In this document: positions 1 to 38,231 of the stretch, one piece after another
How positions within the stretch are numbered: position 1 is the stretch's first letter
Layout of the letters: every line of letters starts with the position of its first letter
Source of the DNA: Candidatus Omnitrophota bacterium
Lineage (GTDB): Bacteria > CG03
Reading direction: 5' to 3'
Length of the DNA stretch: 38,231 bases
Assembly (NCBI GenBank): GCA_013791745.1
Contig: VMTH01000041.1
Coordinates: 1-38,231 of the forward strand
Notes under the pieces: generated by a model
Told to the model about the DNA's origin: nothing
Seen by the model: the letters and a program-made list of their open reading frames with translations, nothing else
Database searches by the model: none
Program-made: the position numbers and the translations under genes

Positions 1-547
1 AAACGCGGGCCTTATCTTTCACATATAAATCGGTCGTCGCCAAATGCGATCCGAAGAAGTCGCAGCTGAAAAGTATCCCGTCTTCCTTAAGGTGCGTCGA
101 CATCGTTTCCGGCCAGTGCACCCAGGGGGTGTGTATGAATTCCAGTATTTTGTTCCCCAGACTCAGGACTTCTCCATCGTCAACGGTTTTGACGCGGTCG
201 GGTGAAATTCCGAGATGGTCGACGAGCAGGCCCTTGCCTTTAGCCGTGGCGATGACCCTGGCGTTGGGATATTTATCAAGAACCCGCGGAATCGTTCCCG
301 CATGATCCTGTTCCGCGTGATGCGCGATTAAATAATCAATCTTCGGAATATCCTCAAGCTGCGCCAGAAGAATATCTGCCATCGCCGGATCAACGCTGTC
401 CAGCAAAACTGTTTTTTCGCTGCCGCGTATCAGATAAGCGTTATAACTCGTGCCGTCGGGCAGCGGGATGAGAGAATCAAAAAGCCTCCTGTCCCAGTCA
501 ACTGCCCCCAACCAGTAAACATCGTTAACAATTTTTCTCGCTTTCAT
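1..547 (-). CDS. Flavodiiron protein (A-type flavoprotein), N-terminal part, cut by window edge
   Basis: My translation of the minus strand from the ATG at 545-547 gives about 182 residues with no stop before the window edge. It is the metallo-beta-lactamase-like domain of flavodiiron proteins, which reduce O2 or NO to protect anaerobes. The di-iron ligand motif HAEQDH is present, followed downstream by a histidine in TPWVHWPETM and an aspartate in FSCDFFGSH, the usual order of ligands in this family. The C-terminal flavodoxin domain would lie outside the window. A clear GGAGG lies 11 nt before the ATG. The gene follows mgtE on the same strand after an 80-bp gap. I see the ligand motifs directly; whether the substrate is O2 or NO cannot be told. 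Confidence 0.85.
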   Translation of the reverse strand, partial: MKARKIVNDVYWLGAVDWDRRLFDSLIPLPDGTSYNAYLIRGSEKTVLLDSVDPAMADILLAQLEDIPKIDYLIAHHAEQDHAGTIPRVLDKYPNARVIATAKGKGLLVDHLGISPDRVKTVDDGEVLSLGNKILEFIHTPWVHWPETMSTHLKEDGILFSCDFFGSHLATTDLYVKDKARV

Positions 548-627
548 TTTATCAATTTCCTCCGCCACTTTTTTTTAGTTTTCCGCTCCCATCGTCCATG
601 GCGCACAAACCCCTGAATTCTCTAAGA

Positions 628-1971
628 TTAAAACAACAGCAGACCGGCTATTGAGAAATATATCATCAGCCCGGTTGTGTCTATCACCGTCATCAAAAGA
701 GAGCCGCAGATGATCGCGGGATCCATTTTGAATTTCGTGAGTACAATGGGCAGAGCGCTGCCCAGCAAATTCGCCCACAGGGATATAAAAAGCATGGAAG
801 AGCCCACGACAAGGCCTATCCTGTAATCGCCCTTCCAGAGGTATCCCCACAAACCTATGGCAACGCCCAGCGTCAAGCCCAGCAAAATACCTATGGCCAG
901 TTCTTTTTTCATTATGTTAAACCACTTGGCCGTGGTGAGCTCTCCAAGAGCCAGAGCGCGAACGATGAGAACCGAGGCCTGATTGCCTATATTCCCGCCC
1001 TCGCCCATCATGACGGGGATAAAGGCGGCCAGGGCCACGACTTTTGCGAGCATGCCCTCGAAATATGTGATAACCATTGAGGAAACAAATCCGGAGGCCA
1101 GAAACAAGAGCAGCCACCCGACCCTTTTTTTGTAGAGACCCGAAGATGACGCGGCGGAATAACTCATTTCAAGGGGCACGATACCGCCGGCCTTGTGCAC
1201 ATCTTCCGTGACCTCCTCCTCAAAAACATCAAGAACATCATCAACCGTCACTATTCCTAAAAGGACATTTTCGGAGTCCACGACGGGAATCGCGAAAAGA
1301 TCGTATTTCTTGATCTTTGTCACGGCGACCTCCTGATCATCAAAGGGTGAAACCGCTATGAAGTTCCTGTCCATCAGGGATGACACCTCATTGGAGAGAT
1401 CCGCGAGTATCAGCTTCCTGAGAGATATATCGTCCAGAAGATGCCAGTTCTTGTCGATCACATATACCCTGTTGACGGTTTCTGCGTCATGACCGAATTC
1501 CCGTATGTGCTCCAGCGATTCCCGCACCGTCCATTCCGGGCGGATGGCGACATAGTCCGGCGTCATGAGCCGGCCGACGCTATCTTCGGGATAACCCAGG
1601 AGTTTCAGCGTCTCTTTTCTCTCTGCCGGCGGCAGGAAATTTAACAGTTTTTTTGTGATTCTCCCCGGCAGCTCCTCAAAGAGCTCCGTTCTGTCATCGG
1701 GGGATAATTCCAGGACAATATCCCTTATCACCTCATCGCCTATCCTTTTCAGGAAGACCGTCTGTTTCTCGGGATCCAGTTCGGCAAAGGTCTCTGCCTT
1801 CAGCTGTTTCGGAAGAAGCATAAAAAGAACGATGGCTTCCTTGTCCTCAAGATTTTTAAGAAGATCGGCGATATCGGCCTCCGGCCATTCAATAAGAATG
1901 TTCTTGAGAGAATGCCAGGCTTTCTCCGCGATCATTTCCTCTATTTCGGGTTTTAAGAGTTCTTTCAGCAT
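628..1971 (-). CDS. mgtE: Magnesium transporter MgtE
   Basis: This is a 447-residue protein with the full MgtE layout: an N-terminal helical MgtE_N domain (about 20-125), paired CBS domains (about 130-255) that sense Mg2+, and a five-helix membrane domain (about 280-447). The pore signature GEGGNIGNQ is at 323-331. The DPA motif, whose aspartate is the pore Mg2+ ligand in the family, is at 417-419. It should act as a Mg2+-gated inner-membrane channel. The start has no Shine-Dalgarno sequence. Instead a good promoter ends 6 nt before the ATG, suggesting a leaderless transcript. It lies downstream of tRNA-Gln and upstream of the flavodiiron gene. Confidence 0.95.
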   Translation of the reverse strand: MLKELLKPEIEEMIAEKAWHSLKNILIEWPEADIADLLKNLEDKEAIVLFMLLPKQLKAETFAELDPEKQTVFLKRIGDEVIRDIVLELSPDDRTELFEELPGRITKKLLNFLPPAERKETLKLLGYPEDSVGRLMTPDYVAIRPEWTVRESLEHIREFGHDAETVNRVYVIDKNWHLLDDISLRKLILADLSNEVSSLMDRNFIAVSPFDDQEVAVTKIKKYDLFAIPVVDSENVLLGIVTVDDVLDVFEEEVTEDVHKAGGIVPLEMSYSAASSSGLYKKRVGWLLLFLASGFVSSMVITYFEGMLAKVVALAAFIPVMMGEGGNIGNQASVLIVRALALGELTTAKWFNIMKKELAIGILLGLTLGVAIGLWGYLWKGDYRIGLVVGSSMLFISLWANLLGSALPIVLTKFKMDPAIICGSLLMTVIDTTGLMIYFSIAGLLLF

Positions 1972-1977
1972 GAGGGA

Positions 1978-2006
1978 ATTAAATCAAAAAAAGGCTCCGA
2001 TGTAAA
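1978..2006 (-). promoter_or_regulatory. Sigma70-type promoter of mgtE, probably leaderless
   Basis: Reading the minus strand, TTTACA (2001-2006), a 17-bp spacer and TTTAAT (1978-1983) are followed by six bases and then the mgtE ATG at 1971. A start site 6-7 nt after the -10 would fall on or next to the A of the ATG. Confidence 0.6.
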
Positions 2007-2007
2007 C

Positions 2008-2040
2008 AAAAAATCTCCGGGTTCAAGCGCCGCCCCGGGA
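2008..2040 (-). terminator. Possible intrinsic terminator after tRNA-Gln
   Basis: On the minus strand a 5-bp stem, CCGGG (2034-2038) with CCCGG (2017-2021), can extend by two pairs around a bulged A. It is followed by six T residues (2008-2013). It lies just upstream of the mgtE -35 box, so it would separate the tRNA-Gln transcript from mgtE. The stem is short and the loop long, so confidence is modest. Confidence 0.4.
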
Positions 2041-2059
2041 CATTTTGCATTGCAAAATG
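2041..2059. repeat. Perfect 19-bp palindrome
   Basis: CATTTTGCA and TGCAAAATG flank a single central base. It sits in the 186-bp gap between mgtE and tRNA-Gln. It could be a protein-binding site or a small hairpin in the tRNA-Gln read-through transcript. It has no T-run of its own. Confidence 0.5.
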
Positions 2060-2157
2060 ATAGTCGGAGGCGCCGGGCTATTTTATTTCTTCAAATCTTT
2101 TTTCTTGGATTTATGAATTGTGCTCGGTAATATAAAAGTGATGGTTTTCGAAAATTT

Positions 2158-2230
2158 CTGCCGGGGGAGGACTCGAACCTCCAACGCCCAGATTCAGAGT
2201 CTGGTGTCCTACCAATTGAACGACCCGGCA
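2158..2230 (-). tRNA. tRNA-Gln, anticodon CTG
   Basis: A 73-nt cloverleaf folds on the minus strand. The acceptor stem is TGCCGGG with CCCGGCA and discriminator G. The anticodon stem CCAGA/TCTGG encloses the loop CTCTGAA, which gives anticodon CTG. The T-arm carries GTTCGAGTC. CCA is not encoded, so it must be added after transcription. A consensus promoter lies just upstream. Confidence 0.95.
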
Positions 2231-2250
2231 ATATATCCAAATTGCCTACT

Positions 2251-2278
2251 ATTATAATCATTTTGACGACCATGTCAA
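2251..2278 (-). promoter_or_regulatory. Sigma70-type promoter of tRNA-Gln
   Basis: On the minus strand a perfect TTGACA (2273-2278), a 16-bp spacer and a perfect TATAAT (2251-2256) place the start near 2245, about 14 nt before the mature tRNA. Confidence 0.8.
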
Positions 2279-2308
2279 AACAAGTGTTTTATCAACAAGT
2301 GTTTTATC
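2279..2308. repeat. Perfect 15-bp tandem duplication between divergent promoters
   Basis: AACAAGTGTTTTATC occurs twice, head to tail (2279-2293 and 2294-2308). It begins immediately beside the tRNA-Gln -35 box and about 50 bp upstream of the -35 box of the ankyrin lipoprotein gene. It may be a regulator-binding site or a chance slippage duplication. Confidence 0.7.
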
Positions 2309-2357
2309 TCTGCCGCTGTAATTACAGTTTTGCGACAGCCTGCTGGCATTTATACGG

Positions 2358-2386
2358 TTGATGTTTGCCTGTTTTTGGGGTATAAT
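2358..2386 (+). promoter_or_regulatory. Sigma70-type promoter of the ankyrin lipoprotein gene
   Basis: TTGATG (2358-2363), a 17-bp spacer and a perfect TATAAT (2381-2386) lie only 10 nt before the ATG at 2397. The predicted leader is about 4 nt, with no Shine-Dalgarno sequence. Confidence 0.7.
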
Positions 2387-2396
2387 CACATAAGAG

Positions 2397-3572
2397 ATGC
2401 AAAAATATCTTATTTTAGGCATTTGTATATTCATGACGGGATGCGCTCCGTCTATCCGAAGAAGTTATATCATCAACAATAATGCCGACGCTGTGCAAAA
2501 AGCAATAGACGCCGGCGCGGATATTAATGCCGCAACCACGCTCAGCGGTTACGGAAGTTCTGCCTCTAACGGCCCTCTCCTGATTTTCGCGGCTAAGATG
2601 GGAGCTCACGACATAGCAAAATTATTAATAGCCGCCGGAGCTGACATCAATGCCCAGGGAGAAAACGGAGAAACGGCTTTGTTAGAAGCTTTGAGACGGG
2701 GGGACTGGTTAATAGCAGACATGCTGCTGGAAAACGGCGCGGATATTAAAATACCTAATTCCGACGGCGAAACAGCTCTGACAATAGCCGCAAAAAATAA
2801 TTCCATCAATCTGATAGACCGCTTGCTCGCGAAAGGTTCAAAAATTAACGCGACCAATAAGGCGGGAATGACAGCTTTAATGGCGGCCGCCGCTAAAAAT
2901 TATACCGATTTGGCCAAGCTGTTGATTGACAGAGGCGCGGATGTAAACTTGAAAGACAATAATAACAACACCGCTCTAACAATGGCCGCTGAAAATAACA
3001 ACGCTCCGCTTGCGAAAATATTAATCGAGCGCGGCGCTTACACTCATATTAAAAACAACCATGGATACAGCGCGCTGGATATAGCCGAAAATAAAAATTA
3101 TCCCGATGTGGTCAAAGCTCTCCTGAATACGCAGCCGAAAAACAGGATAAAATACGGCTCCGATCCGAAGAAAAAAAATATCGCAGTGGCTAATTTTGAA
3201 AGCAACCCGCCTCTCTCCGCATCGGACGCAGGATTTATAACGAATTTCTTTCAGAGGGCCCTTATCAACACAAGAGCTTTTAACGTGCTCGACAGGAGCA
3301 ACATGGATAAGACGCTGGCCGAGCAGGGTTTTCAGCAGATGGGCTGTACAACAGCTGATTGCGCCGTTCAAATGGGCAGGCTTTTGAATGTGCAATTGAT
3401 CATCGTGGGCACTTGCGGCAAACTGTTTTCAAGATACATCTTAGCCGTGGATATAATTGAAGTGGAAACAGGCCAAATTATCGACTCATTTAAAGAAGAC
3501 AGCGCCACATCAGCCGGTATTGAGCAAATGGCGATCAAATTAACAGACAAAGTAAAAACCGCGCTCTACTAA
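2397..3572 (+). CDS. Ankyrin-repeat lipoprotein with C-terminal CsgG/LpoB-like domain
   Basis: This is a 391-residue protein. It begins with a lipoprotein signal peptide whose lipobox Cys is residue 16 (FMTGC). About seven ankyrin repeats follow (roughly 27-250), recognisable by recurring GADIN turns and TAL...AA helices. The last 140 residues start IAVANFESNPP and include the stretches NVLDRSNMDKTLAEQGFQQ and CTTADCAVQMGRLLNVQ. This matches the CsgG/LpoB-like domain found in many bacterial lipoproteins, which tends to mediate assembly at the envelope. The protein is therefore probably tethered to a membrane and binds partners through the ankyrin face. It is one of only two plus-strand protein genes in the window and has its own promoter. 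Its specific function is unknown. Confidence 0.85.
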   Translation: MQKYLILGICIFMTGCAPSIRRSYIINNNADAVQKAIDAGADINAATTLSGYGSSASNGPLLIFAAKMGAHDIAKLLIAAGADINAQGENGETALLEALRRGDWLIADMLLENGADIKIPNSDGETALTIAAKNNSINLIDRLLAKGSKINATNKAGMTALMAAAAKNYTDLAKLLIDRGADVNLKDNNNNTALTMAAENNNAPLAKILIERGAYTHIKNNHGYSALDIAENKNYPDVVKALLNTQPKNRIKYGSDPKKKNIAVANFESNPPLSASDAGFITNFFQRALINTRAFNVLDRSNMDKTLAEQGFQQMGCTTADCAVQMGRLLNVQLIIVGTCGKLFSRYILAVDIIEVETGQIIDSFKEDSATSAGIEQMAIKLTDKVKTALY

Positions 3573-3593
3573 TCACCTAACGGCGGCAAAAGG

Positions 3594-4091
3594 TTAATAT
3601 TTTTCCCAGTGAAGGACGTCGCTTAGCTTCTTTTTAGGAGTCTGTGCGAAACCGTCTTTCGGATAACCAACGCACACGAGGCTGACAAGTTTATGATCCG
3701 GCGGGGCGTTCAGTGCCGCCAGTATCGCCGGAGCGTAGTCTTTTTTGTCGCCCGCTACCCACACAGTGCCGAGGCCCAGGTCTCTGGCCATTAATAAAAT
3801 ATTCTGAGTAGCGGCGGAACCGTCCTCAAGATAATACTTGACCGGCTCGCTTATAACAGCGATGACGGCGGGGCTTTCAGCCATATAGGGCCCGTTTTTC
3901 GGGGCGATTGCGGCGAGTTCTTTTCTTTTCTCCGCGTCGGTCACTACTATAAATTCAAAGGGCTGGACATTGTTCGCCGTGGCGGCGCGAGCGCCTGCGC
4001 TCACTATTTTTTCCAGGTCTTCCTTCGACACAGTTTGCGAGGAATATTTCCTGACACTCACTCTTTTTTTTATCGCATCATAAGTTTCCAT
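3594..4091 (-). CDS. Nitroreductase-family FMN oxidoreductase
   Basis: This 165-residue protein has the short nitroreductase fold. It shows the N-terminal FMN-binding run SVRKYSSQTV, then AATANNVQPFEFIVV, the helix with SAATQNILLMARDLGLGTVW, and the C-terminal GYPKDG. Family members transfer electrons from NAD(P)H through FMN to nitroaromatics, quinones or flavins; the real substrate cannot be read here. The start is supported by AAGGGG 7 nt before the ATG. It follows the FKBP gene by 10 bp and is probably cotranscribed with it. It converges with the ankyrin lipoprotein gene across a 21-bp gap. Confidence 0.88.
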   Translation of the reverse strand: METYDAIKKRVSVRKYSSQTVSKEDLEKIVSAGARAATANNVQPFEFIVVTDAEKRKELAAIAPKNGPYMAESPAVIAVISEPVKYYLEDGSAATQNILLMARDLGLGTVWVAGDKKDYAPAILAALNAPPDHKLVSLVCVGYPKDGFAQTPKKKLSDVLHWEKY

Positions 4092-4101
4092 AATGATCCC
4101 C

Positions 4102-4803
4102 TTACTTGTTGACCGAGATAAGTTCCACCGTAAAGATCAAAACCGCGCCCGGCCCTATCGTTCTTCCCGAACCTCTTTCGCCGTAACCAAGTTCCGACGG
4201 AATATATAATTCGCACTTCCCGCCTTCTTTCATCAGCTGCAGCGCTTCCGTCCAGCCGCGTACCACCCCGTTCAAAGGAAATGTCGCGGGCTCTCCCCTT
4301 TTGTAGGAGCTGTCAAACTCGGTGCCGTCTATCAGCGTGCCGCTGTAATGAACCGTCACTTTATCCGTCGCGGAAGGGCTCGCCCCTGTGCCTTTTTTTA
4401 TCACCTTATACTGAAGTCCGCTGGAGGTCGTTTTCACGCCTTCTTTTTTGCTGTTTTGCTTAAGGAATGTGTCGCCTTCTTTTTTGTTCTTCGCTGACAA
4501 TTCCCCGTTGCCCTCCGCCTGCTTTTTCTGCAGTTCCGCCGTCAGCGCCATCATCACTTCGCGCCGTTCCTCGAGCGTGAGCCGCGGCTGAGCGCCGGCA
4601 AGCGCGTCTTTGATGCCCTCTTTCATAAACGCGAGATCCGCGTCTATGCCCTGGCTCTTCAAGTTGTTCCCGATATCCCATCCGATGCTGTAGCCGACTT
4701 TCTCTTTCTGTGTTTCCATGTTTTTTTTCGCGCAGCCAAAAGCCGGAAGCATAATCAAACAAAACAATATAAAACCTGCGTAAGACCTGACTTCACTTTT
4801 CAT
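4102..4803 (-). CDS. FKBP-type peptidyl-prolyl isomerase lipoprotein (Mip/FkpA-like)
   Basis: This is a 233-residue protein with a lipoprotein signal peptide (lipobox AFGC, Cys24). An N-terminal helical dimerisation domain of the FKBP_N type (about 33-115, VGYSIGWDIGNNLKSQG) precedes a C-terminal FKBP domain (about 128-231) containing the stretches KVTVHYSGTLIDGTEFDSS and IPSELGYGERG. Such proteins isomerise Xaa-Pro bonds and chaperone envelope proteins in the periplasm. The start is well fixed by AAAGGAG 6 nt upstream of the ATG, so unlike several neighbours this gene has an ordinary leader. It is divergent from rtcB across a 171-bp gap. Confidence 0.93.
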   Translation of the reverse strand: MKSEVRSYAGFILFCLIMLPAFGCAKKNMETQKEKVGYSIGWDIGNNLKSQGIDADLAFMKEGIKDALAGAQPRLTLEERREVMMALTAELQKKQAEGNGELSAKNKKEGDTFLKQNSKKEGVKTTSSGLQYKVIKKGTGASPSATDKVTVHYSGTLIDGTEFDSSYKRGEPATFPLNGVVRGWTEALQLMKEGGKCELYIPSELGYGERGSGRTIGPGAVLIFTVELISVNK

Positions 4804-4942
4804 GCACTTCTCCTTTCTTCATTATCCCAAACGCCAAACTTTTCAATATTTATTTTCTGATAACCCGCCCCACACCCGGCGGACGATATCTTTTTTATTG
4901 TATTATAACTTCCATGAAATTGCCAGAAAAAACAACGGACTG

Positions 4943-4969
4943 TTTACATAGCATGAAATTAGTTAAAAT
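4943..4969 (+). promoter_or_regulatory. Possible promoter of rtcB, leaderless layout
   Basis: TTTACA (4943-4948) and TAAAAT (4964-4969) are 15 bp apart, shorter than ideal. The -10 ends 5 nt before the ATG at 4975, and no Shine-Dalgarno sequence is visible. The spacing makes this weaker than the mgtE and thiD2 examples. Confidence 0.4.
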
Positions 4970-4974
4970 GCATT

Positions 4975-6120
4975 ATGGTGGAATTAACCGGCAAATACAA
5001 CAGCGCAAGAATATTCTGCGACGAGGTCGAATCAAGCGCTCGGCAGCAGATCCTGACTTTTCTCGATCACATCGCTTTCAGCAACGGGAAGATCAGGATA
5101 ATGCCCGATGTGCACGCCGGGGCCGGAGCCGTCATCGGCTTTACCGGTCCGCTGGGCGAAAAAGTCATACCGAACATAATAGGCGTGGATATAGGCTGCG
5201 GCGTCGCGGCATGGGATCTCAAAGACAGGGAAACGGATTTTGCCGCGCTGGATCATTTCATACGCTGGGAAATCCCCTCCGGCAGAAATGTGAGGAAAGA
5301 AACTTCCACGGAGCTTGAATTTTTATTCGGCCGCCTCTTCCCCGGAAAGAGTTACGCTGATTTTCTATCGGAGATAAAACGCATCTGCCTCACCCAAAAA
5401 CAGGACCGCCCCAGAGTCATGCGGTCCATAGGGAGCCTCGGGGGAGGCAATCATTTTATAGAGATAGACCGGAATGAACGCGGGGAAAGCTTTCTTGTGA
5501 TACACTGCGGATCCCGGAACTTCGGGTTGCGCGTGGCTCTTTTTCACCAGCATCTCGCCAGGAGAAAAACCGGCGAAATGAAGGGGCTTGAATATCTCAC
5601 GGGGCAAAACGCTGAAAATTACAAAGCCGATATGAGGATAGCCCAGATGTACGCCGCCCTCAACAGAAGCGTTATAGCATTTCTGATACTCGAACAATTC
5701 TACGGCGGGAGATACGCTTCTTTCAATAAAATAGAATCGGTGCACAATTACATCAGCTTTGAGGATTCAATAATACGAAAAGGGGCCATATCCGCACGCA
5801 AAGGGGAAAGCGTGATAATCCCCTTCAACATGGCTGAGGGATGCATACTCGGTGAGGGCAAGGGCAACGAGGACTGGAACTGCTCGGCGCCTCACGGCGC
5901 CGGAAGAACAATGTCAAGAACCGCGGCACGGAAACAGCTGGATATGGATAAATTCAAAAAGAGCATGGGGGGCGTTTGGACATCCTCGGTCTCCCGCAGC
6001 ACCATCGACGAAGCGCCGGCGGCTTATAAAAAAAGTGCTTTCATACTGAAACAGCTGGAACCGGCTGTGACGATTAATTCCTTCCTGAAACCGGTTTATA
6101 ATTTCAAGGCCGCGGAATAA
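4975..6120 (+). CDS. rtcB: RNA-splicing ligase RtcB
   Basis: This 381-residue protein carries all RtcB landmarks: MPDVHAGAG (43-51), VDIGCG with the metal-binding Cys75, GGGNHFIEI with His160, HCGSRN (177-182), and SAPHGAGR with His307, the residue that takes GMP in the family. It joins 2',3'-cyclic phosphate or 3'-phosphate ends to 5'-OH RNA ends using GTP and Mn2+. The opening GKYNSARIF places it with the shorter RtcB type common in Bacteroidetes and Firmicutes rather than the 408-residue E. coli type. No archease, RtcA, RtcR or PrfH gene is adjacent. It stands alone on the plus strand, so its target (tRNA repair or rRNA-tail repair) cannot be inferred from context. Confidence 0.95.
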   Translation: MVELTGKYNSARIFCDEVESSARQQILTFLDHIAFSNGKIRIMPDVHAGAGAVIGFTGPLGEKVIPNIIGVDIGCGVAAWDLKDRETDFAALDHFIRWEIPSGRNVRKETSTELEFLFGRLFPGKSYADFLSEIKRICLTQKQDRPRVMRSIGSLGGGNHFIEIDRNERGESFLVIHCGSRNFGLRVALFHQHLARRKTGEMKGLEYLTGQNAENYKADMRIAQMYAALNRSVIAFLILEQFYGGRYASFNKIESVHNYISFEDSIIRKGAISARKGESVIIPFNMAEGCILGEGKGNEDWNCSAPHGAGRTMSRTAARKQLDMDKFKKSMGGVWTSSVSRSTIDEAPAAYKKSAFILKQLEPAVTINSFLKPVYNFKAAE

Positions 6121-6126
6121 TTCCGC
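6112..6126. terminator. Palindrome shared by the convergent 3' ends of rtcB and a GT9 gene
   Basis: GCGGAA and TTCCGC flank TAA, which is the rtcB stop codon. The GT9 stop codon is three bases beyond. The 15-bp perfect dyad lies in the only space between two convergent genes, so it may form the 3' hairpin of both transcripts. T-runs are weak on both sides. Confidence 0.35.
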
Positions 6127-6128
6127 TG

Positions 6129-7148
6129 TTATTTACGGGTTTCATCCAGCAGTTTCCGGGCGGCGCCGAGGGCTTCCCCGGGGCTGATGTCTCTCATACA
6201 GCGGTGATGACCTAGCGGGCATTTTTGCGGTCCGTGGATGTTGCAGGGGCGGCAGGGCAGATTTTTCTGCAGGATAATATTTTTCTGCCTGAAAGGCCCG
6301 AAACCGAAAGCGGGTACCGTCGGGCCGAAAATAGCGACGGTTGGCACCCCATATGCCGAGGCCAGATGAAGCGGCGCGGAATCTCCTGTTATAAGCAGCT
6401 GGGCGTTCTTTACGAGGGATGCCAGTTCAAGAAAATCCGTCTCTCCCACAAAATCCATCACTTCGCCGTCAACGGCTTTTTTTATCCCCCCCCACCCCTC
6501 AACATCCCCGGGAGCTCCGGCGGCGGCCACCCTGAAATCCCGGCCCAGCAGGTCTATCAACTTTATCCAGTATTCCGCAGGCCATCTCTTCGTGCCCCAG
6601 TTTGAAAAAGGGCTTATGACAGCAAGGGGCTTTTCCGCGCGGGACGCTGACTGGGGAACGCCGAATTCGGCCTCCTCAAAATCCTCGTCAAAGGGCATGT
6701 TCCATTTCCCGTCCCAGGAGTCAAAACCCGCCCGGCGGGCGAGGCTGAGATTTCTTTCTATCTCGTGCGATGCCTGTTCATATTTCACTTTTTCGGTGAA
6801 GAAAAAACTCCCCGGTGAAATATCAAAACCCACTCTCTTTTTTATGCCCGCAAGACGCGTCATAAGGGCGCTCCTGAAAGATCTGTGCACAACAAGGGCA
6901 ATATCGTATTTTTCTTTTCTCAATTTCGCGCAGAAAGAAAGAAAATTTACAGGACAGCGGTTTTTATCCTTCTTGTCGTCGGCTATCACCCTGTAGACGG
7001 CGGAATGTTTTTCCACGAATTTTTTATAGGCCGGGAGCGTCAGAAAATGTATCTCGCTCTCCGGAAAACTCTGCTTGACCGCCTCGGCAAGCGGCAGCGC
7101 CAGTATGACATCGCCTATAAAAGCCGACTGCATTATCAGGATCTTCAT
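6129..7148 (-). CDS. GT9 glycosyltransferase (ADP-heptose:LPS heptosyltransferase family)
   Basis: This is a 339-residue protein when started at the ATG at 7146-7148, which overlaps the TGA of the upstream GT9 gene as ATGA; the longer reading adds 19 residues without family similarity. The family N-terminus MKILIMQSAFIGDVILALPL and the donor-binding stretch LLITGDSAPLHLASAYGVPTVAIFGPT are clear. Near the end, LPCRPCNIHGPQKCPLGHHRCM carries four cysteines. It should transfer a heptose-like sugar to lipid A core or another envelope glycan on the cytoplasmic face. It is the last gene of the thiD2-to-GT9 run. The exact sugar is not determinable. Confidence 0.9.
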   Translation of the reverse strand: MKILIMQSAFIGDVILALPLAEAVKQSFPESEIHFLTLPAYKKFVEKHSAVYRVIADDKKDKNRCPVNFLSFCAKLRKEKYDIALVVHRSFRSALMTRLAGIKKRVGFDISPGSFFFTEKVKYEQASHEIERNLSLARRAGFDSWDGKWNMPFDEDFEEAEFGVPQSASRAEKPLAVISPFSNWGTKRWPAEYWIKLIDLLGRDFRVAAAGAPGDVEGWGGIKKAVDGEVMDFVGETDFLELASLVKNAQLLITGDSAPLHLASAYGVPTVAIFGPTVPAFGFGPFRQKNIILQKNLPCRPCNIHGPQKCPLGHHRCMRDISPGEALGAARKLLDETRK

Positions 7149-8125
7149 TTGAGCATCTCCTCCATAGCGAGCGTGAGATCTTTTGCGCTTATGGACTCCA
7201 TGCACACCCTGTCTCCCCTGGCGCAGTCTTTCCCGCCGTGGAGATGGCAGGGGCGGCAGGGAACATCAACCTGCATTATCTTTGCCCCGGCCGGGGCGAA
7301 CCCGAAATCAGTGACGGTGGGCCCGAAAAAAACAATGAGAGGTTTTCCGAGAGCCGAGGCCGCGTGCGCGGCTCCGGAATCCATGCTTATAACGCATGAT
7401 GCCGCGCCCATAACGGCGAAAAACATCCTCATGCTCAATCGCCCGCTGAGATTTTTGACAAAATTTACATGATACCTGTTAGCGGGAAGAAGATTTTGCG
7501 CCCGGGCATAATCATCCCCTGTCAGTATAAAATAGCGCCCGGGTTTCGCCGCCGCCTCAAAGAATTCGGGAAAGCGGCGCCACTCCTTAAGCGGCCATTT
7601 TGCCTGAGGCGCCACGCAGATGATCTCACCGTCCGGGGGAATACCCTGGCTCAAAAGAATACGGCGGGCCCTGTCTTTTTCGCGGGCGCTTAAAAACAAA
7701 GCCGTTTTATCCGTGTGTATTTTTATTTTATCCGCCGCAAGAACGTCAAGATATCTTCTGACGGCGCCGGGAATGATTGCGCTTTTACCTTTTAAAATCT
7801 TTTTTCTCTCCTTTCTGTAAGTTTTGACTCTCCCCGCACGCAAAGGAAACAACGCGCCCAGAGCGCGGCTGCGGAGAGAGGAATGAAGGTCATAAATCCT
7901 GTCCGGATTTATTTTCCTCATAAGGCGGAGGAGCTGCGGTAAACCGTGATCTTCAAGCGCTATGACCCTGTCCACAAAAGGATTCTCCTCAAAAACAGGC
8001 GCGTATGCCCTTTTCGTGAAAAAATATATGAAGCTTCCCGGGTGATTGAGTTTGATATTTTCGCACAGCGGCGTTGTGAGTATCACATCACCCAGCGAAC
8101 TGAATCTTATGACGGCAAAATTCAT
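7145..8125 (-). CDS. GT9 glycosyltransferase (heptosyltransferase family), second copy
   Basis: This 326-residue protein starts MNFAVIRFSSLGDVILTTPL, the classic WaaC/WaaF/RfaQ-type N-terminus with the SLGD motif. It later has CVISMDSGAAHAASALGKP and FFGPTVTDFGFAP. It shares with its downstream neighbour a C-terminal four-Cys pattern, CRPCHLHGGKDC followed by a Cys seven residues on. The two genes are tandem relatives, not duplicates at the sequence level. The gene begins 6 bp after the K+ channel gene and overlaps the next GT9 gene by 4 bp. With waaA three genes upstream, it probably builds the inner core of lipopolysaccharide. Confidence 0.92.
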   Translation of the reverse strand: MNFAVIRFSSLGDVILTTPLCENIKLNHPGSFIYFFTKRAYAPVFEENPFVDRVIALEDHGLPQLLRLMRKINPDRIYDLHSSLRSRALGALFPLRAGRVKTYRKERKKILKGKSAIIPGAVRRYLDVLAADKIKIHTDKTALFLSAREKDRARRILLSQGIPPDGEIICVAPQAKWPLKEWRRFPEFFEAAAKPGRYFILTGDDYARAQNLLPANRYHVNFVKNLSGRLSMRMFFAVMGAASCVISMDSGAAHAASALGKPLIVFFGPTVTDFGFAPAGAKIMQVDVPCRPCHLHGGKDCARGDRVCMESISAKDLTLAMEEMLK

Positions 8126-8131
8126 ACCGTC

Positions 8132-9139
8132 TCACTTTCCCTGCGAAATATAGCGGTCGAGCCTCTCCATCTTATCGGGGTTTCCGAGAACAAGTATTTT
8201 ATCATTCGCCTCCAGCAATGTGGCGGCGTCGGGATTATAAATAAATCTGCCCGTGAGCGCCTTTTTGATAGCTATCACAACCAGTCCCGTGTTTTTGCTG
8301 ATCTGACTTTTGGCAAGCGTGTAATTGAGGAATGGGGATTTATCCGGTATGGACATCTCTTCTATTCTCCATTCCCCCTCGTTCTCCTTGAGCATTATGT
8401 CGAGAAAGGTCACCACATTCGGCCGCAGCGCCGTTGAGGCCATTCTCAAACCGCCGATCTTCTGCGGCGACACCACGGCATCGGCTCCCGCCCTTTTCAG
8501 CTTTGCTTCCGCTTCTTCTTCAACGGCTTCAGCGACAACCTTGATCCTGGGGTTGAGGCTCTTCGCCGATATCACAACATACATATTCATGGCATCACTG
8601 CTGAGGCAGGACAGCACCGTTTTGGCTTTTTCAACACCCGCCTCTATGAGAACATCGTCCTGGGAAGCGTCGCCTATGATATACCTTAGATCGGGAAGCG
8701 TTTTTTTAATCCTCTCCAGGTTCTTCTCGTCCTTTTCTATGACGACGAAATGCTGCCTTGCCTGGTAGAACTCACCCACGATCGCCTCGCCGACGGGCGA
8801 AAGGCCGCATATTATGTGATGCCCTTTCATGTTTTTTATGGTCTCCTTCATCTTCTGCCTCCTTAAAACATTTCCCACTTCTCCCTGCAGTATCAGGGAT
8901 GTAAAAAGACCGGCCAGGCCCGCCACGAGCGAAAAGCCGAAGAGTATCAGCACCATCGTGAATATTTTACCAGCGGGGCTCAAAGGATGCACCTCGCCGA
9001 AGCCGATGGAGGAAAGCGTTATTGAGGTCATATAGAGGGAATCCATTAGATTCCATTTCTCTATCAGCATGTAGCCGAAAGTACCGGCGGCTATCACGAA
9101 AAGCACCAGGAAAATAATCGTCGCGATTTTTCTGTTCAT
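8132..9139 (-). CDS. Two-TM potassium channel with RCK (TrkA-N/TrkA-C) domains
   Basis: This 335-residue protein has TM1 (about 7-27), a pore loop with filter SIGFGE (44-49), and TM2 (about 58-85). A cytoplasmic RCK domain starts at GHHIICGLSPVGEAI (106-120), and a TrkA-C-like lobe runs from about 245 to 335. The layout is that of MthK-like ligand-gated K+ channels. The filter reads GFG instead of the common GYG, followed by E instead of D; both changes are known in functional K+ channels. Its ATG overlaps the waaA stop codon (ATGA), so it is coupled to an envelope gene, although the functional link is unclear. Confidence 0.92.
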   Translation of the reverse strand: MNRKIATIIFLVLFVIAAGTFGYMLIEKWNLMDSLYMTSITLSSIGFGEVHPLSPAGKIFTMVLILFGFSLVAGLAGLFTSLILQGEVGNVLRRQKMKETIKNMKGHHIICGLSPVGEAIVGEFYQARQHFVVIEKDEKNLERIKKTLPDLRYIIGDASQDDVLIEAGVEKAKTVLSCLSSDAMNMYVVISAKSLNPRIKVVAEAVEEEAEAKLKRAGADAVVSPQKIGGLRMASTALRPNVVTFLDIMLKENEGEWRIEEMSIPDKSPFLNYTLAKSQISKNTGLVVIAIKKALTGRFIYNPDAATLLEANDKILVLGNPDKMERLDRYISQGK

Positions 9140-10392
9140 ATATTATTCAGCAGCAGATCTTTTATGACGACCGTGTTGCGGCGCAGGGCGCCTTTGAGCA
9201 TATCCAGTTTTTCAAAAGCCGCCTCGGCTTTTTTCTCTCTCATTTCCTTTGAAGAAGCGAGCTCCCTAAAAGCCTTTGCCAGAGAAGCTCTGTCCGGAAC
9301 AACAAAAAGCTCATCTTTCAGTATATCAAATTCCTCGCTGAAATTTCCCGTGTGAGGGCCCACAACAATGGCTTTTTTCCTCCGGACAGCCTCAACAAAA
9401 TTCTGACCGCCGTGAGGCACGAGTGAACCGCCGACAAAACAGATATCCGAAATCCCGTAAATGCCGTCGAGCAACCCTATCCTGTCCACAAGCAGAAAGC
9501 GTGAGCCGGGCGTAAAACCGCCAGAGCGGCTGAAGCGGGAACAGGGTATTTTTCTCCGCCTGAAAACGCGCTCTATTTCTCTTACGCGATCTATGTGCCG
9601 GGGAGCTATTATGCAGTAAACATCCTTTCCCAGCGGGAGAACGGCGTCTATAACGGCCTCCTCCTCACCCCTGTGAGTGCTGCCGGCGCTTATGGCCAGA
9701 GCCGCTTCCGGAACAGCGTAATCTTTCCGGCTGACTCTGGCGGCAGACGGCCCGGCGACAATATCGTATTTGATATTCCCCGTCACCGACACACGCGCGG
9801 GATCGGCTCCCATGGCGATAAACCTGTCAGCGTCTTTCTTCGTGCGGGCCGATATCACTTCTATTTTTTCGAGCATCATCCGCGTCAGAGCCTTGATAAG
9901 TTTGTATTTCGGAAAACTCCTGTCAGAAACCCTGCCGTTTACAAGCGCTATTTTAGAGTGACGCGAGGCCGACTCTATGAGATTGGGCCAGAGCTGGAGC
10001 TCTATCAGCACCACGAGGGCCGGAGCGACTTTTTTCATAAAACTTCGGGTGATGAAAAAAATATCCACGGGGGCGTAGTACACTCCGGTAAAAGCGCCGG
10101 AGGTCTTCGCGAGCGCTCTGCCTTCCGGAGTCATGGCAAAAAGATATAGCGGACGGCCTGTGTCTTTGAGCTCGGCGGCAAGCACAAGCGCCAGTTTCAC
10201 CTCACCCACGGAAGAGGCCTGAAACCATACTCCGCCGGAAATGAAATCGGCGCCGGGAAGATAGAAGCGCTGGTGGAATGTTCCCCTGCTCCTTTTAATA
10301 TACCGGTAAAGACTGGGCAGGGCCGCCAGAAAAAGCAGCGGCGGAAGAAAAAGAAGCGTGACGGTGTTGATGATTATAAGCGTCAGGCCCAT
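9136..10392 (-). CDS. waaA: 3-deoxy-D-manno-octulosonic acid (Kdo) transferase
   Basis: This is a 418-residue protein with an N-terminal membrane anchor (about 5-30) and a GT-B fold. SSVGEV (60-65) contains the family's catalytic glutamate at residue 64. IELQLWPNLIESA, the TGNIKYD turn, IIAPRH and GGSLVPHGGQNFVEA are further WaaA/KdtA hallmarks. The enzyme moves Kdo from CMP-Kdo to lipid IVA at the inner membrane, so the organism is expected to make Kdo-bearing lipopolysaccharide. It starts 3 bp after the unknown 160-aa gene and overlaps the channel gene by 4 bp. Number of Kdo residues added cannot be predicted. Confidence 0.95.
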   Translation of the reverse strand: MGLTLIIINTVTLLFLPPLLFLAALPSLYRYIKRSRGTFHQRFYLPGADFISGGVWFQASSVGEVKLALVLAAELKDTGRPLYLFAMTPEGRALAKTSGAFTGVYYAPVDIFFITRSFMKKVAPALVVLIELQLWPNLIESASRHSKIALVNGRVSDRSFPKYKLIKALTRMMLEKIEVISARTKKDADRFIAMGADPARVSVTGNIKYDIVAGPSAARVSRKDYAVPEAALAISAGSTHRGEEEAVIDAVLPLGKDVYCIIAPRHIDRVREIERVFRRRKIPCSRFSRSGGFTPGSRFLLVDRIGLLDGIYGISDICFVGGSLVPHGGQNFVEAVRRKKAIVVGPHTGNFSEEFDILKDELFVVPDRASLAKAFRELASSKEMREKKAEAAFEKLDMLKGALRRNTVVIKDLLLNNI

Positions 10393-10395
10393 ATT

Positions 10396-10878
10396 TTATA
10401 TTTTAAGTTCCCCGGCAACCGGCCCTTCCTCAAAATCAAATCCCTCGGCTCCGAGAATATCGGCGGCCTCTGAGAGGGGGATTTCTTCGGCCTCCACTTT
10501 CAATTTTTTTTCGCCCAGCTCCCGGGCGGCTATTTCAGCCATGATATGTTTCATCTTCAGAAACACTTCGGTGAAAACGGCTTTGCGCGCCTTCTCTGCC
10601 ATATCATCCGGCTCTTTTGACGGTGAGGGCGCACCCGCCGGGGCGTAGATGCCGGCCATGAACACAAATCTTTTCCCCGTGTCTTTGTAAATGAGGGCCG
10701 AATAGCTGTCAAAATCCGAGCAGGCTTTGCGGGAGGCTTCCTTGATGACGGGTATAGTTTCAGGATGGCCTTTTTCATAAACCCTGTAAAAGACTTTACC
10801 CGGAGAGGGTTTGACCTTTAATTTTTTTATTTTAACGCCGACGGCCACCCGCACTTCTCTCACAATTTTTTCCTCCAT
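10396..10878 (-). CDS. Conserved-looking protein of unknown function, 160 aa
   Basis: I do not recognise this protein. It has no signal peptide or membrane segment. A basic N-terminal third (KIKKLKVKPSPGKVFYRVYEKG) is followed by a middle with SALIYKDTGKRFVFMAGIYAPAG and a predicted helical, charged region (about 87-125). The end is acidic (AEEIPLSEAADILGAEGFDFEEG). It overlaps the end of the fumarase-beta-like gene by 19 bp and lies 3 bp before waaA, so it is almost certainly translated within that operon. It is not the missing fumarase alpha subunit: the length is about half and the cluster cysteines of that subunit are absent. Confidence 0.7.
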   Translation of the reverse strand: MEEKIVREVRVAVGVKIKKLKVKPSPGKVFYRVYEKGHPETIPVIKEASRKACSDFDSYSALIYKDTGKRFVFMAGIYAPAGAPSPSKEPDDMAEKARKAVFTEVFLKMKHIMAEIAARELGEKKLKVEAEEIPLSEAADILGAEGFDFEEGPVAGELKI

Positions 10879-11369
10879 ATATTGCGGCCTTCATAATCCT
10901 GCGACACTATGACAGGGAAATCCCTCACCTCAAAGAGCCTCAGCGCCTGAGCGCCGAGCCGGGCATAAGCAATGGTCTTGTGCGCCGTCACGCGGGAGGC
11001 CAGAAGAGCCCCCGCGCCTCCCGGGGCCTCAAAATAAACGCCGCGGTTTATCAATGCCGCCGAGCCCGACGGCGAAAGAGCGCCTTTGCCTATTATAACG
11101 CCGACGCCCCTGGAAAGAATCCCCTCCAGCGCCCAATCCATTCTTGAAGATGTCGTAGGGCCGGAAGCTATCACCTCAGCGTCCCTGATAATGGGACCAC
11201 AGTAAAAAATCGCCGCATCGCCGGGAAAACTCTTACGGGACGAGGAGAAAAATCTCTGGAGCGTGCTGTCGCGCGCAACGGCAAGGGCTCCGTTTAAAAG
11301 TAAAAAATCCCCGGCCCTGAGCTTTTCCGGATGCCTCAGTGGAAGAAATATTTTTTGCGGGAATTTCAT
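10860..11369 (-). CDS. Class I fumarate hydratase beta-subunit-like protein, orphan
   Basis: This 169-residue protein matches the beta (C-terminal) domain of class I Fe-S fumarases and L-tartrate dehydratases. Visible landmarks are LRAGDFLLLNGALAVARD, YCGPII, the highly conserved GPTTSSRMD, GVIIGKG and EVRDFPVIVSQDYEG. I start it at the ATG at 11367-11369, which overlaps the thiC stop as ATGA; the longer frame into thiC adds 19 unrelated residues. In two-subunit enzymes this part supplies substrate-binding residues, while the alpha subunit carries the [4Fe-4S] cluster. No alpha-subunit gene is present in this window. It may pair with an alpha subunit encoded elsewhere or have another role. 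Confidence 0.85.
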   Translation of the reverse strand: MKFPQKIFLPLRHPEKLRAGDFLLLNGALAVARDSTLQRFFSSSRKSFPGDAAIFYCGPIIRDAEVIASGPTTSSRMDWALEGILSRGVGVIIGKGALSPSGSAALINRGVYFEAPGGAGALLASRVTAHKTIAYARLGAQALRLFEVRDFPVIVSQDYEGRNIWRKKL

Positions 11370-12592
11370 TTCACGATCTTTTTCATTATCCTGCGCGTCT
11401 GCTCTATGGGGCAGAAATCGCCGCACATCGTGCAGACCTTTCTGCTGAGATGACCGGCCTTTATGACTTCGGGGAAAAGGAGATTTTTTTTCATGCCCTG
11501 CCAGTCAAGACGGAAGCGGGCGCGTGAAACAGCTTTGTCCCTTTTCAGCGCTGCGGGACGGCCTCTGGAAACATCCGCCGCGTGAGCGGCCACGCGCGAG
11601 GCTATCACGCCCAATCGCACATCATCGGCGTCGGGCAGGCCCAGATGTTCGGCCGGCGTCACATAGCAGAGAAAATCGGCGCCGTAAGAAGCTGCGAGAG
11701 CCCCGCCTATGGCCGAAGTTATGTGGTCAAATCCCGCGGCTGCATCCGTCACCAGGGGGCCGAGCACATAAAAAGGCGCGCCGTGACAGAGTTTTTTCTC
11801 GTCTTTTACGACTTTCTCTATCTGCGAGAGCGGTATGTGCCCCGGGCCTTCTATCATGGCATCGACTCCTCCGCGGCGGGCCTTGAGGAAAAGTTTTCCG
11901 AGCGTTTTAAGCTCGAGGATCTGGAGATAATCATTCGCGTCGGAAATGGAGCCGGGACGCAAGCCGTCGCCGAGACTCAGCACGGCGTTATATTTTGCAG
12001 CTATTTTTACGAGTCTGCCAAAATCGCTGTAGAGAGGATTCTCCCATCCGGTGTCCTGCATCCAGCCGAAGATCAGGCCTCCCCCTCTTGAGACGACCCC
12101 GCCCAGGCGCGGGTGCTTTTTCAGATAATTGAGCGATTCGCGCGTCACGCCGCAGTGCACCGTTACAAAATCCACTCCGAGCGCGAGCTGCTCCTCTATC
12201 ACCTCAAAAAATGCGGCGGGTGAGGGCCGTTTGTACTTTGAAAAAAGATGATAGGCCGGCACCGTTCCCACCGGAATAGTTGAGCGCTCCAGCACTTTTT
12301 TGAGGACCCTCAGGAAATCCTTTCCGCAGGAGAGGTCCATAACCGCGTCGGCTCCGTATTGAACCGCGGCGTCCAGTTTTTTTATCTCCGTTTTCCAGTC
12401 GGAGGCAAGCGGCGAAAGGCCTATGTTGGCGTTTATTTTAACGCTCAGATCTTTACCCACGGCAACCGCGCGTCTCTTTGAAAGGCGGCTCTTCATAATG
12501 GCGATGCGGCCGGCCTTATAATTTTTCTCAAAAACTCCCACGGAAATTCCTTCTTCGGCGGCCAGCTGTCTGATTATTTTTTTTGTTTGCAT
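11366..12592 (-). CDS. thiC: Phosphomethylpyrimidine synthase ThiC, short form
   Basis: This 408-residue radical-SAM enzyme converts aminoimidazole ribotide to the thiamin pyrimidine HMP-P. Core motifs are NANIG, DLSCGKD, GTVPAYHLF, VDFVTVHCGV, SRGGGLIFGWM, LSLGDGLRPG, EGPGHIPL and the stretch HITSAIGGALAASYGADFLC. The C-terminal cluster cysteines are C387, C390 and C394 (CTMCGDFC), a CX2CX3C spacing. The well-known proteobacterial enzymes have CX2CX4C and a long N-terminal domain that is absent here. The start overlaps thiD2 by 19 bp. ThiC paralogues that make 5-hydroxybenzimidazole exist, but the adjacent HMP-P kinase gene favours thiamin synthesis. Confidence 0.92.
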   Translation of the reverse strand: MQTKKIIRQLAAEEGISVGVFEKNYKAGRIAIMKSRLSKRRAVAVGKDLSVKINANIGLSPLASDWKTEIKKLDAAVQYGADAVMDLSCGKDFLRVLKKVLERSTIPVGTVPAYHLFSKYKRPSPAAFFEVIEEQLALGVDFVTVHCGVTRESLNYLKKHPRLGGVVSRGGGLIFGWMQDTGWENPLYSDFGRLVKIAAKYNAVLSLGDGLRPGSISDANDYLQILELKTLGKLFLKARRGGVDAMIEGPGHIPLSQIEKVVKDEKKLCHGAPFYVLGPLVTDAAAGFDHITSAIGGALAASYGADFLCYVTPAEHLGLPDADDVRLGVIASRVAAHAADVSRGRPAALKRDKAVSRARFRLDWQGMKKNLLFPEVIKAGHLSRKVCTMCGDFCPIEQTRRIMKKIVK

Positions 12593-12975
12593 AATTCTTT
12601 TACAAAACCCTTTTCTATTTCATAAAGCCGGAAGCGGATTCTTTTTATCCTGCCGGACTTTTTCACATCGTCAAGCTTGATTATTTCTTCAAGAACGCGG
12701 AGCGCCTCTCCGACGCGCGAGATATTAGCCCGGCGAGCGGAAGTGACGCAGCTCCTTCCTTTTTCGGAAATTCCCGCGCCTTTATCCCTCCTCACATCTC
12801 GGCTTTTCACAAGGCTCTCATAATCATCCGCGAAAAGCGCCGCCAGACGATGGCGGAGTTTTCTCAGATACGCGAATTTACCGCTCTTAAAATAAAATCT
12901 TTCTATGTCTTCCACGACCCTCAACCCCTCCCTGGCGCGGTTGAGGTTAGCGTCAATAATACTCAGTTTGCGCAT
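12574..12975 (-). CDS. thiD2: Standalone ThiD2-type HMP-phosphate kinase
   Basis: This 133-residue all-helical protein has the two hallmark half-repeats of ThiD2: DANLNRAREGLRVVEDIERF near the start and NISRVGEALRVLEEIIKL in the second half, plus LRHRLAALF and a KSRDVRRDKG stretch. ThiD2 is often fused to ThiE, but standalone forms of about 130 residues have been shown to phosphorylate HMP-P and not free HMP. I start at the ATG at 12973-12975 rather than the GTG two codons upstream. The perfect TATAAT ends 6 nt before that ATG and the GTG would fall before the start of the mRNA. It is the first gene of the thiC-waaA-GT9 operon. Confidence 0.88.
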   Translation of the reverse strand: MRKLSIIDANLNRAREGLRVVEDIERFYFKSGKFAYLRKLRHRLAALFADDYESLVKSRDVRRDKGAGISEKGRSCVTSARRANISRVGEALRVLEEIIKLDDVKKSGRIKRIRFRLYEIEKGFVKELCKQKK

Positions 12976-12981
12976 GGGCAC

Positions 12982-13010
12982 ATTATACTTGATTAACGGC
13001 CAAAAATAAA
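12982..13010 (-). promoter_or_regulatory. Promoter of the thiD2 operon, probably leaderless
   Basis: A perfect TATAAT lies at 12982-12987 on the minus strand, six bases before the ATG. The -35 region at 17 bp (TTTATT) is weak. There is no room for a TPP riboswitch: only 55 bp separate this start codon from tRNA-Thr. The promoter overlaps that of tRNA-Thr on the other strand. Confidence 0.5.
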
Positions 13011-13017
13011 GTAAGAT
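12989..13017 (+). promoter_or_regulatory. Sigma70-type promoter of tRNA-Thr
   Basis: TTGATT (12989-12994), a 17-bp spacer and TAAGAT (13012-13017) place the start near 13024, about 7 nt before the tRNA. It is interleaved with the divergent thiD2 promoter. Confidence 0.6.
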
Positions 13018-13030
13018 TTTTTCAGTTTAA

Positions 13031-13103
13031 GCCGGCGTAGCTCAGCTGGTAGAGCAGCGGTTTTGTAAACCGCTGGTCGGGGGTTCGATTCCTCTCGCCG
13101 GCT
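13031..13103 (+). tRNA. tRNA-Thr, anticodon TGT
   Basis: A 73-nt cloverleaf: acceptor GCCGGCG with CGCCGGC and discriminator T, D-arm AGCTCAGCTGGTAGAGC, anticodon stem GCGGT/ACCGC around loop TTTGTAA (anticodon TGT), and a T-arm with GTTCGATTC. CCA is not encoded. Confidence 0.95.
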
Positions 13104-13139
13104 TTTACTTTAAAGGAATCAAGCCAAATTTCTGTTTTT

Positions 13140-13643
13140 TCAAAAAGCCGAAGCGATGTTGGAGTAAACGGAACTGCTGTAAGCGGAGCCGTTGAGGGTC
13201 ACTTGCACACGGCCTCCCGATAAAACACATTTGAAAGTGTTTTTCCTGTAAAGCGCTCCGGCCAGTTTTTGTATGAATTCTTCCTCAAAGGCATATATAA
13301 CAGCCTCAACCGAGTGCCTTTTGAAAAGTTTCGCCAGAGCCAGAGCGGGATCCTTCCCCTGAAGGAACACGAACACCGAAAAAATATCTTTGCGTGAACG
13401 GAAAAACATTATCTTTTTCTCGGACGGCTCTTCGCAGTCAGCCCACAAAGCTTTCTGACCGTCAACCGCTCCGGCGTACAGATCGGGTTTGAAAGTAAAC
13501 CCGGCCTTACCGGAAAATCTCAGCCTGCCTGAAAACATTTCATGGGCCAGAAGTTTTAAGACAACGCGGACGCGGGTCTGGCCGCGCTTCTTCTCCACAA
13601 CTATCTTTTTTCCGCGGCCTGTAAAAATATAATTATCTTTCAT
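13140..13643 (-). CDS. YaeQ-like protein, possible PD-(D/E)XK nuclease fold
   Basis: This protein is 167 residues from the chosen ATG at 13641-13643. The motif RVRVVLKLLAHEMF, then FKPDLYAGAVDGQKALWADCEEPSEKKI, and a C-terminal beta segment (FKCVLSGGRVQVTLNG) resemble the YaeQ family in order and spacing. That family has a PD-(D/E)XK-like fold, but its function is poorly defined. I recognise this by eye only. The frame stays open upstream to an ATG at 13784, through the inverted-repeat element; I prefer the shorter start because family similarity begins there. It lies downstream of the ceramide synthase candidate and may share its transcript. Confidence 0.6.
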   Translation of the reverse strand: MKDNYIFTGRGKKIVVEKKRGQTRVRVVLKLLAHEMFSGRLRFSGKAGFTFKPDLYAGAVDGQKALWADCEEPSEKKIMFFRSRKDIFSVFVFLQGKDPALALAKLFKRHSVEAVIYAFEEEFIQKLAGALYRKNTFKCVLSGGRVQVTLNGSAYSSSVYSNIASAF

Positions 13644-13662
13644 TTGCTGATGTCTTCGGGTA

Positions 13663-13783
13663 TGACGACGGCAGAGCTGCCCGGAGCGGGCCATATGAGT
13701 GAGGGGTTTGCCAGGCGCTCCGAGCGAATTGGCAGCGAGCCGCACTCGCGAGCGGCCGTCTACGGGCAGCTCTGCCGTTATCA
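13663..13783. repeat. 121-bp nested inverted-repeat element
   Basis: The ends are perfect 16-bp inverted repeats, ACGGCAGAGCTGCCCG (13668-13683) and its complement (13763-13778), which extend to 21 bp with two mismatches. Inside are further dyads: GCCCG/CGGGC around 13679-13691, TGCCA/TGGCA, and GCCGC/GCGGC near 13738-13755. It occupies most of the 165-bp gap between the ceramide synthase candidate and the YaeQ-like gene. It could be a structured RNA, a palindromic repeat family or a degenerate miniature transposable element. I saw no second copy in this window. Confidence 0.75.
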
Positions 13784-13808
13784 TTGGCGGAACGCGGGCT
13801 GCATGCGC

Positions 13809-14921
13809 TCACAGAGATTTCTCGAAGATCCGGTATCTTTTGTAGGCTTTGCCGGAGAGCATATCCGCCGCTCGCATCATCATCACATTGTCCTCCAGCA
13901 CCCATGAGAATTCGCATTCCTTATAGCCCTTTTCGAGCGCCTCTTTAAGCGACCGGTAATAAAGAATGCTCTCTATCCCCATCTGATGATAACGCTTCTT
14001 CACCCCCATGGTGAGAACGCGTATGCTTTTGATTTTCTTGAAATAATAAAAAAACCTGAGCGCCGCAAGCGGCGTCAGCCGTCCCCGGATCTTTTTAAGC
14101 GCCTCGTTGATATCCGGCAGCGTCATTATAAAACCCGCCGGATCCCTGCCGTAAAAAGCGATCTGCAAAAGCCCCGGATCCACGATACGTTTGAGTTTAC
14201 CCGCCATATAAAAAATTTCATCGTCGGTGAACGGAACAAAGCCCCAGTTCTTTTCCCACGCGGCATTGTAGATGTCCATAATGATCTTCACTTCGTTTTC
14301 AAAATCATCTTTGTTGATGGGCCTGACGCTTATGGCGGGGTTCCTTTTCAGCACTCTTTCGGAAATGGACGCGAGGCGTTTCGCCGGCACCCTCCCGGCA
14401 TCCGTTACAAAAGCTATTAGGTCTTTTGCCTTGTAGAAACCCGCGGATGAGATGAGATCCGCGTAATATGGGGGGTTGTAGGGCATCATTATCTTCGCCG
14501 GCTCATCCGGGCCTTCCACAAGAAGCCCGCACTCGTCGTTTGTGGACGGGTTCATGGGCCCCCTGACGATTGTCATGCCTCGGGAGCGGAGAAAAGACAG
14601 GGCCGCGTCAAAAAGGATCCGCGAGGCGGCGGCGTCCTCCCCGCATTCAAAAAAACCGAAAAAACCGCATTTCTCGCCGTGAAATCTGTTGTGATTCTCA
14701 TCGATAATGGCGGCGATGCGGCCGATCGTTCCTCCGCCCGGTCCGCTCACCAGAAAAAGTGCTTTTTCAGAGTGCTTCCAGAAAGGATTTTTATCAGAAA
14801 ACATTTCTCTCATTTCTGAAATGAGAGGCGGAGCCCAGTTGGGGTCTTTTTTGTATAAAGCGTAGGGAAATTCTATGAAACGCTTTAATTCATCGGGCGT
14901 TTTAACCTGCGCCAGTTCCAT
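13809..14921 (-). CDS. bcerS: GNAT-like acyltransferase, candidate bacterial ceramide synthase (bCerS)
   Basis: This 370-residue protein starts at the ATG at 14919-14921, with GGATG 9 nt upstream; a start 11 codons earlier is possible. The N-terminal FIEFPYALYKKDPNWAPPL and the central RGPMNPSTNDECGLLVEG (about 120-137) followed by MMPYNPPYY (145-153) are characteristic of a large uncharacterised-looking GNAT-type family. Its Caulobacter member was shown to N-acylate 3-ketosphinganine. Here it overlaps the 3' end of the serine palmitoyltransferase candidate by 37 bp, which strongly supports the same role. It should attach a second acyl chain to the long-chain base. The enzymatic call is inference from family motif plus gene neighbourhood. 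Confidence 0.8.
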   Translation of the reverse strand: MELAQVKTPDELKRFIEFPYALYKKDPNWAPPLISEMREMFSDKNPFWKHSEKALFLVSGPGGGTIGRIAAIIDENHNRFHGEKCGFFGFFECGEDAAASRILFDAALSFLRSRGMTIVRGPMNPSTNDECGLLVEGPDEPAKIMMPYNPPYYADLISSAGFYKAKDLIAFVTDAGRVPAKRLASISERVLKRNPAISVRPINKDDFENEVKIIMDIYNAAWEKNWGFVPFTDDEIFYMAGKLKRIVDPGLLQIAFYGRDPAGFIMTLPDINEALKKIRGRLTPLAALRFFYYFKKIKSIRVLTMGVKKRYHQMGIESILYYRSLKEALEKGYKECEFSWVLEDNVMMMRAADMLSGKAYKRYRIFEKSL

Positions 14922-16186
14922 AGATTTTTCATCCAGCCATTGAGGGCATTCCACATTTTTGTCATGCGTTGCGGTTTCGGCGTCACTTTTTCGCCGCTTC
15001 CTTTCTGAATTATCCCGAGTTCTTCCCCCGCCTCTTTAAAAGCCGCGCAGGCTTCATCAACATGTTTTTTCGTGTGAGAAGCCATCATACTCACTCTTAT
15101 AAGCGCGCGGCCCGGAGGCACGGCGGGCGAAACCACGGGCGTGACAAAAACGCCCTTGTCAAAAAGGCTCTTCCACATCTTGAAAGCCGTCATGTCATCA
15201 CCTATACCGACAGGAATGATCGGCGTTGTCGTCGATCCGGTGTCAAACCCTATGCTTTTCAGTTTATCTCTCATATATTCGGACACCTTCAACAGACGCG
15301 CTATTCTTTTCTTGTCCTTTTTGACTATTTCAAGAGCTTTGATAACCGACGCCACATTGGCCGGAGAGGGCGCGGCGGAAAAAATCAGAGACCGGGCGTG
15401 ATGCTTTATGTAATGGATAACATCCTCATCCCCCGCTATGAAACCGCCGGTTGATGCGAAAGATTTTGAGAATGTCCCCATGATGAGGTCCACCTCGTCG
15501 GTCAAACCAAAATGGTCACAGGTGCCGCGGCCGCATCGTCCGAGAACGCCCACGCCGTGAGCGTCGTCAACCATGAACCTGGCGCCGTACTTTTTCGCGA
15601 TGGGCAGCATCTTATCAAGCGGAGCGACATCGCCTTCCATGGAAAAAACGCCGTCAACTATAACAAGTTTTCCGGAGTCTTCCGGAAGACTCTTCAACAC
15701 ATGCTCAAAATCCTCTATGTCGTTATGCTTAAACCTCACAAGCGTGCCAGCGGACAAACGGCAGCCGTCGAGAATTGATGCGTGATCGAATTTATCGGCT
15801 ATTATGTAATCTTTTTTCCCCACCAGAGCTGATATCACGCCGAGATTCACCTGCATGCCGGTGGTGAAGACAATGACCGCCGGTTTTCCCAGATATTCGG
15901 CAAGCTCTTTCTCCAGCTGCTCATGTATATCAAGCGTGCCGTTGAGAAAGCGGCTACCCACGCATCCCGTGCCGTATTTCTGGGTTGCCATTATGGCGGC
16001 ATTTTTCAGCCTCTGGTCGGTGGCGAGGCCGAGGTAACTGTTTGAGCCCATCATTATCATGCGGCGGCCCTCGCATGTCACCACGGCATTCTGCCCGGAT
16101 TCCACAGTGTGGAAATAGGGATAAAGCCCGGCCTTCTGCACCTCGCGGGCTATGGTGAAATTTTTAACCTTATCAAAAAGTTCCAT
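14885..16186 (-). CDS. spt: Serine palmitoyltransferase candidate (alpha-oxoamine synthase family)
   Basis: This 433-residue PLP enzyme starts at the ATG at 16184-16186, fixed by GGAGGAG 6 nt upstream; a GTG/ATG further up would bury that site. Cofactor residues include DHASILDG, VDDAHGVG (about 206-213) and the Schiff-base lysine at about 241 in GTFSKSFASTGG. That lysine motif is the serine palmitoyltransferase form. Glycine C-acetyltransferase and BioF usually have GTxGKAxG instead. It should condense serine with an acyl thioester to 3-ketosphinganine. It has its own promoter and is followed directly by the GNAT-type ceramide synthase candidate. A basic, Trp-rich tail (about 400-433) is unusual and might bind membranes. 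Confidence 0.85.
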   Translation of the reverse strand: MELFDKVKNFTIAREVQKAGLYPYFHTVESGQNAVVTCEGRRMIMMGSNSYLGLATDQRLKNAAIMATQKYGTGCVGSRFLNGTLDIHEQLEKELAEYLGKPAVIVFTTGMQVNLGVISALVGKKDYIIADKFDHASILDGCRLSAGTLVRFKHNDIEDFEHVLKSLPEDSGKLVIVDGVFSMEGDVAPLDKMLPIAKKYGARFMVDDAHGVGVLGRCGRGTCDHFGLTDEVDLIMGTFSKSFASTGGFIAGDEDVIHYIKHHARSLIFSAAPSPANVASVIKALEIVKKDKKRIARLLKVSEYMRDKLKSIGFDTGSTTTPIIPVGIGDDMTAFKMWKSLFDKGVFVTPVVSPAVPPGRALIRVSMMASHTKKHVDEACAAFKEAGEELGIIQKGSGEKVTPKPQRMTKMWNALNGWMKNLWNWRRLKRPMN

Positions 16187-16229
16187 TCGTATCTCCTCCG
16201 GCATTTGTTATGTCACGGCTTCCATGTAA

Positions 16230-16258
16230 ATTAAACAATAAACAAATTTTTCCGTCAA
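16230..16258 (-). promoter_or_regulatory. Sigma70-type promoter of spt
   Basis: TTGACG (16253-16258), a 17-bp spacer and TTTAAT (16230-16235) on the minus strand place the start near 16223. The leader is about 37 nt and contains the strong GGAGGAG site. Confidence 0.7.
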
Positions 16259-16281
16259 GACAATGCATAGCGAAGCCTGAA

Positions 16282-17229
16282 TTAAAGCCAACCCTGATCC
16301 TCATACCATTTCAATGTAAGGGCGGCGCCTCTCTTCAGATCATAGGCGGGATGGAAATCCAGCCCCCTGAGCATGCGCTCCGTATTAACAATCCAGTGCC
16401 CGGCTGTTATCTCTCTCACTTTCTGCGGATTGAGAAGAGCGGTTTTGCGGGTGAAAAATCCGGTCACTGCAAAAAATGCCCCTGCCAGTTTCAAAAAAGG
16501 AGAAGGCACGCGCAGGACACGGCATTTTTTATCTGCCGCTGCTGCAATAGCACTGACGAAACTTTCCTGCGTTTGCGGCTCCGGGTGAGCGAGAAAAAAA
16601 GTGTCGTTCACGCATGTAGAGAACAGGGCTTTCTCTATTCCCGCGCAAACGTCCTTCACATTTATAAAATTAAGGAACCTTTCGCCCGACGGCAGAAAGG
16701 CCAGACCATTCTTCACCATTTTGAAAGTGACAAAAAGATCCCTGTCTCCGGGGCCGTAAACAGCCGCAGGGCGTAAGATGAGATAGGGTAGGGAGGATTC
16801 CCTGACCAGTTTCTCAGCGAGGGCCTTGCTTTTCCCGTAGTCCGACACGGGGCGGGGCTCGTCGCTTTCTTCCGCCGGACGGTTCAACCCGGCAGGCCCT
16901 GACACCGCCTGGGACGAAATAAATATGAATTTTTTCAGGGTTTTTATTTTCTTCGCTTTATTGAGCAGGGCCAAGGTACCCGCCGTATTAACCTCATAAT
17001 ATGTTTTTGAAGGAGCCCGCACCACGGCGGCGTTATGTATTATGACCTCGGCTTCGGGCAGGTCCGGGAGTTCTTCCCGTATATCACCGTAAACCGGAAA
17101 AACATTTTCACCCTTTATGCTCTCAAATTTTTTCCGGCTCCTGACAAGGCAGAAAAGCTCATGTCCTTTCAGATGCTCGACGAGATTTTTTCCTATGAAG
17201 CCCGTCGCGCCCGTTAAAAATATTTTCAT
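16282..17229 (-). CDS. cerR: NAD-dependent epimerase/dehydratase, candidate ceramide reductase (CerR)
   Basis: This 315-residue short-chain dehydrogenase of the extended type has the Rossmann motif GATGFIG (7-13), HNAAVV (65-70), serines 105-106 and the catalytic YGKSK (Tyr131, Lys135). In Caulobacter a member of this broad family, CerR, reduces the 3-keto group in ceramide synthesis. Here the gene lies 95 bp upstream of spt on the same strand, which makes the same role likely but not certain; sugar-nucleotide epimerase activity is the main alternative. No clear Shine-Dalgarno sequence precedes the ATG. It follows proB by 37 bp. Confidence 0.75.
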   Translation of the reverse strand: MKIFLTGATGFIGKNLVEHLKGHELFCLVRSRKKFESIKGENVFPVYGDIREELPDLPEAEVIIHNAAVVRAPSKTYYEVNTAGTLALLNKAKKIKTLKKFIFISSQAVSGPAGLNRPAEESDEPRPVSDYGKSKALAEKLVRESSLPYLILRPAAVYGPGDRDLFVTFKMVKNGLAFLPSGERFLNFINVKDVCAGIEKALFSTCVNDTFFLAHPEPQTQESFVSAIAAAADKKCRVLRVPSPFLKLAGAFFAVTGFFTRKTALLNPQKVREITAGHWIVNTERMLRGLDFHPAYDLKRGAALTLKWYEDQGWL

Positions 17230-17266
17230 TGTTTATAAATGTCGGACCGGGGGGTGCCTACAAATT

Positions 17267-19314
<2,048 letters not shown>

Positions 19315-19560
19315 TTATTCCACTGAAACTATTTTTTTGCCGGCTCTGCTGTGGAATTTGACTGTGCCCGCGATTTTCGCGAAAATGCTGTCGTCCCGCC
19401 CTATCCCCGCATTAATGCCCGGAATAACTTTTGTCCCGCGCTGGCGGAGTATTATGCCGCCGCCCTTCACGGTCTGTCCACCGGATATCTTAACACCGAG
19501 CCTGCGGCCTTCCGAGTCTCTTCCGTTCGACGATGAGCCCTGTCCTTTTTTATGTGCCAT
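19315..19560 (-). CDS. rpmA: 50S ribosomal protein L27
   Basis: This 81-residue protein begins [18 protein letters not shown], the L27 N-terminus that reaches the peptidyl-transferase centre, and continues with [24 protein letters not shown]. It has no Firmicutes-type cleaved N-terminal extension. GGAGG lies 8 nt before the ATG. A hairpin after rplU and an extended -10 promoter separate it from the upstream block, so rpmA-obg-proB may also be transcribed as its own unit. Confidence 0.97.
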
Positions 19561-19593
19561 TTTTATAGCCTCCGTTTATTTAATTTTCGGGTT

Positions 19594-19602
19594 ATTATAG
19601 CA
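19594..19602 (-). promoter_or_regulatory. Extended -10 promoter for rpmA-obg-proB
   Basis: On the minus strand TGCTATAAT matches the extended -10 consensus (TATAAT at 19594-19599). No convincing -35 box is seen, which is typical of this class. The expected start is about 30 nt before rpmA. Confidence 0.5.
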
Positions 19603-19615
19603 AAGAAATCCTGAT

Positions 19616-19641
19616 AACAAAAGCGTCCCGCGCTCGGGGCG
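19616..19641 (-). terminator. Weak terminator or attenuator hairpin after rplU
   Basis: CGCCCCG and CGGGACG pair with one mismatch around a 4-nt loop (19624-19641) and are followed by TTTTGTT (19616-19622). The hairpin begins 2 nt after the rplU stop codon, so it probably marks the end of the long rpo transcript. Confidence 0.45.
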
Positions 19642-19643
19642 AG

Positions 19644-19961
19644 TCAGGCGGCGGTCTTGATATCTTTTACTTCGTAGACGAAGTACTGCTGGCGGTGGCC
19701 TATTTTGCGGCGATAGCCTTTGCGGCGCTTTTTCTTGAACGAAATGACCTTCGGTGCTTTTTGCGCTCCGATGAATTTAAGGCCGACTGTCGCTCCGGAG
19801 ATCACGGGTTCGCCCATGAGGACTTTATCCCCTGTTTTTATCAGAAGAACCTTATCTATGCTCTCAAGCCCCTCGTTGTCGAGCTCGACCTTGTCTCCAA
19901 CGCTCACAAAATACTGTTTGCCTCCGCCGTCGATGACTGCGTAATCTTTTATATCGCTCAT
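19644..19961 (-). CDS. rplU: 50S ribosomal protein L21
   Basis: This 105-residue protein has the L21 pattern YAVIDGGGKQYFVSVGDKVELD followed by KKRRKGYRRKIGHRQQYFVYEVKDI, the RNA-binding loop. Its ATG overlaps the rpoC stop codon as ATGA. That direct junction is not the common bacterial arrangement, where rpsL, rpsG and fusA usually follow rpoC. There is therefore no room for the independent rplU leader known in other bacteria. Confidence 0.96.
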   Translation of the reverse strand: MSDIKDYAVIDGGGKQYFVSVGDKVELDNEGLESIDKVLLIKTGDKVLMGEPVISGATVGLKFIGAQKAPKVISFKKKRRKGYRRKIGHRQQYFVYEVKDIKTAA

Positions 19962-22900
19962 TGTAAGGTCCTCTTTGTTTCCGCCAGGCCCGTGCCGGCG
20001 GGTATCTTCCTGCCCACTATAATATTTTCTTTCAGGCCCTCAAAATTATCCTCGGCCCCCCTTATGGCGGCTTCGGTGAGTACCCTTGTGGTCTCCTGGA
20101 ACGACGCCGCGGATATGAACGACTTGCTGTTCAGAGCGGCTCTCGTTATGCCCTGTAGAATGGATTCAAAGGAGGCCTTTTTCTTGGAAGCCGAAAGCTT
20201 TTCGTTCGACTCGCGCACTTCCCATTTTCCGACCTGCTCGCCCGGAACAAAAGATGTATCGCCGGGATCCACAATGCGCACCATGGAAAGCATCTGTTTG
20301 ATGATGATCTCTATGTGCTTGTCGTTCACCTTGACACCCTGCAGGCGGTAAACGCCCTGCACCTCGTCAAGAAGATGGGTCTGCACGCCTTTCTCACCCT
20401 GCACCTTGAGGATGTCATGGGGATCCATGGCGCCGTCGGTAAGCTGGTCTCCCGCCGACACTTCATCGCCGTTATAAACAATAAGATGTTTGCCGTGCGG
20501 AATCAGATATTCCCTCGCTTCTCCTCCTCGGGACGGAGTGATCTTCACCATCATCTCGCCTTTTTCCGACTGCATGATCTCAACAATCCCGGAGATCTCG
20601 GTGATAACAGCGGCCTTTTTCGGCCTGCGGGCTTCAAAAAGCTCGGTCACGCGCGGCAGTCCGCCGGTAATGTCCTTGATCTTTGTTATCTCCTGAGGGA
20701 TCTTGGCCACAATATCGCCCGCCACAACTTTGTCTTTGTTTGAGACGCTGATGTGCGTATCGGGAGGAAGGGGAAAAACGTCTTTTTTGCCGGTATCTCC
20801 CACAACTTCCAGCTGCGGCCTGTATTTACTCCTCTGATAAGGTATGACTATGCGCTCAAGAAGGCCGGTTTCTTTGGACCTGTCTTCCCTGATAGTGATG
20901 CCCGAAATTATGTCTCTCCAGCGGATGGTTCCAGAGTGCACTGCGATAAGAGGCATTTCCCTGGGGTTCCACTGGCCTATCAGCTCGCCCTTTCGCACTT
21001 TTCTGCTGTCGTTAAATTTAATTTCAGCGCCGTAGGGGAGGCTGAAAGTCTGGGGGATGACTTTTTTCGGATGCCTGAATATCATTTTCGCGTTTTTGCT
21101 GATGACGACGAGAATGCCCTCTTTGTTTTTTATTGTCTGAAGATTTTCAAATTCCACTTTACCGTCTGACATGGCGCGCAGTTCAGAGGTGTCCATGATC
21201 CTTCCGGCTATACCACCGATGTGGAAAGTCCGCAGTGTCAGCTGTGTGCCCGGCTCGCCGACACTCTGGGCCGCGATGACGCCGACCGTACCGCCCAACC
21301 TGACCATCCGGCCTGTTGAAAGATCTCGTCCGTAGCACTTGGCGCAGCAGCCGCGGGGTGCCTGGCATGTGAGTACAGATCTTATTTTGACCGATACAAA
21401 ACCCGCATCCTCTATTTTCTTCGCGTCAGCTTCGCTGACAAGTTCACCTTCTTTTATGAGCACCTCGTCGGTGATGGGGTTGACGATGTTATCAATGACA
21501 ACGCGTCCCACTATTCTTTCGGACAGCGACTCAACGACATTCTGGCCCTCCATGAGAGCGGAAACCGTGATGCCGTTTACGGACTGACAGTCATCCATGC
21601 AGACGACGACATCCTGGCCGACATCCACAAGTTTTCTTGAAAGATAGCCCGCCTCGGCGGTTTTGAGGGCCGTGTCCGAAAGGCCTTTTCTGCCGCCGTG
21701 AGTCGAAATAAAATATTCAGGCACCGTCATGCCTTCCCTGAAATTGGAAACAATTGGCGTCTCAACGACCTCACCGATCTCGCCGGTCACTCTTTTCTGC
21801 GGCTTGGCCATCAGGCCTCTCATCGCCACAAGCTGACGCACCTGCGTGCGCGAACCTCTCGCGCCGGAAGAGGCCATTATGTACAGTGAGTTGAACCTCG
21901 GCTCACCGACCTTATACGGTTTGAGCTCCTGCTTGGCCATATCCTCAAAAACCATATCCGCCAGCGTGTCACTGGTGTCCTGCCAGAGGGATATTATCCT
22001 GTTGTACCTTTCCTGTTTACTCATTATGCCGGCCTGATAACTCTTATCAAACCTCAAAACTTTTTCTTTTGATTCGTTGATTATCTTGTCTTTGGCTCCG
22101 CACTGGATAAGGGACTCCACCAGAATGGAACTGCCCGACACCGTCGCGTAATGAAAACCCAGCCTTTTTATCCTGTCCAGGAATTGCGCCAGAACATAGT
22201 TATTCGCCTTGATGTGTATGTTCATGATCAATTCATGGATCTTGCTTTTCGTCATCTCCATGTTGATCTTGTCAATGCCCGCGGGAATGATGTCATTGAA
22301 GATGATGCGCCCGGGCGTGGTGTAGTCTTTCCACTCCGAAGGCTTTAGAATTTTGCCGTCTTTGTCTTTTTCCGATATTTCATTCAGGCCCGCCACTTTT
22401 ATTTTGGCGTGGAGCCCGACAACACTAAAGCGGAAAGCCCTTATGGCCTCATCCGCGTCCTTGAATATTTTACCCTCGCCGACTTCCCCCGGTTTCATCT
22501 TCGTCAGATACGCGATACCGAGCACCATGTCCTGGGACGGGGTGTCGAGCATATTGCCGTTGGCCGGAGAAAAAAAGTTTTTCGTTGACATAAGGAGGGT
22601 CATAACCTCCATTCTCGCCTCGGGCGTCAGAGGCAGATGGAGCGCCATCTGGTCACCGTCAAAGTCCGCGTTAAACGGCGAACACACGAGAGGATGGAGC
22701 TGCACGGCGTTTCCTTCCACAAGAACCGGATAAAAGGCCTGTATGCTGAGTCTGTGGAGTGTCGGAGCGCGGTTTATCATGATCGGATACATCTTCATTA
22801 TCTTTTCCAGAAGATCGAAAACAAGACCGGGCTGTTCGCGTATCACCCTGTTGGCGTCTTTTATGTGCGAGGCCAGGCCCTGCTTTCGCAGCTCTCTTAT

Positions 22901-24034
22901 GATAAAAGGCTTGAAGAGTTCCACGGCCATATATTTGGGTACACCCACCTGGTCAATGTGGAGCTGCGGCCCGACGACAATAACGGCGCGTCCGGAAAAA
23001 TCCACTCTTTTGCCGAGGAGGTTCTGCCTGAAGCGGCCTCTTTTCCCTTTTGTTATATCCGCGAGGGATTTGAGCGCGCGTCCGGATGCCGACACCACGG
23101 TTTTGCCGCGGATGCCATTTTCTATAAGGGCGTCAACCGCTTCCTGAAGAAGGCGTTTTTCATTGTTGACGACAACCTCGGGAGCCCTGAGCTCTTTTAT
23201 GTGTTTGAGCCTGTTGTTCCTGTTGATGATCCTGCGGTACAGATCGTTAAGATCCGATGAGGCGAAGCGGCCGCTCTCAAGCGCCACCAGCGGCCTCAGA
23301 CCGGGAGGCATCACCGGCAGTGCCGTCAATATCATGGAGTCGGGCTTGTTGCCGGAGTAAAAAAAACTTTCCACTATTTTAAGATGTTTGTCCATTCGCG
23401 AGATGCCCACGGCTGATTTCTCGGTTTTGAGTTTAGCCCTGAGTTCTTCCATCCGCTTTTCCACATTCATTTCTTTAAGGAGTTTCCGGATGGCGGAAGC
23501 TCCGATGCCCGCTTTGAACCTGAGGCCGTAGAGTTTCCTCAAGCGCGCGTGATCGTCTATTGAGAGCAGCTGCTTCAGCTTCAGCGGCGTCGCTCCGGGA
23601 TCCGTCACGATGTAATTGGCGTAGTAAATGACCTTTTCAAGATCCGTGATCTTCATACCAAGGAGCACGCCCACGCGGGAAGGGGTCTTTCTCAGAAACC
23701 AGACATGAGAAACCGGCACCGCCAGATCTATGTGACCGAGCCTGTGGCGGCGCACTTCGGATTCGGTGACTTCCACGCCGCAGCGCTCGCAGACGATTCC
23801 CTCATACTTGCGGAATTTGTATTTGCCGCACTGGCATTCGTGATCTTTTGTGGGCCCGAATATCGCCTCGCAGAAAAGCCCGTCTCTCTCAGGCTTGAAA
23901 GTCCTGTAATTTATCGTGTCGCCCTTTTTCACTTCACCGTAAGACCATTTCTTGATCATCTGAGGCGAGGCCAGAGAAATTCTCAGACTGTCAAAATTCG
24001 TAAAATCCAGATTATCTTTTGATTTATTTTTCAT
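19958..24034 (-). CDS. rpoC: DNA-directed RNA polymerase subunit beta'
   Basis: This protein is 1358 residues from the ATG at 24032-24034, which has AAAGG 11-13 nt upstream; the frame opens 11 codons earlier but that part overlaps rpoB and is basic and unconserved. The N-terminal zinc site is CQCGKYKF with CERCG (cysteines about 67, 69, 82, 85). The catalytic NADFDGDQM (about 455-463) binds the active-site Mg2+. The bridge-helix and trigger-loop region and the second zinc site CQAPRGCCAKC are present. The gene overlaps rpoB by 11 bp and is coupled to rplU. No large insertion or split is seen. Confidence 0.98.
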   Translation of the reverse strand: MKNKSKDNLDFTNFDSLRISLASPQMIKKWSYGEVKKGDTINYRTFKPERDGLFCEAIFGPTKDHECQCGKYKFRKYEGIVCERCGVEVTESEVRRHRLGHIDLAVPVSHVWFLRKTPSRVGVLLGMKITDLEKVIYYANYIVTDPGATPLKLKQLLSIDDHARLRKLYGLRFKAGIGASAIRKLLKEMNVEKRMEELRAKLKTEKSAVGISRMDKHLKIVESFFYSGNKPDSMILTALPVMPPGLRPLVALESGRFASSDLNDLYRRIINRNNRLKHIKELRAPEVVVNNEKRLLQEAVDALIENGIRGKTVVSASGRALKSLADITKGKRGRFRQNLLGKRVDFSGRAVIVVGPQLHIDQVGVPKYMAVELFKPFIIRELRKQGLASHIKDANRVIREQPGLVFDLLEKIMKMYPIMINRAPTLHRLSIQAFYPVLVEGNAVQLHPLVCSPFNADFDGDQMALHLPLTPEARMEVMTLLMSTKNFFSPANGNMLDTPSQDMVLGIAYLTKMKPGEVGEGKIFKDADEAIRAFRFSVVGLHAKIKVAGLNEISEKDKDGKILKPSEWKDYTTPGRIIFNDIIPAGIDKINMEMTKSKIHELIMNIHIKANNYVLAQFLDRIKRLGFHYATVSGSSILVESLIQCGAKDKIINESKEKVLRFDKSYQAGIMSKQERYNRIISLWQDTSDTLADMVFEDMAKQELKPYKVGEPRFNSLYIMASSGARGSRTQVRQLVAMRGLMAKPQKRVTGEIGEVVETPIVSNFREGMTVPEYFISTHGGRKGLSDTALKTAEAGYLSRKLVDVGQDVVVCMDDCQSVNGITVSALMEGQNVVESLSERIVGRVVIDNIVNPITDEVLIKEGELVSEADAKKIEDAGFVSVKIRSVLTCQAPRGCCAKCYGRDLSTGRMVRLGGTVGVIAAQSVGEPGTQLTLRTFHIGGIAGRIMDTSELRAMSDGKVEFENLQTIKNKEGILVVISKNAKMIFRHPKKVIPQTFSLPYGAEIKFNDSRKVRKGELIGQWNPREMPLIAVHSGTIRWRDIISGITIREDRSKETGLLERIVIPYQRSKYRPQLEVVGDTGKKDVFPLPPDTHISVSNKDKVVAGDIVAKIPQEITKIKDITGGLPRVTELFEARRPKKAAVITEISGIVEIMQSEKGEMMVKITPSRGGEAREYLIPHGKHLIVYNGDEVSAGDQLTDGAMDPHDILKVQGEKGVQTHLLDEVQGVYRLQGVKVNDKHIEIIIKQMLSMVRIVDPGDTSFVPGEQVGKWEVRESNEKLSASKKKASFESILQGITRAALNSKSFISAASFQETTRVLTEAAIRGAEDNFEGLKENIIVGRKIPAGTGLAETKRTLQ

Positions 24035-27000
24035 TTTTCGCGGCACCTTTATTTTTCGAAAGCTCAATCTTGAAACCCATTGACTGCAGTTCCCTCACGA
24101 GCACCTGGAAAGCTTCAGGCGTCGACGGGGCTGGCATAAATCTGTCTTTCGGCTTCTCGTCTTTACCGGGCTCATCACCTATTATTGTCTCCAGCAGTTT
24201 CTGGCGGCTTTTCACATCATCGCTCTTTACGGTCAAAAACTCCCTGAGTAGATTAGCGGCGCCGTAGGCCTCGATGGCCCACACCTCCATCTCCCCGAAA
24301 CGCTGGCCGCCCATAAGGGATTTGCCTCCCACCGGCTGCCTGGTGACCATTGAGTAATGGCCGGTGGAACGGGCATGGATCTTATCCTCGGACATATGCA
24401 CAAGTTTGAGCATATAGGGGTAACCCACACTGACCTTTTCCATAAGCGGACGGCCCGTTCGGCCGTCAAAAAGGGTAAAAGCGCCGTTGGGCGGGAGTCC
24501 GGCCTTTTTCAGGTTTCCGGCCACATCGGTTTCAAAAACAGGGCTGTTAAAAGACGGGCATATAAACCTCACATTCTGTTTTTTGGCGGAGAAACCCAGG
24601 AGCGTTTCAAATATCTGGCCGATGTTCATTCTGGACGGCACGCTCAGCGGGCTGATCATCATGTCAACCGGCGTTCCGTCCGGAAGAAAAGGCATATCCT
24701 CAACCGGCAGCACTATTGATACAACGCCCTTGTTGCCGTGACGTCCGGCCATTTTATCGCCTATGGATATTTTTCTGCGGGTGGCGATGTATACCTTGAC
24801 TTTCTTGCTCACCCCCGGCGGCAGATCCGTGGCGCCCTTGGCGTCTTTAACGGCCGTATCTCTCTGCTTTTTCATCATGTCCAGTTCAAATTCATAGAAT
24901 TTCTGGATCTTTTCCACCAGTTTTTTGTGCTGGGCTGATGCAATATTCTTTTTCTCAAAATCGCGGTCCGCGTCTTTTATCTCGCCGTTCCTCATGGAGC
25001 GGAGTTCCGCACCGAGATCTTTGAATTTTTCCATGACGGCCTTGACCTTTTTCTCCCTCTGAAATTTTGTGAGCTTGGATTTTCTTTCAAAAAGCTCCAC
25101 GCCTATGACAGTCCCTCTTGTCCCCGGAGGAACGGTGAGAGACACATCTTTGAAGCGGCGGCCCTTATCTCCGAAAATACTGCGCAACAGCACCTCGTGA
25201 GGCACATAGGTTTCTTCTTCAGGAATCACTTTTCCCACCAGGATATCGCCCGGCTCCACATAGGTGCCCTCGACAACGATGCCGTTTGAATCAAGTCTGG
25301 CTATCTGAGCGGGAGAAACGCCCGGGATATCCCGCGTTATTTCTTCCGATCTGTCGTCAGCCCCGCCGACTCCGGTGTGCACTTCGGACTCGTGACGCGT
25401 GATGTGGATTGAGGTAAAGACGTCATCCTTCACCAGCCTTTCGCTGACTATTATGGCGTCCTCATAATTATAGCCTTCCCAGGAAAGATAGGCCACAAGG
25501 ACATTTTTGCCCAGGGCGAGAAGGCCGTCATCCGTGGCACAACCCCTTGTGAGGATAGCGCCTTTTTTCACTTTCTGGCCCACCGTGACCATCGGCGAGT
25601 AATTTATACAGGTGTTCTGGTTGGTCCTGAGGAATTTCAACAGCTCATAAACATCATATTGGCCGTCTTCTCTCTCTATCATTATCCTATCCGACTGCAC
25701 GCTCACAATCGTTCCGGGGTTGTCGGCGCAAACAACAGCCAAGCTGTCCACGGCTATGCTCTTTTCCATGCCCGTGGCCACAAGAGGTGCCTCGGTGGAA
25801 AGCAGCGGCACCGCCTGCCTCTGCATGTTCGCTCCCATAAGAGCTCTGTTGGCATCGTCATGTTCAATAAAAGGTATCAGCCCCGCCGAGGGACTCAATA
25901 TCTGGTTGGAAGCGACATCCGAATACTGTATTTCCTTAGAAGCGGCGAACAGAAACTCGCCGCCGCGCCGGGCCATTATGGAATTGTCGATTATGCGGCC
26001 GTTATCATCAACCTTCATTGTGGCCGGGCCTATCGTACAGCGCTCTTCCTCATCTGCCGTCATATATTCCACTTTGCCGGTAACAACGCCATTCTCAACT
26101 TTTTTATAGGGTGTTTCTAAAAGGCCGTACTGATTCACGCGGGCATACACCGACGGTGAAACAATGAGGCCTATATTCTGGCCTTCAGGGGTTTCAATAG
26201 GGCATATTTTTCCGTAATGAGAATTGTGCACGTCCCGCACCTCAAAACCGGCGCGTTTGCGGTTGAGACCGCCCGGCCCTATGGCCGAAAGCCTTCTCTT
26301 GTGAGTCAACTCCGACACAGGTGAGGTCTGATCCAAAAACTGTGAAAGCTGGGAGGTGGCGAAGAATTTGTTGATCGTGGTTATGATGGAAGTCGTGTTG
26401 ACAAGCTCCTGCGGATTTTTCACATCCTGCTTCATATTCATCCTGTCGCGCGAAACCCTGGCGAGATTTGTCAGGCCTATTTTAATCTGATTCTGCAACA
26501 GCTCTCCCACCGACCTGATCCTTCTGTTGCCGAGGTGATCTATGTCGTCCACCTTGCTCTCAAGTTTCTGGTTGAGCGCTATGACATTGTATATTACGGC
26601 CAGAATGTCCTCGTAGCAGAGCGTTCTTCTGGAAAGCGATGGCACCTTCAAGCCGAGTTTTTCGTAGGTCTTCGCCAGCCTGAGATTAAGTTTGTACCTG
26701 CCCACAAAGGACAGGTCATATCTTTTCGTGCTCTTGAAAAGCAGCGTCGAAAAAAACTCCTTCGCCGTCGCTTCGCTCGTGAATTCCTGTATCCTCAGTT
26801 TTTTGAAAAATTCCACTATCGCCTGTTTCTGTGAGCGCACGTTGTCCTTCTTCAGGGTCTCCAGTATGGCCACATTGTCCGCAGCGGAGGATTTTGTTAT
26901 AATCGTGATCTTTTTCATGCCTGCGGCGATGGCGAATTGTATAAGGTTGGAATCTATTCCACATCCTGCGTAGTACGGCACTTTCCCGTCCGCGGCAGGG

Positions 27001-27737
27001 GGAAGGGTTTTTCCGAGATAGGTTCTTTCAGGGGACTCCAGATCTATTGAGCCGGCAGGCACTTCTTCCGTTTGATAAAACCTTTCCACGATCTGGTCAT
27101 TTGTCTCAAGGCCGAGGGCGCGGAGTATCACCGTAGCGGGGAATTTTTTCCTCCTGTCTATGACGACGATCAGGGCATTGTCGTAATCAAACTCAAATTC
27201 CACCCATGCGCCGCGGTAGGGGATGATGCCGGCTGTGAATTTCTGACGGCCCAGCTGCGTCACCTCGTGAGCCGAGGCTTCCTCGAAAATCACTCCCGGC
27301 GAACGGTGGAGCTGATTCACTATCACCCTGTCGTTGCCGTTGATGATGAAATTTCCGCTTTTGGTCATATAAGGAACATTACAGAAATTGATTTCCTTCT
27401 CAAAAATGTGCGGAACGGCGCCCTGCTCTCTGTATTTTTTGAGACGCAGTTTGATTCTAACCGGGATGGAATAAGTCAGCTCTTTTTTCCTGGCTTCAAT
27501 CTCCGTCAGGGCAGGCTTGCCTATCGAATAACCGGCATACTCCAGTTCCATCCGTCCATTCGTTGAGACAATGGGAAAAATATCCTGGAACGCTCCCTCA
27601 AGACCGATGGGTTTTCTTTCGGGCTGGGGAACATCCGCCTGCAAAAAATCCTGATAGGATTTTGTCTGTATATCCAGAAAGAGCGTGGTCGAGGAAAAAT
27701 CCTTACCCTTGACCCGCTCTAATCTTATTTCCTTCAT
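24024..27737 (-). CDS. rpoB: DNA-directed RNA polymerase subunit beta
   Basis: This 1237-residue subunit has the rifampicin-region stretch [20 protein letters not shown] followed by [10 protein letters not shown]. Residues equivalent to E. coli Asp516, His526 and Ser531 are retained, while Met515 is Leu, a mild change. The later [10 protein letters not shown] and [12 protein letters not shown] motifs are also present. It is of ordinary length without the large proteobacterial insertions. Its ATG overlaps the rplL stop codon as ATGA, so the attenuator and processing spacer found between rplL and rpoB in enterobacteria cannot exist here. Confidence 0.98.
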
Positions 27738-28111
27738 GCTATTTCACAAGTAGCACCGACTTCTTCGAGTTTCGCCTTTATTTCTTCCGCCTTTTCTTTC
27801 GGTAGCGCCTCTCCCACTTTTTTGGGCGCGCCGTCCACTACGTCTTTCGCTTCCTTAAGGCCCAGAGACATGAGCTCTCTGACAACTTTGATGACCTGAA
27901 TTTTTTTGTCACCCACGACTTTAAGGATCACGTCAAATTCTGTTTTTTCCTCGGCTTCGGCAGCTCCCGCACCTGCTGCGGCAACAACCTGCGGAGCCGC
28001 CATCTGCGCGCTGACTCCGAATTTTTCTTCAATCGCCTTGACGAGCTCGCTGAGCTCCATGACAGTCATCTTTGAAATACCTTCAATAATCTCATCTTTG
28101 CTTATAGCCAT
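27734..28111 (-). CDS. rplL: 50S ribosomal protein L7/L12
   Basis: This 125-residue protein has an N-terminal dimerisation helix region ([19 protein letters not shown]), an alanine-rich hinge (about 37-56) and the C-terminal factor-binding domain [25 protein letters not shown]. It forms the ribosome stalk that recruits translation factors, anchored to L10 encoded just upstream. GGAGGAG lies 3-4 nt from the ATG, a strong site fitting the need for several copies per ribosome. Confidence 0.97.
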
Positions 28112-28150
28112 TATCTCCTCCCTTCTACCATATCATCGATTTCGAAACTC

Positions 28151-28681
28151 TTAGTTTTGCTGCTCTTTCTTACGCGCGTAATCGCTCAAGGCGAAGACAA
28201 CGCCTGACAACAGCATTTTGCACACATTGTGAAAAGCGTAAAGCGGGCCCTGCGCCGCGCGCGCCACCATCGCTATGAGTGTATCCCTGTCAGGCATGGA
28301 CGCGATGCCTGAAATATCACCGGCGCTCAGCACCCGTCTGGGTCTTAAAAAACCTCCGCGCACCTTAAAATGCTCATTTTCTTTTGAGAAATCCCCAAGA
28401 GCCTTGCAGACCTCGCTGATGAGCGAGTCATCGGTAAAAACAACCGCCGTGGGTCCGTGGACGAAAGACGCTATCTGCTCCCAGTCGTCCTGCATCAGTT
28501 TTTTGAAAAGCCTGTTCTTCACGACTTCCGTGACGGCCTGCGCCCGGCCGAGGCGCATACGCAGTTCCGTCATATCCTTAACGGTCATTTTCTGAAATTC
28601 GGCGAAAATAAAAGCCCTGTTCTCTTTTACAAATTTATCCCTATTCTCCAACCACTTTTCTTTTTCAGCTCTGAGTTTCAT
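28151..28681 (-). CDS. rplJ: 50S ribosomal protein L10
   Basis: This 176-residue protein shows the L10 pattern KMTVKDMTELRMRLG, then VVKNRLFKKLM, HGPTAVVFTDD and RGGFLRPRRVLSAGDISGIASMPDRDTL. It binds 23S rRNA and the L7/L12 dimers. The gap to rplA is 13 bp, too short for the L10 autoregulatory leader seen in many bacteria. The start MKLRAEKEKW has charged residues as usual for the family. Confidence 0.95.
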   Translation of the reverse strand: MKLRAEKEKWLENRDKFVKENRAFIFAEFQKMTVKDMTELRMRLGRAQAVTEVVKNRLFKKLMQDDWEQIASFVHGPTAVVFTDDSLISEVCKALGDFSKENEHFKVRGGFLRPRRVLSAGDISGIASMPDRDTLIAMVARAAQGPLYAFHNVCKMLLSGVVFALSDYARKKEQQN

Positions 28682-28694
28682 TTTTTTCCCTCAA

Positions 28695-29369
28695 TTACGC
28701 GCTGATGCGCACACCCGGCGACATCGTCGTCGCTATAGAAACGTGTTTAATCACATTACCCGCGGGTAATGGCATTTTCGCCGATCTGACAGATTCCAAA
28801 AACGCTTTTATGTTTTCCGCGAGCTTATCATCCGCGAACGATACCTTTCCGCAGGCGGCGTGAATGTTGCCGGAAGAATCAACTTTCCATCTGAGCAACC
28901 CCGCCTTGTAATTTTTCACCGCGGCGGCGATATCCATAGTCACCGTGCCGGCTTTGGGCGTGGGCATCAGACCGCGGGGGCCTATGATCCTGGCCACCTT
29001 CGCGACATCCTTCATGCAGTCCGGGGTGGTGAGGAGTACGTCAAAATCTATCTTACCGGCCTGTATCTCGCTTATGATATCTTCTCCGCCGACTTTATCC
29101 GCGCCCGCGGCAAGAGCTTCCTCCGCCTTCACGCCTTTAGTTATCACCGCCACGCGCACGGTTTTTCCCGTGCCGGCCGGCAGAGACACGGAACCGGTGA
29201 TGCTCTGCGGTATTTTTTTCATGCCCGTGTTGAGACTTATGTGCATCTCAACGCTTTCGTCAAACTTCGCTTTTTTGAAGCTTTTAAGTACTTTCAGGCC
29301 CTCTTCAAGCGTATATACTCTGCCTTCCTCAACAGCTTTAAGCGATTCCGAATATCTTTTGTTTTTCAT
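28695..29369 (-). CDS. rplA: 50S ribosomal protein L1
   Basis: This protein is 224 residues from the ATG at 29367-29369, seven bp after the rplK stop codon. An upstream in-frame ATG would add eight residues (MKWGTDFL) lying inside rplK, unlike family members, which begin near KNKRYSESLKAVEEG. L1 landmarks include FDESVEMHISLN, LPAGTGKTVRVAV, DVLLTTPDCMKDV, LGPRGLMPTPK in the form IGPRGLMPTPKAGTVT, and SPGVRI at the end. It binds the L1 stalk of 23S rRNA near the exit site. Confidence 0.96.
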   Translation of the reverse strand: MKNKRYSESLKAVEEGRVYTLEEGLKVLKSFKKAKFDESVEMHISLNTGMKKIPQSITGSVSLPAGTGKTVRVAVITKGVKAEEALAAGADKVGGEDIISEIQAGKIDFDVLLTTPDCMKDVAKVARIIGPRGLMPTPKAGTVTMDIAAAVKNYKAGLLRWKVDSSGNIHAACGKVSFADDKLAENIKAFLESVRSAKMPLPAGNVIKHVSIATTMSPGVRISA

Positions 29370-29376
29370 AAGAAAA

Positions 29377-29811
29377 TCAGTCCCCCACTTCAATACCCAT
29401 GCTGCGGGCCGTGCCTTCCACCATCCGGCAGGCGGAATCCATGTTCTCCGTATTAAGATCGGGCAGTTTTTTCGCGGCTATTTCCCTGACCTGCGCCATA
29501 CTGAGCTTTCCCTTCTTTTCCTTATTGGGCACGCCGGAGGCTTTCGCTATACCGACAGCTTTTTTGATAAGAGAGGATATCGGAGGCACTCTTGTTATGA
29601 AAGCAAAACTCCTGTCTTCGTAAACGGATATGACCACGGGGATGAGCATTCCTGTCTCTTCCCCCTTTGTCGCTTCGTTGAACTGCTTACAGAATTCCAT
29701 GATATTGACGCCGTGCTGGCCGAGCGCGGGGCCTACCGGGGGCGCCGGGTTAGCGGCGGCGGCGGGAATCTGAAGTTTTATCTGAGCCTTTATCTTTTTT
29801 TTCTTTGCCAT
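29377..29811 (-). CDS. rplK: 50S ribosomal protein L11
   Basis: This 144-residue protein has the L11 N-terminal domain with [30 protein letters not shown] and a C-terminal rRNA-binding domain ending [10 protein letters not shown]. It forms the GTPase-associated centre with 23S rRNA. Its ATG overlaps the TAA of nusG by one base (TAATG), so the usual L1-binding control site upstream of rplK has no space unless it lies inside nusG. Confidence 0.97.
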
Positions 29812-30353
29812 TATGTTTTCTCCACTTGGTAAAATTTAAGCTCCACCGGCGTCGAGCGGCCGAATATGGACACCAGTACCCTCAGCTTGCCCTTGGCCTC
29901 GTCCACATGATCTATCTCCCCCGCAAAATTGGCGAAAGGCCCGTCAATGATCCGCACGTTGTCGTTTTTGGCGAATTGCACCGACGGCCGCGGTTTTTCC
30001 TTTTCGGATTCCGTCACCATTTCTTTGAGGTATTCCACTTCCTGCGGCTTTACGGTAAAAGGGGTCTTGCCCCCGAGAAAACCGCTCACGCCGCGGATAC
30101 CGTTGATGAACCAGAAGGTTTCCTCGTCAAGCACCATCTCTATTATGATATATCCGGGAAGTATCTTTCTGGGGCGGACGACATTCTTCTTTTTTCTGAT
30201 GTCCACCACTTTCTCTTCAGGCATTATCACCTGTCTTATCTTGGGTTCAGCGCCCTCTTCGGCATAAGAGGCTATTTTGGCCTGGAGGGCCTCGTAGACC
30301 CTCTTTTCCGAACCCACAAGGGCCTGAACAACATAGAATTTATATTCGCCCAT
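29811..30353 (-). CDS. nusG: Transcription termination/antitermination factor NusG
   Basis: This 180-residue protein has the NGN domain ([19 protein letters not shown], then [21 protein letters not shown]) and a C-terminal KOW domain ([19 protein letters not shown]). It binds RNA polymerase and couples it to Rho or the ribosome. The order secE-nusG-rplK-rplA is nearly universal and supports every call in this group. The start overlaps the secE stop codon by one base. Confidence 0.97.
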
Positions 30354-30532
30354 CAGATAAATATCCCCACTATTTTCGAAATTATCAAATCAACCGCCAT
30401 AATAAAAAACGACACCGCAACCACCAAAACCAGCACGACAACAGTAAAACCCGCCACATCTCTTTTCGACGCCCACGATATACGGTCCAGTTCCGCATAC
30501 ACGCTTTTGAAAAATTTTATAACGTTGCTCAT
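30353..30532 (-). CDS. secE: Preprotein translocase subunit SecE
   Basis: This 59-residue protein, found by translating the gap, begins MSNVIKFFKSVYAELDRISW and continues ASKRDV, the conserved amphipathic helix of SecE. A single membrane segment follows (about 29-57). It is the short, one-TM form that clamps SecY in the translocon. It starts at 30532 and its TGA overlaps the ATG of nusG. A promoter lies just upstream. The usual neighbour rpmG (L33) and a tRNA-Trp gene are not present here. Confidence 0.94.
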   Translation of the reverse strand: MSNVIKFFKSVYAELDRISWASKRDVAGFTVVVLVLVVAVSFFIMAVDLIISKIVGIFI

Positions 30533-30549
30533 ACCATAAAAGGACTAAT

Positions 30550-30577
30550 GCTATAAAAACTTCCTGTGATGTGTCAA
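30550..30577 (-). promoter_or_regulatory. Sigma70-type promoter of the secE-nusG-ribosomal-rpo block
   Basis: A perfect TTGACA (30572-30577), a 16-bp spacer and TATAGC (30550-30555) on the minus strand give a start near 30543 and a leader of about 11 nt. No Shine-Dalgarno sequence is visible before the secE ATG. Confidence 0.6.
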
Positions 30578-30641
30578 GTATTTCCGCAAGGCAATTCCGG
30601 TTTTTGATAATAGCGCCGCCCCGCAGGAGAGAATTTACGGC

Positions 30642-30947
30642 CTAAGCGCCGCTTTCATGCTTGAGTTTTTTCTTATACCATTTGCCGCCGCGCTTCTCCC
30701 ACTGGGTCAGTTCCCATTTGATCATTTTTATATCCGCGCCCTGGCGCAGCTCTCTTTCTATTTTTTTGAGAACGTCAATAACAGCGGTTTCGCTGTCGGC
30801 GGACACCTTGCCGCCTTTGAATTTAAGGTCGCCTTTTATAACGACAACATCCCTTACGGTGCCGATAGAGAGGTTAGGGACATCGACCCAGTTCCTTGTC
30901 AATGTCCCTTTGACTTTGTTATTGATCTCCCAGCCTTTTGCGCCCAT
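30642..30947 (-). CDS. Small basic protein of unknown function, 101 aa
   Basis: I do not recognise this protein. It has no signal peptide or membrane segment. The first half is beta-rich (VDVPNLSIGTVRDVVVIKGDLKFKGG), vaguely like a BON domain; the second half has a helix (ETAVIDVLKKIERELRQGADI) and a strongly basic tail (GGKWYKKKLKHESGA), suggesting nucleic-acid or ribosome contact. It sits between serS and secE, where rpmG or a tRNA often lies. It has its own promoter, whose -10 ends 6 nt before the ATG, and no Shine-Dalgarno sequence. Codon use looks like that of its neighbours. Confidence 0.75.
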   Translation of the reverse strand: MGAKGWEINNKVKGTLTRNWVDVPNLSIGTVRDVVVIKGDLKFKGGKVSADSETAVIDVLKKIERELRQGADIKMIKWELTQWEKRGGKWYKKKLKHESGA

Positions 30948-30953
30948 GCTAGG

Positions 30954-30983
30954 ATTTTACCATATTTTGCGCTTTTACGGCAA
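30954..30983 (-). promoter_or_regulatory. Promoter of the 101-aa gene, leaderless layout
   Basis: TTGCCG (30978-30983), an 18-bp spacer and the extended -10 TGGTAAAAT (TAAAAT at 30954-30959) lie on the minus strand, with six bases between the -10 and the ATG. The -35 starts immediately after the serS stop codon. Confidence 0.55.
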
Positions 30984-32189
30984 CTATCCTATACTGTTTT
31001 TGCCTATGTATTGTTTCAGGCAATCGGGAAGGATGACGGCTTGCCCATCCCAGAAATTTTCGCATACGGCCGCGAAGATCCTGCCCACCGCCAGAGCCGA
31101 GCCGTTGAGGGTGTGGACAAACTCTGTTTTTCCTGAATCATTTTTGAATCTTGTCCCCGTCCGGCGGGACTGAAAATCACGGCAGTTGGAACAGGACGAA
31201 ACCTCGAGCCAGTCCCCCATGCCCTTCATCCACACTTCTATATCGTATGTTTTGGCCGCCGAAAAACCCATGTCCCCTGCGGCAAGAAGAACGATCCTGT
31301 GGACCAGGCCCAGTTTCCGCAAAAGCGAAGAAACCCTTTCCACCATTTCGTCAAGGGTTTTTTCGGAGGTTTCGGGTTTTACAAACTCAAAGATCTCCAC
31401 CTTGTTGAACTGATGATTCCTTATGAGCCCCTTCCCCAGCTTGCCCCATGAACCGGCCTCGCGCCTGAAACACGCGCTGGGAATCTGGATCTTGAGAGGG
31501 AGTTTGGCGCTATCCATGATCTTGTTCCTGAAAAGATTTCCCGCCGGCACCTCTCCGGTAGGGATGAGATAGAGATTGTCTTCAGCGACTTTATAAAGAT
31601 CGTCTTCAAACTTGGGGAGCTGTCCCGTTCCGTAAGCGCTGCGGGCCGAAACCAGGGCCGGCACCATGACCGGAGTAAAGCCGGCTTTGTCGTTCTCGTC
31701 CAGAAAAAAGTTGATGAGCGCCATTTCCAGCCTTACGCCGTCGCCTTTAAGCAGGGGCCAGAAGGAAGCGGTGATTTCCGAGGCTGTTTCAAAATCAACT
31801 ATATCAAGGAGCTTGACTATTTCCCAGTGCGGCGGGCCGTCTTTTTTCGCCGGCTCTCCTATGTTTTTTGTCACCCTGTTATTTTCCGCGTATCCGCCCG
31901 GCACATCCTCATCCGGAAGATTCGGCACCGTATCGATCAGTGCCTGAAACTCAGCATCGAGTTTTTTGAGAACATCCTCCTGTTCTTTTCTCGCGGCCTT
32001 GACCTGCCGGCCCTCATCCGGAGAAGTGACTTTTTTCTGTTTGGCCCTGAGCCCCTCTACTTCCTTGAGGATTTCGCGCCTTTGCCCGTCAACCAGAAGG
32101 ATCTTCTCGAGCAATTCTGCCTTGCAGCGTACACCCAGACGCTTTTTAAAAAGCTCCAGATCCTCCCTCAACAGCTGAATATTTATCAT
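30984..32189 (-). CDS. serS: Seryl-tRNA synthetase
   Basis: This 401-residue class II synthetase has an N-terminal coiled-coil arm (about 30-100) that contacts the long variable arm of tRNA-Ser. The catalytic core has [14 protein letters not shown], motif 2 [20 protein letters not shown] with HQFNKVE, and motif 3 [18 protein letters not shown]. Motif 2 usually reads GxDTRGLIR; here it is GKLGKGLIR. TxEVP has G in place of the more common A or S. These look like lineage variation since other contacts are kept. The ATG overlaps the gyrA stop codon as ATGA. Confidence 0.96.
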
Positions 32190-34684
32190 ACGGCGATTTC
32201 TTCGTCAGAAATTATCTTGCCGGCCGAGGCTACCCTGTCTCCCTCGCCCAGTTTGATGAGCCTCACGCCCGATGTCGCCCGGCCTATCATTCTGATGTTT
32301 TTCGCTTTCTGCCTTATGGTGATGCCGCCTGTCGTTATTATCATGATCTCATCATCAATGCCGCATGAGAATATAGCGACAACCGGGCCCGTCTTGTCAT
32401 TTATTTTCATGTTGATCACGCCCTTCCCGCCGCGGCTCTGTTTTCTGTAAGCCAGGATATCCGTTCTTTTACCGTATCCTTTTTCAGATATGACAAGAAC
32501 GGCTTCTTTGGAAGAGGGTTTCTGGACGACCATCCCGACAACGCTGTCTCCCGCACCGAGCCTTATTCCCCGCACGCCGGAGGCGCTGCGGCCAACCGAC
32601 CTGACGGTTGTTTCGGAAAATCTTATGGCTTTGCCCAGCTTCGTGGCTATCACAACATCCGATTTTTCATCGGAGGGCTGAACTTTGACAAGCTTATCCC
32701 CCTCTTTCAGATTGATGGCTATGATGCCCGAAGAGCGCGGGTGGCTGTATGCGGCAACCGGTGTTTTTTTGATAAGGCCTTTTTCGGACACCATCAGAAG
32801 TGTTCCACAGGCATCAGCAAGATTTCTTATCTGGCAGAACGAATTGAACTTTTCGCTCGCTGTCTTGAATGCCAGGAAATTAACGAGGGCCTTACCCTGG
32901 GATGTCCTGGTCGCCTCGGGTATTTTCCACACCTTCAGCCAGTAGAGCTTGCCCAGATTTGTAAACACCAGAAAGGTAGCGAGATTTGAGGTGACAAAAA
33001 GATGTTCCAGATAATCCTCATCTTTTGTCTTCATCGAATTCACGCCCTTGCCGCCGCGGCCCTGAACGCGCCAGGTGGAGAGCGGCACTCTCTTGATATA
33101 ACCCTGATGGGTTATCGTCAGCGCCACCTCTGTGTCGCTTATGAGATCCTCGTCTTCTATATCCGTGTCTTCGTCGGATATTTCCGTTAAACGCTTATCG
33201 CCGTATTTTTTTCTCACCTCTTCAAGATCCTCCTTGATTATGGCGAGGATTTCTCCGGTGTCGGCAAGGATCTTTTTCAGCTTCTCTATGAGCTTGATCT
33301 TTTCTATATACTCTTCCTCCACCTTGATCCTTTCAAGGCCGGTGAGCTGATGCAGTCTCATCTCAAGAATGGCAGACGCCTGCAGCTCGCTCATTTTGAA
33401 ATTTTTGACGAGAGCATCTTTGGCGGCAGCGGGGTTTTCGGACTCCTTTATCGTCTTTATGATCTTGTCCAGGTTTTCAAGGGCTATCCTCAGTCCCTCA
33501 AGAATGTGCGCGCGCGCTTCGGCCTTGGCAAGATCGAATTTGGTGCGCCTTGTGATAACATCAATTCTGTGGTCTATGTAATAGCCGAGCATCTGCCGGA
33601 GGCTCAGCACCTTCGGCACATTGTTGACCAGCGACAGGAGTATTATGCCGAAGCTGACCGACAGCTGCGTGTGCTTGAAAAGCTGATTCAGCACAACTCC
33701 ACCTACGGCGTCTCTGGAAACATCCACAACCACGCGTACCCCGTCCTTATCGGATTCGTCCCTGAGGTTCATGATGCCTGTTATTTTCTTTTCCCTGACA
33801 AGAATGGCTATATTTTCTATCAGCCTGGCCTTGTTCACCTGATAGGGCAGCTCGGTTACCACTATTACCTCCCTGCCGCCTTTGACCTGTTCTATTTCCG
33901 CGCGGGCCTTTATTTTAAAAGAGCCCCTTCCGGTTTTATAAGCCTGCTGGATCCCGCTGCGGTTTGTGATTATAGCCGCCGTCGGAAAATCGGGAGCCGG
34001 AATGAGTTTGAAGAGTGTAGCGTCGTCAAGCTCGGGATTATCTATCAAAGCGATAGTCGCGTCCACCACTTCGCTCAGATTGTGCGGGGGGATTTTTGTG
34101 GCCATACCCACGGCGATTCCTTCCGAGCCGTTCACAAGAAGATTCGGGAAATTCGAGGGCATAACCGTCGGCTCCTGGAGTGTGGCGTCAAAATTGTCCC
34201 TAAAATCAACCGTGCCTTTGTCCAGATCCTTGAGCATCTCATCCGCTATCCTCTCAAGCTTGGCTTCCACATATCTCATGGCCGCGGGCGGGTCTCCGTC
34301 TATGGAACCCACATTGCCCTGTCCCCTGACAAGCGGATAGCGCAGTGAGAAGTGCTGCGCCATTCTTATGAGCGCGTCATAAACAGAAAGATCGCCGTGT
34401 GGATGATATTTACCCAGACATTCACCGACTATTCTGGCCGCTTTTTTGAAAGTTTTGTTGTAAGAGAGGCCGAGTTCCTTCATAGAATAAAGGATTCTCC
34501 TGTGCACGGGTTTGAGTCCGTCCCGCACATCCGGAAGAGCCCTTCCCACTATGACACTCATAGAGTAATTGATGTAGGAAGTGATCATCTCGGTTTCCAC
34601 ATTTCTCACCAGCACTTTTGAAATGTCCTGTGTCTGAGTGCCGACTTTTTCTTCTTCCACGCCTGGTTTAGTATTTTTTGCCAT
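32186..34684 (-). CDS. gyrA: DNA gyrase subunit A
   Basis: This 832-residue subunit has the breakage-reunion domain with catalytic Tyr138 ([10 protein letters not shown], equal to E. coli Tyr122) and a C-terminal DNA-wrapping beta-pinwheel. The GyrA box reads QGRGGKG (541-547; QRRGGKG in E. coli), which supports gyrase rather than topoisomerase IV. In the quinolone region [10 protein letters not shown], residue 99 is Leu where E. coli has Ser83; the Asp87 equivalent is kept. It follows gyrB by 14 bp and overlaps serS by 4 bp. Confidence 0.97.
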
Positions 34685-34698
34685 ATCCGCCCCTTCTT

Positions 34699-37357
<2,659 letters not shown>

Positions 37358-37361
<4 letters not shown>

Positions 37362-38231
37362 GACCTCATCGGCATCACAAGGGCCACATAATTCGGGTCT
37401 TCCTTCGATTTCACGACGACAGCGTTGAGCGAATCCGAGAATTCCATCACCACTTTCTTATCGCTAAGATGCTTGAAGATGTCTATTATAAAACCCGGGT
37501 TGAAGGCTATGTTGATAGAACCGCCGGTGGAATCCACATCTATATCCTCTTCGCTCTCGCCGAAGCCCTGGGAAGCCGCCGATATGTTCAGCTTGTTTTT
37601 GGACACCTGGTACTTGACGGAGGAATTCTGCGATGAGATGCCGGAATGATAAATACTGGCCGCGCGCACCGTGGCGTTCAATATCTCTTCCTTGTCGGCT
37701 TCCGCTTTTATCTTGACATTTTTGGGGATAACATTTTTATAATCCGGATAGGTGCCGTCTATCAGCCGTGAACTCATCGTTATGTTCTCCGTGATAAAAA
37801 AGATCCCGCTGTCATCCACGATTATCTTCACCTCTTCTTTCTCACTGCAGTTTGAGAGCACCTTCTGAAGTATGTTCACCGTTTTCACCGGGACGATGGC
37901 CGAGACTTTCATGTCTTTTGACATTTCCGCTTTTTTCCATGTCGTGGCAAGGCGCTTGCCGTCGGTGGCCACAACCGTGAACGCGCCTTTGGCTATTTCA
38001 AAATAAACCGAGCACAGCACATATCGCACCTCGTCGCGAGAGGCCGAGAACATCGTCTTGGCCAGCATTTCCGACAGATGGAATGCGGAAATCGTGACGG
38101 CTTTTTCCGAAGACGCGGGCGCCTCTGGAATCTGGGGATAATCCTGCAGGTTGCCTTTAGCCACATCAGCTTTGAAATTGCCGCATTTTATGTTGATGCT
38201 GTCTTTTCCCTCTTCAATGATTATGTCCTTC
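37358..38231 (-). CDS. dnaN: DNA polymerase III beta clamp, N-terminus beyond window edge
   Basis: About 290 residues of the sliding clamp are visible. The frame runs open to the window edge: my translation upstream of the apparent GTG at 38162-38164 reads KDIIIEEGKDSINIKCGNFKAD, clearly clamp sequence, so that GTG is an internal valine and not a start. Later landmarks are VVATDGKRLA, IVPVKTVNILQKVL, SSRLIDGTYPDYKNVIP, FNPGFIIDIFKHL and the terminal VALVMPMRS. It holds the polymerase on DNA. Its presence next to gyrB suggests that dnaA and possibly the origin lie just outside the right edge. Confidence 0.95.

Follow-up and report, generated by a model that had tools for sequence, protein, structure and literature searches.

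Can a compact gene triplet from an uncultured bacterium make ceramide, and is it as special as it first appeared? The locus lies in a DNA stretch of 38,231 nucleotides (hereafter the window) from contig C41, part of a draft genome of 2.0 Mb and 97% completeness that is assigned to a Candidatus Omnitrophota bacterium. An initial annotation assigned three adjacent genes to serine palmitoyltransferase (Spt), bacterial ceramide synthase (bCerS) and ceramide reductase (CerR). Judging from their sequences, the three genes very probably represent the bacterial (dihydro)ceramide backbone pathway. This reading builds on which genes are present and in what order relatives keep them, on homology, active-site residues and predicted folds, and on conservation of the promoter.

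Gene layout, starts and promoter

On the minus strand, the gene order is obgE, proB, SDR, spt, GNAT, followed by a YaeQ-like gene. Direct reading confirmed the three open reading frames at the positions given in the initial annotation, together with the motifs GTFSKSFAS, RGPMNPSTNDECG, TGATGFIG and YGKSK. The relevant features are:

18334..19305, minus strand: obgE, upstream neighbour, gene order kept in the same family
17267..18337, minus strand: proB, upstream neighbour, gene order kept in the same family
16282..17229, minus strand: SDR gene for a CerR-like reductase of 315 aa, extended SDR with motifs TGATGFIG and YGKSK
16230..16258, minus strand: spt promoter TTGACG-N17-TTTAAT, hexamers identical in 4/4 same-genus genomes
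16193..16199, minus strand: Shine-Dalgarno sequence GGAGGAG of spt, read from the sequence, with AGGAG conserved within the genus
14885..16204, minus strand: spt, serine palmitoyltransferase, listed with 439 aa, top hit in PDB and Foldseek: S. multivorum Spt
14888..14989, minus strand: C-terminal tail of Spt, basic amphipathic WMKNLW helix, in families f1, f2, f5 and f6 of the phylum
13809..14954, minus strand: GNAT-like bCerS, listed with 381 aa, tandem GNAT fold, YghO family
9136..10392, minus strand: waaA, Kdo transferase, Pfam PF04413, E 4e-44

The three reading frames are no chance products, since Spt finds its best PDB match at E 1e-133, the GNAT frame is conserved over its length (26–88% identity) and the order SDR-spt-GNAT is retained in the phylum. 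Within the family of the window, the longer order obgE-proB-SDR-spt-GNAT is kept as well. The order obgE-proB-CerR is shared by the window (16282-19305) and Sphingomonas parapaucimobilis (L039 3100-6321); the proteins are far apart, and either chance or an old linkage may account for it.

Translation of spt probably starts at the ATG at position 16186, behind GGAGGAG, and yields a protein of 433 aa; the ATG further upstream, at 16204, lacks conservation among same-genus genomes. The GNAT gene probably starts at the ATG at 14921 and overlaps with the end of spt by about 37 nt. The promoter proposed ahead of spt was borne out by comparison with relatives, as the four same-genus genomes have unchanged hexamers despite differing lengths of the SDR-spt spacer. 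A generic promoter scanner made no call at this site because it accepts only A as the second letter of the second hexamer. The genes spt and bCerS are probably co-transcribed from this promoter, and their overlap suggests translational coupling; readthrough from proB-SDR is also possible.

Downstream, a YaeQ-family gene (13143-13784) stays beside the GNAT gene within the family. The listed N-terminus of its product consists of a dispersed repeat, so that the true start is probably located further inside. This palindromic repeat of ~110 bp (13662-13792, DNA fold z -4.5) lies between the two genes and has ~14 matches in the same genome; in the same-genus genome G003 there is no room for it at the locus. 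It has the appearance of a small mobile repeat without coding function.

Identity of the three encoded proteins

The best PDB match of the PLP-dependent enzyme was the Spt of S. multivorum with 449 bits, compared to 306 bits for Thermus AONS/KBL, 246 for E. coli Kbl and 227 for the SulA structure 7u7h. Among NCBIfam models, SerpalmtaseCFB was the top family with 558.8 bits, which is under the strict cut-off of 640; the proteobacterial equivalog cut-offs were missed, too (400 versus 500 and 324 versus 670 bits). These thresholds serve annotation and were tuned to particular phyla; they are not criteria of function, and missing them fits a divergent phylum. In a tree of 65 rows, the protein fell inside a clade of 57 rows (support 100/99) with 8guh and 2x8u, representing the two bacterial Spt groups with solved structures; the clade also takes in sequences from Bacteroides, Rhodobacteria and Myxococcus. 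The catalytic Lys, His, Asp, Asn and Arg positions are identical to those of characterised Spt: the PLP-lysine motif GTFSKS as well as Asn52, His138, His213, Lys244 and Arg367 are all found, and Ser81 is kept. An AlphaFold model (pLDDT 90) had 8guh/3a2b as top Foldseek matches with 52% identity and a target TM of 0.96–0.97. Compared to this S. multivorum enzyme (3a2b, 8guh; TM 0.96), which has the same catalytic residues, the window protein has an additional C-terminal helix and carries Val and Ile at the positions of Ala79 and Met271, respectively. An enzyme encoded on a Priestia megaterium plasmid (L080 5001-6221) also falls inside the Spt clade and has neither a GNAT nor an SDR partner nearby; clade membership alone is thus no proof of ceramide synthesis.

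Which amino acid does the enzyme use? Every Spt of the phylum has Val at the position of S. multivorum Ala79, which corresponds to Cys133 of human SPTLC1, a site of disease mutations, and makes a water-mediated contact with the side chain of the substrate. The phylum-wide Val may leave room for use of alanine besides serine. The same enzymes could then start from another first substrate, and the product would be alanine- or glycine-derived 1-deoxyceramides. Besides the replaced side-chain contact, the finding of 1-deoxysphingolipids in anoxic Black Sea waters speaks for this reading. Against it, other Spts, including the solved S. wittichii enzyme, have T, S or N at position 79, and Asn52, His138, Ser81 and Arg367 are all retained in the window protein. 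We regard 1-deoxyceramides as an unlikely product.

The enzyme could instead be BioF or Kbl of primary metabolism that came to lie beside the other two genes by accident. The models for bioF and glycine C-acetyltransferase score high, too (395–397 bits), and no AOS other than the window enzyme turned up in the genome at a threshold of E 1e-20. However, Kbl, BioF and Thermus AONS are placed outside the Spt clade, the window protein has Ala where BioF and Kbl have Thr or Asn, and linkage to GNAT and SDR genes is conserved across many phyla. Tree and residues thus reject a Kbl or BioF identity, which we consider very improbable, and the assignment to Spt made in the initial annotation stands. Sulfonolipid synthesis by a cysteate acyltransferase (SulA/CapA) is scarcely credible: SulA shares the AOS fold (target TM of 7u7h 0.86–0.88) and the logic of N-acylation and reduction, but the sequence is far closer to Spt (449 versus 227 bits), and the diagnostic Lys281 is replaced by Ala in the window and across the Spt clade, which rejects this identity.

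For the SDR, a tree placed 52 Spt-linked SDRs, including Rhodobacterial CerR orthologs and the window protein, in one group (95/99), in which the family of the window forms a long branch; the SDR paralogues of the same genome fall outside. A CerR left out of profile building (L040) scored 219, compared to at most about 140 for the paralogues. CerR of Caulobacter is periplasmic; in the window protein no signal peptide is visible, as its Rossmann motif starts within the first ten residues.

The GNAT-like protein matched no Pfam or NCBIfam family and, by phmmer, no PDB sequence; its assignment was hence made by structure. Its model (pLDDT 95) shows a tandem GNAT fold and matched tandem GNATs at E about 1e-14. 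Among the family members are E. coli YghO, given as the Caulobacter CC_1154 ortholog in PMC9386255, and cluster genes of Roseomonas and Sphingomonas; Caulobacter CC_1154 and CC_1164 were compared via their published E. coli orthologs (PMC9386255). Within the sampled set, the tree yielded a group of 79 rows (99/92) with YghO and Rhodobacterial CerS, set apart from remoter GNATs and with open forks inside. A group of 20 rows around the window protein (87/75, still open) is wholly Spt-linked, while the deep order of the tree is unsettled and the family also has members without spt nearby. Fold and grouping with YghO support the predicted bacterial ceramide synthase of the CC_1154/YghO family. Taken together with the residue table, the three trees bear out the assignment of the triplet to Spt, bCerS and CerR.

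Distribution and comparison with known systems

The phylum is represented by 16 genomes, 13 of which encode an Spt homolog. In the tree, the Spts from 11 genomes cluster together (99/91), which suggests vertical inheritance within the phylum. The 94% complete genome G009 of family f4 encodes an AOS at 39% identity (L188 742-2364), has no GNAT gene and yields no more than a weak SDR match; this AOS is probably not an Spt, and the genome probably lacks the ceramide pathway.

SDR, spt and GNAT genes occur together across the phylum and beyond. Among the best 80 named GNAT loci, a sample biased by its ranking according to similarity to the window protein, Spt was found within the fetched stretch in 56, adjacent on the same strand in 52 and together with an SDR in 43. 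The adjacent Spt-GNAT loci (52/80) cover at least 16 named phyla, so a compact block is ordinary. The main text of PMC11334938 likewise describes Spt-like proteins in 38 phyla from the Black Sea, with the same clade logic and the same three genes often clustered; it names no Elusimicrobiota-labelled genomes. A literature search on Elusimicrobia combined with sphingolipid and Spt gave no match. The initial annotation had presented the compact block as special, which did not hold up, and its claim of novelty was overstated, given that cassettes of this kind are widespread among bacterial phyla. The statement that cerS is always located in a different operon (PMC11324152) does not hold for the 52 adjacent loci, if same-strand adjacency is taken as an operon.

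Caulobacter and Rhodobacterial genomes encode homologous Spt, CerR and CerS in the arrangement aasR-cerR-acpR-spt plus cerS (CC_1165-1162 and CC_1154; E. coli BL21 orthologs including yghO), and lipid A is also present. In contrast, the window cassette has neither acpR nor aasR: it contains no ACP gene, and the gap between SDR and spt measures only 77 bp. Furthermore, bCerS overlaps with spt in one unit in the window, whereas cerS is described as invariably occupying an operon of its own (PMC11324152), and the window Spt lies outside the Rhodobacterial branch and scores closer to Bacteroidota enzymes. Adjacent spt, GNAT and SDR genes as in the window are found in Myxococcus (L131), Chryseobacterium lathyri (L147), Rubrobacter (L041) and Streptomyces (L046); in these four, the reductase gene is located downstream of the GNAT gene, while it lies upstream of spt in the window.

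Proposed route and its placement at the membrane

We infer substrates, reaction order, localisation and lipid product as follows. Spt would form a 3-keto sphingoid base with the help of PLP by condensing a long-chain acyl thioester with an amino acid, L-serine being the most likely one. As there is no dedicated acpR in the cassette, the acyl donor would be acyl-CoA or a housekeeping acyl-ACP. The tandem-GNAT bCerS would N-acylate the 3-keto base and the SDR CerR would reduce the 3-keto group with NAD(P)H, either before or after acylation. The product would probably reach the outer membrane beside lipid A.

An envelope with both lipids had been suggested in the initial annotation. The lipid A part is supported, as the window carries waaA and two GT9 genes (Pfam), and the genome encodes LpxK as well as an LpxC split over two contig ends. 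The supposed novelty of the pairing was not upheld, since lipid A together with sphingolipid is already known in Caulobacter.

The WMxxLW tail of Spt is a new detail and the only unusual feature of this cassette. In most Spts of the phylum, those of families f1, f2, f5 and f6, the protein ends with a variable linker followed by a basic segment with WMxxLW. The motif occurs in 15 of 90 AOS rows, some of which are duplicate copies; Spts of family f3 lack the tail, and an end of similar kind is seen in one Elusimicrobia genome. The Spt model shows a disordered linker followed by a helix (405-428) of moderate confidence. The tail is amphipathic in f1, the family of the window, where its hydrophobic moment exceeds that of shuffled sequences (p 0.003–0.013), and more weakly in G013 (p 0.029), and is not above shuffles in G007, G010, G012 and L094 (p 0.07–0.16). 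We take the tail to resemble the membrane-targeting tails of FtsA and MinD. By this analogy, it is conceivable, at slightly less than even chances, that the helix tethers the soluble Spt of most families to the inner membrane and that the keto base is passed on to bCerS, the peripheral product of the adjoining gene, as an independent bacterial version of membrane-bound SPT.

The sequence evidence as a whole is most likely explained by a complete ceramide (or 1-deoxyceramide) backbone pathway, handed down vertically within a small candidate phylum. The predicted sphingolipid producers thus gain another lineage of phylum level, small and uncultured, with vertical inheritance of spt indicated there. 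The cassette is compact enough for a single plasmid in E. coli, and its conserved tail offers a concrete hypothesis, open to experiment, for how sphingolipid synthesis could be localised to the membrane in a bacterium.
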